NCBI GenBank assembly: GCA_030835385.1
Contig: JAURPI010000025.1
Span: 124,001 to 188,000 of the forward strand
Length of the DNA: 64,000 bases
Direction of reading: 5' to 3'
Source: Alphaproteobacteria bacterium
GTDB taxonomy: Bacteria; Pseudomonadota; Alphaproteobacteria; Rhodospirillales; Rhodospirillaceae
Every line of letters starts with the position of its first letter. The first letter of the stretch is position 1. Below, in pieces: positions 1-64,000 of this stretch. The position numbers and the translations under genes are program-made. Below the pieces are notes generated by a model. That model was not told where the DNA came from and made no database searches. It saw only the letters and a program-made list of their open reading frames with translations.

Positions 1-789
1 TCAACCGGGGGATCGCTGGACAATATCAAGTCTGTCGAATCAGGCGCTATGGAGTTGGTGCTATCCCAGGCAGATGTCGCATATTGGTCTTATTACGGTA
101 CCGGCGCCTTTGAAGGCGACAAACCGAGAGGCTCGCTTCGAGCGCTTGCTAAACTGTTCCCTGAAAATATTCATCTCATTGTCCGGGCTGATGCTGGCAT
201 CGCGACCATCAGTGATCTGCGCGGAAAGCGTGTATCTATCGGAGGTCCTGGGTCAGGCTCGCAATTTGACGCCCGTCTTATACTAACGGCCTTTGGACTT
301 CGTTTCTCCGACATGAAGCTAAGTACCATGGACCTGGAGCCATCGGCTCGTGCGTTAACTTCTGGTGAAATCGATGCGTTTTTTATCGTAACCGGAGCGC
401 CTGCACTGGGAGTGCAAGATTTGGCTGAGCGCGTTGACATCAGTTTCGTGCCGATTGAGGGACCAGTCGCCAATCAGATGGCTAGAATTTTCCCGTTCTT
501 TTCCGTGGGGGTCATTCCAGAAGGGGCGTACGGCAGCAATCCTGCAATCTCAACACTTGACGTTGGCGCGCTCTTGATCGGACGAGCCGATATGTCCGAT
601 GACATGGCATATGGCGTAGTCCGAGCGATTTGGCATCCCAACACAGCCCCACTCTTGGCCAACGGTCATCCTCGTGCGGCGCTAATGAAACTCGAACAGG
701 CTACCAAGGGAATTGGGTTCAAGATTCATCCAGGTGCACGGCAGTACTATGTAGAGCAGGGCGTCTTGCCGGCCTTCCCGTCGCCGTAA
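1..789 (+). CDS. TAXI-family TRAP transporter solute receptor, C-terminal part
   Basis: This is the periplasmic substrate-binding subunit of a TAXI-type TRAP transporter, which hands a carboxylate-type ligand to a membrane TRAP permease. The ORF track starts at an internal ATG (49), but the frame is open to base 1 and the extra residues (TGGSLDNIK, ESGAMELV) fit the TAXI family, so the true start and signal peptide lie upstream of the window. Family features are 'QADVAYWSYYGTGAF', the 'GGPGSGSQFDA' loop and the C-terminal 'IHPGARQYY'. The ligand cannot be predicted. No TRAP permease follows, so it is either upstream or elsewhere. Confidence 0.85.
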   Translation, partial: STGGSLDNIKSVESGAMELVLSQADVAYWSYYGTGAFEGDKPRGSLRALAKLFPENIHLIVRADAGIATISDLRGKRVSIGGPGSGSQFDARLILTAFGLRFSDMKLSTMDLEPSARALTSGEIDAFFIVTGAPALGVQDLAERVDISFVPIEGPVANQMARIFPFFSVGVIPEGAYGSNPAISTLDVGALLIGRADMSDDMAYGVVRAIWHPNTAPLLANGHPRAALMKLEQATKGIGFKIHPGARQYYVEQGVLPAFPSP

Positions 790-856
790 AATGAAAAACA
801 GATTCACCGACCTCAATTCGTAATCTTCGACACCGTCTTCTAAAAAGGCTTTGATC

Positions 857-2251
857 ATGTCTCCACTGCCGCTTGTCGATCCTGATCCTAAGGCAACTCC
901 GCTGACCCTTGTGACCGATAAGGCATTCGGCGCCTGGCGGGATACACAGGGAGATGCTGTTAAGGCATGGCTGTCGACCAACGACTTCTCAGGCAAAGCG
1001 GGTGAGGTTTGTTTGACCCCCCTAGAAGATGGCGCCGTAGGACAAGTCGTTGTTGGCATCGGCGACGGCGCTGACAAATGGGTCGCCGGGCGTTTGGCTC
1101 GCAGCTTGCCTGAGGGTACGTATTGTCTGGAGCAAATCACTGGTATTGAAGATGAGAAAGCTCAGGTTTCTACTTGGTTGGCGCTGTCTTGGTGCTTAGG
1201 TGCGTACACATTCGATCGATACAAATCTGAGTCGCCTACTAACCCATCGAAGTTGGTTTGGCCTGAGGACATTGATCGGGCCTATGTAGAGGGTGCTGCA
1301 CAGGCAACAACCCTTACGAGGGACCTTATCAATACCCCGGCAGAAGATATGGGTCCGGCCGCACTTGCAGCCGCAGCTGAAGAGTTGGCTGACACACATG
1401 GCGCGGCGATCAACATCGTGTTGGGTGACGATTTATTGTCAGAAAATTTTCCTGCTATCCATGCTGTGGGCCGCGCAGCTGATGTTGCACCCAGGTTGAT
1501 CGATTTAACATGGGGCAAAGCGGATGCACCTAAGGTCACATTGGTTGGTAAGGGCGTTTGCTTCGATTCTGGCGGCTTAAATATTAAACCGACAAATGGC
1601 ATGCGCTGGATGAAAAAGGACATGGGCGGCGGCGCAACGGTGCTTGGTCTTGCAGACTGGATAATGCGGGCAAAGCTGTCGGTACGTCTGCGTGTATTGG
1701 TGCCAGCTGTCGAGAACGCCATCTCAGGCAACGCCTTCCGACCAGGAGATGTGGTGCCGACCCGCAAGGGACCGACCATAGAGGTGGGAAATACGGATGC
1801 TGAGGGGCGGGTGGTCTTGGCCGACGCGTTAGCCCTCGCCTGTGAGGAGTCACCGTCCCTATTGATCGATTGTGCGACCCTAACTGGCGCCGCCCGGGTC
1901 GCATTGGGGCCCGACCTGCCGGCCCTGTTTACGCCAGACGACTCTCTCGCTAAGGAGCTGATGAGCGCTGGCATGGCAAACAATGATCCGTTGTGGCGGC
2001 TGCCACTGTGGGCCGGTTACAGGCGATTGATTGAGAGCAAAATTGCTGATGTCAGCAACTCTGGCGAGTCCGGTTTCGCAGGTGCAATTACGGCGGCCCT
2101 GTTCCTAAAGACGTTTGTTAGTGAAGATACACCCTGGGTGCACCTCGATCTATTTGGGTGGAATCCTGACGATAAACCCGGGCGGCCCATGGGCGGAGAA
2201 GCCTATGCGCAAAGGGCGATATTCGAAGTTATTCGCAACCGCTTTGCCTAG
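857..2251 (+). CDS. M17 leucyl aminopeptidase family protein
   Basis: This is a cytosolic dinuclear-metal aminopeptidase that removes N-terminal residues from peptides. The C-terminal catalytic domain has the M17 signature NTDAEGR near residues 312-318, the metal and substrate region 'GKGVCFDSGGLNIKP', and 'KKDMGGGA'. At about 464 aa it matches the shorter alphaproteobacterial M17 members. The ORF track begins at a TTG (851). The ATG at 857, with AAAAAGG just upstream, is the better start. The gene converges on gltB, and the two stop codons overlap by 4 bp. The family is clear, but substrate preference cannot be read from sequence. Confidence 0.9.
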   Translation: MSPLPLVDPDPKATPLTLVTDKAFGAWRDTQGDAVKAWLSTNDFSGKAGEVCLTPLEDGAVGQVVVGIGDGADKWVAGRLARSLPEGTYCLEQITGIEDEKAQVSTWLALSWCLGAYTFDRYKSESPTNPSKLVWPEDIDRAYVEGAAQATTLTRDLINTPAEDMGPAALAAAAEELADTHGAAINIVLGDDLLSENFPAIHAVGRAADVAPRLIDLTWGKADAPKVTLVGKGVCFDSGGLNIKPTNGMRWMKKDMGGGATVLGLADWIMRAKLSVRLRVLVPAVENAISGNAFRPGDVVPTRKGPTIEVGNTDAEGRVVLADALALACEESPSLLIDCATLTGAARVALGPDLPALFTPDDSLAKELMSAGMANNDPLWRLPLWAGYRRLIESKIADVSNSGESGFAGAITAALFLKTFVSEDTPWVHLDLFGWNPDDKPGRPMGGEAYAQRAIFEVIRNRFA

Positions 2252-5200
2252 GCGGTTTGGTCACCGTCTTTTGCGTTTGGTGCGCCGCGATGTACCGGAA
2301 CTTCAAGCCGGTTGAGCATTTCTTTGGGAACCACTTGCCAAAAATTGCGGACCTCCCGGTCCCAGTTGACCAATATTCGCTCTGCCCAAGCAGAAGACGT
2401 TTCTTTTCTGTGCTCGGTTACGAGATTGCGTAGCATAGCTTCGTAATGACCGACCTCAATACGTTGGTGAATCACCGACTCTGTGTTGACCCGATACTCA
2501 AAGTCTTGGTTACTGTCATAGACAAAGGCCATGCCGCCAGTCATGCCTGCGCCAAAATTTGCTCCGACTGGACCAAGAATAACCACTTGACCACCAGTCA
2601 TATATTCACAGCCATTGGAACCGCATCCTTCGACGACGGCCGTCGCGCCTGAGTTACGCACGCAAAACCGCTCCGCTGCCTGACCGGCTGCAAATAGTTT
2701 TCCGCTTGATGCCCCGTAGAGCACTGTGTTGCCAATAATGGTGTTGAGATGCGGTGGAAACGTCGATGACGTTGTCGGACGAATGACGATGGTTGCACCG
2801 GATAGGCCTTTTCCAACGTAGTCATTGGAATCGCCGAGAACATCCAACTTCAAGCCTTGCACACCGAATGCACCGAGAGACTGACCACAGCTGCCACGCA
2901 TGCGGACCGTAATATGCCCCGGCTGTAATCCGGTCATGCCGTATTTCGTGACGATCTTGTGTGACAGTTTTGTACCGATGGCGCGCTGGGTGTTGTTGAC
3001 GTTATAGGTCAACTGCATTTTTTCGCCGTCTTCCAATGCTGGTGCTGCATCTCTGATCATCTGCGCATCCAGCGTTTCAGACACTTCATTGCGCTCTTCA
3101 GTCATATTGCGCGTGGGTAAACCACCTGAGTCTGGCCGCACCAAAAGTGGGTTGAGATCGAGGTCGTCAAGGTGCGCCGAGCCGCGGCTGACCTGCTGGA
3201 GCAAGTCTGTGCGCCCAATCACATCGTCAAGCGAAGAGAATCCGAGGTCGCCTAGTACATCTCGTACCTCTTCAGCGAGGAAGGTCATCAGGTTGACGAC
3301 TTTCGCAGGCGTGCCGGTGAATTTCTCGCGCAACGCCATGTCTTGTGTGCACACACCAACCGGGCATGTGTTGGAATGGCATTGGCGCACCATGATGCAG
3401 CCCATAGCGATGAGAGAGCTCGTGCCGATGCCAAATTCTTCAGCGCCCATCATTGCCGCCATGACAACATCCCGGCCGGTCTTGAGTCCGCCGTCCGTGC
3501 GCAGTAGAACGCGGTGACGCAAGCGATTGAGTGTCAGCACTTGATGAACTTCGGTGAGTCCCATCTCCCATGGCAGGCCCGCATACTTGATGGAGGTTTG
3601 CGGACTAGCGCCAGTCCCACCTGAGTTTCCGGATATCAGAATTACATCCGCGTTGGCCTTGGCGACTCCCGCCGCGATGGTGCCGATGCCCGTGCGGGAC
3701 ACCAGTTTAACAGTCACACGCGCCTGCGGGTTGATCTGCTTCAGGTCGTAGATCAGTTGGGCTAGGTCTTCGATGGAGTAAATGTCGTGATGGGGTGGTG
3801 GCGAAATCAACATCACGCCTTGAGTCGCATGGCGAAGCTCCGCGATTTCCGCGGTGACTTTAAAGCCTGGTAATTGTCCACCTTCTCCGGGTTTGGCGCC
3901 TTGCGCCACTTTGATTTCAATTTCCCGGCACTGATTTAGATACTCCGCTGTGACACCGAAGCGTCCAGACGCGATCTGTTTAATTGCAGAGTTGGCATTG
4001 TCGCCATTTGGGGCCGGTTTGTAGCGCTTGCGGTCTTCGCCACCTTCGCCAGAATCTGACTTCGCACCTATACGATTCATGGCGATGTTCAGTGTGCCGT
4101 GTGCTTCTGGGCTCAGGGCGCCTAGAGACATGCCTGGAGTGACAAATCGTTTCCGAATTTCTGTGGTTGATTCAACTTTTTCCGGTGGGATTGTTTTATC
4201 CACGGGCCGGAAATCGAGCAAATCACGCAAATTAATCGGGGGCAGTTTGCGCATGCCTTCTGAGTATCGCTGGAAGATTTGGTAGCTGTCTTTTTCGACA
4301 GCGGCCTGCAAAGTATGGATCAATCGTCCATCAAAACTATGGGCGTCTCCAGATTGAGCGCGATACCGATAAAAGCCACCGACCGGCAAAGTGACTACAC
4401 CTGGTCTTTGGGCAAGCCTGTGCTGTGCCTTAACTTTCTTTTGGATGCCCGGCATGCCGATGCCAGATATCCGAGAGGTCATGCCCGGGAAGAATTCAGC
4501 AACCAACGAGCGCGATAAGCCGACGGCTTCAAAATTATAGCCGCCTCGGTAGGAACTGATGACTGAGATGCCCATTTTGGACATGATTTTGCGGAGACCT
4601 TCGTCGATCGCCTTTTTATAACGAGCCATCGTGTCGCTGAGAGAAGCGTCACCAAATAAGCCCTTGGCATGCCTGTCTGCAATTGCTTCTTGTGCCAAGT
4701 AAGCATTGACGGTCGTCGCGCCGACGCCAATAAGAACCGCAAAGTAATGTGTATCAAGACATTCACCCGAGCGGACGTTGAGAGACGTAAACGTCCGTAG
4801 TTTCTGACGCGTCAAATGGGTGTGGACCGCACCGGTCGCCAGAATCATGGGCATAGGCGCGCGATCAGGTCCGACGTTGTAATCCGTTAACACAACATAT
4901 GTGCAGCCACCACGCACAGCGTCTTCGGCTTCTTTTTGAATGCGAGAGACGGCCTTCCGTAGCGCATTCTTTGTCTTACCTGAGGAGTCAAACGTGCAAT
5001 CGATATCGACGGCCTTGTCGCCCATGTGATCCCGCAGCATTTGATACTGCCCATTTGTTAGGACTGGGCTCGGCAACTGCAAGACATCACACTGGCTCGC
5101 ATCGGCATCTAGGATGTTGCCTAAATTGCCGAGACGTGTGTTGAGGGTCATGACCCGCGACTCACGAAGACTGTCGATCGGAGGATTGGTTACCTGGCTG

Positions 5201-6834
5201 AAGTTTTGCCGGAAGAAATTATGCAGTCCTCTGTATTGGTCGGACAGCACGGCAAGCGGCGCGTCATCGCCCATCGAGCCTGTTGCTTCCTTGGCATCAA
5301 CCACCATGGGGTGCAGGATCAACTCAAGATCTTCCATGGTCATCCCATAGGTAACTTGGCGACGACGAAGGTCTTCCGCTGGGAGCGTGCCTGTTTCTGG
5401 AGCCTCGTCCGTGACTTTCGTATCTAGGTGCGTCGTTTTCTTAACCCACTCCTGGTAGGGATGAGCGCTTGCAAGTAGATCTTTGAGTTTTGTGTCGCGG
5501 TGAAACACACCTTCTTGCATATCAATGGCGATCATTTCTCCAGGGCCAACACGCCCCTTTTCGTCAATGTCCGCATTTGGGACGCGCACCATTCCTGTCT
5601 CTGATCCAACAATAAGCAGGCCTGTTTTCGTAAGGGTATAGCGCATCGGTCGCAGGCCGTTGCGATCCATGCCAGCAATGATCCAGCGGCCATCTGTGGC
5701 GCAGATTGCGGCCGGGCCATCCCAAGGTTCCATCACCGCGTTGCAGTATGCAAACAGTGCGCGATGATTATCCGGCATGATCGCGTTCTGACTAATGCTC
5801 TCAGGAATCATCAGTGACTTGGCCATCGCCGCATCTCGACCAGATCGGCAAATTAATTCGTATACGGAGTCCAAGGCAGCTGAATCCGAGCTGCCTTTCT
5901 GAATAATCGGTTTGAGGTCTTCGATGCTGTCGCCAAACAAGTCGGACGCGAGACGGCACTCATGCGCGGTCATCCAGTTGACGTTGCCCAGAAGCGTGTT
6001 GATTTCGCCGTTGTGCGCCAGCATGCGGAACGGCTGAGCTAATCTCCACGTCGGGAAAGTGTTGGTCGAGTACCGTTGATGGTAGATCGCGAAAGACGAT
6101 ACGAACCGCTCATCGAGCAAGTCAGGATAAAATGTCGTCAACTGCTCAGCGAGAAACATACCTTTGTAGATAATGGCACGTCCCGATAGCGAGCAGATGT
6201 AGAAGTCATTGATGGCTTCGTTTATGACCCGTTTCTCAATGCGACGGCGCACCACATACAGATCGCGTTCGAGGGTGTCAGTGTCCAGACCACGGGGGTT
6301 GGATAACATGATTTGTTCGATTTCCGGACGGGTGGCGTTCGCTTTTTCACCAATAACCGAGATGTCGACAGGTACTTGTCGCCAGCCATAAATATTGTAG
6401 CCGGCGGCGAGCACTTCGCTTTCGACAATAGTGCGACAGGTTTCTTGGGCCTCTAAGTCAGATTTAGGCAAGAACACCATACCGACAGCGAGGGTTTCGC
6501 TTTCGGCCAACTCGTGCCCGGTTCGAATGATGTGTTCGCGGAAAAAATCTTGCGGTACCTCGACGTGAATGCCGGCGCCATCACCAGTTTTTCCGTCGGC
6601 GTCAACAGCGCCGCGGTGGTAAAGGACCTTTAGAGCCTCAATCCCGGCGACGACCACATCCCGTCGAGGGGTGCCGTCGATGGACACGACCATGCCGACA
6701 CCGCAGTTGTCATGTTCCCATGCAGGGCTGTAGCTCGACGCGTCTTGCAAGAGCGCGGCGTTGGCCTTCCAATCGCGTACGAAGTCTTCTCCTGACTCTT
6801 CACCCAGAGGAGATGCAATATCTTTCGGTGCCAT
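2248..6834 (-). CDS. gltB: glutamate synthase (NADPH) large subunit
   Basis: This is the large subunit of NADPH-GOGAT. It hydrolyses glutamine and passes ammonia to 2-oxoglutarate to form glutamate. At 1528 aa it is full length. An N-terminal propeptide of about 43 residues precedes the Ntn nucleophile Cys44 ('HDNCGVGM'). The amidotransferase domain is followed by the central and FMN-binding synthase domains ('GAKSDSGEGGED', 'GNSGGTGASP', and the Cys cluster 'CHSNTCPVGVCTQD' for the 3Fe-4S centre) and the C-terminal GXGXG beta-helix repeats ('GCGSNGCEYMTGG'). It starts 11 bp after gltD. The Shine-Dalgarno AAGGA overlaps the gltD stop (TAAGGA), which suggests translational coupling. Confidence 0.98.
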   Translation of the reverse strand: MAPKDIASPLGEESGEDFVRDWKANAALLQDASSYSPAWEHDNCGVGMVVSIDGTPRRDVVVAGIEALKVLYHRGAVDADGKTGDGAGIHVEVPQDFFREHIIRTGHELAESETLAVGMVFLPKSDLEAQETCRTIVESEVLAAGYNIYGWRQVPVDISVIGEKANATRPEIEQIMLSNPRGLDTDTLERDLYVVRRRIEKRVINEAINDFYICSLSGRAIIYKGMFLAEQLTTFYPDLLDERFVSSFAIYHQRYSTNTFPTWRLAQPFRMLAHNGEINTLLGNVNWMTAHECRLASDLFGDSIEDLKPIIQKGSSDSAALDSVYELICRSGRDAAMAKSLMIPESISQNAIMPDNHRALFAYCNAVMEPWDGPAAICATDGRWIIAGMDRNGLRPMRYTLTKTGLLIVGSETGMVRVPNADIDEKGRVGPGEMIAIDMQEGVFHRDTKLKDLLASAHPYQEWVKKTTHLDTKVTDEAPETGTLPAEDLRRRQVTYGMTMEDLELILHPMVVDAKEATGSMGDDAPLAVLSDQYRGLHNFFRQNFSQVTNPPIDSLRESRVMTLNTRLGNLGNILDADASQCDVLQLPSPVLTNGQYQMLRDHMGDKAVDIDCTFDSSGKTKNALRKAVSRIQKEAEDAVRGGCTYVVLTDYNVGPDRAPMPMILATGAVHTHLTRQKLRTFTSLNVRSGECLDTHYFAVLIGVGATTVNAYLAQEAIADRHAKGLFGDASLSDTMARYKKAIDEGLRKIMSKMGISVISSYRGGYNFEAVGLSRSLVAEFFPGMTSRISGIGMPGIQKKVKAQHRLAQRPGVVTLPVGGFYRYRAQSGDAHSFDGRLIHTLQAAVEKDSYQIFQRYSEGMRKLPPINLRDLLDFRPVDKTIPPEKVESTTEIRKRFVTPGMSLGALSPEAHGTLNIAMNRIGAKSDSGEGGEDRKRYKPAPNGDNANSAIKQIASGRFGVTAEYLNQCREIEIKVAQGAKPGEGGQLPGFKVTAEIAELRHATQGVMLISPPPHHDIYSIEDLAQLIYDLKQINPQARVTVKLVSRTGIGTIAAGVAKANADVILISGNSGGTGASPQTSIKYAGLPWEMGLTEVHQVLTLNRLRHRVLLRTDGGLKTGRDVVMAAMMGAEEFGIGTSSLIAMGCIMVRQCHSNTCPVGVCTQDMALREKFTGTPAKVVNLMTFLAEEVRDVLGDLGFSSLDDVIGRTDLLQQVSRGSAHLDDLDLNPLLVRPDSGGLPTRNMTEERNEVSETLDAQMIRDAAPALEDGEKMQLTYNVNNTQRAIGTKLSHKIVTKYGMTGLQPGHITVRMRGSCGQSLGAFGVQGLKLDVLGDSNDYVGKGLSGATIVIRPTTSSTFPPHLNTIIGNTVLYGASSGKLFAAGQAAERFCVRNSGATAVVEGCGSNGCEYMTGGQVVILGPVGANFGAGMTGGMAFVYDSNQDFEYRVNTESVIHQRIEVGHYEAMLRNLVTEHRKETSSAWAERILVNWDREVRNFWQVVPKEMLNRLEVPVHRGAPNAKDGDQTA

Positions 6835-6845
6835 ATTAATCGTCC

Positions 6846-8315
6846 TTAACTGGCTTTACGTAAAGGCGCGGAAGACTTCTTGGCCTTAGCAGTTAAATAT
6901 TTTTCGATACTGGCTGCTGCATCGCGGCCGTCGCGGATCGCCCAAACCACGAGGGAAGCGCCACGGACGATGTCGCCAGCAGCAAACACACCATCCATAT
7001 TGGTCATCAACGTGCGGTAGTCGATCTTGAGGGTGCCCCAGCGAGTCACGCTTAGATCTGGCTCTCCGAATAGACCCGGCAGGTCCTCGGGATCAAAACC
7101 TAGCGCTTCGATAACCAGATCGGCCGGGAGAACGAACTGAGAGCCGTCAATAACTTCAGGTTTGGCGCGACCAGAAGCATCCGGCGTTCCAAGGCGCATG
7201 CGTACCGCGCGCACACCAGTTGCAACATTGTCTTCATTGTGCAAAACGGCTTCTGGCGACGACAGCCAAACAAACTCGACGCCTTCTTCAATGGCGTTTG
7301 TGACTTCCCGTTGGGAACCGGGCATGTTGTCGCGGTCACGGCGATACAGGCACTTTACGGATTTAGCGCCTTGGCGAACGGCAGACCGGACGCAATCCAT
7401 GGCGGTATCGCCACCACCGACCACGACTATGTTTTTACCTTCCGCATTAAGCGTGCCGTCGTCGAATGCTGGGACGGCGTCACCTAAACCTTTGCGGTTA
7501 GAAGCTGTTAGATAAGCCATCGCTGGAAATACGCCAGAGGCCCCAACCCCAGGGTTGGTTAAGGCGCGCGCCTTATAAACACCGGTTGTTACGAGGACAG
7601 CATCATGCTTCTCGCGCAGATCTGAAAAACTAATGTCTTCACCGACATTGATGTTGAGGTGGAATACGACACCCGAATCTTCCAGCAAAGTGGCGCGACG
7701 CTGCACAACTTCTTTCTCGAGTTTAAAATTTGGAATGCCATAGGTAAGCAGTCCGCCGATCCGGTCATACCGATCGTAGATATGAACCGCATAGCCGAGT
7801 TTGCGTAATTCTTCTGCTGCGGCCATGCCGCCAGGTCCGGCGCCAATTATGCCGACAGACTGATCCAATTCTTGAAGTGGAGTGACGGGTTTAACCCATC
7901 CGTTTTCCCACGCCGTATCAGTGATGTATTTCTCAACCGATCCGATGGTCACGGTACCGTGGGTAGACTGTTCCAGCACGCAAGAGCCTTCACACAAACG
8001 ATCTTGCGGACAAATGCGGCCACAAATCTCAGGCATGTTATTGGTCGCTGAGGAAACTGCGTAGGCTTCTTCAAGCCGCCCTTCGGCGGTCAACTTCAGC
8101 CAATCGGGAATGTTGTTCTGAACCGGACAGTGCACTTGGCAGAAAGGAATACCGCACTGCTCGCAGCGGGAGGCTTGATCTCCGGCCTTATCATCAGAGT
8201 ACTGATCATAAATTTCGCCAAAATCCCGGCGGCGGTCTTCAGCCGGCCGCTTGTCGGGCCAATCCTGATCGACCCGGGTAAATTGAAGCATGGGCCGTGA
8301 TTTTTTTTGGCTCAT
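6846..8315 (-). CDS. gltD: glutamate synthase (NADPH) small subunit
   Basis: This is the small subunit of NADPH-GOGAT, an FAD flavoprotein carrying [4Fe-4S] clusters that moves electrons from NADPH to GltB. The N-terminal Cys cluster reads 'CEQCGIPFCQVHCP', the FAD Rossmann motif 'GAGPGGMAAAE' and the NADPH motif 'VVGGGDTAMDC'. The ORF track starts at a GTG (8342). The ATG at 8315 has a near-perfect GGAGGA upstream at proper spacing, so I use it (489 aa). It is the first gene of gltD-gltB. The promoter should lie in the 383-bp gap shared with the divergent uppP. Confidence 0.97.
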   Translation of the reverse strand: MSQKKSRPMLQFTRVDQDWPDKRPAEDRRRDFGEIYDQYSDDKAGDQASRCEQCGIPFCQVHCPVQNNIPDWLKLTAEGRLEEAYAVSSATNNMPEICGRICPQDRLCEGSCVLEQSTHGTVTIGSVEKYITDTAWENGWVKPVTPLQELDQSVGIIGAGPGGMAAAEELRKLGYAVHIYDRYDRIGGLLTYGIPNFKLEKEVVQRRATLLEDSGVVFHLNINVGEDISFSDLREKHDAVLVTTGVYKARALTNPGVGASGVFPAMAYLTASNRKGLGDAVPAFDDGTLNAEGKNIVVVGGGDTAMDCVRSAVRQGAKSVKCLYRRDRDNMPGSQREVTNAIEEGVEFVWLSSPEAVLHNEDNVATGVRAVRMRLGTPDASGRAKPEVIDGSQFVLPADLVIEALGFDPEDLPGLFGEPDLSVTRWGTLKIDYRTLMTNMDGVFAAGDIVRGASLVVWAIRDGRDAAASIEKYLTAKAKKSSAPLRKAS

Positions 8316-8698
8316 GTGTCGGTTTCCTCCTGTCGGCGCCACGTTGGGAAAGGGCGTCGCCGCCCACCTCAGCCTGAGCTACGGCGGATAAATGCTATTT
8401 GGATCGAAAAATGGCCGTTTCTCGGCCGTGTCCGCATCCCCGGAGCTCGTTTATTCGAGCATCGTTCGTTGATTGGTGGTCACTATACCGGGCTAAATCC
8501 GGTCTGGCCATTGAAAATCACTTATAAGGACATAAATACTGACATATTATCTATAAAATTGCGGCGTCCTGCGGTTTTTTCCGCCCGAGGTGCGGGACTC
8601 TCCCAGTTAATTAGTAAACATTTGTGTACTAAACTGCCGCTGTTTGACGAATCAGCCCCGTGATATAACACCGCTGCAGCCGTTATCTGGGGTACGCC
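8316..8698. other. gltD / uppP divergent intergenic region
   Basis: These 383 bp contain no convincing gene; the 118-aa plus-strand ORF here overlaps the start of gltD and has no family features. The region must carry promoters in both directions. On the plus strand there is a weak candidate, TTGAAA at 8511 followed 16 bp later by TAAATA, inside an AT-rich stretch (8511-8565). I see no clear sigma-54 or NtrC site for gltDB. Confidence 0.4.
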
Positions 8699-9502
8699 GT
8701 GGCTTTGACCCAAATTGTTGTGTTGGCCGTCGTCCAGGGCATCACTGAATTTCTACCGATCAGTTCTTCTGGTCACTTGATATTAGTGCCGATCGTTGCC
8801 GATTGGCCCGATCAAGGCCTGCTGCTCGACGTTGCAGTGCATGTCGGCACGTTGGGCGCGGTGATGATCTACTTTTGGCAAGATCTGTTTGTCATGGTGA
8901 CTGGTGTCTACCGCCTGCTCAAAGGGCGCCGCGATCCAGGCGCTCGTCTTGCGGGGCAAGTTGTGGTGGCGACTATTCCCGTGCTTGGTGCTGGTTATCT
9001 ATTTGATGCGTACATAGGGGACGGTCTGCGATCGATCGAAGTCATCGGCTGGGCAACGCTAGGTTTTGGCCTATTGTTGTATGCGGCTGACCGAATGTCT
9101 ATGACCGTTAAAAAACTCGACCATTCCTCTTATCTAGATATTCTGGTGATTGGTGCGGCTCAAATTCTTGCTTTGATTCCCGGGACGAGCCGGTCTGGAA
9201 TTACCATGACAGCCGCCAGGTTTCTTGGATTCGAACGAGCCGAAGCCGCGCGTTTTTCGATGTTGCTGTCGATTCCGACAATCGCTGCGTCAGGTTTGTG
9301 GCTGGGGCTCAATATTTACGAGGCAGATGATCTTACGCTGACGCGGGGCGCTCTCGTTGCCGCTGGGCTTTCTTTTGTAACAGCTATCATTTCCATCGCG
9401 GCGTTGATGGCCTGGCTACAAAGATCATCCTTTACGCCGTTCGTCATCTACCGGGTTATTCTTGGAATCACCCTGCTTGCGTTTGCCTATGGCTGGATTT
9501 GA
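8699..9502 (+). CDS. uppP: undecaprenyl-diphosphate phosphatase
   Basis: This is an integral membrane phosphatase (BacA/UppP) that recycles undecaprenyl pyrophosphate to the monophosphate carrier used for peptidoglycan and O-antigen. Both family signatures are present: 'QGITEFLPISSSGHL' near the N-terminus and 'PGTSRSGITMTAARFLG' in the second half. It is 267 aa with about eight membrane segments, which is normal for the family. The start is GTG at 8699 preceded by GGGG. It converges on the 9524 gene with a 21-bp gap and appears monocistronic. Confidence 0.95.
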   Translation: MALTQIVVLAVVQGITEFLPISSSGHLILVPIVADWPDQGLLLDVAVHVGTLGAVMIYFWQDLFVMVTGVYRLLKGRRDPGARLAGQVVVATIPVLGAGYLFDAYIGDGLRSIEVIGWATLGFGLLLYAADRMSMTVKKLDHSSYLDILVIGAAQILALIPGTSRSGITMTAARFLGFERAEAARFSMLLSIPTIAASGLWLGLNIYEADDLTLTRGALVAAGLSFVTAIISIAALMAWLQRSSFTPFVIYRVILGITLLAFAYGWI

Positions 9503-9523
9503 ATTCAAACCCGAAGGGCAACG

Positions 9524-10504
9524 TTACTGAGTACGCAGTCGCAATTTCTTGCGTTGCTGATAGGGTCTGAACCGGCGCAGGTACGTAGGCACAATGGTTT
9601 CCGCTGTGACGGCTGAAATACCAAGGTCTGACAAGCCCGGCTGAGAGCCGTCGGCAACGTTATCCACTTCCAGCAATTTGACCTGATCTGGCGTCAACAA
9701 GGGTGTCGGCAGGTACTGCAGAAATAGCGCTTGAATGCGGGCCACCCAAAACGGTAATCCACAAATCCATGCGGACCGATCTGTGTATTGGCTAACCATC
9801 TCTAAGATCTCGCGCATGTCGTAAACTGTCGGGCCGACCAACTCATAGGTTTTTCCGCCATGTCCGTCTTCTTGTAGAACCGTAATAGCCGCATCCGCGA
9901 CATCACCCACATAGACAGGCTGGAATTTTGTGCCGCCCCCGCCATCCGCGTGAGGCACGATCTTCGAGTAGTAAGGCAAGACACCGAAAATCCGGGCTAA
10001 ATCTGCAAACATATTAAAGAAGCCATCTTCGGTGCCGAAAATGACACTGGGGCGAAGCAATACTGCTTCGGGAAACGCTTCTAAGACCGCCACTTCCCCG
10101 GCTGCTTTTGATCGTGCATAAGCAGATGACGCATTGAGGTCTGCGCCCAACGCCGAGAGATGAATAAGATTTTTTGCGCCGGCCAGTGCTGCAGCCTTAG
10201 TAATTCGCGCCGCGCCCTGAACATGGATGGCATCGAATGTTCGAGTTCCGCGTTCATAGAGCACCCCAACGCAATTCACGACTGTATCGGCGCCTTCGAC
10301 AGCGCGCGCCACTTCGTCGTCTGAGGTGATGGATGTCGGAATTAAACTGACCTGACCCAGATCTCCACAGGTTTTCAAGAAATATGCTTTCTCTGTGTCT
10401 CGGACAGCGACACGGACCCGTGCCCCAGCGTCAGCGAGGCGGCGCACAATATTGCGTCCGACAAAACCAGAGCCTCCAAAAACTGTGACCAGCCGGTTCT
10501 TCAT
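9524..10504 (-). CDS. NDUFA9-like NAD(P)-binding protein (atypical extended SDR)
   Basis: This NAD(P)-binding protein resembles the complex I accessory subunit NDUFA9 (39-kDa) family common in Alphaproteobacteria. The N-terminal Rossmann motif is 'VTVFGGSGFVGRNIV'. Later come 'NCVGVLYERG', 'HLSALGAD' and 'YARSKAAGE', followed by a C-terminal part typical of the family ('PFWVARIQA', 'LTPDQVKLL'). The ORF track extends 26 codons upstream. The ATG at 10504 with GAAGGAC upstream is a much better start, giving 326 aa. A role near respiratory complex I or quinone biology is family knowledge; nothing in the neighbourhood confirms it. Confidence 0.85.
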   Translation of the reverse strand: MKNRLVTVFGGSGFVGRNIVRRLADAGARVRVAVRDTEKAYFLKTCGDLGQVSLIPTSITSDDEVARAVEGADTVVNCVGVLYERGTRTFDAIHVQGAARITKAAALAGAKNLIHLSALGADLNASSAYARSKAAGEVAVLEAFPEAVLLRPSVIFGTEDGFFNMFADLARIFGVLPYYSKIVPHADGGGGTKFQPVYVGDVADAAITVLQEDGHGGKTYELVGPTVYDMREILEMVSQYTDRSAWICGLPFWVARIQALFLQYLPTPLLTPDQVKLLEVDNVADGSQPGLSDLGISAVTAETIVPTYLRRFRPYQQRKKLRLRTQ

Positions 10505-10687
10505 CGCAGGTCCTTCCGTAAAGCATGTGAGTCGTGTGTCGCGCCAATCTCGACAGTCAAGGGCGTAGGCGGAAGCTCGCATAGTTGCTTTGGTATGGCA
10601 ATAAAACCACTGTCTTGATTGCTCTAGTTATCTGCGATTAGGTGCGGTCACCAACGGTCCAGGAGGGCAGGAAAACAAAGGGTTTCG

Positions 10688-10715
10688 TTGACAAAGCCAG
10701 GGTGCAGGCTATATC
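10688..10715 (+). promoter_or_regulatory. sigma-70-type promoter for tRNA-Leu
   Basis: TTGACA (10688-10693) and TATATC (10710-10715) are separated by 16 bp. The predicted transcription start near 10722 lies about 40 bp before the mature tRNA. This is one of the closest consensus matches in the window. Confidence 0.6.
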
Positions 10716-10760
10716 CCTTGCCGCCCCAAGTCCGGGCGCCTTATTAAGGTGTTCGCCTAT

Positions 10761-10847
<87 letters not shown>

Positions 10848-10917
10848 ATACGGGGCACGATTGCGGAAAGCAACACGACTGAACAAGATCAATGACGCGC
10901 GGGTTGCGGGGGGAACG

Positions 10918-11526
10918 ATGACCAATCACGTACATCAGGGCGACTTGCCATCGGGCATTTCTTTTTCTCATGCCGTCGCGGTTGATACAGAAACAATGGG
11001 ACTCAGCGTTGCGCGTGACCGTCTGTGTGTCGTTCAGCTCTCTGGCGGTGATGGCGACAGCCATATCGTGCAAGTGTCAAAACCCTACGACGCACCTAAC
11101 TTGAAGGCATTGTTTACTGACCCAGGGTTGATAAAGATCTTTCACTTTGCTCGTTTTGACTTGGCAATGATTTTGAAACATCTCGGTGTGCGTTGTGAGC
11201 CAGCATATTGCACGCGGACCGTATCAAAATTGTGTAGGACGAATACAGAGCGGCACGGTCTAAAGGATTTGTGCCGTGATTATCTTGGGATTGAAATTTC
11301 CAAGCAGCAGCAATCGTCGGATTGGGCCGCTGAGACCTTGAAACCTGAACAGATCGAGTATGCGGCTGCAGACGTCCTGTATCTTCATCGCCTCAAAGAA
11401 GAAATGGACCGCCTTCTTGATCGCGAGGGCAGGCGTGATCTGGCTGAGGCGTGTTTCCGCTTTCTGCCTGACCGAGCGGCTCTGGACGTTGCAGGCTGGC
11501 CAGATGAGGATATTTTCGCCCACTAG
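10918..11526 (+). CDS. rnd: RNase D-like DEDD 3'-5' exonuclease (no HRDC domain)
   Basis: This is a DEDDy 3'-5' exonuclease of the RNase D type, expected to trim tRNA or other RNA 3' ends. Exo I is 'VDTETMGL', exo II 'FHFARFDLAMI' and exo III 'YAAADVLYLH'. At 202 aa it contains only the catalytic domain; the two C-terminal HRDC domains of E. coli RNase D (375 aa) are missing, as in many alphaproteobacterial short forms. The ORF track start (10798) lies inside the tRNA and is wrong. The ATG at 10918 has GGGGGGAA upstream. The neighbouring tRNA gene fits its likely role. Confidence 0.88.
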   Translation: MTNHVHQGDLPSGISFSHAVAVDTETMGLSVARDRLCVVQLSGGDGDSHIVQVSKPYDAPNLKALFTDPGLIKIFHFARFDLAMILKHLGVRCEPAYCTRTVSKLCRTNTERHGLKDLCRDYLGIEISKQQQSSDWAAETLKPEQIEYAAADVLYLHRLKEEMDRLLDREGRRDLAEACFRFLPDRAALDVAGWPDEDIFAH

Positions 11527-11590
11527 AATTGCGACCTTTTGGGCTGTTCGTTGACCCGATTCCGCCGAGTCGCCATACTCTCAATTAGGA

Positions 11591-11622
11591 CAAAGGTGGC
11601 ATGTCAGAAGGACATGCCTTTG
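11591..11622. repeat. strong inverted repeat between rnd and kdsD
   Basis: The arms are CAAAG..GCATGTC and GACATGC..CTTTG, with a 5-nt loop (AGAAG) and a 3-nt bulge in the left arm. There is no T-tract on either strand, so it is not a standard intrinsic terminator. It could be a transcript-end structure for rnd, or a protein-binding site for the kdsD-lpt operon whose first ATG is at 11711. Confidence 0.5.
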
Positions 11623-11710
11623 ACAGGGCCGCATCAGCGCCCCACATAACGTGAGGGGTCAAGAAGCTGGCTGCCGCACTCGTAAAGACAGATCGTAATC
11701 GGACCGCCCT

Positions 11711-12709
11711 ATGGCTCCATCACTTCAAGCGACAAAAGTAACTGCCGACCCGGATAGCGGTCAGGCTGATTTGACTGTTGCACGACGCGTTTTAAACCAG
11801 GCGGGTGATGGCTTGTCGATGATGGCCGATGAGCTCGGAGACGAATTTGTTAAATGCATCGAGCTCGTTTCCGGGTTGGATGGCCGGTTAATCGTTTCTG
11901 GCATGGGGAAGAGCGGTCACATCGGCAACAAGATTGCCGCAACGTTGGCCTCGACTGGTACGCCCGCATTCTTTGTTCATCCTGGTGAAGCAAGTCATGG
12001 CGATCTTGGTATGATCGCCGACGGTGACGCCGTCCTTGCCTTGTCGAACAGTGGTGAAACACCAGAGCTGTCCGATCTTGTTTCTTATACACGCCGCTTT
12101 GGCATCCCTTTGATAGGTATGACCGGTAAAAGGAAATCCACCCTGGCGGAGCAATCAGATATTGTTTTGTGTTTGCCCAATATAAACGAGGCCAGCCCGC
12201 ATGGCTCACCGACAACATCAACCACATTGATGATTACTTTAGGAGATGCCCTCGCGGTGGCACTTCTCGAACGACGTGGATTTACTGCGGACGACTACCG
12301 GCTCTTTCACCCAGGCGGCAAGATCGGCAAGAGTTTGTTCAAGGTCGCCGATCTTATGCATAAGGATGATGAAATTCCGCTGACACGTCCCAATTCACTT
12401 ATGAGTGATACCATCCTGACGATGACCGAAAAAACGTTCGGAATAGCGGGGGTGTTGGACACAGCTGGTAAGCTGGCCGGGATAGTCACCGACGGTGATT
12501 TGCGTCGCCATATGGACGGTCAATTGGTCGACATGTCTACTTCCGATGTGATGACGACAAATCCTAAGACCGTCGGACCAAACATGCTTGCTGCGGAAGC
12601 GCTACGCCTGATGAATGAATGGAAGGTCACCTGTCTTTTCGTTGTAGAAGAGGGCACGCCTGTTGGAATTCTAAGGATGCACGACATCCTTCGTGCGGGC
12701 GTTGTATGA
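11711..12709 (+). CDS. kdsD: D-arabinose-5-phosphate isomerase (KdsD/KpsF)
   Basis: This enzyme interconverts ribulose 5-phosphate and arabinose 5-phosphate, the first step of Kdo synthesis for lipopolysaccharide. An N-terminal SIS domain (about residues 40-190; 'SGMGKSGHIGNKIAATLASTG', 'HGDLGMI', 'SNSGETPEL') is followed by the family 'HPGGKIG' segment and two CBS domains ('IVTDGDLRRH', 'GILRMHDILRAG'). At 332 aa it is a normal length. It is the first gene of kdsD-lptC-lptA-lptB, which couples Kdo supply to LPS export. Its stop overlaps the lptC start in ATGA. Confidence 0.95.
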   Translation: MAPSLQATKVTADPDSGQADLTVARRVLNQAGDGLSMMADELGDEFVKCIELVSGLDGRLIVSGMGKSGHIGNKIAATLASTGTPAFFVHPGEASHGDLGMIADGDAVLALSNSGETPELSDLVSYTRRFGIPLIGMTGKRKSTLAEQSDIVLCLPNINEASPHGSPTTSTTLMITLGDALAVALLERRGFTADDYRLFHPGGKIGKSLFKVADLMHKDDEIPLTRPNSLMSDTILTMTEKTFGIAGVLDTAGKLAGIVTDGDLRRHMDGQLVDMSTSDVMTTNPKTVGPNMLAAEALRLMNEWKVTCLFVVEEGTPVGILRMHDILRAGVV

Positions 12710-13407
12710 CGGAGACACGACACAGTTCGATTGAAGTTTCAGCCGACCAAAACACGCCTAGCTCCCGCGGCGCGTGGCAGCCACGCTCGGTAGCGATCCG
12801 AGACTCTGTTGAAAAATACAGCCGGTTTGTTTCCGCAATGAAAGTGGTGTTGCCTAGCGTTGCTGGCCTTTTGTTGGCGCTGGTTATCATTTTGCCGCAA
12901 CTGCGCGGTGAGCCGGAGCAGCTAACGGCTGATATTGCAATCACAACTGATGATGACGGAGGTGCGTTGAGTTTGGTGAACGCTCGCTATCTCGGCACGG
13001 ACACTTCAGGTCAGCCATTCACAGTAACTGCTGAATCAGTACGCGAGGCTGGCGGGGGCGACGACAATATCGACCTCACTGCACCTCAGGCCGACATTAG
13101 CTTAAATGATGGAACCTGGTTAATGGTCGGGGCCGACACCGGGCGCTATCACCGAGAATCACAGACACTTAATTTAGAAGGCGCTGTTAATTTGTTTCAG
13201 GATCAAGGGTATGAGCTCCATACAGAGTCTGCCGTTGTCATGCTCGAACAAGGCGCGGCGACAAGTTCAACGCCGGTACAAACGCAAGGTCCATTTGGAC
13301 GACTTGAATCCCAAGGGTTTGATCTGCAAGACAAAGGCAAAGTTGTGTTCTTTACTGGGCCAGCCAAGCTGGTCCTAGATTCAGCGGGCAATGGTTCAGG
13401 TGGTTAA
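12706..13407 (+). CDS. lptC: LPS export ABC transporter periplasmic protein LptC
   Basis: This is the bitopic inner-membrane component of the Lpt bridge that passes LPS from LptB2FG to LptA. A cytoplasmic tail of about 45 residues precedes one membrane segment ('VVLPSVAGLLLALVIILPQL'), then a periplasmic beta-jellyroll domain typical of LptC/OstA ('ADISLNDGTWLMVGADTG', 'LEGAVNLFQDQGYELHTES'). The start is ATG at 12706 in the ATGA overlap with kdsD, giving 233 aa. The ORF track version starts 29 codons too early, inside kdsD. Sequence conservation is low in this family, and the assignment also leans on position. Confidence 0.88.
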   Translation: MTETRHSSIEVSADQNTPSSRGAWQPRSVAIRDSVEKYSRFVSAMKVVLPSVAGLLLALVIILPQLRGEPEQLTADIAITTDDDGGALSLVNARYLGTDTSGQPFTVTAESVREAGGGDDNIDLTAPQADISLNDGTWLMVGADTGRYHRESQTLNLEGAVNLFQDQGYELHTESAVVMLEQGAATSSTPVQTQGPFGRLESQGFDLQDKGKVVFFTGPAKLVLDSAGNGSGG

Positions 13408-14276
13408 TGAGTATGCGAATTTATAGTCTAATGTTTGCGCTACTTGCCCCGTCAATCGTTCACGCGCAAACCCTGTCCTTTCAACCTGACGACCCCGATA
13501 AGCCTATAGAGATAATCGCGGATCTCGGTATCGAATGGCAGCAAGAGGAAAAGCGGTTTATCGCGCGCGGGTCTGCCAAGGCGATACAAGGTGATGTTGA
13601 AGTATTAGCTGATGAACTGATTGCACATTACCGTGACAAAGAAGACGGTGGAACAGATGTCTATCGCGTTGACGCTTTAGGCCACGTGACCATCAAGTCT
13701 GCTGGGGAAACAGCGACGGGCACCGCTGCGGTGTATGATTTCGAGCAAGCAGTGCTGGTCATGGAGGGGTCGCCGGTCACCTTGGTCACTGTTGATGGCA
13801 CTGTTACGGCATACGACACGCTGCAGTACTGGGAACAAGAAAACGTCGCGGTCGCAGAAGGGAATGCGACGGCTGTGAAGGATGGGCAGAAATTGACCGC
13901 TGACACATTGACGGCGCGCTTTAAAGAGCCTGTCGGAGGATCAGGGAACGCCTCGCCGCAAAGAAGCGGGGAGTTGGACCGTCTCGAAGGGTTTGGCAAT
14001 GTCAGGATGGACAGTAAGGGCGATATTGTGCTCGGTGATCGCGGTCGATATGACCTCAATAGCGGCATTGCAACGTTGGACGGCAACGTACGCATCACCT
14101 CAGACAGCAACCAATTAAGCGGTGGGTTTGCTGTCGTCGACACCAATAGAGGTGTGAGTACGTTATATGCCAGTGCCACCGAGGCCGGTGTGCCTGGGCC
14201 TGGAAAAGCCCCCCGTGTTCGGGCGCTGCTCGTGCCACGTCCAAAAGGGGTCACGAATTCTGCGGATTCAGAGTAG
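13407..14276 (+). CDS. lptA: LPS transport periplasmic protein LptA
   Basis: This periplasmic OstA-fold protein forms the LPS bridge to the outer membrane. A signal peptide ('LMFALLAPSIVHAQT') is followed by OstA repeats ('KPIEIIADLGIEWQQEEKRF', 'ADELIAHY', 'GHVTIKSAGETATG', 'ADTLTARF', 'LDGNVRITS'). At 289 aa it is about 100 residues longer than E. coli LptA (185 aa). The second half seems to hold extra OstA-like strands, so the protomer may span more of the bridge. The start ATG overlaps the last base of the lptC stop. Confidence 0.88.
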   Translation: MSMRIYSLMFALLAPSIVHAQTLSFQPDDPDKPIEIIADLGIEWQQEEKRFIARGSAKAIQGDVEVLADELIAHYRDKEDGGTDVYRVDALGHVTIKSAGETATGTAAVYDFEQAVLVMEGSPVTLVTVDGTVTAYDTLQYWEQENVAVAEGNATAVKDGQKLTADTLTARFKEPVGGSGNASPQRSGELDRLEGFGNVRMDSKGDIVLGDRGRYDLNSGIATLDGNVRITSDSNQLSGGFAVVDTNRGVSTLYASATEAGVPGPGKAPRVRALLVPRPKGVTNSADSE

Positions 14277-14329
14277 ACTGAGTTGAAGTCACGCCGTTTG
14301 CGACACCGAATGGCTTAGAAAGGTTTTTT

Positions 14330-15109
14330 ATGGCGCCGGATACGGTGGAAAACAGCAATACACCAGATTCGCCAAAAGATGTCAGCGAAGAAGGTTTGAC
14401 GGTTGAGGGTCTTGGAAAGTCCTTCAAAGGCCGACCTGTATTGCGTTCCGTTAGTCTATCTGTACACCGGGGTGAAGCTGTCGGCCTGCTTGGTCCAAAT
14501 GGTGCGGGTAAAACGACATCCTTCTATTGTGTGACAGGTCTTATAAGTCCCGATGAGGGTCAGATATTTCTGGACGGTGAAAATATTACGCCGCTGCCGA
14601 TGTACCGCCGGGCTAGATTGGGGATCGGTTACTTGCCGCAAGAAGCATCGATCTTCCGTGGTATGACCGTTGAGGCAAATATTCGTGCTGTTGCTGAAGT
14701 CATCGAATCTGACAAGGACGCCCAGGACGAATTGGTCGAATCCTTGTTGGACGAATTTAATGTGGCTCACTTGAGGCAGTCGCCCGCTCTAGCACTGTCC
14801 GGTGGCGAGCGCCGCCGGGTCGAGATTGCACGTGCCTTGGCCTCGCGACCAAATTTTCTGCTTTTGGACGAACCGCTTGCAGGCATCGACCCAATCGCTG
14901 TTGCTGACATACGTGACCTTGTGTCCCATCTCAAAGATCGCGGTTTAGGCGTTTTGATTACTGACCACAATGTGCGTGAAACCCTGGACATCATTGATCG
15001 CGCGTACATCCTGCATGAAGGAACGGTGTTGATGGAGGGCGCCCCATCGGAAATCGTGGCCCATGAAGGGGTGCGCCGGGTGTACCTGGGAGAGCGCTTC
15101 AGTCTCTAG
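14330..15109 (+). CDS. lptB: LPS export ABC transporter ATP-binding protein LptB
   Basis: This is the cytosolic ATPase dimer that powers LPS extraction through LptF and LptG. Walker A is GPNGAGKTT (about 55-63), the ABC signature LSGGE (about 156-160), Walker B 'FLLLDEP', and the family-specific 'PLAGIDPIAVADI' and 'GVLITDHNVRETL' follow. At 259 aa it has an N-terminal extension of about 20 residues before the ABC core. It follows lptA by 53 bp and precedes rpoN by 21 bp. The probable membrane partners LptF and LptG are encoded about 27 kb away, inside the sphingolipid block. Confidence 0.97.
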   Translation: MAPDTVENSNTPDSPKDVSEEGLTVEGLGKSFKGRPVLRSVSLSVHRGEAVGLLGPNGAGKTTSFYCVTGLISPDEGQIFLDGENITPLPMYRRARLGIGYLPQEASIFRGMTVEANIRAVAEVIESDKDAQDELVESLLDEFNVAHLRQSPALALSGGERRRVEIARALASRPNFLLLDEPLAGIDPIAVADIRDLVSHLKDRGLGVLITDHNVRETLDIIDRAYILHEGTVLMEGAPSEIVAHEGVRRVYLGERFSL

Positions 15110-15130
15110 CGACGGGGGAGTCATTTAGAA

Positions 15131-16642
15131 ATGGCCATTGGCCCCCGCTTAGCTCTTCGGCAATCACAAAGTCTAGTCATGACTCCTCAGTTGCAGCAGG
15201 CTATTCGCCTGTTGCAATTGTCCGCCGCTGAACTGGTCGAGTATGTCGACCAGGAATTAGAAACCAATCCGCTATTGGAAAGAGATGAATCAAGCGGTGA
15301 AGGCTCCTTAAATGAGGCGATGGGTAACGCTGATGATCGATCAGAAGAGGGGATGAACATCGTTGATTCGGTCGACGAGCAACCTGATGTAGCGATTGAT
15401 ATTGACGAGGGGTTGACTGAAAACGATGCAGCTTACGACACAGACTCAGATGCCACCGGATCAACCATGGTTAGCGTTGAATCGTCTTCATCCAGTGGCG
15501 GCAGTTTTGATGACATGCAGTCTGACCTCGAACAGACCTTGTCCGAGGCCGAAGATTTAAGAAGCCATCTCGAGGGGCAATTAAGTCTTACGACGATGTC
15601 GGCGTCCGACCGGTTGATCGCAACAGCTTTGATCGACAGCCTCGACGAGAGTGGATATTTGGCCAGTGACTTCGACGCGCTGGCAGATCAGTTGGGTGCG
15701 TCGGTTGAGTCTATTGAATCGGTTCTTGAGACACTTCAAAAGTTCGACCCTGCCGGACTCTTTGCCCGTGACCTGAAAGAATGCCTGGTTCTTCAGCTTC
15801 GGGACCGCAATCGCTATGACCCCGTCATCGGTGCTTTGATCGATAACCTCGATCTGCTCGCCAAGCGTGACTTTGATCAACTCAAGACCCGGTGCAATGT
15901 CGATACAGAAGACTTGAGGGATATGATTGAAGAGGTGCGGGCGCTTGATCCAAAGCCCGCACTTAGGTTTGAAACATCGGTTAGTTATACGGTTATACCA
16001 GATGTTATCATGACCCCGACGCCAGACGGTGGCTGGCGGGTGGAACTCAATGCAGAAACTCTTCCTAAGGTACTGATCAACAATCAGTACTATTCAGAGC
16101 TGAGCCAGTCTGGAACCAGCAAAGAAGAAAAGACGTTCGTTGCTGAAAAATTTCAGTCTGCGACATGGCTAGTGCGCGCATTAGAACAACGAGCAACGAC
16201 CATCCTTAAAGTATCAACCGCTTTGGTTGCCAAACAGGACGCCTTTTTCAGAAAAGGAGTCACTTTTTTAAAGCCGCTTATTCTGAAAGACATTGCAGAG
16301 GATACAGAGCTGCACGAAAGCACCGTCAGCCGTGTCACCAACAACAAGTTTATTGCAACGCCACGGGGTATCTATGAACTGAAGTACTTCTTTAGTCATG
16401 GATTGACCCAGGGGGACGGTGAAGAGGCAACGTCCGCCGAGGCGGTGCGACACCGGATCAAGAAAATGGTCGACGATGAACCGGTCGATGCGGTGTTATC
16501 TGATGATCAAATCGTCGACAAACTACGTCAAAATGGCGTAAAGGTTGCCCGGCGAACGGTTGCTAAGTATCGGGAATCTTTAAAGATTCCTTCGTCAGTA
16601 CAGCGCCGCAGACAAAAAGCAAATGACCTGCCCCCAACATGA
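15131..16642 (+). CDS. rpoN: RNA polymerase sigma-54 factor
   Basis: This is the alternative sigma factor for -24/-12 promoters that need enhancer-binding AAA+ activators. The Gln-rich activator-interacting region I reads 'RQSQSLVMTPQLQQAIRLLQ'. An acidic linker rich in D, E and S (about residues 50-135) is followed by the core-binding region and the C-terminal RpoN box 'ARRTVAKYRE'. At 503 aa it is full length. It follows lptB, the conserved proteobacterial order. A GGGGGAG lies slightly far upstream of the ATG. Confidence 0.97.
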   Translation: MAIGPRLALRQSQSLVMTPQLQQAIRLLQLSAAELVEYVDQELETNPLLERDESSGEGSLNEAMGNADDRSEEGMNIVDSVDEQPDVAIDIDEGLTENDAAYDTDSDATGSTMVSVESSSSSGGSFDDMQSDLEQTLSEAEDLRSHLEGQLSLTTMSASDRLIATALIDSLDESGYLASDFDALADQLGASVESIESVLETLQKFDPAGLFARDLKECLVLQLRDRNRYDPVIGALIDNLDLLAKRDFDQLKTRCNVDTEDLRDMIEEVRALDPKPALRFETSVSYTVIPDVIMTPTPDGGWRVELNAETLPKVLINNQYYSELSQSGTSKEEKTFVAEKFQSATWLVRALEQRATTILKVSTALVAKQDAFFRKGVTFLKPLILKDIAEDTELHESTVSRVTNNKFIATPRGIYELKYFFSHGLTQGDGEEATSAEAVRHRIKKMVDDEPVDAVLSDDQIVDKLRQNGVKVARRTVAKYRESLKIPSSVQRRRQKANDLPPT

Positions 16643-16925
16643 TGTCGAGGCTTCCTTGACTTGGCATAGGCTCCTGCATATGGTTCGCCGCCTCAGACAA
16701 AGGGGTGGTTAAAATCGTCTGTTAAACGGGCGAAAAAAAGGTCAAGACCAAGTTCTGATAAGAGCGGAAAATTAGACGAAACGAGAGCGTTTCGTAGACC
16801 CCTAAATAAAAATTGAATCGGGAGATATCCCTAGGATCGAAGCACAATTAGTGAATGCCAATACCCCGCACGTTTTCGGGGCAAAACATGGCAAGTGTTA
16901 GATCGGTCTGGGATGTGACTTGGGT
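16643..16925. other. rpoN-ptsN intergenic region, hpf absent
   Basis: These 283 bp lie where hpf (ribosome hibernation factor) usually sits between rpoN and ptsN, and no ORF of that family is present. Two palindromes are visible. One is a perfect 8-bp arm pair, ACGAAACG-AGAG-CGTTTCGT (16776-16795). The other is CCCCG-N8-CGGGG (16864-16881), upstream of ptsN. Neither has a T-tract. They may end the rpoN transcript or regulate ptsN. Confidence 0.5.
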
Positions 16926-17384
16926 ATGGAAATCAGAGATTTGTTACAGCCCGATGCTGTAATCACTTTGAAGGCATCGAGTAAGAAGCAAGTGCTACAA
17001 GAAATTGCCAAGAAAGCGGCTGTAGTTACCGGGCTTGGCGAGCGCAAAATTTTTGACACTTTACTCGAGAGAGAGCGGCTTGGCACAACAGGTGTGGGCA
17101 ACGGCATTGCTATTCCACATGGCAAGCTTGCCGAACTCAATGGTTTGTATGGTGTTTTTGCGCGCTTAGAGAAACCTGTCGACTTCGAAGCCATTGACGA
17201 TCACCCGGTCGATCTTATTTTCCTTTTATTGGCTCCCGAGCAAGCTGGTGCTGATCACCTCAAGGCTCTTGCTCGGGTGTCTCGCTTGCTACGTGACCCT
17301 GAGAATTGTGAAAAGTTGCGCGGTGCTGCGAATACCGACGGACTGTATATGGTGCTCATCCAGTCGGAAGCAGAAGCGGCTTAG
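16926..17384 (+). CDS. ptsN: PTS IIA-like nitrogen regulatory protein PtsN
   Basis: This is EIIA-Ntr, the terminal phosphoacceptor of the nitrogen-related PTS, which regulates potassium uptake, kinases and nitrogen responses according to its phosphorylation state. The phosphorylatable His is in 'GNGIAIPHGK' (about His65). The EIIA fold is complete at 152 aa ('VDLIFLLLAPEQAGADHLKALA'). I use the ATG at 16926; the ORF track's TTG at 16920 adds two codons. Its end overlaps the convergent 17381 gene by 4 bp. Confidence 0.95.
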   Translation: MEIRDLLQPDAVITLKASSKKQVLQEIAKKAAVVTGLGERKIFDTLLERERLGTTGVGNGIAIPHGKLAELNGLYGVFARLEKPVDFEAIDDHPVDLIFLLLAPEQAGADHLKALARVSRLLRDPENCEKLRGAANTDGLYMVLIQSEAEAA

Positions 17385-18004
17385 TTTTTCTCTGTTGCCG
17401 CTGGTTGGAATGTCACCCGCGCTTGGTTAATCCGCATTCCTACCGTTATCCAACACATCGCTATAAAAACGTAGGACGCTGGGACAAACCACTCTGGTCG
17501 CGCGCAGACTAGTGCAAAAAATAATATTGTTTCTGTGCCTTCGGCCAACCCGCCAGAATAGAAAAATGACTTCTTGCCCCGATCCTTGGTTTCAACACCG
17601 CGTTTAGCCGCAATAACAGCAAACGCAAGAAACGACGCTCCAGTTCCAATAAAGCTGGCTATAAGAAAGGCTGCAACGACGGCGTTTTCGCGGTCTAAAA
17701 GGGCAAACCCTATGACAACAGTCGCATAGAATATGAAGTCCAATACGATGTCCAAATAGGCGCCGAAATCTGTTTTTTCTGTCGCGCGAGCAATGGCACC
17801 ATCTAACCCATCGGCAACGCGGTTCAGTGCAATGAGAATAAGGGCAACGGTCGGTGCATTAAGGGCCAACGCCGGGAGGGCGCCCACGCCAATAAAAAAG
17901 CCAACCACTGTCATCTTGTTTGCAGTGACCCCGTGCTGCGCCAAAATGCGTCCTGTCCAGTTGATTGGGGGGGCAATCAGACGCACCATGAAGGGATCAA
18001 GCAT
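17381..18004 (-). CDS. CDP-alcohol phosphatidyltransferase family protein
   Basis: This membrane enzyme transfers a phospho-alcohol group between a CDP-activated lipid and an acceptor. The complete family signature DGLDGAIAR..G..LD...D is visible ('RVADGLDGAIARATEKTDFGAYLDIVLD'-type pattern), and several hydrophobic helices follow. At 207 aa it is typical. The acceptor (glycerol-P, inositol, serine, choline) cannot be determined. It is not in an operon with any lipid gene here. Because the window also encodes a Tam41-like cytidylyltransferase and a lipid kinase, a link to sphingolipid head-group synthesis is conceivable but unsupported by position. Confidence 0.85.
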   Translation of the reverse strand: MLDPFMVRLIAPPINWTGRILAQHGVTANKMTVVGFFIGVGALPALALNAPTVALILIALNRVADGLDGAIARATEKTDFGAYLDIVLDFIFYATVVIGFALLDRENAVVAAFLIASFIGTGASFLAFAVIAAKRGVETKDRGKKSFFYSGGLAEGTETILFFALVCARPEWFVPASYVFIAMCWITVGMRINQARVTFQPAATEKN

Positions 18005-18029
18005 AACAATTGTCCAAGGTTAGTTTCGC

Positions 18030-18767
18030 GTGACTAGAGAGTTCTATTCTATCTTATCAAAACTCAAAACGGTGTGTATGGGTGCCGTTTTGGCAGCTGT
18101 GTTGCCAGGGTCTGTGATTGCATTGGATTTGAGTTTTGCGCCCGACCTCAAGTCCGCAGGCTGGCGTGTTCACATACCACGTGGCAAGGACGCTGCTGAA
18201 TTTCTTGTCGACGATGCCGGCCACCTGACCGTACGGGCCAGCGCTCAAGTGGCTTTTCTCTACACCATAGTGCCTGACGACCCACAGCCAGGGCAAACCC
18301 TGTCGTGGTCATGGCGGGTTGATCAAAATTTCCCTGGAACAGATTTGTCAAAACCCGGCTCAGATGACCGCCCCATCGCGGTCCACGTTTACTTTACAGA
18401 TCAAAAAACTGGCCTCTTGAAAAAGCTGGGACGTGGCATGGCGGCTATGTTTGGGGTGCCCGTGTCTGGCCGGGCGATTACTTATATTTGGGGTGGGCGG
18501 CGCCCAGCGCGGACCATGATTCCCAATCCTTTTATGGATGATGGGGAGGGCGTGCTGGTTGTTCAACGGTCACCAATTCTGGCCTCCAACGAAAAATGGA
18601 TCGAGGAAACTGTCGATCTCGCTGCCGACTATCTGGCCGCGTTTGGGGGTGAACCAACGCCGATTAGTGTGGTTGCTATTTCTGCGGACACCGATGATAC
18701 CGGTGCAAAATCACTGTCTCAGGTTCGGGATTTGAGGCTGTTGGGCGGTCTTAACGAGCCTCGTTAA
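18030..18767 (+). CDS. DUF3047 domain-containing exported protein
   Basis: This is a predicted periplasmic protein of the DUF3047 family, function unknown. An N-terminal signal segment ('VCMGAVLAAVLPGSVIALD') is followed by family landmarks: 'LSWSWRVDQNFPG', 'DDRPIAVHVYFTD', 'ITYIWGG', 'VVQRSP' and 'VVAISADTDDTGAKS'. The start is GTG at 18030, the first codon giving a full signal peptide, with AAGG 11 bp upstream. Its 3' end overlaps the convergent DUF547 gene by 17 bp. It faces the CDP-alcohol phosphotransferase gene divergently across 25 bp, so the two promoters must be packed tightly or overlap coding sequence. Confidence 0.75.
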   Translation: MTREFYSILSKLKTVCMGAVLAAVLPGSVIALDLSFAPDLKSAGWRVHIPRGKDAAEFLVDDAGHLTVRASAQVAFLYTIVPDDPQPGQTLSWSWRVDQNFPGTDLSKPGSDDRPIAVHVYFTDQKTGLLKKLGRGMAAMFGVPVSGRAITYIWGGRRPARTMIPNPFMDDGEGVLVVQRSPILASNEKWIEETVDLAADYLAAFGGEPTPISVVAISADTDDTGAKSLSQVRDLRLLGGLNEPR

Positions 18768-19656
18768 GGTCCCAATCATAGTCGGTTTTGATTAAACCGA
18801 TCCGGCGATTGATGTTCCGGGCAAGTGTTTTCCGAGCATACTTTAAAAGGTGTTCAAGAACACCTTCGTCGGTACCGCCAAAGTCTTCATCGTACCACTC
18901 ATAGATTTGAGAAATGGTCATGCGTCCACCGACAATAGATACGCCCCGTGAGTTATTAATGAACTTAAATGCGGCGGCCTCTAAGTTGTCTTCCATGTTT
19001 TCTGGTGTGAACGCCTGTGGCCATAGGTCGGGGCATCCTATCGACGCGCAATTGAGGGCGTAGTGGATACGGTTGTCCTCCCATATCGGGCGGAGGATGC
19101 GGTGTTCAATGTCATCTAAGCTGAGGTCGACACCCTCGATTGTTACGAGCTTTTTCCCCCATGGACCTGACGAGAAAAAGCCCGGAGAGATATCGATCTC
19201 GCGGATAGACCTAACAGGGTAGTGCTCAAGCACTGTTCTGACGGTTAGTGCGTTGTACAGATTGATCCAATAGGCCTTTTGTTCATCGCGATTGTAGTTA
19301 CTGATGCCGACAGCTTGGAGAGTGGCGATATACTCCTTTAGGGTCTGCTTGTCCGCTTCGCTTACGGCGCGATAACGAAAGAGGTTGGCCACGGCCTCTG
19401 TCTCGGTCACAACGTCAACGATGGATTGATCCTCAGCGAGATAGATGTCGAGAAAGCTTTGCCAGCGATTGTGACCAATGAACTCCGTTGCTAGTTCGTC
19501 GAAGCCTTCAAATTCATCCATCAAATCAGGTTTGGCCGCCAGCCTAGATTCAAGAGACCCTGTGAAAGCAGAGGCCGGATCTGCGCCGATGCTTGTTCCG
19601 ATCAAGGCCAAAGCTATCAGGACAGAGACAAACAGGGCTTGGCTAGGGCGGGTCAT
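18751..19656 (-). CDS. DUF547 domain-containing exported protein
   Basis: This is a predicted periplasmic DUF547 protein of unknown function. It has an N-terminal signal peptide ('LFVSVLIALALIGTSIGADPASA'). DUF547 motifs are clear: 'KAYWINLYNALTVRTVLEHYP', 'LSLDDIEHRILRP', and 'HYALNCASIGCPDLWPQAF' with its conserved Cys pair. It is 301 aa, a usual length. It is convergent with DUF3047, and such small exported proteins often co-occur in marine Proteobacteria, but no shared pathway is apparent. Confidence 0.85.
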   Translation of the reverse strand: MTRPSQALFVSVLIALALIGTSIGADPASAFTGSLESRLAAKPDLMDEFEGFDELATEFIGHNRWQSFLDIYLAEDQSIVDVVTETEAVANLFRYRAVSEADKQTLKEYIATLQAVGISNYNRDEQKAYWINLYNALTVRTVLEHYPVRSIREIDISPGFFSSGPWGKKLVTIEGVDLSLDDIEHRILRPIWEDNRIHYALNCASIGCPDLWPQAFTPENMEDNLEAAAFKFINNSRGVSIVGGRMTISQIYEWYDEDFGGTDEGVLEHLLKYARKTLARNINRRIGLIKTDYDWDLNEAR

Positions 19657-19762
19657 GATTTTCTACGGTCTTTGTGATGGCAGTGGCAAAGCTTATGATC
19701 TGGAAGAGATTGCGCCAAGCCTCATCTGAGTGTTTGTGCTTTGGTCGATGCATAGGAGGTCC

Positions 19763-20083
19763 ATGCTGAAACATGCATTCTGCCAAGAACATCTTATCGC
19801 TGCAGCGGTCTTGGGTGCGGGATTTGCTATTCCAGGCCTGTCCGGAGCTCAACAAGATCCTCTTGCGGCAATATGCCAAGGGTTTCTGTCCTCCTCGGTT
19901 GCACCCGCGCCGGGCAACGCTAACAATCTTTGCGACTGCTTGGTGCGCGAGGTGCAAGCCAATCTTAACACCAATGAAATGCAGGCTTATCAAAGCGCGA
20001 CCCAAGCTGGTCGTGCTCTATCTCGCAGCGTCGATTCTAAAATAACGGCCATAGCGGTAAAGTGCCTGGGGCAGGCTCAATAG
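19763..20083 (+). CDS. small secreted cysteine-containing protein, unknown
   Basis: I do not recognise this 106-aa protein. The ATG at 19763 follows a perfect AGGAGG, though with only 3-4 nt between them; the ORF track start (19730) lacks a ribosome site. It has a signal-like N-terminus ('HLIAAAVLGAGFAIPGLSGA') and a mature part of about 77 residues with a C..CxC..C pattern ('AICQGF', 'LCDCLV', 'VKCLG') that could form two disulfides or bind a metal. It lies between the DUF547 and VOC genes. Confidence 0.6.
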   Translation: MLKHAFCQEHLIAAAVLGAGFAIPGLSGAQQDPLAAICQGFLSSSVAPAPGNANNLCDCLVREVQANLNTNEMQAYQSATQAGRALSRSVDSKITAIAVKCLGQAQ

Positions 20084-20084
20084 A

Positions 20085-21074
20085 TTACGCTGCGGTTTGA
20101 AAAAATTCGTACAAGACGCCGTCCGGTGTACGCACGCTGCAGACCTGAACTTTACCATAAGGGTGTAAGGTTGCCGTACGGATCTGAGACTCTAGTGAAT
20201 ATCCGGCCGCAGTGATGCGGGATGCGGTTTCCGAAACGTCAGCGACAACCCACCGCAAAGCTATGTGACCAAGATTCGGCGGGAGTGCTCGGTCCGATAG
20301 GTCGCGCCCTTCAAGTCCGTTCCATTCTATGAGTTCAACTCGACCATTCTCCCGGTCGACGGCACCAGGTACGCCGCGTGGATGCATGATCGCCGCTTTG
20401 GTTTCAATTTCAGTTGTGAGGTTGCGGGGAAACCCAAAGTTACTGTCCTTTGGCTCCGTGTTGCGTGTGTCGTTGTCGACAAAAGGAATGAACCCCAATG
20501 CATCACGGTGAAAGTCTCGGGTCGCATCCCTATCGCGGACAATTTGCATGCAATTGAAAGGCTGGCTCATGTGGGTGATGTGATTCCAGCCTTCCAGTGG
20601 AGGTTCGACCCGTTCGTACATGCCAAAAGATACGCCATCGGGTCCGCGTAAAATGACATTGGCCAGTGTTCGTCCGTTGTAGTCAAAGGAGATGGGGTCA
20701 GCGACCGCTGTCCAGCCGAAATTTAGAGCTGAGTTAGAAACACCTTGCAGATCCTTTGATCGGACCATCAACGAAAAAATACCACCAGTATCCCAGGGCA
20801 TAGCTCCGGCACGGACACGCTGTTGCTCACCTGTGCCGTCAAAGGCGACAAACCTCACAAATCCTTGGGCTTCGTCGCCGCAGTAAAACAAAGCCTCTTC
20901 ACCTGATGTGGACTCGTTGAGGCTCCACATACTGAGTATGCTCTGATCAACAGGCCCTCGATGCCCAAGTGTCCATCCGCAAACTTGATCCGCCAACATG
21001 CACCACTGGTCCAGGTCGCGGACGAGAGTTACGGCCTCTTTCCAACCACCACCGGCATCCAGTGCGACATTCAT
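20085..21074 (-). CDS. VOC superfamily protein, two-domain
   Basis: This is a glyoxalase/bleomycin-resistance/dioxygenase (VOC) fold protein with two tandem modules. The N-terminal half ends in 'VILRGPDGVSFGMYE' and the C-terminal half runs from 'MQIVRDRDATRDFHRDALGF' to 'VQVCSVRTPDGVLYEFFQ', whose Glu is a plausible metal ligand. At 329 aa it fits two-domain VOC enzymes. Reaction and substrate are unknown. ATG at 21074 with AAGGA upstream is chosen over GTG 21077. A second two-domain VOC gene (22296), a permease and a flavoprotein lie nearby, suggesting a small catabolic locus. Confidence 0.8.
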   Translation of the reverse strand: MNVALDAGGGWKEAVTLVRDLDQWCMLADQVCGWTLGHRGPVDQSILSMWSLNESTSGEEALFYCGDEAQGFVRFVAFDGTGEQQRVRAGAMPWDTGGIFSLMVRSKDLQGVSNSALNFGWTAVADPISFDYNGRTLANVILRGPDGVSFGMYERVEPPLEGWNHITHMSQPFNCMQIVRDRDATRDFHRDALGFIPFVDNDTRNTEPKDSNFGFPRNLTTEIETKAAIMHPRGVPGAVDRENGRVELIEWNGLEGRDLSDRALPPNLGHIALRWVVADVSETASRITAAGYSLESQIRTATLHPYGKVQVCSVRTPDGVLYEFFQTAA

Positions 21075-21197
21075 CACGATATCCTTCGTTCTTGTTGCTC
21101 AGGTGGTGAGAGTGTGCCCTGTGTGATGATGGGGATCGATCTTTTTTCATTGCTCAACTCTCTATAGGCTGAGGTACACCTAGTAAGGCCAATAAAC

Positions 21198-22289
21198 TTG
21201 TCTACCAATACGAGACTAAATTCTCCGTCTAACAACGATCAGCCGCCGCTAACCCGTAAAGGTGTTGCGCCAATTGCAATGTCATTGGGTGTGGGTGCCA
21301 TCGGTGGCGTGGTTTTTGCGGCCATTGGTGTGCCGTTGGCTTGGATGCTCGGGCCAATGGTGGTGAACATTATTGCTTCGGTCCGCGGTGCTCCTGTGCT
21401 TGTTCCCCATAGTGTGCGGGTTGTCACGTTGTGTGTCATCGGAGTGTTTTTGGGTAGCTCTTTCTCTCCGGACCTTCTGAGCCGCGCGGGTGAGTGGGCA
21501 TTAAGTTTGTCTCTGATGATCTTGTTCATCCCCCTGATCACGGTGATTGCCAGCTATTACTATCAGCGATTTGCCATGTTTGATCCGCCGACGGCGATGT
21601 TTTCTGGTGCACCAGGAACCTTGACGGCGATGGTGATTATTGGCGGGGAATCAGGAGCGGATGAACGCATGATCGCACTGACCCAGGGCTTACGTGTGGT
21701 CATCGTGGTTTTTCTGATGCCGCTGATTGTGACGCTCGCTACGGCAACCGGTCCGTCCAATGCATCTTTTTTGCCTGAAGGCGGTTCTTTCGCATGGTCG
21801 GAAGGAATGCTTCTGTTTATTGCAGCCGCGATAGGATTCGGTCTTGCACGCCTCTTCAATTTGCCAGCATCTGCGATGACGGGCGCGATGCTGGCGTCGG
21901 CCGCCCTTTACCTTTCAGGGCTTGTATCTTGGCGACCACCCGACGTGGCGCTTTGGGTGTGTTTGTGGGTGTTGGGCTCGGCTATCGGCTCTCGCTTCTC
22001 CACCGTAACTGCACAGACATTCTTTCAGGTCAGCCGGCACGCCGTTGCCGCGACAGCAGTCGTGATTAGTGTGTCAGCTTTATTCGCGTGGGTTGTCAGC
22101 GGGCTCACCGGCGTAGCGTTCTTGACCACATTGCTCTCTTTTACACCAGGCGGCGTTGCCGAGATGTGTTTGATTGCCATCGCATTTGATATTGATCCTG
22201 CTTTTGTTGCGGTCCATCACCTTGCGCGGATCGCCATTCTCATCACGGCCGCGCCGCTAGCGGCGAAGTGGCTGGCGCATCGCACGTAG
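21198..22289 (+). CDS. AbrB family membrane transporter
   Basis: This is an integral membrane protein of the AbrB / 'ammonia monooxygenase-related' permease family (COG3180 type), built from two homologous halves of about five helices. The repeats are visible as 'GVPLAWMLGPMVVNIIA' in the first half and 'LFNLPASAMTGAMLASAAL' in the second. 'MFSGAPGTLTAMVIIGGE' and 'SFTPGGVAEMCLIA' are the paired conserved loops. Substrate is unknown. The TTG start at 21198 has AAGG upstream; ATG at 21282 would still include the first helix. Confidence 0.85.
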   Translation: MSTNTRLNSPSNNDQPPLTRKGVAPIAMSLGVGAIGGVVFAAIGVPLAWMLGPMVVNIIASVRGAPVLVPHSVRVVTLCVIGVFLGSSFSPDLLSRAGEWALSLSLMILFIPLITVIASYYYQRFAMFDPPTAMFSGAPGTLTAMVIIGGESGADERMIALTQGLRVVIVVFLMPLIVTLATATGPSNASFLPEGGSFAWSEGMLLFIAAAIGFGLARLFNLPASAMTGAMLASAALYLSGLVSWRPPDVALWVCLWVLGSAIGSRFSTVTAQTFFQVSRHAVAATAVVISVSALFAWVVSGLTGVAFLTTLLSFTPGGVAEMCLIAIAFDIDPAFVAVHHLARIAILITAAPLAAKWLAHRT

Positions 22290-22295
22290 GACGCC

Positions 22296-23201
22296 TTATG
22301 TCTTTCGAGTGTCCCAAGCCGTACGTGCCGAACGGTCTTCAATGCGATGGGTCAATGGGTCGTCCGGGTTATAGGCTTTGCGTTCCTGAAAACCGAATAC
22401 GTTACCTTCAGGGTCAGCGTAATAATTAAGAGATCCGGCTCCCAATGTCAGGGCATTCACGAGTGGTATATCGGCGGCCGTCATCTTTTCAACAAATGCG
22501 TCAAAGTTGTAGCCGCGAAGAATCCAAACGTCGGGCACGTCTTTGCGATCATTTGGAACCGGTCGGATTTTACCACCTGGTTTTAGTTCGAGGGATGTGG
22601 TGCCGCCAAGATGCATGGTGACCCCTTCTGTCCCGTTGTTCTCCAACAAATCGAGACCGACGGTTCTGCAATAAAAGGGGACAAGGCCTTGCGGGTCTGC
22701 GACATGCAAACGTAGCCATCCGATATCTTGAATATCGTTTGGCATGGGTGCTGTGTCGGGCAGCTCGACAACGCCGTCTTGCCATACTTTCTCGGCCTCC
22801 ATATCCGGCGCAAGGTCAGACCCAGACGTCGGCGCCCGAATACCAAAGATGAAACCGTCTGGATCTGAAAAATAAGCGGTTTCGTTGTCGGGCGCTTTGG
22901 ATGGAACAGACGGTGCGCGTGATTCAGCGATGCGGGCACGAACCCTGTCAAAATCTCGTACACGGAAAATTGGCACGACCGGTGCGTCTTCAATCGTCTC
23001 GACGCGTGGGTGTGGTTTGCCCTGCCACATGGTTTCGATAATGGAATACATGCCAGACCAAACCATTATGTTGCGGGCTCGGTCTGTGTCTCGTCGTCTG
23101 AGCTCGGGAAGCCCTATAACATCACGGTAAAATTCCCCTGGCGGCATTGGGTCTTCCGTGCGACGTACGATCCAGCCGAGACATTGAATATGGTCGTTCA
23201 T
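22296..23201 (-). CDS. VOC superfamily protein, two-domain
   Basis: This is a second two-module VOC protein (301 aa). The N-terminal module contains 'FYRDVIGLPELRRRD' and ends 'AYFSDPDGFIFGIRAP'. The C-terminal module contains 'LRLHVADPQGLVPFYCRTVGLDLL' and ends 'NYYADPEGNVFGFQER', each with the Asp-Pro-(Asp/Glu)-Gly turn common in VOC enzymes. Its stop lies 6 bp from the convergent AbrB permease gene, and it is divergent from the flavoprotein at 23333. A ring-cleavage or isomerase role is possible but not readable from sequence. Confidence 0.82.
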   Translation of the reverse strand: MNDHIQCLGWIVRRTEDPMPPGEFYRDVIGLPELRRRDTDRARNIMVWSGMYSIIETMWQGKPHPRVETIEDAPVVPIFRVRDFDRVRARIAESRAPSVPSKAPDNETAYFSDPDGFIFGIRAPTSGSDLAPDMEAEKVWQDGVVELPDTAPMPNDIQDIGWLRLHVADPQGLVPFYCRTVGLDLLENNGTEGVTMHLGGTTSLELKPGGKIRPVPNDRKDVPDVWILRGYNFDAFVEKMTAADIPLVNALTLGAGSLNYYADPEGNVFGFQERKAYNPDDPLTHRIEDRSARTAWDTRKT

Positions 23202-23332
23202 GTGTGAGCCCTATTTCTTTCCTATTGGGATAGTCTAAGAACACGGAGCGATATGCCCAAGCGGTTTACGCGGCTTGTGGCGATCGAAGACCGCTCTATG
23301 ATCTTTGTGCTACGTGATGAAGGACCGTTTTG

Positions 23333-24727
23333 ATGCCGATTTTGTCTCCACCACCTAAATCTTTTTCGGTGACAGTCCCTGTGCTGATTGTCGGGGGAGG
23401 AGCGTGCGGTTTGACGGCGGCTTTAGCGGCAAGGGGCGAGGGGTCAGAGGTTCTGATCCTAGAGAAGGATACGATCCCACGCGGCACAACGTCAATGTCC
23501 CAGGGCACCATGTGTGCGGCAGGGACCCGGGCCCAGAAAGATGCTGGGATTGAAGATTCGCCAGAGCAATTCTTCGAAGATGTGATGGCAAAGGTTGAGG
23601 GCAAGACCGACCCTGAATTCGTACGTGTCATTACTCGAGAAGCAGCTCCAACCATTGATTGGTTGAGCGCTGATCACGGCATTCCGTTTGCCGTTGATAG
23701 ATCGTGGAACGGATTAGGGCATTCAGTGCAGCGCCTCCATGCGCCACCGGAAAAAACCGGCGAAGATTTGATGGGGCGGCTGTTGCAGGCGGTTGCACGG
23801 GCTGGCGCTGATCTTTTGACGGATGCGACAGTTGTTGATCTCTTCGCTGACGAGTCTGGTCGTGTACTCGGTGTGCGGGTTGAGCGACCAGACGGCAGCC
23901 AGGAAGATATCGGCTGTGATGCGCTTATTCTTGCGACATGCGGGTTTGCGAACAACCCAGACATGATCGCACAGTTTATTCCCGACATGGCTGGGGCGCA
24001 TGTGTTCACATGGGAGAACAGTCAGGGCAACGGCATCCGTTGGGGTTTGGATCTTGGTGCTGCCGTCGCCGACATGACGTCATTCCAGGGCTACGGTGCG
24101 CTCGCGCATCCGCAAGAGATGTTATTCAATTATAACTACGTCATCGACGGTGGAGTGTTGGTTAACAAGCGTGGAGAACGTTTCTCTGATGAAATGGCTG
24201 ATGTCTCGGGACAGGGCGTCAAGGTGATGCGGCAGCCAGACCACGTTGCCTACATGATCTACGATGAGATTCTACACAATAAGTACAAACATCTTCATGA
24301 AACCCGCCAGGCTCTAGAGGTTGGTGCGGTCAAAACGGGCGCATCAGTGTCTGAATTAGCTTCCGCTCTCGATATTCCACAAGACGCACTACAACGAACT
24401 CTTGCTGACCTGGCGGATGCGAAGGCTGGTAAAAGCAATGACGCTTGGGGCCGAGATTTCTTTGGCACTCATGATCTGGCGCCGCCCTATTACGGTATTC
24501 GCGTCACTGGAGCCATCTACCACACCCAAGGGGGCTTAGAGGTGGATGAGAACGCGCAAGTGAAACGAGCGAGCGGTGGCCTGTTGCCTAACTTGTTTGC
24601 AGGTGGCGGTGCCGCGCGAGGTATGAGCGGACCGACCTGTTCAGGTTATATCCCGGCGGCTGGCATCTGTATGGCTATGACCTTGGGGCGTTTGGCGGGC
24701 CAAGCTGCCGCCCGCCTCAATAACTAG
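23333..24727 (+). CDS. FAD-binding_2 family oxidoreductase (fumarate reductase / ketosteroid dehydrogenase type)
   Basis: This flavoprotein has an N-terminal ADP-binding motif ('VLIVGGGACGLTAALAA', Glu after it in 'VLILEKD') and C-terminal FAD contact 'GGGAARGMSGPTCSGYI'. It belongs to the fumarate reductase/succinate dehydrogenase flavoprotein-like family that includes 3-ketosteroid dehydrogenases and tricarballylate dehydrogenases. At 464 aa it is short, with no cytochrome or FMN domain. The ATG at 23333 (GAAGGA upstream) is preferred to TTG 23330. It likely acts with the neighbouring VOC proteins on an imported organic compound. Confidence 0.85.
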   Translation: MPILSPPPKSFSVTVPVLIVGGGACGLTAALAARGEGSEVLILEKDTIPRGTTSMSQGTMCAAGTRAQKDAGIEDSPEQFFEDVMAKVEGKTDPEFVRVITREAAPTIDWLSADHGIPFAVDRSWNGLGHSVQRLHAPPEKTGEDLMGRLLQAVARAGADLLTDATVVDLFADESGRVLGVRVERPDGSQEDIGCDALILATCGFANNPDMIAQFIPDMAGAHVFTWENSQGNGIRWGLDLGAAVADMTSFQGYGALAHPQEMLFNYNYVIDGGVLVNKRGERFSDEMADVSGQGVKVMRQPDHVAYMIYDEILHNKYKHLHETRQALEVGAVKTGASVSELASALDIPQDALQRTLADLADAKAGKSNDAWGRDFFGTHDLAPPYYGIRVTGAIYHTQGGLEVDENAQVKRASGGLLPNLFAGGGAARGMSGPTCSGYIPAAGICMAMTLGRLAGQAAARLNN

Positions 24728-24756
24728 CCGCAAAAAACTTCCTATGTGTCGCAGAC

Positions 24757-25130
24757 TTACTGCGCGTCAAATGCCACGCTCAGTTGGTGATGTTGGTTTA
24801 CATTGCTTGGGGTTTCGAACTGCCAGGCCTGCAACGCCATCGCATCTGAAATATCAAACACGTTTTCCGGGCTGGCTGCTAAAACGCACACGTCGCGCAC
24901 ACTGCCATCGGGCCAGAGACGATAATCAAGTAAGACCCAATCCCCACCGATGCGGCTGATTCGTCTGGCGGACCAACGCGGTTGAGGAGGCAACGGATAG
25001 CGTGCGTAAGTAGACGCTCTGAACAACCTCTGTATCACGCAGTTCCGCGTCCGACTGGGCGGAACTCGGATTAATCGTGAGGCCTAAAAATAAGACAGCG
25101 ACTGACAAGGCTTAAACGTAAGGGGGTCAT
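24757..25130 (-). pseudogene. TonB C-terminal-domain secreted protein, two frameshifts
   Basis: Three overlapping minus-strand frames add up to one ancestral gene. The ATG at 25130 has GGAAGGGG upstream and encodes MTPLRLSL before running out of frame. A +1-shifted frame continues the signal peptide 'SVAVLFLGLTINPSSAQSDAELRD'. A further shift leads into the ORF ending at 24757, 'ARYPLPPQPRWSARRISRIG' and 'LDYRLWPDGSVRDVCVLAAS', which resembles the TonB_C (energy transducer) fold. The corrected product would be about 123 aa. As written it cannot be translated in one frame. It is a young pseudogene or carries two sequencing errors. Confidence 0.65.
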
Positions 25131-25205
25131 GGTGGCGCCCCTTCCGTTGGTCGGCTTAACATCTCCAATCTAAGGCCTGCTGTTATGAAGACGCTAAGCG
25201 TTTAT

Positions 25206-27581
25206 CTATTCTGCAGCGATTGATAACGGAGTTGTTATGCCAACTTGCTGGACAATGACATCGGCGACAGCATCAACGACGGCATTAGTGTCTATGCCAT
25301 GCTCAGCGTACAGTTGGGCAATATTACCGGCTTGACCGAAGCGATCGACACCAAGAACTTCACATCTTTGTCCCATAACCGAACCCAGCCATCCCAAGGC
25401 GAGGGGGTGGCCATCTTGCACGGTGACGAGAGTCGCGTCTGGCGACAGGCCCGACAAAAGACGATCTATTGGACTGCAAGCCCCATGTCGCCCGGCTTTT
25501 CGAGCCTGGGCGGCGGCGGTCCAGCTTGCAAAGAGTCGATCTGGTGAAGTGATGGAGAGTAAGCCGGCGCCGGGAATGTCTTCCCGAATTATGTCAAATG
25601 CAGCCTTGGCTTCCGGCGCGACTACTCCACTATAGGCGATCGCTAATTCTGCACCCGGCTCAGGTTCTACCGCCCAATAAGCACCTGTAAGAATGCCGGA
25701 TTTGAGATCGTTGGTCATGTCGCGGTCTGGTTGTTCGAGAGGGCGGGTCGATAAGCGTAAATAGACCGAGCTACCTTCTGGCTTCTGCATGTGCTCAAAC
25801 CCCCATTCCATAATCGTGGCCAATTCGTCGGCATAAGCGGGTTCAAATGACGCAAGATTGGCATGGCCGATCCCGATCAGCGGTGTGAAGATCGATTGAT
25901 GTGCCCCACCTTCAGGTCCAAGAGAGATGCCACTTGGAGTGGCGACGAGCATAAAGCGAGCATCCTGATAGCAGGCGTAGGTCATGGCATCTAAGCCACG
26001 GGCAATGAACGGGTCGTACAACGTGCCAACGGGCAATAAGCGTTGCTCAAAAAGGTCGTGGGAAAGACCGAGGGCTCCTAGCAATAGAAACAGATTGTTC
26101 TCAGCAATTCCTAATTCGATGTGCTGCCCTTTAGGTTGTTGACTCCATTTCTGCGGGGACGGCACATGCATCTGGCGGAAAATATCTTCCCGCTTCTTGG
26201 TGTGGAACGGACTGCGTTGATTGACCCAACCACCTAGGTTGGTCGATACGGTCACATCAGGTGACGTGGTCACGATATGCTTCGCCATGTCGGAGGTGCC
26301 GCGCCCCAGCATGTTCATAATTTTACCAAAAGCTTCTTGTGTGGATTGGGAGGCGCCCTCGGGCGCTGGTAGTTTAGGCACCGGAAGCGTTGGGACAGTC
26401 TTAGTTCGTTGCTCCCGGGTCACCCGTTTTGCAAATGGGGCATCGGCAAGAAAGGTCTCTAGTTCGCTGGTAGGAATGTCCATGCCCGAAAATTTGTCCC
26501 ACTCCTCACCTTCTTTTACGCCAAGCTCTGCTTGATACTGTTTAATCTGCCCTTCATTCAGAATGCCTGCGTGGTTGTCTTTGTGACCCGCTAAGGGCAA
26601 GCCATATCCTTTAATGGTGTAGGCAATGAAACAGTATGGTTGATCTTTTCCTTCCGCGTCTGCAAATGCTTGCAGGATTGCCTCCATGTCATGACCACCA
26701 AGATTGGTCATAAGGGTGTGTAAGCTGTCATCATCATGTTGGTTGAGAAAAGTCTTGAAACCTTTGGTCCCTTTGAGATCTTTTTGGAGTGCTTCACGCC
26801 ATGCTTTGCCGCCTTGAAAGGTAAGGGCGGAGTAAATCTGGTTCGGGCAGTCGTCGATCCATTTTTTTAGGGCGGGTCCGATTGGTGTCTCAAAGGCAGC
26901 TTGAAGTTTGAGACCATACTTGAGGGCAACAACGTTCCAATTCACGGTAGAGAAGAAGCCGGTGATTCGATTGAAGAGGCGGTCGTTTACAACGCCGTCT
27001 AAACTCTGCCGATTGTAGTCAACAATCCACCAGCAATTACGGACTTCGTGCTTCCAGCCTTCAAGCAAAGCTTCAAAGATATTCCCTTCGTCTAGCTCGG
27101 CATCTCCAAGTAGCCCGATCATGCGTCCCTTAGGTGTATTGCTGTCCACCAACTCATGGGAATGGATGTAATCCTGGACGAGTGATGCAAATAGCGTTTC
27201 GGCAACGCCAAGTCCGACCGAGCCGGTGGAAAAGTCGACGTCTGCTTTGTCTTTTGTTTTCGACGGATAAGGTTGTACGCCACCAAACCCGCGGAAGTTT
27301 TTCAGGCGATCTAACGATTGATTACCAAGAAGATATTGGATGGCGTGGAATACCGGACCTGCATGGGGCTTCACTGCAACACGGTCTTCCGCCCGTAGGG
27401 TGTGCAAAAATAGAGCGGTCATCACGGATACGAGAGAGGCGCACGATGCCTGGTGTCCGCCGACCTTTACGCCGTCTGCCTTGGACCTGGTGGTGTTTGC
27501 CTGATGAATCATCCATGTGGCCAGCCAAAGAATTTTCTTTTCCAGACTTTGAAGGGTCGCGATATCGGCGGCTTTGGTCAT
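25206..27581 (-). CDS. homodimeric 2-oxoacid dehydrogenase E1-like (transketolase-fold) enzyme
   Basis: This thiamine-diphosphate enzyme is related to the homodimeric pyruvate dehydrogenase E1 (AceE) and often annotated 'transketolase'. The ThDP/Mg motif begins 'GLLGDAELDEGN' and ends 'WWIVDYNRQ'; the N-terminal 'GGHQASCAS' and 'FSTGSVGLG' also match AceE-type enzymes. At 791 aa it is shorter than AceE (about 890). No E2 or E3 gene is nearby. In Pseudomonas putida the homologue MdeB (2-oxobutyrate step of methionine breakdown) is controlled by the Lrp-type MdeR; here an Lrp gene is divergent, which makes a similar role attractive. ATG at 27581 with GGAG is preferred to TTG 27593. Confidence 0.8.
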   Translation of the reverse strand: MTKAADIATLQSLEKKILWLATWMIHQANTTRSKADGVKVGGHQASCASLVSVMTALFLHTLRAEDRVAVKPHAGPVFHAIQYLLGNQSLDRLKNFRGFGGVQPYPSKTKDKADVDFSTGSVGLGVAETLFASLVQDYIHSHELVDSNTPKGRMIGLLGDAELDEGNIFEALLEGWKHEVRNCWWIVDYNRQSLDGVVNDRLFNRITGFFSTVNWNVVALKYGLKLQAAFETPIGPALKKWIDDCPNQIYSALTFQGGKAWREALQKDLKGTKGFKTFLNQHDDDSLHTLMTNLGGHDMEAILQAFADAEGKDQPYCFIAYTIKGYGLPLAGHKDNHAGILNEGQIKQYQAELGVKEGEEWDKFSGMDIPTSELETFLADAPFAKRVTREQRTKTVPTLPVPKLPAPEGASQSTQEAFGKIMNMLGRGTSDMAKHIVTTSPDVTVSTNLGGWVNQRSPFHTKKREDIFRQMHVPSPQKWSQQPKGQHIELGIAENNLFLLLGALGLSHDLFEQRLLPVGTLYDPFIARGLDAMTYACYQDARFMLVATPSGISLGPEGGAHQSIFTPLIGIGHANLASFEPAYADELATIMEWGFEHMQKPEGSSVYLRLSTRPLEQPDRDMTNDLKSGILTGAYWAVEPEPGAELAIAYSGVVAPEAKAAFDIIREDIPGAGLLSITSPDRLFASWTAAAQARKAGRHGACSPIDRLLSGLSPDATLVTVQDGHPLALGWLGSVMGQRCEVLGVDRFGQAGNIAQLYAEHGIDTNAVVDAVADVIVQQVGITTPLSIAAE

Positions 27582-27662
27582 CTCTCGCTCCAAATATTGA
27601 GCGTGAACTGTACAGCAGGCCCCCCGGCAGGTCCTTGCGAACCCTTGCTAAAAAATAGTATT

Positions 27663-27682
27663 TTGAGCAATTATTCGCTCAA
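27663..27682. promoter_or_regulatory. imperfect palindrome, candidate Lrp/AsnC operator
   Basis: TTGAGC-N8-GCTCAA with an AT-rich centre sits in the 124-bp gap between the divergent E1-like and Lrp/AsnC genes. Its size, symmetry and AT core fit binding sites of Lrp-family autoregulators. It would control both genes. The inference rests on position and symmetry only. Confidence 0.5.
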
Positions 27683-27705
27683 TTAGGATTAAAATATGGT
27701 GATAT

Positions 27706-28194
27706 ATGTCAAATATAGCCCTGGATGAGATTGACCTGCGGCTTCTGAATCACATGCAGGCAGACGCCCGTTTAACAAATGTAGAGTTGGCGGAGCGGAT
27801 TGGGTTGTCGCCCTCGCCCTGCCTCCGGCGTTTGCGCAAGCTCGAAAACGATGGCGTTATTCAGGGCTATATGACCTTTGTGGATCAAACCAAGGTCGGG
27901 CTGCCGGTAAGCGTTTTTGTGAGTGTGGCCTTAAAGGAGCAATCAGAAAAGGCGCTTGAAGAATTTGAAGCCGCTGTTGCCGCACTACCTGAGGTGATGG
28001 AGTGTTACCTTATGACAGGGGCTAGCGATTATCTCATGCGTGTCGTAACTCGAGATCTTGCCGACTATGAGCGGTTTCTCAAAAATCACCTCACACGTAT
28101 TCCGGCTATTGCTAGCATCCAGTCCAGCTTTGCGTTGAAGCAGGTGACTTATAGGACCGCCCTGCCGTTGGATGAGGAAGGGCCGATTTCCTAA
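27706..28194 (+). CDS. Lrp/AsnC family transcriptional regulator
   Basis: This is a feast/famine regulator. An N-terminal winged HTH ('LLNHMQADARLTNVELAERIGLSPSPCLRRLRKLE') is followed by a RAM/AsnC effector domain ('EVMECYLMTGASDYLMRVV'). At 162 aa it is a standard length. It is divergent from the 2-oxoacid dehydrogenase E1-like gene with a palindrome between, so it probably responds to an amino acid and controls that gene. MdeR and BkdR are family precedents for this arrangement. Confidence 0.92.
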   Translation: MSNIALDEIDLRLLNHMQADARLTNVELAERIGLSPSPCLRRLRKLENDGVIQGYMTFVDQTKVGLPVSVFVSVALKEQSEKALEEFEAAVAALPEVMECYLMTGASDYLMRVVTRDLADYERFLKNHLTRIPAIASIQSSFALKQVTYRTALPLDEEGPIS

Positions 28195-28266
28195 GTCCAT
28201 GCTGGATGCTGGAGGCGCTAGCTTCTAACATGCATGCAGACCGCCTAATCTATTGCGAGGGATGCG

Positions 28267-29886
28267 ATGCAGGGCCTGATGATGAACACGCCTTTACTGA
28301 TCACGTCGCTGATTCAGTTCGCGGCGCAGTATCACGGCGATACGTCAATTGTGACGCGCAGCACCGAAGGTCCAGTTCGCCGTAGTTCCTATGGAGAAGT
28401 ATTTGGCCGAGCGCAGCGCCTCGCCAACGCACTGATCGATTTTGGGATTAGACCCGGAGATCGTATTGCAACTGTCGCCTGGAATACTGATCGGCATATC
28501 GAATTGTACTATGCCATTTCTGGCATTGGTGCGATTTGTCATACGGTCAATCTTCGGCTTGCAGATGCCGAACTGGTCTACATCCTTAATCATGCGGAAG
28601 ACCGTCTGGTCTTTTTTGATACGGATATGGCGGAGACCCTGGCAAGGGTTCAACCACAAACCAAATCTGTCGAACGCTTTGTCGCGATGACCGATGCCGA
28701 ACATCTGCCTGATAAGGGGCCTGAACGCACCATCGATTACGAGGGCTTTATCGCGTCGGCGTCTCCACATCATGAATGGGCAACATTCGACGAAAATACT
28801 GCAGCGTCCATGTGTTACACGTCGGGCACAACGGGTGATCCCAAAGGCGTGCTTTATAGTCACCGAGCGACAGTGTTACATGCGATGGCCAGTTGCTACG
28901 CAAGCACGCTCAACTTGCGAACGGAAGATGTCGTTCTTCCGGTTGTGCCAATGTTTCATGTGAACGCATGGGGAATTCCGTATTCCGCGCCGATAGCCGG
29001 TACTCCACTGGTGATGCCTGGGCCAAAGCTCGATGGTCAAAGTCTATTCGAATTTATGGACGCGGAAGGCGTGACCATGGCGCTGGGCGTACCGACGGTT
29101 TGGATGAGCTTGCTTGATCATATGGACAAGGTAGGGCGCAAGCCGGCCGGGCTAAATAGTGTCGTTATCGGTGGTGCTGCGGCATCAGAAGCGATCATCA
29201 ATCGCTTTGAATTAGACCATGGAGTTACTGTCAATCATGCTTGGGGAATGACCGAGATGAGTCCTCTCGGTGTGGTCAACACTCTGAAGCCAAAGTACCA
29301 AAGCTTGCCGCGTGAACAGCAAATGCCGACCAAACTCAAACAGGGCCGGGCGATCTACGGCGTTGATTTGTGTATCGTCGACGACGATGGCCAGGAATTG
29401 CCACGGGATGGTGAAACTTCCGGGCGCCTACTTGTCAAAGGGCCATGGATCGTAAGTGAGTATTTCAAGGCTGGCGAAAGTGCTTTGACCCCCGAAGGTT
29501 GGTTTGACACCGGCGATATAGCCACCCTTGATCCAGACGGATACATGCTGATCACGGACCGGGCCAAAGACATTATTAAGTCGGGTGGTGAGTGGATCAG
29601 TTCAGTTGGTCTTGAAAATGCTGCCGTCGGCCACCCTGCAATTAAACAAGCGGCGGTTATTGGGGTTGCCCATCCTAAGTGGCTGGAACGGCCCTTGCTG
29701 GTCTGCGTTCCAGTAGGGGAGAATCAACCCGACTTGGCAGAGATCAGAGAGTATTTGGCCGAAAAGGTACCTAAGCTCTGGTTGCCAGATGCCATTGAAT
29801 GGGTTGAGTCATTGCCCATTGGCGCAACGGGGAAGGTGCTCAAGGCCGAATTGCGTAACCGTTTTGCGGGCTATACCGTAGGATAA
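28267..29886 (+). CDS. acyl-CoA ligase, DmdB-like (3-methylthiopropionyl-CoA ligase candidate)
   Basis: This is an ANL-superfamily acyl-CoA synthetase: carboxylate + ATP + CoA gives acyl-CoA. The P-loop is '[19 protein letters not shown]', then '[12 protein letters not shown]', '[17 protein letters not shown]' and '[15 protein letters not shown]', with the catalytic Lys in '[10 protein letters not shown]'. At 539 aa it is complete. The N-terminal '[16 protein letters not shown]' pattern is one I associate with the 3-(methylthio)propionyl-CoA ligase (DmdB) group, which also accepts short and medium fatty acids. The neighbouring MdeB-like enzyme would fit organosulfur metabolism. The general activity is sure; the substrate is a guess. 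Confidence 0.88.
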
Positions 29887-30067
29887 ATCGGCACTTTTAA
29901 GGGCGTTTGCGATAAACGAACGCGCCGTATTTGAATGTTGCGCGCCTCTGGCCCGTAATTTAAGCAATTCCTTACGAAATTAAGGCAAAAAAACAACGGG
30001 GAGCCTTGTTGAGTGTCAAAAAGGCACCTGTAAGGCCATCAGGGAACGCCGGAGCAATCGCGACATC

Positions 30068-30187
30068 ATGTTTGGACGCGCCACATTCGAAATGCAGCTA
30101 TTCAAGGATGGCCGGTGGGCCATCAGTGAGGTTGTGAAAAGCGAGGCCGTTGCTCGTAAGAAGGCTGGTGATTCTGGAAGTCAGTGA
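30068..30187 (+). CDS. 39-aa ORF, possible remnant
   Basis: This short frame (MFGRATFEMQLFKDGRW... to SGSQ, stop at 30185-30187) has protein-like composition and resembles the N-terminus of longer alphaproteobacterial proteins that start with a 'vqLykdGRW' motif. It is below the track cut-off, and the GGAG upstream is distant. The rest of the 348-bp gap (29887-30234) contains nothing I can support. It is either a small protein or the truncated head of a lost gene. Confidence 0.3.
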   Translation: MFGRATFEMQLFKDGRWAISEVVKSEAVARKKAGDSGSQ

Positions 30188-30234
30188 TTGAGAGTCGGTC
30201 ATGGCAAAAAGTCCTTTATCCGCGTGTCGTATCT

Positions 30235-30996
30235 TTAAAGGTATAATTCAGTAAACGTGCCGTCTACCAGGTGCTGACGAAGCGTGTTTTGCAAATCGAA
30301 CGTGTTCTCATGGGTTAGGGCTAGCTCTGTTGCTGTTCCCAGGGTTTCACCGGATGTAAGGGCGCGGAGCCATATCAATGTTTCCATTGGCACAACGCGC
30401 TGCATCACTGTGTGAGCCGGGCGCAATACAAACCCGCTTTCGGGATGCGAGAAGTCGATCTCAGGTACGCGATCCTGATCTGGCTGATTGACGTGCCATA
30501 GGGTGAAAATAGGGACGTCGGATTCAAGCAATCGAAGAGTCGGGGATACTGAAAACTTTATGTCAGCTATCTGTTCCGCCGGAACCTCAGCTAATCTTTC
30601 AGGGTTCAGGGCGGCGCTGTCGGCGGCAAAATAAGCTTCGACCCGGGTCCATTCCAGGCGTGCAACGTCGGGCAGATATGGCAAATCATTGGCGGGTGCA
30701 AAAGAACTAATAAAATCTGGCAGCGCGTCGCCATACCGAAATAGTGTCGGCTGTTGTGGCGGATGGGTTTTGATGAAGTCCTTCGCTAAGGCCTGAAAGA
30801 ATCGATCTCCGACTATGCGCTGAATTACTGGATAGGCAGCAGATAAAACATCGATCAAACTGTTCAGAGTATTGGCATGGTAAACACCCAATCGGCGTTC
30901 TATTGCACCGCGCGGTGTGGCAACATGTGGCAGCAAGGCCTCCACCGAATTGGTCAAGGCAACGTCTGCGAAGCTTTTCTGAAGGTCATGCAACAC
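30235..30996 (-). CDS. bufC: BufC/HvfC-type DUF2063 partner protein
   Basis: This DUF2063 family protein is the partner of the MNIO enzyme BufB. In bufferin systems it pairs with BufB to present the precursor peptide for cysteine modification. Visible family features are 'MLHDLQKSFAD'-type start, 'RRLGVYHANTLNSLIDVLSAAYPVIQRIVGDRFF', 'FIKTHPP', 'LFRYGDALPDFI' and 'YLPDVARLEWTRVEAYFAAD'. The ORF track start (31050, GTG) overlaps bufB by 65 bp. I prefer GTG 30996 with GAAGG upstream, an 11-bp overlap. It is the third gene of bufA-bufB-bufC. Confidence 0.85.
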   Translation of the reverse strand: MLHDLQKSFADVALTNSVEALLPHVATPRGAIERRLGVYHANTLNSLIDVLSAAYPVIQRIVGDRFFQALAKDFIKTHPPQQPTLFRYGDALPDFISSFAPANDLPYLPDVARLEWTRVEAYFAADSAALNPERLAEVPAEQIADIKFSVSPTLRLLESDVPIFTLWHVNQPDQDRVPEIDFSHPESGFVLRPAHTVMQRVVPMETLIWLRALTSGETLGTATELALTHENTFDLQNTLRQHLVDGTFTELYL

Positions 30997-31891
30997 GGGA
31001 TGAGCCTTCAGATGAAGAGACCGAATCGATGTGACGCTGCGCGGTCTCACCTTCGCCTAAGAGGACCTCAAGGTCAGGGATGTCTGTGTCCCACTCGATC
31101 AAAGTGGGTCGTGGTCCGAGTTTTTCTAACGCCAGCTTATATAGCGACCAAACTGGATCTGCGACGGTGTCTCCATGGGTATCAATTAAAAGACGATCTT
31201 CTCCATCCCCTTCTAAGGAGTGGCCGGCGAGGTGAATTTCACCCACGGCGTCTCCTGGGATTCCGTCGAGATAGGCAGTCGTATCAAACCCGTTGTTTTC
31301 CGCGCTGACATAAATGTTGTTGACGTCGAGCAGCAGTCCACAGCCGGTTCTTTGGGATAGCGCGGTTAAAAAGTCCCACTCGGTCAAAACTGAGTCCACG
31401 AACGTCAGATAGGAGGATGGATTTTCAACCAGTATTTGCTGTCCTAAGCGCTCCTGAGTCTGATCCACGTTTTGGGCAACAGTGACTAGAGCCTCTTCGG
31501 TGTAGGGAAGTGGCAGTAAGTCGTTCACGTATATGTCGTCGACAACGCTAAAAGATAGGTGTTCGGATACCAGCCCAGGCTCGAAGCGATCGACCAGGGT
31601 GCGCAACGCAGAGAGATGGTCCGCGTCAACGCCCTGCGCAGACCCTAACGATAAACCAACACCGTGGCAGCTGATCGCATAATGCTCACGCACTTGCTCT
31701 AGTTGCGCTATGCGTGGTCCACCAGCGGCAAAAAAATTCTCGCTATGGATTTCTATCCATGCCGCTGACGGCGTTCCAGACGCGAAATCAGACATGTGCG
31801 GATGACGAAGCCCGACTCCTGCTCGCGCAGGAATCGGGCCTGGCCGCACAGAGCGTGTCGAAGGCTGGTCCTGGGGAGGGGGAGAGGTCAC
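30986..31891 (-). CDS. bufB: BufB/HvfB-type MNIO (DUF692) peptide-modifying oxidase
   Basis: This is a DUF692 multinuclear non-heme iron oxidative enzyme. Relatives include MbnB and bufferin BufB, which convert precursor cysteines to heterocycles. A TIM-barrel fold with family segments is visible: 'IPARAGVGLRHPH', 'WIEIHSENFFAAGGP', 'ISCHGVGLSLGSA', 'LVSEHLSFS', 'ILVENPSSYLTF', 'LLLDVNNIYVSA' and 'IGEIHLAGH'-like 'VGEIHLAGH', which carry the His, Glu, Asp and Asn metal ligands. The first 15-20 codons before 'RPGPIPARAG' are low in family features, so the GTG at 31891 may be too far upstream. It lies downstream of bufA by 31 bp. Confidence 0.92.
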   Translation of the reverse strand: MTSPPPQDQPSTRSVRPGPIPARAGVGLRHPHMSDFASGTPSAAWIEIHSENFFAAGGPRIAQLEQVREHYAISCHGVGLSLGSAQGVDADHLSALRTLVDRFEPGLVSEHLSFSVVDDIYVNDLLPLPYTEEALVTVAQNVDQTQERLGQQILVENPSSYLTFVDSVLTEWDFLTALSQRTGCGLLLDVNNIYVSAENNGFDTTAYLDGIPGDAVGEIHLAGHSLEGDGEDRLLIDTHGDTVADPVWSLYKLALEKLGPRPTLIEWDTDIPDLEVLLGEGETAQRHIDSVSSSEGSSRVA

Positions 31892-31922
31892 CTTCGACGC
31901 TCGGTCAAAACGAAGGGTCGGC

Positions 31923-32228
31923 TTAGCCGGCCTTCATCTTGGCTTCTTCGTTTACGCCTTCGCCGGGCTCAAGATTGCCGCCCATTTCAACGCAGGTGCC
32001 TTCCGCAACAAGTTTCCATTCGCCTTTGTCGAATGCCACCGTGGATTGCCCCGCGCAGGAATGTGTTCCCGCCGCATTGGCGCATCCGTTCTCACCAGCT
32101 TTGGCGACGCCGTAGCATTTTTCTTTTCCGGCGGCTGACGCTGTCGAAGGAACGGTCATGGCGGCCATTGAAACCGCACCGGCAACGGCGGCGGCAAGTG
32201 AAAGCGTAGAGGGCTTGTTGTGTGACAT
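31923..32228 (-). CDS. bufA: bufferin-type DUF2282 precursor peptide
   Basis: This is a small exported precursor of a bufferin-type RiPP, thought to chelate copper in the periplasm. A signal peptide ('AAAVAGAVSMAAMTVPSTASAA') is followed by the DUF2282 core with four cysteines: 'GKEKCYGVAKAGENGC', 'HSCAG' and 'EGTCVEMGG'. The ATG at 32228 with GGAG six bases upstream is chosen over ATG 32240, giving 101 aa. BufB and BufC follow immediately. No DoxX-like BufD is present. Confidence 0.9.
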   Translation of the reverse strand: MSHNKPSTLSLAAAVAGAVSMAAMTVPSTASAAGKEKCYGVAKAGENGCANAAGTHSCAGQSTVAFDKGEWKLVAEGTCVEMGGNLEPGEGVNEEAKMKAG

Positions 32229-32303
32229 AGTGTACTCCATCTATGGTGCCGCAAAGGCGCGGCCTGAAAAGGGGTCTCCTGATCGACGGGTGCTTAGTAA
32301 CCC

Positions 32304-32345
32304 TCTCGACGTTACCATAATAGAAACGCCGTCGAGATTCGCCAA
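32304..32345 (-). promoter_or_regulatory. bufABC promoter with flanking palindrome
   Basis: Read on the minus strand, TTGGCG (32345-32340), a 17-bp spacer and TATTAT (32322-32317) form a good sigma-70 promoter about 80 bp upstream of bufA. Two perfect 8-bp inverted arms, TCTCGACG (32304-32311) and CGTCGAGA (32330-32337), flank the -10 box, which is a good position for a regulator. The regulator is unknown. Confidence 0.6.
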
Positions 32346-32414
32346 TCACACGCGCGTGAAACGGTCTCACAGACGTGCGAGGAGGTTGGGTAGTGACGGC
32401 TAACGTGTTGGGGA

Positions 32415-32867
32415 TCAATCGGTTTCGAGATTCAATCCAAAGTTCTTACCCATACTATCCAGGTAAAAGGCCATATAACCTTTGATGCCCAACACGGCTG
32501 GGATCGGCGACTCGTAAGCCCACACGGCATTTTCTGCCGACGTGCCATCGATGCTGAGCGACCAGTAAGATGCGTCGCCTTTGTAGGGGCAATGTGTGGC
32601 GTTGTCTGTCCGCGTTAGTAAATCGGTTTTGACGTCGTCCGTCGGAAAGTAAAACACGGGCTCGTGTTTGCGCTCATGTAGTTCAACTGCAGCCGCGCTC
32701 TCAGCGATGATGGTGTCATTCCAAAGCACACGAGCGGTCCCTTCATGAGTATGCAACTTTATTGTATGGGCCGGATCCAATGTGTAATCAGCGAAACGGG
32801 CACGCTGCTCTGCCGAATTTTCTTTCCAGCGATGCATAATGTCTGAGTCTATAGGCTGGTCATTCAC
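32415..32867 (-). CDS. DUF427 domain-containing protein
   Basis: This small soluble protein belongs to the DUF427 family (beta-tent fold, unknown function). Characteristic stretches are 'ARVLWNDTIIAESAAAVELHE', 'PVFYFPTDDVKTDLL' and 'HCPYKGDASYWSL'. The ORF track begins at a TTG (32966). GTG at 32867 has AAGGAG eight bases upstream and gives 150 aa, the family's usual size, so I use it. It converges toward the bufA promoter region and is divergent from the 32972 gene. Confidence 0.82.
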   Translation of the reverse strand: MNDQPIDSDIMHRWKENSAEQRARFADYTLDPAHTIKLHTHEGTARVLWNDTIIAESAAAVELHERKHEPVFYFPTDDVKTDLLTRTDNATHCPYKGDASYWSLSIDGTSAENAVWAYESPIPAVLGIKGYMAFYLDSMGKNFGLNLETD

Positions 32868-32971
32868 AGTGAAGTCTCCTTGATCGAAGGTGAATTCAAC
32901 TTTAACACCATTTGAAGCAGTTTGCGCCGCTTTGCGCCAATATCTGAAAGAATGGAACAAAGGCAAAGAGT

Positions 32972-33547
32972 ATGCCGAAGCGATTGAGATTTATTGTTTA
33001 CAGTGTGTTGCTCGGCCTCTCGGTCTATATGTACACCCTATCAGGACAACGTCCGGTAGAGACCCAGCCACAATCTTCTAGTACGGAGTCTCAACAGACC
33101 ATTCGTGTTGATCCCTTACGCCATACGGCGAGCCTCGGAATCGATCGGGCTGACCTGACTCGGTTTTTTGAGAGATCACCGTTCGAGTTGAGATTCGACT
33201 TTGTTCCTCTTGCTGACGGTCGTTCACGAGTTATTGGCCGTTCGGAAGACGGCCGAACAACTCTCGAACTTATCGGTCCTCCTGAGGGCGTTACGTCTGC
33301 CCATTTGATGACCGCGTTGCCTGAGGATAGCCCACTGGTACGCTTGCGGAATCTCAACGCAGTTTCGCTCCTGGTCGAAATTGCATTAGCGGATTGGGCG
33401 GGCGCTCCCGACTGGGTTGGCACAAATATTGACCGCGCTTTCGGTGGTAATAGTGTGAGCACCCAGACAGTTGGCAAAACAGTGACTATGTCGCGAACGC
33501 CGCAGACCGAAACGCTAGTTGTTACGATTGCAGGTCCGCCACTGTAG
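32972..33547 (+). CDS. membrane-anchored or exported protein, unknown
   Basis: I do not recognise this 191-aa protein. It begins with a basic N-terminus and one hydrophobic stretch ('LRFIVYSVLLGLSVYMYTL') that could be a signal anchor, then a Gln/Ser-rich linker. The remaining soluble region of about 140 residues is rich in short beta-strand-like segments ('RVIGRSEDGRTTLELIGPP', 'LVEIALADWAGAPDWV'). There are no cysteines. It converges on the alpha/beta-hydrolase gene with a 4-bp gap. Confidence 0.6.
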   Translation: MPKRLRFIVYSVLLGLSVYMYTLSGQRPVETQPQSSSTESQQTIRVDPLRHTASLGIDRADLTRFFERSPFELRFDFVPLADGRSRVIGRSEDGRTTLELIGPPEGVTSAHLMTALPEDSPLVRLRNLNAVSLLVEIALADWAGAPDWVGTNIDRAFGGNSVSTQTVGKTVTMSRTPQTETLVVTIAGPPL

Positions 33548-33551
33548 CTGT

Positions 33552-34403
33552 CTAAGGACTATCCAGAAATTCGACGATAGCTGCAGCCTTGGCCGTCACC
33601 TCTTCGGCAGTTCGCTCCCCAGGTAGAATGGCCTTAACCGAATCTGGGACGAGAGCGGCAGCCTCATCGACGCCGTCTTTAAGTGGATCGGTTTCAGACG
33701 CCGCGCATAAGGTGCGGTGTTGGATAAGCGGCAAACGGTCTCTGTCTGGGTGACGGAAAGCTGCGCGATATCCCTTGTGGTAGGTGGTCAAACCTTTGAG
33801 CACCTCGAGAACGATTTTTTGGATGGCTTCAGGGGGAGGCATGGATGCCGTCGGCTGGCGGAATTCTGGTGACCGCCTGAAATACGGAAAATGCAGAACT
33901 TGATCACGTACAAAATTCCAGGCCCAGATCAAATGTTGACCAAATTCATCCGGCTGAACTTCCGGAGCATAGTTTTCTATGAAATCTTTCTTGTCTTCTG
34001 GAGAGAACATGCCGATGCCGTCGAAGACGAGACGGCGTACGCGATCTGGATAGTGAATGGCCAACTCGCATGCAATGTGTGCGCCGGTGTGGCTGCCGTA
34101 CAGGTCGCATGACTCTATATCCAAAGCATCCATAACTCTGATCACGCTCTCGGCGTAGTCATCGGCGTTCGGTATGTCCTGACTTGGAGGTGGTGAGTCG
34201 CCAAAGCCCAGTGTGTCTGGTGCAATGACGTGTCGTGTTTTGCCTAGTTCTTCCATCAAAGGCACTAAATTGACCGACGACGAAGGTGATGCGTGGATCA
34301 TGTACAATGTGTTGGTTGAGGCATTCGATGAGGTGCCACATTTGCGGTAATGTACTTGCCCTTCGGCAATACGAACGAATGCGCGATCGACGGGTGCGGT
34401 CAT
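33552..34403 (-). CDS. alpha/beta-hydrolase fold protein with atypical nucleophile elbow
   Basis: This 283-aa protein has an alpha/beta-hydrolase fold: oxyanion-side motif 'IHASPSSS', strand-loop 'HVIAPDTLGFGDS', then the elbow 'LYGSHTGAHIACELA'. In the usual GxSxG the third residue is the nucleophile; here it is His105 (G-S-H-T-G). The C-terminal segment where the catalytic His normally sits ('ILPGERTAEEV') has no His. It may therefore be a non-hydrolytic member, or use different residues. It lies 40 bp downstream of the broken DUF1045 gene on the same strand. Confidence 0.75.
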   Translation of the reverse strand: MTAPVDRAFVRIAEGQVHYRKCGTSSNASTNTLYMIHASPSSSVNLVPLMEELGKTRHVIAPDTLGFGDSPPPSQDIPNADDYAESVIRVMDALDIESCDLYGSHTGAHIACELAIHYPDRVRRLVFDGIGMFSPEDKKDFIENYAPEVQPDEFGQHLIWAWNFVRDQVLHFPYFRRSPEFRQPTASMPPPEAIQKIVLEVLKGLTTYHKGYRAAFRHPDRDRLPLIQHRTLCAASETDPLKDGVDEAAALVPDSVKAILPGERTAEEVTAKAAAIVEFLDSP

Positions 34404-34443
34404 GGCTAGCCCTTTGTTGGTTTATCCTTGTACCCGAAAGAAC

Positions 34444-35142
34444 CTATGGCAATCCGAACGGGATGTTTTCAACAATGCTCATCGGGTCCTTGCGCGAGGC
34501 TTGCATAAGAATGGTAAACGCGCGGATGTGAACCGGTTGGCTGATGGCTGGTTTAGAAAGCGAAGCAACTGCCGCGGCGATATCTGCGCGTTCGTGTTCG
34601 TCCTCAATGCGGTCCGTTGGCGGAATAAAACATCGGAACTCTTTCATCACATAGGGGTATCCCCAGTGTTTCAGCATGCGATTCTGATACACCGTTAGCT
34701 TATCTTTGCAGTATCGGCTGTCAATATCGATCATCAACGGCTGGCGAAACCCCTCGAAGTTGCGGACGCATTCAGCAGTAAGCGCAACCAACTCTCGAGA
34801 TGGAGTGGTCGGTGTAAGTGCAATGAACTTTCCGATGACGTTGGCTTCAAGCTGGGGGATTTCAACTGCTTTCATATATTTATCAAACAACTGAGCTGTT
34901 TCCATGAACGCCGTGTTGGAATCTCTCGGGGTCATTTGGAATGAGGGCTTCAGCACGCCGTGCAGTCCATCTGAACGACGCCAATGGGCAAGCTCCGCGA
35001 GCCGCTCTGGTTTGACACCGCTGACAACTGGTTATTCAGAAAATTGGGACGAGAAAATATCCCACCCCAGCCACATGCGGCCGAAATCTGCCAGAGGGCT
35101 ATCTTTTTCCGGAACATAACTAAGGGCGTAACGGGCAGGCAT
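34444..35142 (-). pseudogene. DUF1045 (2H-phosphoesterase-like) gene with in-frame stop
   Basis: ATG at 35142 with GGAAAG upstream opens 'MPARYALSYVPEKDSPLADFG' and continues in one frame to 34444, interrupted once by TAA at 35034-35032 (codon 37). The ORF track shows only the part after an internal GTG. Without the stop it would be 232 aa, the usual DUF1045 length. Motifs match the family seen near phosphonate genes: 'GLHGVLKPSFQM', 'FIALTP', 'DIDSRYCKDKLTVYQNRMLKHWGYPYVMKEFR'. The second 2H His motif appears as 'FRCFIPP', having lost its histidine. No phosphonate genes are nearby. Confidence 0.75.
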
Positions 35143-35271
35143 ATGGGCTTTCCAAGACCAACGATAAACCTTGAGAGTACCGTTAACTTCTAGAAGTGGA
35201 ACCCCTTATGCGCGTTCACCGATATTTCCCCGTAAAAGTCGTGTTGAGCGACGTGGCCGCTCTTACCGGTT

Positions 35272-35314
35272 TAGAATGAAGAGAAAAGGGCCCAGACGGG
35301 GGATTTGGGCCCTT
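35272..35314 (-). terminator. intrinsic terminator, minus strand
   Basis: Perfect 9-bp arms AAGGGCCCA (35286-35294) and TGGGCCCTT (35306-35314) are followed, on the minus strand, by TTTTCTCTTCATT. On the plus strand there is no T-tract. It would stop a leftward transcript arriving from 35315-35600, before the DUF1045 start. No convincing gene feeds it. Confidence 0.65.
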
Positions 35315-35581
35315 AGCTGCATCCGGCTGCGACGAGGTATTTTTCAGCCGTGTCGAGATCATGTCGGTCAATGCGTTGACGAATTTGACCGTTTAGCGAG
35401 TCTCAATGTTTCATCTTCAACCTCTGCCTTCAATCCACGACCGCGTGAAAGGTGAGGAGCTCCGCCAGGTAAGCAATGGCGTGATGATGTGAAAGACTTG
35501 TTGCAAAGCTTGATTTGACCACATTGTGATCGCGTGTAGACAGGTACCAGTTCAGTTTTCACGGTTCCCGTCGGACCTACT
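35315..35581. other. gene-poor stretch upstream of the acyl-AMP ligase
   Basis: No gene is supported here. On the minus strand, a frame ending in 'LDTAEKYLVAAGCS' stops right at the terminator, and an adjacent frame carries 'LKAEVEDETLRLAK'. Joined by one frameshift they would make a plausible short protein, so this may be a decayed gene. The promoter of the sphingolipid operon must also lie here, but I see no strong -35/-10 pair. Confidence 0.35.
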
Positions 35582-37315
35582 ATGTTCTCACCAACTCCTA
35601 CCAGCAACGCCAGCCTGCCAAAACGATTGGCAGACTTTCCGACTCTTCCAGACGCTCTTGATTATGCGGCGCAGGGAGAAACCGGGTTTAATTTTTATTC
35701 TTCTCGGGGACATTTAAATGAGGTTCTGCCGTTCGCTGACCTGAGCGCAAAGGCCCGGGACGTGGCCACGAACCTTTGTGGCGCAGGCATTGTGTCTGGT
35801 GACCGTGTTGCGCTTCTTGCAGAAACGGTGCCTGCGTTTCTCATCGCTTTTTTTGCCTGCCAATATGCTGGTGTTATTCCGGTGCCAATGCCCACGCCCG
35901 TCGCGTTTGGTCGTCGCGATGCGTACGTCGGTCAAATTCGCAATCAAATCACATCGTCTGGCGCGGTCATGGTGATCACGCCGTTGGAATTTATGCCATT
36001 TGTTGAAGAGGCCACCGACGGACTTGATTTGCTGTTGATCGGGACATTGGATGATCTCAGGGCGCAGCCACAGGCTGATGGTCTTAGTGCAGGCGGTCCC
36101 GATGATCTCTGTTATCTGCAATACAGTTCTGGAAGTACGCGCTTTCCAAAGGGTGTGGCGGTAACTCACGACAACCTGATGGCCAATTGTGCTGCCATGA
36201 ACGTGGCGGTCAACGTATCAACTGAGGATCGCGGTGTATCCTGGTTACCGTTTTACCATGACATGGGTTTGGTGGGTTTCATGCTCGGTTGCCTCACCTC
36301 CCAAACAACTGTCGACTTTATTCCGACGGAAGAATTCGCTCGTCGTCCACTCGCCTGGCTCCGGATCATCAGTGAAAATCTGGGCACGATGTCCTACGGC
36401 CCCAGTTTTGGGTACGAGTTATGTAGTCGGAGATTCTCATCATCAAATGCTGCTGCCCCTAACTTAGATTTATCCAGCTGGCGCGTTGCGGGGATAGGCG
36501 GTGAGATGATTAAGCCGCAGGTCATGCACGCGTTTGCAGACTTGTTTAAGCCGTACGGGTTTGCAGATACGGCCTTTAACGCTTCTTATGGCTTGGCTGA
36601 ATGCGTGCTTGGCGTCAGTTTTAGCACGCCAGGGCACGGCATGTTGCTCGACCATATTTCAAAGCAGGAGTTGGGGGACAATCATCGCGCGGTTCCGATT
36701 GATGATGATGGTTCTGGAGCCGGTCGTACCTTTGTGGCCTGTGGTGGCGTGATTGACGGTCATACGGTCGAGATTCGTGATGACGACGGGGCGGTCATGG
36801 CAGAACGGGATATTGGCCGTGTCTTTTTCTCTGGTCCAAGTGTCATGCAAGGATATTTCGGTGATCAAGAGGCAACGGATGCCTGCCTTCAAGATGGGTG
36901 GCTGGATACGGGCGATCTCGGATATTTCTGGGGAGACCAGTTAGTTATTGTTGGGCGATCAAAAGATATGATGATCGTCAATGGACGCAATTATTGGCCG
37001 CAGGATATCGAATGGACCGTTGAACGCATGGACGGCATGAGGTCTGGCGATACCGCTGCATTCACTCTTGAGCAAGACGACGGTAGTGAACAACCAACCA
37101 TACTGGTGCAATGTAGACCCTCTGCCGCGGACATTCGCGAGGCATTGGTCGATGACGTGCGCTCAAGTGTCCAAAATCAAGTTGGATTGGCGTGTGACGT
37201 TATATTGGTGCCGCCGCGGACCTTGCCGAAAACATCATCCGGCAAGTTAGCGCGCGGCAAGGCCAAGGCGAACTTTCTCAGTGGCGAAATCCAACCCTTA
37301 GCCGCGGGCGCGTAG
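35582..37315 (+). CDS. aasR: fatty acyl-AMP ligase / acyl-ACP synthetase (sphingolipid locus)
   Basis: This ANL-superfamily enzyme activates a fatty acid as acyl-AMP and, by context, loads it on the nearby acyl carrier protein. Motifs are 'LCYLQYSSGSTRFPKGVAVTH', 'SWLPFYHDMGLVG', 'NASYGLAECVLGVSF', 'GWLDTGDLGYFWGDQLVIVGRSKDMMIVNGRNYWPQDIE' and the catalytic Lys in 'LPKTSSGKLAR'. The HDMGL motif is typical of FAAL-type ligases. At 577 aa it is complete. It heads a run (ligase, SDR, ACP, SPT) collinear with the Caulobacter ceramide genes, where the homologue supplies acyl-ACP to serine palmitoyltransferase. Confidence 0.88.
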   Translation: MFSPTPTSNASLPKRLADFPTLPDALDYAAQGETGFNFYSSRGHLNEVLPFADLSAKARDVATNLCGAGIVSGDRVALLAETVPAFLIAFFACQYAGVIPVPMPTPVAFGRRDAYVGQIRNQITSSGAVMVITPLEFMPFVEEATDGLDLLLIGTLDDLRAQPQADGLSAGGPDDLCYLQYSSGSTRFPKGVAVTHDNLMANCAAMNVAVNVSTEDRGVSWLPFYHDMGLVGFMLGCLTSQTTVDFIPTEEFARRPLAWLRIISENLGTMSYGPSFGYELCSRRFSSSNAAAPNLDLSSWRVAGIGGEMIKPQVMHAFADLFKPYGFADTAFNASYGLAECVLGVSFSTPGHGMLLDHISKQELGDNHRAVPIDDDGSGAGRTFVACGGVIDGHTVEIRDDDGAVMAERDIGRVFFSGPSVMQGYFGDQEATDACLQDGWLDTGDLGYFWGDQLVIVGRSKDMMIVNGRNYWPQDIEWTVERMDGMRSGDTAAFTLEQDDGSEQPTILVQCRPSAADIREALVDDVRSSVQNQVGLACDVILVPPRTLPKTSSGKLARGKAKANFLSGEIQPLAAGA

Positions 37316-37325
37316 CGCGCCGGCC

Positions 37326-38270
37326 GTGACCGACCCACTGACCATCGCGATCACCGGGGCCACGGGATTTCTCGGCGGTCACCTCGTGGCGCAAGCACGG
37401 GCCGCTGGTCACCGTGTTCGTGCCTTATCACGCAAGCCGGTGAACACTAACACTAACCAAGATATCGTATGGATCACCGGCGCATTGGAAGATCAAGCCG
37501 CGCTTGAGACCTTGGTTACCGGTGCGGATATTGTGGTGCATGCGGCAGGAGCCATCAAAGCGCTGTCGCGATCTGAATTTTTTCATATCAATAAGGGTGG
37601 AACAGAGGCCGTCGTTCGTGCTGCGTATGCCCAAGGGGTGAAAAGCTTTGTATTGATCTCGTCTCTGGCCGCGCGTGAGCCAACGCTGTCACCCTATGCG
37701 GCAAGTAAACGAGCTGCGGAGTTGGTGGTCGATGACTATGCCGGTCAATTGAACACAATCATTCTTCGCCCGCCGGCCATATATGGGCCAGGCGATGAGG
37801 AGACTGTTAGTCTGTTCCAAATGGCTGTGAATGGATTCATGCTCGCTCCTGGGCACGCTTCTGCGCGCATGTCTCTGGTTCACGTTGGTGATGTCGCTTC
37901 AGCTATTTTGGCGTGTTGTGAACAGCCCCAATTCGAGGTGCTTTTTGAAATCGATGATGGCAAAGATGGCGGGTACCAATGGCGCGATCTGGCAGATGCT
38001 GCCGGTCTGAATGTCGGTCGCCCACTAAAAATTGCTCACCTAGCGGGCGCTGCAGTCTGGTTTATGGGGCTTTTGGGTACGTTAAAGGGCTTGCTGACCC
38101 GGTCTCCCGCTATGTTGACCTTGGCGAAAGTGCCAGAGCTTCGCCATCGTGACTGGGTGGCGAACGCCAAGCGTCCCGCTGGCTGGACCCCAAAGTGGTC
38201 TCTAAAAGACGGCTTCAAAGACGCAATCAATTGGTATTCCTCACAAAATGTTTTGAAACGTTACTTTTAA
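37326..38270 (+). CDS. cerR: NAD-dependent epimerase/reductase, ceramide reductase (CerR)-like
   Basis: This extended-SDR protein is 314 aa. The nucleotide-binding motif is 'IAITGATGFLGGHLVAQA' and the catalytic Tyr/Lys is 'YAASK'. 'ILRPPAIYGPGDEET' is a standard extended-SDR segment. In Caulobacter an SDR next to spt and acp (CerR) reduces the 3-oxo group of oxidised ceramide. The same position here, 10 bp after the acyl-AMP ligase, supports that role. The start is GTG at 37326. By sequence alone it could be another sugar or steroid-type SDR. Confidence 0.8.
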   Translation: MTDPLTIAITGATGFLGGHLVAQARAAGHRVRALSRKPVNTNTNQDIVWITGALEDQAALETLVTGADIVVHAAGAIKALSRSEFFHINKGGTEAVVRAAYAQGVKSFVLISSLAAREPTLSPYAASKRAAELVVDDYAGQLNTIILRPPAIYGPGDEETVSLFQMAVNGFMLAPGHASARMSLVHVGDVASAILACCEQPQFEVLFEIDDGKDGGYQWRDLADAAGLNVGRPLKIAHLAGAAVWFMGLLGTLKGLLTRSPAMLTLAKVPELRHRDWVANAKRPAGWTPKWSLKDGFKDAINWYSSQNVLKRYF

Positions 38271-38374
38271 AGTTACTTGTCACTCTTCTGTCATACCTCC
38301 TAGGACTAAAGCGGAAGAGGAGTGGGATGTGAGACTCAGGGCGTCGCTTGTCCCCATATTGAAGGATTAATCAA

Positions 38375-38647
38375 ATGTCGGCTGAACCTAGCGATGGCGC
38401 GTCGCAAGACGTGCGAGCTGCGGTTCTGGAGGTTTTGCAAACTTTCAATAAGACCGGCGTGAACCTTGAGGATGGGACTCGGTTTACAGAAGACCTGAAT
38501 TTCGACTCACTTTTGGTCATGGAGTTCATCGCAGCTCTTGAAGACCGTCTCGATATATCGGTGCCGCTAAACGTGCTTCCGGATATCGAAACTGTGGGGC
38601 AATTGGTCGTCGCGACCGAACAAATTGTTAGGGAAGAACATGGCTGA
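38375..38647 (+). CDS. acpR: acyl carrier protein for sphingolipid synthesis
   Basis: This 90-aa acyl carrier protein has phosphopantetheine attachment Ser45 in 'LNFDSLLVMEFI', flanked by the usual acidic helix II. Its divergence from housekeeping AcpP and its place between the SDR and serine palmitoyltransferase indicate a dedicated carrier that presents acyl chains to SPT. The stop overlaps the spt start (ATGGCTGA), so the two are translationally coupled. A holo-ACP synthase is not in the window. Confidence 0.9.
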   Translation: MSAEPSDGASQDVRAAVLEVLQTFNKTGVNLEDGTRFTEDLNFDSLLVMEFIAALEDRLDISVPLNVLPDIETVGQLVVATEQIVREEHG

Positions 38648-39872
38648 CTTATTTGATCGTTTTGAGTCACTGCTGGCACGCCGAGACTCTTTAGTTGGCG
38701 ATGGGGGTCACGATCCGTTTCAAGTTGAGATGGATGAAGTGCTGTCACAGACCGAAGCCATGATTGGCAATCGTCGCACCATCTTGGCCGGTACCAACAA
38801 TTATCTTGGACTGACGTTTGCGCCAGAGTCATTGCAAGCCGCACATGATGCCCTTGAAGCGGCAGGTACGGGTACCACTGGCAGTCGTGTTGCTAACGGC
38901 ACCTATAGTGGTCACAAGGCATTGGAGCAGGCGTTGTGTTCTTTCCTTGGTAAAGACCACGCCATCGTTTTCTCTACTGGGTATTTAGCCAACCTCAGTG
39001 TCTTGTCGACATTGGTCGGTCCTGACGATTACATCCTTATGGATGCAGACTGTCACGCGAGCATTTATGATGGCGTGCGAATGGGTGACGCTCAGATTAT
39101 TCGATTTAAGCACAACGATGCGGCGGATTTAGATAAGCGGTTGGCGCGCCTCGCGAAGAAGCCGGGCAACAAGCTGATCGTTATTGAAGGTATTTATTCC
39201 ATGCTTGGGGATAAGGCGCCTTTGGATGACATTGTTGCTGTTAAGAAAAAATACGACGACGTATATCTTCTTAGTGATGAAGCGCATTCGCTCGGGGTCC
39301 TCGGTCGTTATGGTCGCGGATTGCCAGAAGAAGCTGACCTCGAAGACGATGTTGATTTTATTGTCGGCACTTTCTCTAAGAGTGTCGGTACCGTTGGCGG
39401 CTTCTGTGTTTCCAGTCACCCACAGTTTGATTTGCTGCGCTTAGCTTGTCGTCCATACATCTTCACAGCCTCCTTGCCGCCATCTGTAGTGGCGTCCGCC
39501 AAAGCGTCTCTGGAGTTAGTTGAAAAAGGTGGCGCGCTGCGCAAACGGTTGATGCGTAATGCGGAGCGCCTTCATTCAGGACTCTCTGCTCTCGGCTTTA
39601 CGCTTGGAGGAGAAATAAGCCCTGTGGTTGCTGTTGTGGCGCCAGAGGTGGAAATCGGTGTGGCGTTTTGGCGCGGACTGATTGACGGTGGTGTTTACGT
39701 CAACCTTGCACTTCCTCCTGCGACGCCACAGAACTTTACGTTGTTGCGGTGCAGTCTCTGTGCCGCTCACACGACGGAGCAGGTCGACCGTATCATCGAA
39801 GTCTTTGCCGATGTGGCCGACTCTCTTGTCATGCTACCGAAGCAACCAAAGAAGAAAGTGGCGCTCGGCTAA
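38640..39872 (+). CDS. spt: serine palmitoyltransferase
   Basis: This PLP-dependent alpha-oxoamine synthase condenses serine with an acyl thioester to give 3-oxo-sphinganine, the committing step of sphingolipid synthesis. PLP Lys247 is in 'GTFSKSVGTVGGF', the Asp in 'LSDEAHSLGVLG', and the ring-stacking His in 'MDADCHASIYDG'. 'GTGTTGSRVANGTYSGH' is the substrate-entry glycine-rich stretch. At 410 aa it is complete and soluble, as in bacterial SPTs. ATG at 38640 (GGGAAG upstream) overlaps the ACP stop; the ORF track start is five codons early. BioF or KBL are alternatives by fold only; the context decides for SPT. Confidence 0.92.
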   Translation: MADLFDRFESLLARRDSLVGDGGHDPFQVEMDEVLSQTEAMIGNRRTILAGTNNYLGLTFAPESLQAAHDALEAAGTGTTGSRVANGTYSGHKALEQALCSFLGKDHAIVFSTGYLANLSVLSTLVGPDDYILMDADCHASIYDGVRMGDAQIIRFKHNDAADLDKRLARLAKKPGNKLIVIEGIYSMLGDKAPLDDIVAVKKKYDDVYLLSDEAHSLGVLGRYGRGLPEEADLEDDVDFIVGTFSKSVGTVGGFCVSSHPQFDLLRLACRPYIFTASLPPSVVASAKASLELVEKGGALRKRLMRNAERLHSGLSALGFTLGGEISPVVAVVAPEVEIGVAFWRGLIDGGVYVNLALPPATPQNFTLLRCSLCAAHTTEQVDRIIEVFADVADSLVMLPKQPKKKVALG

Positions 39873-39893
39873 TAGTGTCCGCTGACTGAAGGA

Positions 39894-40796
39894 TTAGTTC
39901 AGTCCACCCTGCCGTTTTATCCTGAACAACAAGCGCAGACCAGTGAGAACCGGGTGTGCCCGATCGCGTTCTGTCAGTTCGACCGCAACGCCTGTATGGC
40001 GTTCAATTTTCCAAGCTGCATAGTCCAGTCCGCTGCGGAATGTGAAAGCTGCTTTGATCAGTCGTAAAACGTTGAGAAACCGCCCCCACCAGCGTCGTGC
40101 CCTCCACGCCCAAACCGCACCCGTGTCAGATTTTGCTTCTACCGTTTGGCCTAGGCCAAGCGTTTCAATGGCTGCGGCGCCAACGCGAATGAATCGATCG
40201 CGTTGGGCATTCACCAACTCTTCCGCTTTAGAAGGCGGTTCAGGCCGTAGTTCTGCCCGGTACGTGGCTTGGAAGGCAGTGATCCACAAATCTTCAATTG
40301 TATAGGGGCCGGCCATTAGCGGTGCCGTTTTCTTGAGGAGTGTTGCCACAGCGCGAGAGAGAGCGTGTTCAACAGTCGTGCGAGCGGCGTCATTATTGGC
40401 ATAAACAATGGCGGCTGGCTGCGCAAAGCGGGCCCACAGGGCCGATGCGAAAGTTGTTTCCGCCGTGCCGCGGGCAAATCCGCCGAGTGTCATTACAGCC
40501 ACTTTGGCGCGGACCACCCGACCGTCGAAGTCGCACTCGTGATAATAGACATTCGGTGACAGAAGGGCACCAAAGGCGGCGCTGACCGGGTTTTTGATCG
40601 CATCGCTGAGGTTGTCAACCAGCACATAGAAGTCGAGCATCAGGTTTTCGTCCGTGCCGAGACGAAGGCAAGACCCATAAAACACAACAGCGCGCACGCT
40701 GGCTCCATAGGTATTTTTTAGATGATCGATCATCGCCTCAGCGGCGGGAAAGGCGGCGACCTGGCTTTCGGATTGTATAAGTGACATCAGAGCCAT
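39894..40796 (-). CDS. Tam41-like nucleotidyltransferase (putative lipid cytidylyltransferase)
   Basis: This 300-aa protein contains the nucleotidyltransferase-fold motif 'AVVFYGSCLRLGT' followed by 'LMLDFYVLVDNLSDA', which resembles mitochondrial Tam41, the enzyme making CDP-diacylglycerol from phosphatidic acid and CTP. It starts 2 bp after the lipid kinase stop (ATG 40796, GGTGG upstream), so the two form an operon. A logical reading is kinase makes ceramide 1-phosphate, this enzyme makes a CDP-activated ceramide. Caulobacter's ceramide phosphoglycerate genes lie in a comparable place. The family call is moderate; the substrate is inferred. Confidence 0.7.
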   Translation of the reverse strand: MALMSLIQSESQVAAFPAAEAMIDHLKNTYGASVRAVVFYGSCLRLGTDENLMLDFYVLVDNLSDAIKNPVSAAFGALLSPNVYYHECDFDGRVVRAKVAVMTLGGFARGTAETTFASALWARFAQPAAIVYANNDAARTTVEHALSRAVATLLKKTAPLMAGPYTIEDLWITAFQATYRAELRPEPPSKAEELVNAQRDRFIRVGAAAIETLGLGQTVEAKSDTGAVWAWRARRWWGRFLNVLRLIKAAFTFRSGLDYAAWKIERHTGVAVELTERDRAHPVLTGLRLLFRIKRQGGLN

Positions 40797-40798
40797 GG

Positions 40799-41833
40799 CT
40801 ACCACCGTACAAAGCGAAGTGCTTGGTTGCCATCGATGGTGAGAGGTTTGTCCTCGCTGGCATCGTATAATTCGCCATCCAAAGTGTAGCTGCCGTCGAA
40901 GGCGAAGGTGATGGAGGCGGTGCGCCGAACTGTCCGCTTGTTACTTTGTTTTAGTAGGCGTCTCAGCATATTGGGGACGGTCGAAAGAACCGCACCTGCG
41001 CCTGGTCGAAGACTGATGTAGTGGACCGGGCCATCGCCAACTTTCGGGTCGGGGCGCATACCTAGAAGCATTTTATCCATGGTGGTTGCTATCACGACAT
41101 AAAAGCGCCCGTCCTGTTGCCATCCATTCTGTTCGCCGGTCACTTTAATGGTGCCGCCTTGTTTTCCGCCCGTCATTGCACGCCAGAACAAGATGGCCAC
41201 TGCGGCCACATGCGACACCGTATTTGGCCAACCGCGGGGGTAAATGTTTTTACGACAGTAAAGAATGCCATCAACCACATCTGCACCACCGAAAAATGCG
41301 CCGTGGCGTGTCGGTGCCCCATTTTGGTATAGCGCAAGTACGGGCTGAGTGTGAATGGCATTGGCCAGGTTGCCGTTGGCATTTTTCCTGAGAAGAGACG
41401 CGAGGGCTTCGCGCCGATCTCCAGACAGGCTCCAGGCCGCCGCTGTCATGTTCGTTTTGCCGGAAGGCAGTAACGCCAAGACCGGTGGGGAGGTGTAGGG
41501 GCCATCGTTGAGGAGGCCAGAGAACACCAACCCTGCGGTGCCGTCTCCGCCGTCGACCACGAGGGTTTCAATCTCATTGGCAGCGCATTGGGCAAGAATC
41601 GTAGGCACATCGGTGATTTTGTCGATGATGAAATGTTGAACACAGTCATGAGCAGCCACAATATCGTTCAGCCACCCGCGGTCCTGTTGATTGCGGGTGC
41701 TCATATGATTGCTGAGAATGGCGACCGATGGTGGGGGCAAATCACTAGACCTAAGATGGATAGAGAGAGGCTCTACTCGGCTTACATAATGTTTCAAAAG
41801 CTTTGATTTGACGATCTTGAACTTGCCCGCCAT
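40799..41833 (-). CDS. diacylglycerol/ceramide kinase family protein
   Basis: This lipid kinase of the DAGK catalytic superfamily transfers phosphate from ATP to a lipid hydroxyl. The nucleotide-binding motif is 'TLVVDGGDGTAGLVFSGLL', followed by 'LALLPSGKTNMTA' in place of the usual GGTxN, and a C-terminal beta-sandwich 'FAFDGSYTLDGELYD'. At 344 aa it is normal. In Caulobacter a kinase of this superfamily (CpgB) in the sphingolipid locus phosphorylates ceramide, and the surrounding genes suggest the same here. It is divergent from lptF with a 118-bp gap. The start is uncertain; a later start near 'SVAILSNHM' is possible. Confidence 0.82.
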   Translation of the reverse strand: MAGKFKIVKSKLLKHYVSRVEPLSIHLRSSDLPPPSVAILSNHMSTRNQQDRGWLNDIVAAHDCVQHFIIDKITDVPTILAQCAANEIETLVVDGGDGTAGLVFSGLLNDGPYTSPPVLALLPSGKTNMTAAAWSLSGDRREALASLLRKNANGNLANAIHTQPVLALYQNGAPTRHGAFFGGADVVDGILYCRKNIYPRGWPNTVSHVAAVAILFWRAMTGGKQGGTIKVTGEQNGWQQDGRFYVVIATTMDKMLLGMRPDPKVGDGPVHYISLRPGAGAVLSTVPNMLRRLLKQSNKRTVRRTASITFAFDGSYTLDGELYDASEDKPLTIDGNQALRFVRW

Positions 41834-41951
41834 GGTGCGCTGGCTTGGACAGATTCCTCAAAAAAGGCTGGAAAACAGGCCTCGAGGGCGGCTAAGCGCT
41901 GACTCAGGGACCCAAAGGATAGCCGCCGCACACGTGGTGGCTTCGAGATTG

Positions 41952-43193
41952 ATGTTCAAAGCTCTCGACCTCTACCTCTTACGGCAGATCATGCCGACAC
42001 TGCTCGTCACCCTCCTGGTTGCGGCCATAATCTTGCTGCTCGAGCGGATGTTGCGGCTGCTCGATATTGCCGTGGGTAACGGTGTCTCGACCCTGGTTGT
42101 GTTTCAGATGCTGTTTAATTTGATTCCCCACTACATCGGTTTGGCGCTACCCGCTGCTTTGTTTCTGGGGGTGCTACTCGCGTTCCGCAAGCTCTCGTCG
42201 CAGTCTGAATTAGATGCGATTCAATCGTCAGGGATTGGTTTAAGCCGACTCATTCGATGGGCCGTGATATTGGGTCTGTTGATGATGATCTTTAATCTGA
42301 TTCTTGTCGGCTATCTGCAACCGATCAGCCGTTACGCCTATCGCGCTCTTTTGTTCAACGTGACCAGCGGTGTTTTAGAGTCTGGTATTGGCGAGGGCGT
42401 GTTTATGGATCTCCCCAACGGTTACACCCTCCGGGTTGAAGAATCTCGTGGGGCAGGTCGTGAGCTGTTTGGAGTATTTGCTCATCAACAAAAAGAGGAT
42501 GGCACTATCATTACGTTGACCGCGGAGCGAGGGCGCCTAGTCACAGGGGGCGCCGAACGCGCAACCAGTCTCCGTTTGTTCCAAGGTAACCGGTCTGAGT
42601 GGTCGCCGGGCGCAACCTCGGCCGACACAGTAAGCTTCGATGTGTTTGACTGGCCTCTCAATCTAAAAGATCTGATTCGGTTCCGCGTACGAGGTGGTGA
42701 TGAACGAGAGTTGACCTTGGATGAATTGTTGCGTGGTTATGTCGCCAATATGGAGGCGGAACGCACGGGCATCAGGCCTGGTGCAGTGAACCCACAAGAC
42801 AACCCTGAGCAACTGGTGCCACCGGCTGCGGTCGCGGCGGAGTTGCATGGTCGCATTGTCTTTTCGCTATCAATTTTGTTCTTGCCGATGCTGGCGGCCC
42901 CGCTAGGTATAATGACCCATCGGGCAAGCAAATCTTTTGGACTGGTTCTCGGCCTATTAACGTTGGTAGTCTATCACAAGATTCTGGAGTTTAGTGAAGC
43001 CTACGCAACGGTCGGGGGAATGTCGGCTGGGCCGGCCTTGTGGGTGCCCTTTGCCCTCTTTATTGGCGGGACATCATACCTATTTCTCAAGACCGAGATT
43101 GTCGCTGGGGCAACCCCAATGCAACGTCTTGAAGACCGATGGACCAATATGACCGGCGGTCTGATTCGACTGTTCCGCGGCAGCCGCGGCTAG
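41952..43193 (+). CDS. lptF: LptF/LptG family permease (LptF position)
   Basis: This is an inner-membrane permease subunit of the Lpt ABC exporter that extracts lipid from the membrane and feeds the periplasmic bridge. Two N-terminal helices, a third, a large periplasmic jellyroll (about residues 130-290) and three C-terminal helices are visible. Family cues are 'LYLLRQIMPTLLVTLLVAA', 'ALPAALFLGVLLAFRKLSSQSELDAIQSSGIGL' and 'GRIVFSLSILFLPMLAAPLGIM'. The ORF track start (41808) adds 48 residues unlike the family; ATG 41952 is better (413 aa). It lies inside the sphingolipid locus, without the usual lptD or pepA neighbours. Confidence 0.85.
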   Translation: MFKALDLYLLRQIMPTLLVTLLVAAIILLLERMLRLLDIAVGNGVSTLVVFQMLFNLIPHYIGLALPAALFLGVLLAFRKLSSQSELDAIQSSGIGLSRLIRWAVILGLLMMIFNLILVGYLQPISRYAYRALLFNVTSGVLESGIGEGVFMDLPNGYTLRVEESRGAGRELFGVFAHQQKEDGTIITLTAERGRLVTGGAERATSLRLFQGNRSEWSPGATSADTVSFDVFDWPLNLKDLIRFRVRGGDERELTLDELLRGYVANMEAERTGIRPGAVNPQDNPEQLVPPAAVAAELHGRIVFSLSILFLPMLAAPLGIMTHRASKSFGLVLGLLTLVVYHKILEFSEAYATVGGMSAGPALWVPFALFIGGTSYLFLKTEIVAGATPMQRLEDRWTNMTGGLIRLFRGSRG

Positions 43194-43205
43194 TACTCTA
43201 TTCCC

Positions 43206-44276
43206 ATGATTTTGTCCTGGTATCTCACGAAGGCCTACCTGTCGCGATTCTTTGCATTGCTGCTGGGCTTGGTCGTATTTCTGCAAATGCTAGACCTGCT
43301 GGCCAACGCGGATTCCGTGTTGGACGGTGGTGGTGACCCGGTCGACTCATTGGCGCGCTACATTATGTTGCGGGTGCCGTCGATCATTGAAACTGTTGCC
43401 CCTTTGGCTGCGCTCCTTGGCGGGCTAACGGCGCTGGTAGTTCTGGCCCGCAACAGCGAGATCATTGCTATGCGTGCGGCGGGTCGATCTGTGCTCAGTC
43501 TAGTCGGTGGCCTTGTGGTTGTTGGCATGGTGTTGGCACTCATGCTCTTTGCCTTCTCTGATGGTATAGTCGTGCGTTTCAACGCGCAGCTCGAGGATTG
43601 GAAAAGCACAGGCTACAAGCCTGGCGGTGAAATCGTTGATGGCAGTGAAGCGTGGGTGATTGAAGGTGACACCATCATCCGGGTTGGACACGTTCTACAA
43701 AACGGCGCCGTGCTCAATGACATTCGCCTGTTTCACCAAGGCGACAAAGCGACGGTCGCAGACATTATCAATATTCGTCTCGCGATTTGGGAAGATACTG
43801 GCTGGAACTTGTTCGAGGTGGCGCGTGTTGGTGGCAACGGTGTCGCGACCCCTGTTGGTCAGCCGACGTGGGAAACAAATCTTACGCCCGAAGATTTTAA
43901 CAAGCTCGCCAACCCACCCAGTGAATTGACCTTTGACGAATTAGAGCATTACGTACGCGAGCTCGCTCTCGGGACCCGCCCAGAATATTATTACGATACC
44001 TGGTTACAACGAAAATTGGCTGGACCTGCGGTGTTGGCTCTGATGCCATTGCTAGCGGCCATCGCGGCTTTCGCCCACCACCGTCAAGGTAGCGCTATCT
44101 TGGTTGTGGTCTATGGAATCTCGCTCGGTTTCGTTTTCATCATCACAGACAATATTTTGCTGGCGATGGGGCAGTTCGGCGCTCTGCCGCCGGTCGTGGC
44201 GGCCTGGCTGCCTTTGGCGCTGTTCGGCACCATAGGTTTATGGATTGTGGTAAACTTAGAGAACAGAGGCGCTTGA
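43206..44276 (+). CDS. lptG: LptF/LptG family permease (LptG position)
   Basis: This is the second permease half of an LptB2FG-type exporter. N-terminal helices ('LTKAYLSRFFALLLGLVVFLQMLDLL', 'VPSIIETVAPLAALLGGLTALVVLARNSEIIAMRAAG') lead to a periplasmic domain with strands such as 'SEAWVIEGDTIIRVGHV', then 'WLQRKLAGPAVLALMPLLAAIAAFAH' and two further helices. At 356 aa it is a standard LptG size. It follows lptF by 12 bp. The ATPase LptB is encoded at 14.3 kb. Whether the substrate is LPS, a sphingolipid or both is open. Confidence 0.88.
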   Translation: MILSWYLTKAYLSRFFALLLGLVVFLQMLDLLANADSVLDGGGDPVDSLARYIMLRVPSIIETVAPLAALLGGLTALVVLARNSEIIAMRAAGRSVLSLVGGLVVVGMVLALMLFAFSDGIVVRFNAQLEDWKSTGYKPGGEIVDGSEAWVIEGDTIIRVGHVLQNGAVLNDIRLFHQGDKATVADIINIRLAIWEDTGWNLFEVARVGGNGVATPVGQPTWETNLTPEDFNKLANPPSELTFDELEHYVRELALGTRPEYYYDTWLQRKLAGPAVLALMPLLAAIAAFAHHRQGSAILVVVYGISLGFVFIITDNILLAMGQFGALPPVVAAWLPLALFGTIGLWIVVNLENRGA

Positions 44277-44363
44277 CCATCTACGTGATATGGCCAGGGG
44301 CTTGCGTTTATGCCGAACCGCGTTAGATACACTCGTATAGCGCGCTGCAAATAGGGAAAGAAC

Positions 44364-45179
44364 ATGGCATTAAAGATCGGCTTTTGGTCCGACCGGGAAT
44401 ACCACTTAGACCGAATGAATCTAGGTGATCTCGCTGCCGCGTACTTTCAATATTACGCCATAGCCGCGTATTTCGCGTTAGCTGCGGTGACAGGCGCCTA
44501 TGCGACTTGGGCTTGGATGAACGGTCTCGCGACCCTGACCGGAATTGCGGGCGCCGTTGTCGCGACGATTCTGATTTACCCATTGGTTTGGTATGTGTTG
44601 CACCGGTGGATTCTGCATTCCAAGTGGATGTGGAAATCCAAGCTTACCGCACCGGTCTGGAAGCGCATTCACTACGATCATCATTCCGATCCAAACAACC
44701 TCAAAGTTTTGTTTGGTGCACTCTATACAACCTTGCCAACCGTCGCTTTGGCTACGGTCCCTTTTGGGTTTGCTCTGGCTGGTTGGCCTGGTGCTGCTGC
44801 GGCTTTATGTGCAGGCGTTCTGCAAACGTGTTTCTACGAGTTTATCCATTGCATCCAGCACTTGGGGTATGTCCCCCAATGGGGCTGGGTTAAGCGCATG
44901 AAGAAGTTGCACATGGCCCACCACTTTCACAATGAGACTGGCAATTTCGGGATCACGAATTATTTGTGGGATCGTGTGCTCGGCACAATGTACGAGCAAA
45001 TTAAATTGCGACCCCGGTCAGAAACAGTGTTTAACCTTGGGTACGATGAAGAGGTAGCAAAGGACTATCCCTATGTGGCCGAGTTGACGCCCAACTGGCC
45101 GCATACCGCTAATCCAGTTCATCGTCAGCGTGAATATGCGCAAGAGTCTGATGATGGCGAACTCGCCCCCTCATCTTAA
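44364..45179 (+). CDS. sterol desaturase / fatty acid hydroxylase superfamily protein
   Basis: This integral membrane di-iron enzyme hydroxylates or desaturates lipid chains. The His-box pattern is clear: 'HRWILH', 'HYDHHSD', 'HCIQHL' and 'HMAHHFHNETGNFG'. Two to four hydrophobic helices surround them. At 271 aa it is typical of the bacterial fatty-acid hydroxylase group. It sits between lptG and the bCerS-like gene, so hydroxylation of the sphingoid base or the N-acyl chain is the most likely job. The position of hydroxylation cannot be predicted. It has 'AAYFQYYAIAAYFALAAV' as its first membrane segment. Confidence 0.87.
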   Translation: MALKIGFWSDREYHLDRMNLGDLAAAYFQYYAIAAYFALAAVTGAYATWAWMNGLATLTGIAGAVVATILIYPLVWYVLHRWILHSKWMWKSKLTAPVWKRIHYDHHSDPNNLKVLFGALYTTLPTVALATVPFGFALAGWPGAAAALCAGVLQTCFYEFIHCIQHLGYVPQWGWVKRMKKLHMAHHFHNETGNFGITNYLWDRVLGTMYEQIKLRPRSETVFNLGYDEEVAKDYPYVAELTPNWPHTANPVHRQREYAQESDDGELAPSS

Positions 45180-45207
45180 CCGGACCTAACTGGTCACGGC
45201 GTTTTCT

Positions 45208-46359
45208 ATGACAGCATCAGACATCACAGTTCGGCCGGTCACCACGCGTGCGGACCAGGAAGCTTTCTTGGCGTTGCCAGACGCCTTGTTCAGCGATGAT
45301 CCAGTGTGGGTACCGCCGTTGAAAATGATGGTGCGCGACCAATTAAACCCAAAGAAGAATCCTTGGTTTAGTCACGGCGAAGCGCAGTTGTTTCTCGCTG
45401 AACGCAATGGCGCGGTGTTGGGACGACTCTCAGCCCAAGTCGACCGCAGTCACCTTGAGCAACACAATGATGCGACAGGCTTCTTTGGCTTTTTCGACAG
45501 TGTTGAAGAGCAACCGGTAGCAGACGCTTTGTTTGAAGCGGCTGAGAGTTGGCTCAAGGAGCGGGGCATATCCCGTGTGCGCGGGCCATTCAGTCTCAAC
45601 ATCAATGAAGAATCTGGCTTGCTAGTTGAAGGCTTTGAAAGTCCGCCGCGTGTCGCCATGGGCCACGGCCAGCCTTTCTATCAAACACTGGTAGAGGAGG
45701 CTGGATTTGAGAAAGTGCGAGACCTATTCGCGTTCCTAACACCCATGGATACGGCGCTGCCCTACAAACATATAAAGTTGTTGCAACGCTCTATCGACCG
45801 TAATCCGGGCCTCACATTCCGTCATCTCGATCCGAAACACTACGACGAAGATATTCGCATTCTCGTTGACCTGTTCAACGGAGCCTGGGCTGAAAATTGG
45901 GGATTTATTCCCCTAACCGAAGCTGACGCGAAGCATATGGCCAATAAATTCAAGATGATCCTGATTCCAGAGTTGGTCTGGTTTGCGTTCTACGAAGGAA
46001 AGCCGGCCGCAATGGCGGTGGCATTGCCCGACCTTAATGAAATGATCCGTGATCTCGGCGACACCCTGTGGCCTATGGGCTGGATGAAACTGGCGTGGCG
46101 GGTTCTCACCCGCCGCACCTGGTCATCTGGGACGCGGGTTCCACTCATGGGCGTTGCCCCGCGGTTTAAAAACAAACCTCTTGGATCGGTGTTGGGCTTT
46201 ATGGTGATGGATGCGATCCGCCGCGAATCTCTCAAACTCAATATGCCGGTCTGCGAAATGAGTTGGGTGCTGGAAGATAACACCCAAACCCGCCACTCCC
46301 TCGAAACCATCGGTGGCCGGGTCTACAAAACCTACCGGATGTACGAGAAAGCGCTTTAG
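45208..46359 (+). CDS. bcerS: bacterial ceramide synthase-like N-acyltransferase (bCerS)
   Basis: This 383-aa GNAT-fold protein belongs to the family of the Caulobacter ceramide synthase, which N-acylates the 3-oxo-sphinganine made by SPT. The family segment 'RVRGPFSLNINEESGLLVEGF' is followed by 'PRVAMGHGQPFYQTLVEEAGF', 'FNGAWAENWGFIPLTEAD' and a C-terminal 'GVAPRFKNKPLGSVLGFMVMDAI'. No other gene in the locus could supply this step. It ends 4 bp into the convergent GNAT gene. Residue-level confirmation needs an alignment, so I hold the function as probable. Confidence 0.82.
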   Translation: MTASDITVRPVTTRADQEAFLALPDALFSDDPVWVPPLKMMVRDQLNPKKNPWFSHGEAQLFLAERNGAVLGRLSAQVDRSHLEQHNDATGFFGFFDSVEEQPVADALFEAAESWLKERGISRVRGPFSLNINEESGLLVEGFESPPRVAMGHGQPFYQTLVEEAGFEKVRDLFAFLTPMDTALPYKHIKLLQRSIDRNPGLTFRHLDPKHYDEDIRILVDLFNGAWAENWGFIPLTEADAKHMANKFKMILIPELVWFAFYEGKPAAMAVALPDLNEMIRDLGDTLWPMGWMKLAWRVLTRRTWSSGTRVPLMGVAPRFKNKPLGSVLGFMVMDAIRRESLKLNMPVCEMSWVLEDNTQTRHSLETIGGRVYKTYRMYEKAL

Positions 46360-46871
46360 CTGATCGTCTGCATGTAGGTCTTCTTCAAGACTTGGAATCC
46401 AGATTTTTCGTACAAACGTGCAGCGACAATATTGAATGCGTAGCTGTCCAGAATCACGCTGTCTGCACGCATGCTTTCTGCCCACGTCTTGACCCTAGCA
46501 ATAAGCTTGCGGCCAATGCCTCTGGGACGGAGAGCTTCCGTTACAACAATTAGATCAATGCGAACTACTCGGTTAGCGGTATGCGCCCGATCTTCTTCAC
46601 GCGCAATTAGATTGGCCTGGATGAATCCCACCACGGCCTGACCAGTTGCGGTTGGGACGACAGCAACATCGAGCAAATAATGTGGATTTTGCAAACATGC
46701 GAAGAAGTCTCGTTCAGCTGGACGGGCATATTCTGCTGTTTTAATTGGCGTGGGGGCATGACGATGATGAAGCGCGTCGGCCTCGGCCACTAAAGCAGCA
46801 TAAACATCGAACTCGTCACCTCTCGCATTGCGAATGAAAATCTCACCACGGGGAAATTTGTTGGTCATCAT
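46356..46871 (-). CDS. GNAT family N-acetyltransferase behind an attenuator
   Basis: This is an acetyl-CoA-dependent N-acetyltransferase of the RimI-like group. The pyrophosphate-binding loop is 'LRPRGIGRKLIARVKTWAE', and 'ARLYEKSGFQVLKKTYMQ' is the usual C-terminal GNAT ending. The ORF track starts at 47054, which runs through the leader region. ATG 46871 (or 46868) with GAGGAC upstream gives 171 aa. The 5' leader contains a peptide ORF rich in Phe and Tyr codons and an intrinsic terminator, so expression is probably tied to aromatic aminoacyl-tRNA levels. An aromatic amino acid or its derivative is therefore a candidate substrate. Confidence 0.85.
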   Translation of the reverse strand: MMTNKFPRGEIFIRNARGDEFDVYAALVAEADALHHRHAPTPIKTAEYARPAERDFFACLQNPHYLLDVAVVPTATGQAVVGFIQANLIAREEDRAHTANRVVRIDLIVVTEALRPRGIGRKLIARVKTWAESMRADSVILDSYAFNIVAARLYEKSGFQVLKKTYMQTIS

Positions 46872-46929
46872 TGTCTTAGTCCTCAAGTCGCACCGCTTGA
46901 GAAAGACGGAGTTTTCAGTGCTATCGAAC

Positions 46930-46956
46930 AAAAAAAGCCGCCAATCCCTGGCGGCT
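46930..46956 (-). terminator. attenuator terminator upstream of the GNAT gene
   Basis: On the minus strand AGCCGCCA-GGGAT-TGGCGGCT forms a perfect 8-bp GC-rich stem followed by TTTTTTT. It lies between the leader peptide (stop at 46988) and the GNAT start (46871), so it would decide whether the gene is transcribed. Just upstream, TGTTT(T)CG and CGAAACA form another hairpin stacked against it. Confidence 0.8.
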
Positions 46957-46987
46957 GTTTCGATCGCACGAAAACACGGCCCGCGGG

Positions 46988-47035
46988 TTAGTCGAAGGCT
47001 CCGTAATAAAAGACTGTCTGTGCGATATTTTTCAT
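46988..47035 (-). CDS. leader peptide MKNIAQTVFYYGAFD
   Basis: This 15-aa ORF starts at ATG 47035, with AAGGCGGG upstream, and contains Phe-Tyr-Tyr and a further Phe codon before its TAA. It precedes a terminator and the GNAT gene, the layout of amino-acid biosynthetic attenuators. Its ATCGCAC (47026-47020) is perfectly complementary to GTGCGAT (46969-46963), so ribosome position would change RNA folding. It is too short for the ORF track. Confidence 0.7.
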   Translation of the reverse strand: MKNIAQTVFYYGAFD

Positions 47036-47105
47036 AACGCCCGCCTTGACGCATGGGGGCTTAGCGAAAGGCAAGGCTGGACTCCTAACTAAATTGTCCG
47101 TACAA

Positions 47106-47111
47106 ATTATA
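47106..47111 (-). promoter_or_regulatory. TATAAT -10 box for the leader transcript
   Basis: A perfect TATAAT on the minus strand lies about 70 bp upstream of the leader peptide ATG. The matching -35 region (CCCAAA at 17 bp) is poor, so an activator or weak promoter is possible. Confidence 0.45.
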
Positions 47112-47142
47112 TGAAGTAAGACATGCCATTTGGGAGGGCGCC

Positions 47143-47991
47143 ATGGCCTTCGAAGTACGGAAACTGAACCCCACGTTTGGGGCGGAAGTGCTGGGTATTG
47201 ATCTCACCAAAGAGATCACCGCTGACATTCTGGACAAGTTCAAAAGCCTCTGGGCGGAACACCAATTGCTGCTGTTTCGGGGTCAATCCTTGGAAGAAAA
47301 AGATGCGGTGGCGTTCAGCGGCCTGCTTGGAGAGTTGGAAATCCATGTACGCCGCGAGTATCTGTCCCCCGAGAACCCTGAGATCCTTTATGTCTCCAAC
47401 ATGAAGGTTGATGGCAAAGCCATTGGCATTTTGTCCGATACGGAAGTGGGCTGGCACTACGACCAAATTTATCTCCCGCGTCCAGCCGTGGGCTCGTTGC
47501 TCTATGCGGTGACACTGCCGACCAATGGTGGACAAACCTCTTTTGCTGATATGTCTGCGGCTTATGAGTCTTTGTCCGACGACATCAAAGCAACGTTGAA
47601 GGGTCGGAAGGCCGTTCAATCCTACGAAGCGTTCAACAACCAATACAGTGTGCCAACCAACTCGGATCAGAAAAAGCGCACCCCTGATATTGAACAGCCG
47701 GTTATCCGTACTCACCCGATCAGTGGCCGCAAGGCTTTGTATATTTGTCCAGGCATGACCACGCAAATTGTTGGTTTACCAGAGGACGAGAGCCGCGATT
47801 TGCTTGATTACTTGTTTGACTGGAGTGTTAAACCTGAGTTCGTCTACAACCATAATTGGGCGCATGGCGATGCTTTGCTCTGGGATAATGCAGCAACCAT
47901 GCACCGCCGCGAGCCTTTCGACGGCGATGAGGAGCGTTTGATGAAGCGCACCACCATATTGCCGCCCGCTGACCTAGCCGTTCCGGTTTAA
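47143..47991 (+). CDS. TauD/TfdA family 2-oxoglutarate dioxygenase
   Basis: This is a non-heme Fe(II)/2-oxoglutarate dioxygenase. The iron ligands are His105 and Asp107 in 'VGWHYDQIY', with distal His254 in 'NAATMHRREPF', and Arg about 11-12 residues later for 2-oxoglutarate. At 282 aa it is typical. GGGAGGGC precedes the ATG. It is followed after 3 bp by a CitE-like lyase and then an HpaB-type enzyme, so it likely opens a degradation route for an oxygenated or sulfonated organic acid. The substrate is not readable. Confidence 0.92.
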   Translation: MAFEVRKLNPTFGAEVLGIDLTKEITADILDKFKSLWAEHQLLLFRGQSLEEKDAVAFSGLLGELEIHVRREYLSPENPEILYVSNMKVDGKAIGILSDTEVGWHYDQIYLPRPAVGSLLYAVTLPTNGGQTSFADMSAAYESLSDDIKATLKGRKAVQSYEAFNNQYSVPTNSDQKKRTPDIEQPVIRTHPISGRKALYICPGMTTQIVGLPEDESRDLLDYLFDWSVKPEFVYNHNWAHGDALLWDNAATMHRREPFDGDEERLMKRTTILPPADLAVPV

Positions 47992-47994
47992 TCC

Positions 47995-48879
47995 ATGAGA
48001 CCGCACGCCAATCGCACCTATTTGTTCACCCCCGGCAATCATGCCCGCCGGGTCGACAAGGCACTTCAATTGAAAGCTGATGTGGTGATTCTTGATCTTG
48101 AAGACGCCGTGGCGGTCGCGGAGAAAGTCGCCACTCGCGCCATCATCAAAGGCACCTTGGCTAAGCCGAAACAGTGCGCGGTTTATGTACGTGTTAATTC
48201 GTACGACACAGAATTTTGCTATGACGATCTCAGTGGCGTGTTCGGCAAAGATCTCGACGGCATCGTCTTGCCAAAATTGGAAAGTGTTGCCGACTTAAAA
48301 TCAGTCGACAGTATTATGACTGACCTTGAGCGCGAGCATGGCCTCGAGCCAGGATCGGTTGACCTCATGCCCATTATCGAAACCGCCAAAGGCGCAGCGA
48401 CGGTGCGTGACATCGCCCAGGCGGAATCGCGCGTTAAACGCTTGTCGCTCGGGGGTGGGGATTACACCCGTGATCTTGGCATCGAGTGGACCCACGACGA
48501 ACTGGCGTTGTTGCCGGTACGGTCTGAAATGGTTTTGGCGTCTAGATTGGGCGAGCTTGAGCCGCCTATCGATACTGTGTTTCTTCACATCAAAGAGCAT
48601 GACGCCTATCGAGAATCATGTATTCGTGCGCGTGGGCTCGGTTTTCAGGGCAAGCTCTGCATACATCCGGATCAGGTCGATCTGACCAATGATGTGTTTA
48701 CACCGACAGACGAAGTCGTGACCTGGTCTCGGAAAATTGTCGCTGAATTTGAGAAGGCCGAGAAAGACGGAGTCGCATCCATTCAGGTGGACGGCTACTT
48801 TGTCGATTATCCTATAGTTGAGAAGGCTCAGCGCGCGTTGAACATCATTGATGTGCTGAAATCTGTCGGCAAGGCATGA
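47995..48879 (+). CDS. CoA ester lyase, HpcH/HpaI (CitE-like) family
   Basis: This TIM-barrel lyase cleaves or forms beta-hydroxyacyl-CoA such as malyl-CoA or citramalyl-CoA. Motifs are 'RTYLFTPGNHARRVDKAL', 'VVILDLEDAVA', 'YVRVNSYDTEF', 'LMPIIETAKGAATVRDI' and 'GFQGKLCIHPDQV'. The metal-binding Glu and Asp occur in 'IIETAKG' and 'GGGDYTRDLG'. At 294 aa it is normal. It starts 3 bp after the dioxygenase stop, in an operon with it. Confidence 0.9.
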   Translation: MRPHANRTYLFTPGNHARRVDKALQLKADVVILDLEDAVAVAEKVATRAIIKGTLAKPKQCAVYVRVNSYDTEFCYDDLSGVFGKDLDGIVLPKLESVADLKSVDSIMTDLEREHGLEPGSVDLMPIIETAKGAATVRDIAQAESRVKRLSLGGGDYTRDLGIEWTHDELALLPVRSEMVLASRLGELEPPIDTVFLHIKEHDAYRESCIRARGLGFQGKLCIHPDQVDLTNDVFTPTDEVVTWSRKIVAEFEKAEKDGVASIQVDGYFVDYPIVEKAQRALNIIDVLKSVGKA

Positions 48880-48928
48880 GCATCTTCGTGTATACTATGC
48901 GCAATCACGTTCCGGCAGGACACCAGCT

Positions 48929-50482
48929 ATGATCATTGAGTCGACCGCTGCGTATCGGGAGAGCCTGCGGGCTTTTAAGCCTCGTGTGTTCGTCAACGGT
49001 GCTTTGGTGTCGTCAGTAGCCGATGAGCCTTCATTGCAGCCGGGCATCAATGCCATTGGTGTGACGTACGATCTTGCTCAAGACCCCAGTCACGTCCCGC
49101 TCATGACGGCGGTTGAGCAAGAAACTGGCAAGCGCGTAAATCGCAATTTGCACATCGACCGCACCAGTGACGACCTTCTGGCCAAATTGGAGGCCGTGCG
49201 CATCATGTGTCGCGAGGCGGGGTGTGCGCAACGCTACCTAGTTCATGACGCATTCAATGGGTTGTATCAGGCGACCCAGCGTTGTGATGCCGAACATGGC
49301 ACAGAGTATTTTTCGCGCTTTCTAAACTTCATGACCGAAGTCCAGGATGGCGACCAGACCTACGGCGTTGCCATGACCGACGCCAAGGGCGACCGGTCGC
49401 AAAAACCACACAATCAAAAAATCGCGGACAGTTACATCTACGTCGTTGAGAGCCGTGCCGATGGTATTGTCATATCCGGGGCCAAGGCCATCGTCACCGG
49501 TGCACCCTATGTACATGGCTTTATCGTTATGCCGTGTCGGGCGATGACGCCGGACGACGATGCATTTGCAGTTTGTTGTGCCGTGCCGATTGATGCTGAG
49601 GGCATCACGGTTGTCGCACGAGCGGCCGGTCGTCCCGGCGAAGAGGCGGCGGTGTTTTCAAAACACTATGGCCAGACCACAGGCGTTGTGCTGTTCGACA
49701 ATGTGTTCGTGCCTCATGACCGGGTGTTCCTAAATGGCGAAACAGAGTCCGCTGGAGATATCGCGCAAACCTATGCGACCCATCACCGACATTCATGTAT
49801 CGGCGCGCGAGCCGGGTTTGGTGATTTGTTGATTGGCGCCGGCGCGTTGATGATTGAATCCAACGGTTTTGATCCAGAACGCCATACGCATCTTCAAGAT
49901 GACATGGTCGAGCTGATTAAAATTGTCGAAGGGTTTTATGCTACCGGCGTTGCGGCCTCGGCCTATGGCGAAAAAGATGACACGGGCAACATAATGCCTG
50001 AGCCGGTCTTTTCTAATATTGGTAAGTTGTTGCTGGCGACACAAATTTACGACATGCACCGATTGGCACATACGGTTTCAGGCGGGTTAATCGTTGCCTT
50101 ACCGGGCCCTGATGAAGATCACAATCCAGACACTGCGGGCTCATTGGATGCGGTGTGGCAAAGTAACCCGAGTGTACCGGCAGAGCAACGACGACAAACC
50201 GCCCGCCTGATTGAAGATCTCACAGCCTCCCATCAAGGCGGGTGGTACTCGGTCATCTCCTTGCATGGCGGCGGCTCACCAGCAGCGATGAAGCGCGAGA
50301 TTTGGCGTAACTATCCAGTCGGTGAAAAGAAAGAGATCGTACAGCAGCTGATGGATCGCGATCTGATGGAACGTAAAGACGGCAAGCCCGCCGACCGCCA
50401 GCCAGGGCGGTGCTGTACTGTCGGCTGCCGTGTACCTGACTTTTTGCTCGCTGAGTCGTCAGACGAAGACTCCGCCTCCTAG
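48929..50482 (+). CDS. HpaB / 4-hydroxybutyryl-CoA dehydratase superfamily protein
   Basis: This 517-aa flavoprotein-fold enzyme belongs to the superfamily that includes 4-hydroxyphenylacetate 3-hydroxylase (HpaB) and 4-hydroxybutyryl-CoA dehydratase. Family segments are 'GVTYDLAQDPSH', 'DAKGDRSQKPHNQ', 'GIVISGAKAIVTGAPYVHGF', 'FDNVFVPHDRVFLNGE' and 'RHSCIGARAGFGDLLIGAG'. The dehydratase uses three Cys and one His for a 4Fe-4S cluster. Here CREAGC and the RHSC region exist, but the later Cys position appears to be Ala ('GARAG'). A C-terminal 'GRCCTVGC' adds more cysteines. It is the third gene of the TauD-CitE run. Confidence 0.82.
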   Translation: MIIESTAAYRESLRAFKPRVFVNGALVSSVADEPSLQPGINAIGVTYDLAQDPSHVPLMTAVEQETGKRVNRNLHIDRTSDDLLAKLEAVRIMCREAGCAQRYLVHDAFNGLYQATQRCDAEHGTEYFSRFLNFMTEVQDGDQTYGVAMTDAKGDRSQKPHNQKIADSYIYVVESRADGIVISGAKAIVTGAPYVHGFIVMPCRAMTPDDDAFAVCCAVPIDAEGITVVARAAGRPGEEAAVFSKHYGQTTGVVLFDNVFVPHDRVFLNGETESAGDIAQTYATHHRHSCIGARAGFGDLLIGAGALMIESNGFDPERHTHLQDDMVELIKIVEGFYATGVAASAYGEKDDTGNIMPEPVFSNIGKLLLATQIYDMHRLAHTVSGGLIVALPGPDEDHNPDTAGSLDAVWQSNPSVPAEQRRQTARLIEDLTASHQGGWYSVISLHGGGSPAAMKREIWRNYPVGEKKEIVQQLMDRDLMERKDGKPADRQPGRCCTVGCRVPDFLLAESSDEDSAS

Positions 50483-50521
50483 GCTGGACTTCCGGCTTAT
50501 TTCGCCGCACAACGGCGCTTC

Positions 50522-51337
50522 ATGGAAGAGATTTGGATTCCTTTGATCATTCGGATGATCGTTACTGCGGCTGTGGTCATAGCGGCCACGGCGGTGGCGG
50601 AACGGGTTAGTCCGTTCTACGCCTCGCTTATCGGCGCGTTCCCTACCTCTGCAGGTCCGGCTTACGTGATGCTGGCCCTTAAAGAAGAAGCGGCGTTTGT
50701 TGCCGCAAGCGCTGTCTACAGCATGGCGAGCCTTGCGGCTGTCGCGCCGTTTGTAAGCGTGGTGGTTTGGCTTGCGCCCCTGAGTTCGGTGTTTGTAACG
50801 GTCGGGGGCGGCTTTCTAACCTGGACCGTGTTCGCCGTGCCGATCAGTTTGGTGTCATGGACGCCGATGACCGCGCTACTGATCAATTTGGTTGCCTATC
50901 CCATTTGCTTTTGGCTGACACGCAATCTCGGTCAGGTGCCGCCGACCCTACTACGCAAGCCAGCGCAATGGTATGAACTGCCTGTGCGCGCCTTTGTCGT
51001 GGGCTTGTTTGTTGCGGCTGTTGTGACGGCGTCCAACTTGCTCGGTCCGGTCGCGACAGGATTAGGGGCGGTCTTCCCTATCGTGTTTTTGAGTCTTACC
51101 GCGATTTTGCACATCCGCTTGGGTGGCGCGGCGACAGCGGCGACCATGCATAGTGCATTGCGGGTTGTATCTGGCATGACGTTGGCGCTGATGGTGTTGC
51201 ACTACGGTGTGGTGTGGTGGGGAGAGGCTATCGGTCTCAGTTTATCGCTGGTGGCGTCTATCCTTTGGGCGCTCGCCATGGTCGCGCTTAACATTCGTCG
51301 GACCAATGCGGCGTCAACCACCCGGCTTGTAAGTTAA
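50522..51337 (+). CDS. polytopic membrane protein, unknown
   Basis: I do not recognise the family of this 271-aa protein. It is strongly hydrophobic with about seven to eight helices ('MIVTAAVVIAATAVAERV', 'VAPFVSVVVWLAPLSSVFVTVGGGFL', 'AFVVGLFVAAVVTASNLL'). A short 'GAFPTSAGPAYVMLALK' motif near residues 39-55 resembles re-entrant loops of small transporters. It lies 39 bp after the HpaB-type gene and may be its transporter. Its end overlaps the convergent RibD-like pseudogene. Confidence 0.6.
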   Translation: MEEIWIPLIIRMIVTAAVVIAATAVAERVSPFYASLIGAFPTSAGPAYVMLALKEEAAFVAASAVYSMASLAAVAPFVSVVVWLAPLSSVFVTVGGGFLTWTVFAVPISLVSWTPMTALLINLVAYPICFWLTRNLGQVPPTLLRKPAQWYELPVRAFVVGLFVAAVVTASNLLGPVATGLGAVFPIVFLSLTAILHIRLGGAATAATMHSALRVVSGMTLALMVLHYGVVWWGEAIGLSLSLVASILWALAMVALNIRRTNAASTTRLVS

Positions 51338-51829
51338 ACGCACAACGCCATCGGCGTAGGTCTGGTTGTCTACAAGACTCATGGCCACGAATGTCGCCTT
51401 GCCGGGAAACAATTGAGTCCCGCTGCCCAATGCCACCGGCATCACAAATAAGTCGAGTTGATCAACCGCCCCCGCATCCAAAAAGATACGTTGGGCGACA
51501 CCGCCGCCGACCACCCAGACGTCACCGTCTTCGATCATTTTAAGACGCGGGATCAGTTTGGCCGCATCGTTGACCAGTTTGGCGCCGCCATGGGTCGTGC
51601 TGGTGCCGTTGCGTGAGAGCACGTAGGCTCGCTTGCCCTCATAGGGCCAGTCGCGAAAGGTTCTGGTTTGCTCATATGTCTTGCGCCCCAGCACCACAGT
51701 GCCCACATCGGCGATGAACTCGTCATAGCCGTAGTCCCCTTTGAATCAGTCGAGCCAAGCTACACGACCGTCCGGGGTGGCGATGAAGCCGTCCAAACTG
51801 GCGGCGATATAAAGGCGTATCTTCGGTAT
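51314..51829 (-). pseudogene. RibD/dihydrofolate-reductase-like gene, start lost and in-frame TGA
   Basis: The ORF track shows 130 aa ('GTVVLGRKTYEQTR', 'VWVVGGGVAQRIFLDAGAVDQL', 'LGSGTQLFP'), the C-terminal two thirds of a RibD_C/DHFR-like protein. Reading upstream in frame gives the missing N-terminus 'IRLYIAASLDGFIATPDGRVAWLD', then TGA (51748-51746) and 'FKGDYGYDEFIADV'. The expected start codon is ATA (51829), preceded by a stop, so the ATG seems mutated. Two lesions make function unlikely. Restored length would be about 171 aa, as in the family. Confidence 0.75.
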
Positions 51830-51864
51830 GTCAGGATACTAACGCGAGAGCGGGGATGGGGTTG

Positions 51865-54210
51865 CTAGAGAATTTCCGGCGGCTCAAACACCCGCACAGG
51901 TGGGGCGTCACCCTGGAGTTTCTCAATTTGCACCAAACAGGTTTGGGCGCTGGTGCCTTGAGCAATGGTTGAGGTGCTGGAGTCGTGGGTTAACACATTG
52001 GGATTGCCGTGCACGCAGGTCGCGCCAATTTCGCCCGGCGCCTCCGGGTCGTACCACGCGCCGGTCGACAATTGCAGCACACCGCTCCGCACCTGGTCCG
52101 TCACGACAGCACCCGCCAAACAGGCGCCGCGATCGTTAAACAGGCGGACGATATCGCCTTCTGCTATCCCTCGGGCGCTGGCGTCGTCAGGGTTGATCCA
52201 CACCGGCTCGCGACCTTGGACCTTAGACGCCTGGGAATAGCCGCCGTTGTCATACTGGCTATGCAACCGGGTCGCCGGTTGGTTAGAAATCAAGTGCAGT
52301 GGATACGTTTTTGCTGTGTCACCGCCAAGCCACTCGCTCGGTTCATGCCACACCGCATGGCCGGGCTGACCCGGATCGTTCCAATCTGCGATAGTGTCCG
52401 AAAACAATTCCAACTTACCGGACGGTGTGGCGAGTGGCGCAGAGTCTGGGTTGTCACGGAAGACTTCGAACATGGTGCGTTCCGGGTTTGACGGCCATTC
52501 CAGCATGCCGTCCTCCCAAAAGGTCTCGAAGTCGGGCGTGTTGATGTCTTTGTCGGCGGCGCGACTACAGGTGTCCTCGTACAGCCAGCGCACCCACTCC
52601 ATTTCGGCGCGGCCTTCGGTAAATGCGTCCGCCACTCCAACCCGTTCGGCCACCCCTTTGAAAATATCGTGATCGTTGCGCGCCTCACCAAAAGGCTCTG
52701 CCGCTTTGTGCATGGCCATGATTTGAAGCGATAAACCAGACGCTGTGACGTCGTTGCGCTCTAGAGTCGTTGTCACTGGCAACACTATGTCGGCGTGGCG
52801 TGCCATGGGGTTCCACCAGGCTTCGTTGACGATAATGGTCTCCGGTTTTTGCCAGGCCCGCAGCATGCGGTTGAGGTCTTGGTGATGATGGAACGGATTG
52901 CCGCCGCACCAATACACTAAACGGATGTCAGGGTAGGTGAGCGTTTGGCCATTAAATCGCACGGTGCCACCGGGATTGAGCAGCAGGTCTGAGATGCGCG
53001 ACACGGGTATAAAAGTGCTAACAGGATTTTCACCCTTGGGCAGATGGGCTGGAGCCACCGGCGTGCCTGGACCCCCCATTCCTGCCGCACCCGCGTAGGC
53101 ACAGCCGAAACCGCCACCGGGCAGGCCGATTTGCCCAAGGATTGCGGCTAATGTTAGCGCCATCCAGTAAGTCTGCTCACCGTGATCGGCCCGCTGCATC
53201 GACCAACTAACTGTCACCAGGGTGCGATGTGCCGCCATCTTCCGGGCTAGGGTCTTGATGGTGTTGGCATCCAGTCCTGAAATCTGCGCCGCCCAGTCCG
53301 CATCTTTGGCGATGCCATCGTCTTGCCCGAGGATGTAGGTGATAACTTTTTCGCTGCCGGTGCAGTGGGTCTTTAAAAATTCAGCGTCGTGCAGGTCTTC
53401 CACGAGCAAGGTGTGGGCGAGACCAAGCATCACCGCTACATCACTGCCTGGGTGAGGCGTTAGCCAGGTCGCGTTTAAGAAATCTGCAGCGTCGTTGCTT
53501 ATGGGGCTGATATTGACGATTTCAACGCCGCTGTCTTTGCACCGTTGCAACGCGTCGCGGGCGATATGCCGTCCCAACCCGCCGCCGTGAACCTGCGAGT
53601 TCTTGAGAGCTAGGCCGCCAAAGGCAACGACCAGCTCTGAATGGTCGGCTATGGTGCCCCAGGTGGTGTTCGCGTTGTAGCAGACGTCGGCCCAACTACC
53701 GGCAATGTGGGGGACGATTATTTCTGCTGCGCCCGACGAATAGGTGCCGACGGAATAGGTGTTGCCGCCAAATAAATTGAGGAACCGGCGCATCTGGCTT
53801 TGGGCATGGTGAAAGCGCCCAGCCGACGCCCATCCATATGAGCCGGCGTAAATCGCCTCATTGCCATGGGTGTCTTTCACCCGGTTCAATTCATTGGCGA
53901 CAATGTCCAACGCTTCGTCCCAGCGCACCGCTACGAACGGTTCGGAGCCGCGCCCTGTTACGTTTTTATTCGGGCCTCCGTTTTTGAGGCCGTCGAGCCA
54001 GCCTTTGCGGACCATTGGCTTGGCGATCCGCACGGCATCGTCCTGCGCCTGGGGCATGCCGGGGCCGATTGGCGAGGGGTCCGGATCGCCGGAAAACGGC
54101 TCCATCGCTGTCACTCTGCCGTTAACGACCGTTGCGGTATAGGCGCCCCAGTGGGTCGCGGTGGGCAGATATTTCTCGGCTTTGTTCGCGTGCTTCACAT
54201 CGTCTGGCAT
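51865..54210 (-). CDS. molybdopterin-dependent oxidoreductase, DMSO/biotin sulfoxide reductase (BisC) type
   Basis: This is a Mo-bisMGD enzyme of the DMSO reductase family. The molybdenum-ligand Ser lies in 'YAGSYGWASAGRFHH', as in DorA, TorA and BisC. Cofactor-binding stretches include 'YSVGTYSSGAAEIIVPHIAG', 'VYWCGGNPFHHHQDLNRM', 'ETIIVNEAWWNPMARHADIVLPV' and 'HLISNQPATRLHSQYDNG'. At 781 aa it is full length. There is no twin-arginine signal and no N-terminal 4Fe-4S Cys motif, so it should be cytoplasmic like BisC and reduce sulfoxides or N-oxides. ATG 54210 is used over TTG 54216. No maturation gene is adjacent. Confidence 0.9.
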   Translation of the reverse strand: MPDDVKHANKAEKYLPTATHWGAYTATVVNGRVTAMEPFSGDPDPSPIGPGMPQAQDDAVRIAKPMVRKGWLDGLKNGGPNKNVTGRGSEPFVAVRWDEALDIVANELNRVKDTHGNEAIYAGSYGWASAGRFHHAQSQMRRFLNLFGGNTYSVGTYSSGAAEIIVPHIAGSWADVCYNANTTWGTIADHSELVVAFGGLALKNSQVHGGGLGRHIARDALQRCKDSGVEIVNISPISNDAADFLNATWLTPHPGSDVAVMLGLAHTLLVEDLHDAEFLKTHCTGSEKVITYILGQDDGIAKDADWAAQISGLDANTIKTLARKMAAHRTLVTVSWSMQRADHGEQTYWMALTLAAILGQIGLPGGGFGCAYAGAAGMGGPGTPVAPAHLPKGENPVSTFIPVSRISDLLLNPGGTVRFNGQTLTYPDIRLVYWCGGNPFHHHQDLNRMLRAWQKPETIIVNEAWWNPMARHADIVLPVTTTLERNDVTASGLSLQIMAMHKAAEPFGEARNDHDIFKGVAERVGVADAFTEGRAEMEWVRWLYEDTCSRAADKDINTPDFETFWEDGMLEWPSNPERTMFEVFRDNPDSAPLATPSGKLELFSDTIADWNDPGQPGHAVWHEPSEWLGGDTAKTYPLHLISNQPATRLHSQYDNGGYSQASKVQGREPVWINPDDASARGIAEGDIVRLFNDRGACLAGAVVTDQVRSGVLQLSTGAWYDPEAPGEIGATCVHGNPNVLTHDSSTSTIAQGTSAQTCLVQIEKLQGDAPPVRVFEPPEIL

Positions 54211-54275
54211 GGCCAAGTTATAGCGAGTCTTGCCGAACCCGCCTATGCTGTTGGAAATTAATACGGAGGTTTCCC

Positions 54276-54815
54276 ATGCGCAGATTCATAGCTGTTTTTG
54301 CCGTTTTATTGCTGCCCGCACCTGCGGCTGCCGATGGTTATGAAACGGAGCCTGGCTACGCCAGCTTCGCCCGCACAACGATTCTTGCTCGTTATGCTGA
54401 TCTGGAGCCGTCAATCACTTTCTGGCGAGATGTGATGGGATTCACCTATGCCGGTGACCCAAGGCCGACCACGGGTAGCTCTAGCCCAATTGGTTGGGAT
54501 GAGGAGGCGGTTCGTTATTTCACGGCGTTTTCGTCTAAAGGTGGGTCGACTGTTGCCTTGTTAATGATTGAGGACGACCCAGATTTTCCGGCTGTCACGT
54601 TGCCCGAGTCCGGCGCGGCCATTGGTGGATCGGTCTTGGTGCATACGGCAAAGAATCTTGAAGACCTATACAACCGAGCCGTTGCCAACGACGTGACCAT
54701 TCTCAAACCCTACGGACCTTCGGTCACCGGACGTTCCATGCAAATTTATTTGCGTGCGCCAACCGGTCAGCTTGTCGAAATTTATGAGATGATTCCGCAG
54801 CTGGCGGAAGACTGA
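54276..54815 (+). CDS. exported VOC-fold protein
   Basis: This 179-aa protein has a clear signal peptide ('FIAVFAVLLLPAPAAADG') followed by one VOC module ('ARTTILARYADLEPSITFWRDVMGF' to 'RSMQIYLRAPTGQLVEIYEM'). ATG 54276 has GGAGG; the ORF track start is 48 codons early. Periplasmic VOC proteins are uncommon, since most family members are cytosolic. The Glu in 'LVEIYEM' is a plausible metal ligand. It precedes a small membrane protein by 15 bp, probably in one transcript. It is divergent from the BisC-like gene. Confidence 0.8.
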   Translation: MRRFIAVFAVLLLPAPAAADGYETEPGYASFARTTILARYADLEPSITFWRDVMGFTYAGDPRPTTGSSSPIGWDEEAVRYFTAFSSKGGSTVALLMIEDDPDFPAVTLPESGAAIGGSVLVHTAKNLEDLYNRAVANDVTILKPYGPSVTGRSMQIYLRAPTGQLVEIYEMIPQLAED

Positions 54816-54830
54816 CACGGGAGTCGAATG

Positions 54831-55256
54831 ATGTCTGATGACTCCCGTGCAGCGGTTCACAAAAGTTTCTGGGTGATCGGTGCCTTTGCACTGGTTTGGA
54901 ACGGCTTGGGGTCAGTCAATTACCTCATTCAAGTGACAGCGGAGTCACTTGATGCGTATCGCGCGGTAGAGCAGGCGATCATCGCTGATCGGCCGGCCTG
55001 GGCGACGGGCGCGTTTGCAGTTGGTGTGTTTGGCGGCACGGTAGGCGCAGTCCTGCTGCTTCTTGGAAAGTCTGTAGCGTTCCACGTGTTTATAGTTTCC
55101 CTCATCGGAGTCGTGGTGTTCACGGTGCATACGTTGAGTTTGGGTCTAGACTTCGGTATCGGTGAGATGGTGGTTATTGTCGCAATGCCGACCGTGGTGG
55201 GTCTTTTGTTCGCTTGGTATGCCAAGTATGCCGAAGGCAAGGGCTGGGTGAGCTAA
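54831..55256 (+). CDS. small four-helix membrane protein, unknown
   Basis: This 141-aa membrane protein has four predicted helices ('FWVIGAFALVWNGLGSVNYLIQV', 'WATGAFAVGVFGGTVGAVLLLLG', 'FHVFIVSLIGVVVFTVHTLSLGL', 'EMVVIVAMPTVVGLLFAWY'). The N-terminal 'FWxIgaxxLvWNxxGsxxY' pattern recurs in uncharacterised alphaproteobacterial proteins. ATG 54831 is favoured because GGGAG lies 7 bases upstream; ATG 54828 is alternative. The function is unknown. It follows the exported VOC gene closely. Confidence 0.65.
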   Translation: MSDDSRAAVHKSFWVIGAFALVWNGLGSVNYLIQVTAESLDAYRAVEQAIIADRPAWATGAFAVGVFGGTVGAVLLLLGKSVAFHVFIVSLIGVVVFTVHTLSLGLDFGIGEMVVIVAMPTVVGLLFAWYAKYAEGKGWVS

Positions 55257-55329
55257 AGAGCGGTGGTGCTGAACTAATCCTGAGGTGGTGCGTATAACGA
55301 TAGCAACCGATTTTAATAAGGATTCCGCC

Positions 55330-56073
55330 ATGCGACTCATCCCTTTCGGCCTCATTCTTCTGCTCTTTACTTGTGACGTGCAGTCATCAATCAACGCCCA
55401 GGAGTCTGATGATGTTTACACCTACGGTCGGGCAAATCGAGACGGCATTGGCAAATTCTATATGGGTCGGGAGATTTCTCATGTCATGGGCCATCTTGGC
55501 GCAGGATGGTTGGAACGTATCGACCGGGTGCGCGAGGAACGCACCGACCTATTGATTTTCAATTTGGGTCTTAAGCCTGATTATGTGGTCGCCGATATCG
55601 GCGCGGGGACGGGTTATTTTACATTTCCTGTCAGTGGACGGGTGCCAGACGGTAAGGTATTGGCGGTCGATATCCAGCCCGAGATGCTGTCGATCATCGA
55701 ACAGCGCAAGGCGGCAGGTTTGACGGAGGCCAGCTGGCACAACATCGAGACCGTGCTCGGCACCGAGGACAATCCCAATCTGCCAGAGAATACTATCGAT
55801 TTGATTTTCATGGTCGACGCCTATCACGAGTTTGCTTACCCACGCGAGATGGGTGAAGCCATGGTGCGGGCTTTAAAGCCGGGCGGGCGCATTGCTTTGG
55901 TAGAATACCGGGCGGAAGATCGTAATGTGCCGATCAAACGGCTACATAAGATGTCGGAGGCTCAGTCGCGTAAAGAGATGGAAGCGCTTGGCCTCACCTG
56001 GATAGAAACTAAGGATGTATTGCCGCAGCAGCACCTGATGTTTTTTGAGAAGCTGGTCCAGCCGAGTGGTTAG
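55330..56073 (+). CDS. class I SAM methyltransferase with signal peptide
   Basis: This 247-aa protein begins with a signal-peptide-like segment ('LIPFGLILLLFTCDVQSSINAQ') and then has a class I methyltransferase fold: motif I 'VVADIGAGTGYFTF', the acidic 'VLAVDIQPEML', 'IDLIFMVDAYHEF' and 'ALKPGGRIALVEYR'. ATG 55330 with AAGGA is preferred over the ORF track start. Export is odd because S-adenosylmethionine is not known to be available in the periplasm. The segment may instead anchor the protein facing the cytosol, or the fold may have another role. It converges on the TonB receptor gene with a 4-bp overlap. Confidence 0.82.
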   Translation: MRLIPFGLILLLFTCDVQSSINAQESDDVYTYGRANRDGIGKFYMGREISHVMGHLGAGWLERIDRVREERTDLLIFNLGLKPDYVVADIGAGTGYFTFPVSGRVPDGKVLAVDIQPEMLSIIEQRKAAGLTEASWHNIETVLGTEDNPNLPENTIDLIFMVDAYHEFAYPREMGEAMVRALKPGGRIALVEYRAEDRNVPIKRLHKMSEAQSRKEMEALGLTWIETKDVLPQQHLMFFEKLVQPSG

Positions 56074-58451
56074 AATTCCAACTTTAAGCCAATCTGCGGA
56101 AACACACTGAGATCGCCAAATACATTGATGCCCCGTCGTTCATCAAACTCCAAGGAGTCGATGTTGGTGCGGCCATAGGCGTTGATCACATCTAGGAACG
56201 TAATGACGCTTACGCCGCCGATGCGACGGCGATAATCGACCCTCAAGTTGAGGGCGTGGAGATCCCTAAGTCGTTCGGTGTTGTTGGTGGTGATCTCTTT
56301 CGAGAATCTCAGATTATTGGGGTCGTTAAAGATATCCGCGTTGATGATAAATCCATCTGTCGGCCGTCCAGTCGCATACTTCCATTTTGCTGCTACGGCC
56401 CAGCGATCATTAGGTTGCCAGGAAGCGGCGAGAGTGAGGACGTGAGGGCGATGGAAATCTGCGTTATATTCTCCTTCGCCAAAGTTGTCGTCGCGTTTTG
56501 CCCTGGAATAGGAGTAGGCCAATGAGGTCGACCACTCATTCGACATCCGTTTCTGCACAGTGATATCTATTCCAGCGCTATCCCCTGTGCCGTTGTTGAA
56601 GGCCACACCAGAGGTTTCGTCACCTAGCACAATCAGATTGTCTAGGTTTTGGTAGTAGACCTCACCAGCAAGCTTCAGGTCTGGCGTCAGATAGTGCTCC
56701 AGGCCGAGACTAACTTGCTTGGTACGCTCGTTTTCTAGCTGACTGTTGGTGGGGTCGGCCGCTAAATCCAACACCCGAGGAGTTTGATAGAAAATACCGG
56801 CGGTTGCCGACATTCGGGTGGCGCTGCCAACCTGCCAATCAGCGGACAGGCGCGGTGACCATATAGATTCATCAGAAAGACCATCTCGATCAAATCGCAG
56901 CCCGGGGCGCAGCGTGAGATCGCCAAAGAAAAACGCGTGATCAATATATGCGGAGACGCGCGAATCCTTTGCGGCAAAAACTGAATCGATTCGGCTTGGA
57001 GTCAGCACCACGAACTTTTGACTTGGGTCAGCTCTAAAGTCATCCTGATCGTAAACGTACCGAATCCAGTCGCCATCCAAACGCGTATCAAAGTCCAGTT
57101 CTATGCGGGAGTAGCGTGCGCCCAGCGAGAGTGCGCCCCATGGCGTCGGTGTGGTGTAGTCACCGCGCCACCCAATCTCACGCTCATTCTCTGTGAGATT
57201 CAAAATGTTCTCGCGGACTAAAACATCTTCTGGATCTTGTTCGACTCCGGTCAAGTCGGGGAATGCTTCGCCCAATAGGCTTGTCTTGTCGCTGTCTCTC
57301 AGGAACGCAGCATTGGTCAATCGCCCTTCATTGCCGACCAGCCAGGTCCAGGTTAGGCCCAACACCATACTGTCTTGTTCGGTGGTCAGAATTGATGTGT
57401 CCTCGAAATCGTCTGATTCTAAAACGTTTTCGACATCGCGGTTGTAATCTTCGGGTGAATAGAGGGCGAGCAGGGAAACGCTGTGCCGGTCGTTCAAATC
57501 GGTAACGGACTTAAACAACACGTCGGCCAGTTCGGGATCGCCTATGTCCTTTTGGCCAATCACTTTAAATAAATTTCCGAAATCAAAGTAACGCGCTGAA
57601 AGCAATATGCTGGTGTTGGCTGCCACGTAACTGGGACCGTCGTAGGTTAACTCGCCGCCGGCGATATCGACGCGGGCGCTTATGGCCGGCGTGTCTGGAT
57701 TGCCTTCCGCGATATCTAGTTTGAGGAGAGACCCGCTACGCCCACTGTAGGCGGCTTCCCATCCCCCGGCTTGAAACTCTGCGCCGCCGATAATGTTGGG
57801 GGCGAATATGGAAAACCGCCCACCACCGCCAATGTCTTCTTCCTCACCAAGGCTGCGATCAAAGTGAATAACCTTGTCAAATGGAATGCCGTCTATAAGG
57901 ATCAAGTTGTCGCGAGGTCCTCGACCACGCACTGTGAAATTCGAGAACTCACCGGTGTTGGCAACGCCAGGTAGGACGTCAAGGCCACGAAAGATATCGC
58001 CTGCTGTCCCCGCGCCGCGACGAATTTCTTCCCGTCCCAGACGTGTTGCTGTCACCGATCCGAATTGAGTGGCGCCGACAGCTTTGGTGGTCACCAGTAT
58101 TTCATCCAAGGCCAGAGGTTGACGAGCCATCTGAAAGTCGGTGCGCGTCGTTCGTCCGGCAACGGCGCGCACATCAATTTCGAGAGCGTCTAAATACCCT
58201 GGCCGTGTCACACCTAGAGTGTAGAGTCCCTCAGGGACTTTCGTGAAAGTAAAGCTGCCGTCGCTTCCCGTTATGAGCACAATCATTGTGGGCTTATCAA
58301 CATCTGCCAACGTAACTTCGGCCCCGGAGATACTGCGGCCGGATAGGCTGTCGACTATCGTTCCACGAATAGCGCCGCCCTGGCGCTCTTGGGCTTGGGC
58401 AGGGGTAAAAAGAAGCGCGAGGCCAAGTGCCCAGGCTCGAATAACAAACAT
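56070..58451 (-). CDS. TonB-dependent receptor with N-terminal carboxypeptidase-regulatory-like domain
   Basis: This is an outer-membrane TonB-dependent receptor. The order is signal peptide ('WALGLALLFTPAQAQ'), a CarboxypepD_reg-like beta-sandwich (about residues 25-110, 'IRGTIVDSLSGRSISGAEVTL'), TonB-box region 'DEILVTTKAVG', plug ('GDIFRGLDVLPGVANTGEF', 'RDNLILIDGIPFDKV') and a beta-barrel ending in 'IGLKLEF' with terminal Phe. At 793 aa it is a normal size. The extra domain is frequent in receptors for large or polymeric substrates. ATG 58451 is used over GTG 58463. The ligand is unknown. Confidence 0.9.
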   Translation of the reverse strand: MFVIRAWALGLALLFTPAQAQERQGGAIRGTIVDSLSGRSISGAEVTLADVDKPTMIVLITGSDGSFTFTKVPEGLYTLGVTRPGYLDALEIDVRAVAGRTTRTDFQMARQPLALDEILVTTKAVGATQFGSVTATRLGREEIRRGAGTAGDIFRGLDVLPGVANTGEFSNFTVRGRGPRDNLILIDGIPFDKVIHFDRSLGEEEDIGGGGRFSIFAPNIIGGAEFQAGGWEAAYSGRSGSLLKLDIAEGNPDTPAISARVDIAGGELTYDGPSYVAANTSILLSARYFDFGNLFKVIGQKDIGDPELADVLFKSVTDLNDRHSVSLLALYSPEDYNRDVENVLESDDFEDTSILTTEQDSMVLGLTWTWLVGNEGRLTNAAFLRDSDKTSLLGEAFPDLTGVEQDPEDVLVRENILNLTENEREIGWRGDYTTPTPWGALSLGARYSRIELDFDTRLDGDWIRYVYDQDDFRADPSQKFVVLTPSRIDSVFAAKDSRVSAYIDHAFFFGDLTLRPGLRFDRDGLSDESIWSPRLSADWQVGSATRMSATAGIFYQTPRVLDLAADPTNSQLENERTKQVSLGLEHYLTPDLKLAGEVYYQNLDNLIVLGDETSGVAFNNGTGDSAGIDITVQKRMSNEWSTSLAYSYSRAKRDDNFGEGEYNADFHRPHVLTLAASWQPNDRWAVAAKWKYATGRPTDGFIINADIFNDPNNLRFSKEITTNNTERLRDLHALNLRVDYRRRIGGVSVITFLDVINAYGRTNIDSLEFDERRGINVFGDLSVFPQIGLKLEF

Positions 58452-58742
58452 ATAAAATCTCACTTTGGCCGATGAGCTCGCTAATAGCCGAAAGGCTGTA
58501 GCGGATGATCAGGATTAGACCACGTTCCCAGTTCAATCTTTGACTTGTCTCAATATTACGACCACCTGTCGGTCCGGACCACTAAAAGTATCTGGAGTTC
58601 TACTCAAACTCAGAGCTTGTGACAGGTGGGTTATCGTCTTTTGATTAATCATATAGTGCATGAGGCCGTATTTCGCGAAATCGACTTATCTATTGTTTCC
58701 AGGCGCACTCCCGGCATCTCACGTCGGTTCTGGGAGATATCA

Positions 58743-59762
58743 ATGATTTACAAGATAGCCCAAACGTTCGGTCTTGCTCTCGTGACATTACTTGTCGCCA
58801 GTCAGGTCCATGCGCAGCGTGCGACCCAGGAAGATATTCTCAATCGGTAAGCCGAAGACCTTGCAAACATGTGGGATGGCGCCTTTGACACAGCTAACCA
58901 GGTCAATTTTCAGGAGCGATTTAATCAGCCCGAAGAGGGTTGGGTTGCGCGCCACCACAAGATATTCAAGCGTGTTGACGTGCCTGCATTCGGAAACTAC
59001 GTGGCCTATTTTGAGCAATATGCAGGTGATCCACCGGACGTGCTGGTTCGCCAGCGGCTCTACGTGCATAGTGTCGATGTTGATGCGCAGCAGGTTATCA
59101 CCCAAATCTACGCCTTCCGGGGCGACGATGCTGACAAGGTTGTTGGTGCGCACGAAGACCCAGTAGCACTTGCTCAGTTCGCGCCTGGCATGATGGATAA
59201 GCTGCCTGATGGCTGTGCTATTCGCTAGCAGCCCCGCGGTGAGGTCTTTGTCGGCACCCAGACACCTGATGACTGCCTCTATACGCCTGCGGGATTTGGT
59301 CAGCCGGTGCGGTTGCGAGACACGATTACTCTCACGGCTGACTCTATGACAACTCAAACAGAAATTCTGGCCGAAGACAGCAGCGTCTTGATGGCCAACG
59401 AACTCGGCATAGCTGAGGTGGCACGCAAAGCCCGTGGGTTCACCTGCATGATCCTGGCGCAGAACCCGTCACTCGACGCGCGGTTTGAGCGTTACGCTGG
59501 CATTAGAACACATGATCAAGGCGGCACATTTGATATTTCAACCCAGCACAATCCACCCAAGGATTTGCATGTGCGGTTGCTAAAGATCATCCCGCCGGCG
59601 GGACCTAGTCGTCACACCTTGATTATGCAGTTGACCGAAAAGAACGATTTGTTCCCAACCGCCATGGCCTTTGTCGCCCCCGATGCGCCTCGCGTGGCGA
59701 TCAGTATTGCGGGGGTCGAAGCCAACTGCACGGCCGAGGATGGCGAGGCGGCGCGTTTCTAG
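58743..59762 (+). pseudogene. CpcT/CpeT-like protein gene with two in-frame stops
   Basis: Three ORFs lie in one frame, separated only by TAA (58848-58850) and TAG (59226-59228). ATG 58743 has GGGAG and a signal peptide ('LALVTLLVASQVHAQ'). The next part reads 'MWDGAFDTANQVNFQERFNQ', 'YVAYFEQYAG', 'LVRQRLYVH'; after the TAG comes 'GEVFVGTQTPDDC'. This pattern resembles the CpcT/CpeT chromophore-lyase family, which also has non-phycobilin relatives in Proteobacteria. The whole would be 339 codons. The TAG lies where a Trp is often found. Two independent stops argue for decay. Confidence 0.7.
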
Positions 59763-59772
59763 CCGGGGTCAT

Positions 59773-60771
59773 TTAGCCGTTGGGCAGAAAGATGACTTTA
59801 CCCTTGCGATCTTCCCCTGTTCGAACGGCGTGGGCGAATGCTTCGGCATATTGATCAAGGGTATAGGTGCTCGCAATTGCGGCTTTCAATTCACCACTGC
59901 TGATTTTCCCAGCGAGCATTTCATAGATTCGCGTGATCTCGTTCATGTCCCGTTTGGCTAGGCCACGGCCCGTGCTCATGCCCGTGAGTGTGATGTTGTT
60001 GAAGAACAAGTCGTGGAAGGGAATGCTGCATGGCTCGCCGGAGATAAACCCGTAGTTCACCACTTTGCCGCCGTAATTTAAGCAGCGAGCGATGCGCGTG
60101 GTGCCGTCTCCAGCCACCAAATCAAGGCCGAGCATGAGGTCGGCACCGCCGGTCGCCTCTTTGACTGCGGTAGACAACGTATCGGCGTCGCCCGTATCAA
60201 CCACGCAGGCATCGGCGCCCAGCGCATTTAGTTCATCAAACAAATTTTCGCGCCGAACGACGTTACACGTTTTTATGCCACGTTTCTTGGCCAATACGAT
60301 GAGGTAGCGGCCGCAACTGGAGTTGGCGCCGTTCTGAACAATCCAATCGCCTTCTTTAAGTTCAGCGAAATCTTCTAGAAGGCAGACTGACGTCATGCCG
60401 TTAACCATCATCAGAGCCAGTTGTTCCCGGTCGCCCTCGGGCGCGGGCAGGGTGGTGTCGGCTTTGACGCAGACTTTTTGGGCGAAGGTGCCGGCCCCCC
60501 ACCAAGGGAACGCGCGGTCACCAACTTTGAAATTTGTTACCTCTGACCCGACTTCAACAACGCGCCCGACGCCCTCGTACCCTGGTTGCTTGGGGAGGTC
60601 GTCATGCTTGAAACCTTCATCGCCGCGAAAAAGTTTGATGTCGGCTAGGTGGAGGGCCGAGGCCTCAAGCTCAATTACGACCTCATCGCCAGCGGGTTCC
60701 GGGTCTGGCAGGTCAATGAGTTTGACGACTTCACCAGGGTCGCCATGGGCGACATGTTGCAACGCTTTCAT
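59773..60771 (-). CDS. MDR-type NAD(P)H quinone/enoyl-thioester reductase-like protein
   Basis: This is a medium-chain dehydrogenase/reductase of the zinc-free quinone oxidoreductase or MECR (2-enoyl thioester reductase) type. The N-terminal catalytic domain has 'ASALHLADIKLFRGDEG', 'PGYEGVGRVVEVGSEVTNFKVGDRAF'; the nucleotide-binding domain has 'VQNGANSSCGRYLIVLAKKRG' as in MECR. Zinc-ligand residues are absent. ATG 60771 with GGAG replaces the track start, giving 332 aa. It converges on the CpeT-like pseudogene and follows the dehydratase-like gene on the same strand by 72 bp. Confidence 0.85.
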   Translation of the reverse strand: MKALQHVAHGDPGEVVKLIDLPDPEPAGDEVVIELEASALHLADIKLFRGDEGFKHDDLPKQPGYEGVGRVVEVGSEVTNFKVGDRAFPWWGAGTFAQKVCVKADTTLPAPEGDREQLALMMVNGMTSVCLLEDFAELKEGDWIVQNGANSSCGRYLIVLAKKRGIKTCNVVRRENLFDELNALGADACVVDTGDADTLSTAVKEATGGADLMLGLDLVAGDGTTRIARCLNYGGKVVNYGFISGEPCSIPFHDLFFNNITLTGMSTGRGLAKRDMNEITRIYEMLAGKISSGELKAAIASTYTLDQYAEAFAHAVRTGEDRKGKVIFLPNG

Positions 60772-60843
60772 TACGACTCCGGAGTTTAGGTTTCTGATAT
60801 CAGCGAAAGCCATAGCACGATATGTGCGATGACCAGTAATCCC

Positions 60844-61836
60844 TTATGGGTTGGCCGACAGACGAGCCAAGGCTTGGTTGAAGGTGTCGTCGTCTACGTT
60901 ACCCCCAGACAACACCAGAGCAACGGTTCTGCCCTTGGCATCGTGAGAGGCGTTGAGCAGAGCTGCGAGAGTAATGGCGCCGCCAGGCTCTAAGCGAATG
61001 CCAAAGACGCGGTGAGCAAAAGAGATGGCATCCATAACATCGTCGTCACACACGGCATATCCCCCGGCCAGGTGTTTGCTGTTTATCTGCCAAGTCAGTT
61101 TTCCCGGTGTGGGGGCGAGTAAGGCGTCACAGATCGAGCCAGCCCGTTTGGAGTTGACGACGCATTGGTCGTTTCCCAAGGACCGGTGGTGGTCATCGAA
61201 GCCCTTTGGCTCGACAACATAAATCTGAGACTCTGGAAAACGTTTGTGTGCAGCCAGGCTGACGCCAGCGAGAAGGCCGCCTCCGGAGGCAGGAACCAGA
61301 ACGTCATCCAGTATCTTTTCTGACTCCACAATTTGGTCAGCCATTTCCAGCCCCGCGGTGCCTTGCCCGCAGATGATGTCGAAGTCGTCATAAGGTGGTA
61401 CGACAACCCGGCTTTCTTCATTTGCTATACGTCGCCCTATTTCCTCCCGGTCATCGGTCTCACGATCGTAGAACACAATCTCCGCCCCATAAGCGCGTGT
61501 GCCATCGAGTTTCGCCTTTGGTGCGTCCGCTGGCATAACAATTTTTGCAGATATGTTGAGGGCTTTGGCTGCAGCCGCTACGCCCTGGGCATGATTGCCG
61601 GTCGACCAGGCGACTACTCCCGCCGTCTGCTCGGATTTGGTAAGTTGTCTGAGTTTGTTCGTCGCGCCGCGGAATTTAAATGAACCAGTCTCTTGTAGGA
61701 ATTCCGCTTTGAGGAAAATTGCTCCGCCAGTGCGATCATCTAACTCTTGGCTGGTTAGCAACGGCGTTTTTATTAGAGATGAAGCGAGTCTGGCGGCAGC
61801 GTCGCGAACATCATCAAAGGTTGGAAGGCGTGTCAT
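60844..61836 (-). CDS. threonine/serine dehydratase-like PLP enzyme (fold type II)
   Basis: This PLP enzyme of the threonine ammonia-lyase/serine racemase group deaminates or racemises hydroxyamino acids. The PLP Lys is in 'TGSFKFRGATNKL', the phosphate-binding glycine loop 'VPASGGGLLAGVS', and 'WSTGNHAQGVAAAAK' binds substrate. At 330 aa it lacks the C-terminal ACT regulatory domain of IlvA, so it is the short, catabolic-type form. It is divergent from the cobalamin-riboswitch leader across about 40 bp. The exact substrate (Thr, Ser, 3-hydroxyaspartate) cannot be decided. Confidence 0.88.
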   Translation of the reverse strand: MTRLPTFDDVRDAAARLASSLIKTPLLTSQELDDRTGGAIFLKAEFLQETGSFKFRGATNKLRQLTKSEQTAGVVAWSTGNHAQGVAAAAKALNISAKIVMPADAPKAKLDGTRAYGAEIVFYDRETDDREEIGRRIANEESRVVVPPYDDFDIICGQGTAGLEMADQIVESEKILDDVLVPASGGGLLAGVSLAAHKRFPESQIYVVEPKGFDDHHRSLGNDQCVVNSKRAGSICDALLAPTPGKLTWQINSKHLAGGYAVCDDDVMDAISFAHRVFGIRLEPGGAITLAALLNASHDAKGRTVALVLSGGNVDDDTFNQALARLSANP

Positions 61837-61874
61837 GGCTCCAGCATATCTCCCCTCTCTAACTCTCTGCTACC

Positions 61875-61903
61875 TTGACGGACTCCGGGTGCGGCGGTAG
61901 GAA
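61875..61903 (+). promoter_or_regulatory. promoter for the cobalamin-riboswitch transcript
   Basis: TTGACG (61875-61880) and TAGGAA (61898-61903) are 17 bp apart, placing transcription start near 61910, just before the riboswitch. The -10 box is weak. Confidence 0.45.
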
Positions 61904-61904
61904 G

Positions 61905-62095
61905 GGTTGAAGTGAAGGTGCGCTCAGTAATGCATTTGTGTGAATGAGCCAAAAGGGAATTCGGTGCGATGCCGAAACTGCCCCCGCAACTGTAAGCGGT
62001 GAGCCTTCCACCAAGAATGCCACTGGGGTTACGGCCCTGGGAAGGTAGGTGGAGTGGCTATGACCCGCGAGTCAGGAGACCTGCCCTCACAGCGT
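61905..62095 (+). ncRNA. cobalamin (B12) riboswitch
   Basis: The conserved core is readable: 'GGGAATTCGGTGCGATGCCG', 'CCCGCAACTGTAAGCGG', 'GCCACTGGGG', 'CCTGGGAAGG' and the near-invariant 3' part 'GAGTCAGGAGACCTGCC'. The 5' limit is approximate. It is about 165 bp upstream of a BtuB-like receptor. By family behaviour, adenosylcobalamin binding would lower expression of the receptor by blocking translation start or causing termination; which one is not evident. Confidence 0.95.
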
Positions 62096-62260
62096 CATCT
62101 ATCCAGTGGGCGGGGTGTTCCAGTGGAGCGGTAATCCGTAGCGGTGACGCGCTTGTGTGGTGTCGTCGTACCGACTGCGGTCTTGGTCTTTTTCGTCCAA
62201 CGATCTCTGTCCCGGTGTTTCGGCGGCGCCTTGAGCGTTAAACCGAAACGGAGACAGACT

Positions 62261-64000
62261 ATGCCTCGTAGACCTATTTTTACTTTCGCTTTTGTCGGCG
62301 CATCTTTGGCGTCCGCCGCCGCATATGCACAAAATCAATCACTTGATATTCAAGATGAAATCATCGTCACAGCTAGTCGTGTGCCGCAGGTTAGGCTTGC
62401 GGTTGGCAGCGCCGTCGATGTACTCAGCGAATCGGATATCAAATCGCGGCAGGAGGCGTTTCTAGGCGATTTGTTGCGCGACTTGCCTGGTTTGGCGGTG
62501 AATCGTTCCGGCCCAGCCGGCGCGTTTACCCAGGTCCGACTGCGGGGGGCCGAGGCCAATCACACTCTCGTGATCATCGATGGCATCGAAGCGGGGGATC
62601 CGTTCAACGCAGGTGAATTTGAATTCGCGCATCTGATGTCAGGAGGTGTGTCACGGGTTGAAGTGTTGCGTGGACCGCAAAGTGCCCTTTGGGGATCAGA
62701 AGCGATCGGCGGTGTGATCAATGTAACCACGGGGCCGTCAAACATTCCTCCAGGTCCATGGGCTGAAGGACTCGCCGAGGGAGGCTCTTTTAGTACGTGG
62801 CAGGGTCGTGCGAGTGCAGGGTCTGGCGGAGCCTGGGGGTCTATCCGAGGTAGTCTCGCTTATGCCGATATTGGAGGCATTTCGGCCTCTCCGTCAGGCT
62901 CAGAGAGAGACGATTACGACAATTTCACAGGGTCCTTGTTCGCGACGTTCAAAATCAATGAAGCGCTTTCGGTTTCGTTGTCCGGTCGACACCTTGCTGC
63001 GACGGCGTCAGAAGATGCGCAGGATTTTATATTTGGATCACCGACTCAAGGCCTAGTGATTGATTCTGACGGAGAGCGTATATCTGATCGCTGGTATGGC
63101 CGGGCGATTGCGGAATTATCCTTGTTGGACGGGCGGTGGGCCCATCAATTGAGTGCTAATTTCACGGACACCCAGAACGAGTCCTTCTCGGGTGGTTTGT
63201 TTGGCTTTGGGTCTGAGGGGCAGAAATGGGATTTGGAGTATCAGACAAACTACGCGTTTGAGTCAGGTGACTCCAACACGCACGCGCTCAGTGCGTTGAT
63301 TGAGTACGAAGATCTTTCGTATGAGAATCGTAGCCCCGGAAGCGGACCAGAGAATCAAAGTCAAACCGGAAAACAAATGTCTGCGGCATTGGAATACAGA
63401 CTCGGTATCGCTGATCAAATTTTCCTGAGTGGTGCTTTTCGCTATGACGACAATGATCGGTTTGATGATGAGGTGACCTACCGGGTAACGGCCGCTTGGG
63501 CTGTCCCAAATTCGGGGCTTAAGTTGCGCGGAAGTTACGGGACCGGTGTCGCCCAACCCAGCTTCTTCGAGTTGTTCGGGTTTAATCCCAACTTCTTTGT
63601 TGGAAATCCAGACCTTCAGCCAGAGTCTTCTGAGGGATGGGACGTCGGAGTTGACTATAGATTTGCCAATGGACACGGCCTAGCGTCTTTGACCTATTTC
63701 GACTCAAACTTGAAAGATGAAATATTCACCGACTTCGGTGTTTTCCCGTTTACGGTCGATAATCGGACGGGCACCAGTAGCCGCGATGGTATTGAGATTT
63801 CGGTCAGAGTTGATCCGATTGATGAGGTGTCACTATCCGCGTCATATAGCTACACAGACGCGAAAGATGACAGCGGTATCAGAGAGCTTCGTCGACCACG
63901 TCATATAGCGATTCTCAATGCGACCTACCGTTTTCTTGATGACCGCGCGGTCATTGATTTCGGCGTCAACTACAACGGCAAGATGCACGACAGCGAGTTC
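62261..64000 (+). CDS. btuB: BtuB-like TonB-dependent vitamin B12 receptor, 3' end beyond the window
   Basis: This outer-membrane receptor takes up cobalamin with TonB energy. It is not in the ORF track because it is open to the window end (580 codons seen). ATG 62261 has GGAGA and a signal peptide ('FTFAFVGASLASAAAYAQ'). The TonB box is 'DEIIVTASRVP', the plug has 'LGDLLRDLPGLAVNRSGPAGAFTQVRLRGAEANHTLVIIDGIEAGDP'-type features and 'VEVLRGPQSALWGSEAIGGVINV', then barrel strands follow. The upstream cobalamin riboswitch identifies the ligand. Only the last barrel strands are missing. Confidence 0.92.
   Translation, partial: MPRRPIFTFAFVGASLASAAAYAQNQSLDIQDEIIVTASRVPQVRLAVGSAVDVLSESDIKSRQEAFLGDLLRDLPGLAVNRSGPAGAFTQVRLRGAEANHTLVIIDGIEAGDPFNAGEFEFAHLMSGGVSRVEVLRGPQSALWGSEAIGGVINVTTGPSNIPPGPWAEGLAEGGSFSTWQGRASAGSGGAWGSIRGSLAYADIGGISASPSGSERDDYDNFTGSLFATFKINEALSVSLSGRHLAATASEDAQDFIFGSPTQGLVIDSDGERISDRWYGRAIAELSLLDGRWAHQLSANFTDTQNESFSGGLFGFGSEGQKWDLEYQTNYAFESGDSNTHALSALIEYEDLSYENRSPGSGPENQSQTGKQMSAALEYRLGIADQIFLSGAFRYDDNDRFDDEVTYRVTAAWAVPNSGLKLRGSYGTGVAQPSFFELFGFNPNFFVGNPDLQPESSEGWDVGVDYRFANGHGLASLTYFDSNLKDEIFTDFGVFPFTVDNRTGTSSRDGIEISVRVDPIDEVSLSASYSYTDAKDDSGIRELRRPRHIAILNATYRFLDDRAVIDFGVNYNGKMHDSEF

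Follow-up and report, generated by a model that had tools for sequence, protein, structure and literature searches.

A lipid kinase and a Tam41-fold nucleotidyltransferase in an alphaproteobacterial sphingolipid locus: a candidate CDP-ceramide route

A lipid kinase gene and the gene of a nucleotidyltransferase (NTase) with the fold of Tam41 lie side by side in the stretch of alphaproteobacterial DNA analysed here (64,000 nucleotides, hereafter the window), and the pair is real and well supported as the counterpart of cpgB-cpgC of Caulobacter crescentus. Judging from the sequences and a structure model, a route from ceramide through ceramide 1-phosphate (C1P) to CDP-ceramide is plausible for the two products, and they probably make CDP-ceramide in this way, as CpgB and CpgC orthologues. 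This route had been put forward in the initial annotation and offers the best mechanistic account of the pair in view of fold, motifs, co-occurrence with spt and the position of CpgB. It is not a new proposal, since CC_1161 (CpgC) was already suggested in 2024 to make an NDP-activated ceramide, with the nucleotide left open (PMC11324152), and the idea is thus largely anticipated, being essentially in print as a suggestion for Caulobacter. A literature search across 5.39 million papers did not find the term 'CDP-ceramide', and, by title or abstract, none of the four papers joining ceramide, cytidylyltransferase and Tam41 was about a CTP:C1P reaction. What is added here is the evidence from the Tam41 fold and its residues, the wide distribution of the pair, and the finding that it occurs apart from the other cpg genes.

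Both open reading frames were found on the minus strand, the kinase (344 aa) at 40799..41833 and the NTase (300 aa from the ATG at 40796) at 39894..40796. With the kinase stop codon at 40801-40799, the gap between the genes is 2 bp; an alternative NTase start, a GTG at 40805 (ORF 39894-40805), would overlap the kinase stop by 7 bp. On one side the serine palmitoyltransferase gene spt, ending at 39872, converges on the NTase gene with 21 bp between both stops, and on the other an LptF2-like gene diverges from the kinase (likely ATG at 41991; that of the kinase is at 41833). The pair is thus a unit of its own, as the initial annotation had it when describing two genes 2 bp apart in their own operon. 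A promoter and terminator scan gave marginal matches only.

The flanking genes are all on the plus strand. At lower window coordinates than the pair are an AasR-like acyl-AMP ligase/acyl-ACP synthetase (35582..37315, equivalent to CC_1165; NF006624 fatty acyl-AMP ligase, 774.6 bits, cut-off 600), a CerR-like NAD-dependent epimerase/dehydrogenase (37326..38270, equivalent to CC_1164; PF01370, E 2.5e-31, present in 45 of the 78 retrieved NTase loci), an AcpR-like acyl carrier protein of 90 aa (38375..38647, equivalent to CC_1163; FDSL motif, its family lying between Spt and CerR in 39 loci) and Spt itself (38625..39872, equivalent to CC_1162; NCBIfam NF047599, 621.7 bits, cut-off 500). On the far side are an LptF2-like permease (41991..43193; TIGR04407, 217.4 bits, slightly under the cut-off of 230, in 51/78 loci) with a probable role in sphingolipid export, an LptG2-like permease (43206..44276; TIGR04408, 270.8 bits, cut-off 240), a fatty acid hydroxylase (44364..45179; PF04116, E 8e-21, recurring in 29 loci) that may hydroxylate ceramide, and a GNAT-like protein (45208..46359; weak Acetyltransf_1 match, E 0.0015, family in 52/78 loci) that takes the place of CerS (CC_1154), the ceramide synthase. 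Given these AasR-, CerR-, AcpR-, LptF2-, LptG2-, hydroxylase- and CerS-like genes, the region is a bacterial sphingolipid locus. Further away, at 30235-32240 on the minus strand, stand three genes, encoding a small Cys-containing secreted protein (31923-32240), a DUF692-like protein (30986-31891) and a DUF2063-like protein (30235-31050), which we take to resemble a bufferin-type metal-binding peptide cluster; homologues of this set adjoin the sphingolipid locus in several related loci.

The identity of the pair follows from gene order. In Pelagibius litoralis (locus L085) the order is hydroxylase, CerS, CofC-like, CpgD-like, metallophosphoesterase, LptF, LptG, CDP-alcohol phosphotransferase, kinase, NTase, after which come convergent Spt, AcpR, CerR and AasR; this closely parallels CC_1154, 1153, 1152, 1158, 1156/1155, 1159, 1160, 1161 and then 1162-1165 (domain descriptions in PMC11324152). 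In Pseudomonas luteola (L125), which has good contiguous orthologues of the Caulobacter genes (PMC11324152), CpgA, kinase and NTase stand in matching order, as a subset of the Caulobacter set. From this gene order, together with the InterPro CDP-DAG synthase domain published for CC_1161 (PMC11324152), the window NTase is the orthologue of CC_1161 (CpgC) and the kinase that of CpgB (CC_1160), the two proteins at the core of head-group synthesis for phosphosphingolipids. Mutants in CC_1161 are without ceramide phosphoglycerate (CPG), and CC_1161 is required for the formation of CPG from C1P (PMC11324152); the mechanism by which CpgC takes C1P to CPG is called unidentified in later work, from 2025-2026 (PMC12275187, PMC13228409). 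An assignment of the NTase as CpgD orthologue was ruled out, CpgD being a separate family whose members accompany the NTase in 13 loci.

The kinase matches Pfam DAGK_cat (PF00781) at E 2.6e-11 and carries GGDGT, which bears out its first description as a lipid kinase. GGDG is found in 67 of the 73 kinases adjoining NTases and the CxxxCxxC motif of eukaryotic CERK in none of the 73; CpgB of Caulobacter also has GGDG and is without that motif (PMC10331486). The Caulobacter precedent that had been invoked for the kinase holds as well, in that the window protein occupies the genomic position of CpgB, which as a purified protein is a proven ceramide kinase, accepts DAG comparably to ceramide in vitro and whose deletion removes C1P and leaves phosphatidic acid (PA) unchanged (PMC10331486). 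By analogy with CpgB, its orthologue, the window kinase is proposed to be a ceramide kinase.

In the proposed route, (dihydro)ceramide would be made by the AasR, AcpR, Spt, CerR and CerS proteins and phosphorylated by the kinase to C1P, whereupon the Tam41-fold NTase would transfer CMP from CTP to C1P, giving pyrophosphate and CDP-ceramide, the sphingolipid counterpart of the CDP-DAG of Tam41. A later enzyme would displace CMP by a head-group alcohol (glycerate in Caulobacter), and LptF2/G2 would carry the phosphosphingolipid product outward. The reasoning is that CPG has one phosphate, linking ceramide and glycerate, that the kinase supplies it, and that the joining of C1P to an alcohol needs activation, direct condensation of C1P with glycerate having been judged unfavourable (PMC11324152), so that an enzyme of the Tam41 type would give CDP-ceramide. 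The experimental basis is limited to Caulobacter, namely the ceramide kinase activity of CpgB (PMC10331486) and the genetic requirement for CpgC between C1P and CPG (PMC11324152). Within this analysis, the basis is the fold, the motifs and the gene order of the NTase, and we infer that CTP is the donor and C1P the acceptor, as well as the export step and what the final transferase is. The window genome holds one ordinary CdsA, so its CDP-DAG is already accounted for. Weighing against CDP-ceramide are the moderate TM-scores of the NTase with Tam41, the position of the window protein below the Pfam level, the existence of eight genomes with Spt but no NTase, and the fact that CpgB also phosphorylates DAG in vitro, by which PA is a conceivable substrate.

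The window NTase by itself matched no curated family, and Tam41_Mmp37 (PF09139) gave no match at E up to 10. Within its family, 31 of 99 members match PF09139 (best E 2.6e-9), and relatives in three loci exceed the curated cut-off of 24 bits (L122 with 37.3 bits, L125 with 27.0 and L055 with 24.4); the window protein is a remote Tam41 homologue, below Pfam-level membership. An AlphaFold2 model built from 38 aligned sequences (pLDDT 92.9, pTM 0.90) was compared with the PDB by Foldseek, and the best five matches were all Tam41 (6ig2 and 6ig4, from S. pombe, and 7ecd, a Firmicutes Tam41 with CTP-Mg), over the whole chain and at E 9e-9 to 1.5e-7. The agreement with 7ecd is moderate (TM 0.56/0.61), and the structural alignment with Tam41 has 17-18% sequence identity. 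The Tam41-like call of the initial annotation, for which structure prediction against Tam41 had been named as the check, is thus upheld by the model and by the divergent relatives, the window sequence alone having no Pfam match.

Sequence comparison adds a motif order, K(Y)xV, GRFxxP, SYxx(D/E)xR, common to the NTase family and S. pombe Tam41. One member aligned to the Tam41 crystal sequence shares the pattern IKYGV...GRFQKP...SLSYLGDIR with it, in a single alignment of E 0.35 that supports the structural result and cannot stand alone. A search of the PDB with profiles A1, A2 and A3 (hmmsearch) gave no Tam41 match. PF09139 found nothing in Caulobacter vibrioides, and since it is silent in the window genome too, its silence there does not discriminate. 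Aminoglycoside NTases follow Tam41 in the Foldseek ranking with far weaker E-values, and an aminoglycoside- or toxin-type NTase was ruled out by this rank and by the locus; viral models returned weak generic NTases only, and a weak DUF4126 match (E 0.016) was judged to be chance.

The same ranking bears on the nucleotide and acceptor. The NTase could make NDP-ceramide from ATP or GTP, or transfer to phosphoglycerate or a later lipid: base specificity is unreadable from sequence, the nearest structural neighbours after Tam41 are ATP-using ANT enzymes, and PMC11324152 leaves the nucleotide open. However, the closest structures are those of the CTP-using Tam41, and the pathway already has a CTP:phosphoglycerate cytidylyltransferase of a different fold in CpgD (PMC12275187). 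Activity with another nucleotide or acceptor is therefore considered unlikely, and CTP with C1P is preferred.

Across genomes, the kinase-NTase pair is the constant part of variable loci. Members of the NTase family are present in at least 587 stretches of GTDB genomes, their hosts being alpha- and gammaproteobacteria as well as records labelled Desulfobacterota, Nitrospirota and others. A kinase was found in 74 of the 78 retrieved loci, and in 72 of these 74 it is on the strand of the NTase gene, with its stop at -29 to +70 bp relative to the start of that gene, an adjacency that is not due to chance; by distance correlation, kinase-NTase (0.88) stands barely above NTase-Spt and NTase-LptF (both 0.87), which makes this comparison uninformative. 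Other genes are recorded less often among the 78 loci (CpgA-like in 24, CofC-like in 33, CpgD-like in 13, metallophosphoesterase in 36, flippase family in 17), in counts that are lower bounds because flanks are sometimes short. In a Kordiimonas-type variant, the pair is accompanied by a flippase-like membrane protein (~526 aa) and by a protein of ~210 aa that looks secreted, and there is no cpgA nearby (L060, L071, L072, L086, L087, L090, L091, L099, L100, L102, L105, L110, L114, L117, L119, L121, L124); L110 and L124 are from the cultured species Eilatimonas milleporae and Iodidimonas muriae. One genome, G004, has two copies of the locus (G004:C29:19242-20147 and G004:C13:2516-3421; L047, L049) with NTases 87% and 71% identical to that of the window; this may reflect either a true duplication or an assembly of mixed origin.

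In 385 evenly sampled alphaproteobacterial genomes, with Spt called by strict score, the NTase is present in 42, Spt in 49 and both in 41 (Fisher 6e-46, phylogeny not corrected), and in the only NTase genome without strict Spt, G393, a lower-scoring Spt-like gene adjoins the NTase. Eight Spt-bearing genomes are without the NTase even with a wide profile, and no kinase was found in the six Spt neighbourhoods inspected in such genomes (L148, L149 and L150 in G125, G339 and G416; L152, L153, L154). Three congeners among the NTase-less genomes have AasR-CerR-Spt-metallophosphoesterase-CerS only. Genomes of this kind may make sphingolipids without the phosphate head-group route of the pair.

This distribution (41 of the 42 NTase genomes carry Spt) agrees with the expectation, set down with the original suggestion, that the NTase would keep company with spt rather than with phosphatidic-acid genes, and it tells against a second CDP-DAG pool, in which the kinase would convert DAG to PA and the NTase would be a true Tam41 that happens to stand beside sphingolipid genes. 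The characterised Tam41 enzymes do use PA, the bacterial one making CDP-DAG (PMC11646218), and CpgB phosphorylates DAG comparably in vitro (PMC10331486). Yet an NTase nearly confined to Spt-bearing genomes, a CdsA already in the genome, the loss of C1P and not of PA upon cpgB deletion (PMC10331486) and the loss of CPG in CC_1161 mutants (PMC11324152) leave such a pool quite improbable.

Invariant positions in the alignment of 99 sequences are Y40-G41, D55, K98, W121, R123, Q126, E182, R184, E186, K248, K263 and H267, and S42 is found in 98. The palm aspartate, D55, is present in 99/99 and followed at D+2 by tyrosine in 97/99, and no other acid is conserved within the NTase domain. Since Tam41 itself retains just one of the three NTase carboxylates (PMC11646218), the presence of catalytic acidic residues, on which the suggestion had been made to depend, is to be judged by comparison with Tam41 rather than with canonical NTases, and the invariant D55 has the same single-carboxylate pattern. 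Having one canonical carboxylate left would also suit a kinase partner with a non-catalytic or regulatory role, or an enzyme condensing C1P with glycerate directly, and in the Zik model, as PMC11324152 cites it, CpgC takes C1P to CPG in one step. Such readings are very unlikely: D55, Y40-G41, K98, R123, Q126 and E182/R184/E186 stay invariant in 99 diverse sequences, which fits catalysis, Tam41 is active with just this one carboxylate, and unactivated condensation is energetically unfavourable (PMC11324152).

If the NTase makes CDP-ceramide, an enzyme has to use it, and the initial annotation had pointed to the CDP-alcohol phosphotransferase at 17381-18004 (minus strand). The gene is real (PF01066, 45.8 bits), but as a necessary user it does not stand, and it is at most a candidate member of the pathway. 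It is one of three such enzymes in the window genome, with a PgsA type and a PssA type beside a Psd-like ORF; no CpgA homologue was found in this genome. Of the 15 NTase-bearing relatives, 9 have a homologue of 17381-18004, as do 2 relatives that lack the NTase (by genus, 5/7 NTase genera against 2/40, p 3e-4); no match was found in the NTase-bearing G005, G006, G011, G028, G029 and G030, nor did the gene turn up in the regions flanking the 78 retrieved loci. G005 and G006 are congeners, and G006 (98% complete) has the pair with only PgsA- and PssA-type CDP-alcohol phosphotransferases, by which an obligate partner was ruled out; 17381-18004 may be an optional user of CDP-ceramide. The gene adjoins ptsN/rpoN-type genes, and in several genera the distance between it and the NTase is about 10-25 kb.

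A gene of the CC_1153 type, CofC-like (PF12804), sits apart from the locus in the window genome, at G000:C10:94696-95595 (L143:8697-9596, minus), divergent from a Polysacc_synt flippase (L143:9691-11046, plus). Among 61 relatives, a threshold of E 1e-10 or better gives homologues in 15/15 with the NTase and in 0/46 others (by genus, 7/7 NTase genera against 0/40, p 2e-8); for two of the 15, whose identity is only 24-30%, strict orthology is uncertain. The structure model of the CofC-like protein is most similar to 2dpw, a Thermus transferase that is uncharacterised, and next to enzymes of the KdsB/IspD/GlmU type. The substrates activated by true CofC relatives are phospholactate, phosphoenolpyruvate or 3-phosphoglycerate (PMC8498797). 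Because the Caulobacter CC_1153 mutant still makes CPG (PMC11324152), the CofC-like protein probably comes into play later than the NTase.

With their Tam41 fold and active-site pattern, the relatives of CpgC point to a candidate reaction for the step from C1P to CPG, that of CTP and C1P to CDP-ceramide. If true, Tam41 chemistry would extend from glycerolipids to sphingolipids, and a shared logic, kinase then cytidylyltransferase, would serve lipids able to replace lipopolysaccharide. More tentatively, and at slightly under even chances, CDP-ceramide could be a common phosphosphingolipid branch point in many Gram-negatives, made by a module of ceramide kinase and Tam41-type enzyme with lineage-specific head-group enzymes; the CpgA-less lineage of the window would then pair the module with the unlinked CofC-like NTase by the flippase and acquire its head group by an undescribed route.

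Compared with CpgB-CpgC of Caulobacter crescentus (CC_1160-CC_1161; CCNA_01218-01219), the window has the same adjacent kinase and CDP-DAG-synthase-domain protein by spt, in the same order relative to spt, and a kinase with the DAGK/LCB5 fold and GGDG of CpgB, the locus kinases being likewise without CxxxCxxC. Unlike that of Caulobacter, its locus is without neighbouring cpgA, CC_1158, CC_1153 and cpgD; with no CpgA homologue in the genome and the CC_1153-like gene elsewhere, the final head group may differ from that of Caulobacter. CpgD (CC_1152) is also a cytidylyltransferase and belongs to the same Caulobacter pathway as CpgC, but has a COG1213 fold and a soluble phosphoglycerate substrate, and acts at the step from CPG to CPG2. 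CdsA (PF01148) has the same reaction type, CDP-lipid from CTP and lipid phosphate, whereas its integral membrane fold is unrelated and it is encoded separately, in single copy, in the window genome. With Tam41/TAMM41 (6ig2, 6ig4, 7ecd) the NTase shares the fold, the motif order, the single palm aspartate, the C-terminal helical region and, as proposed here, cytidylyl transfer to a lipid phosphate; in contrast to Tam41, it is linked to sphingolipid and not phosphatidate genes, and its proposed acceptor is C1P.
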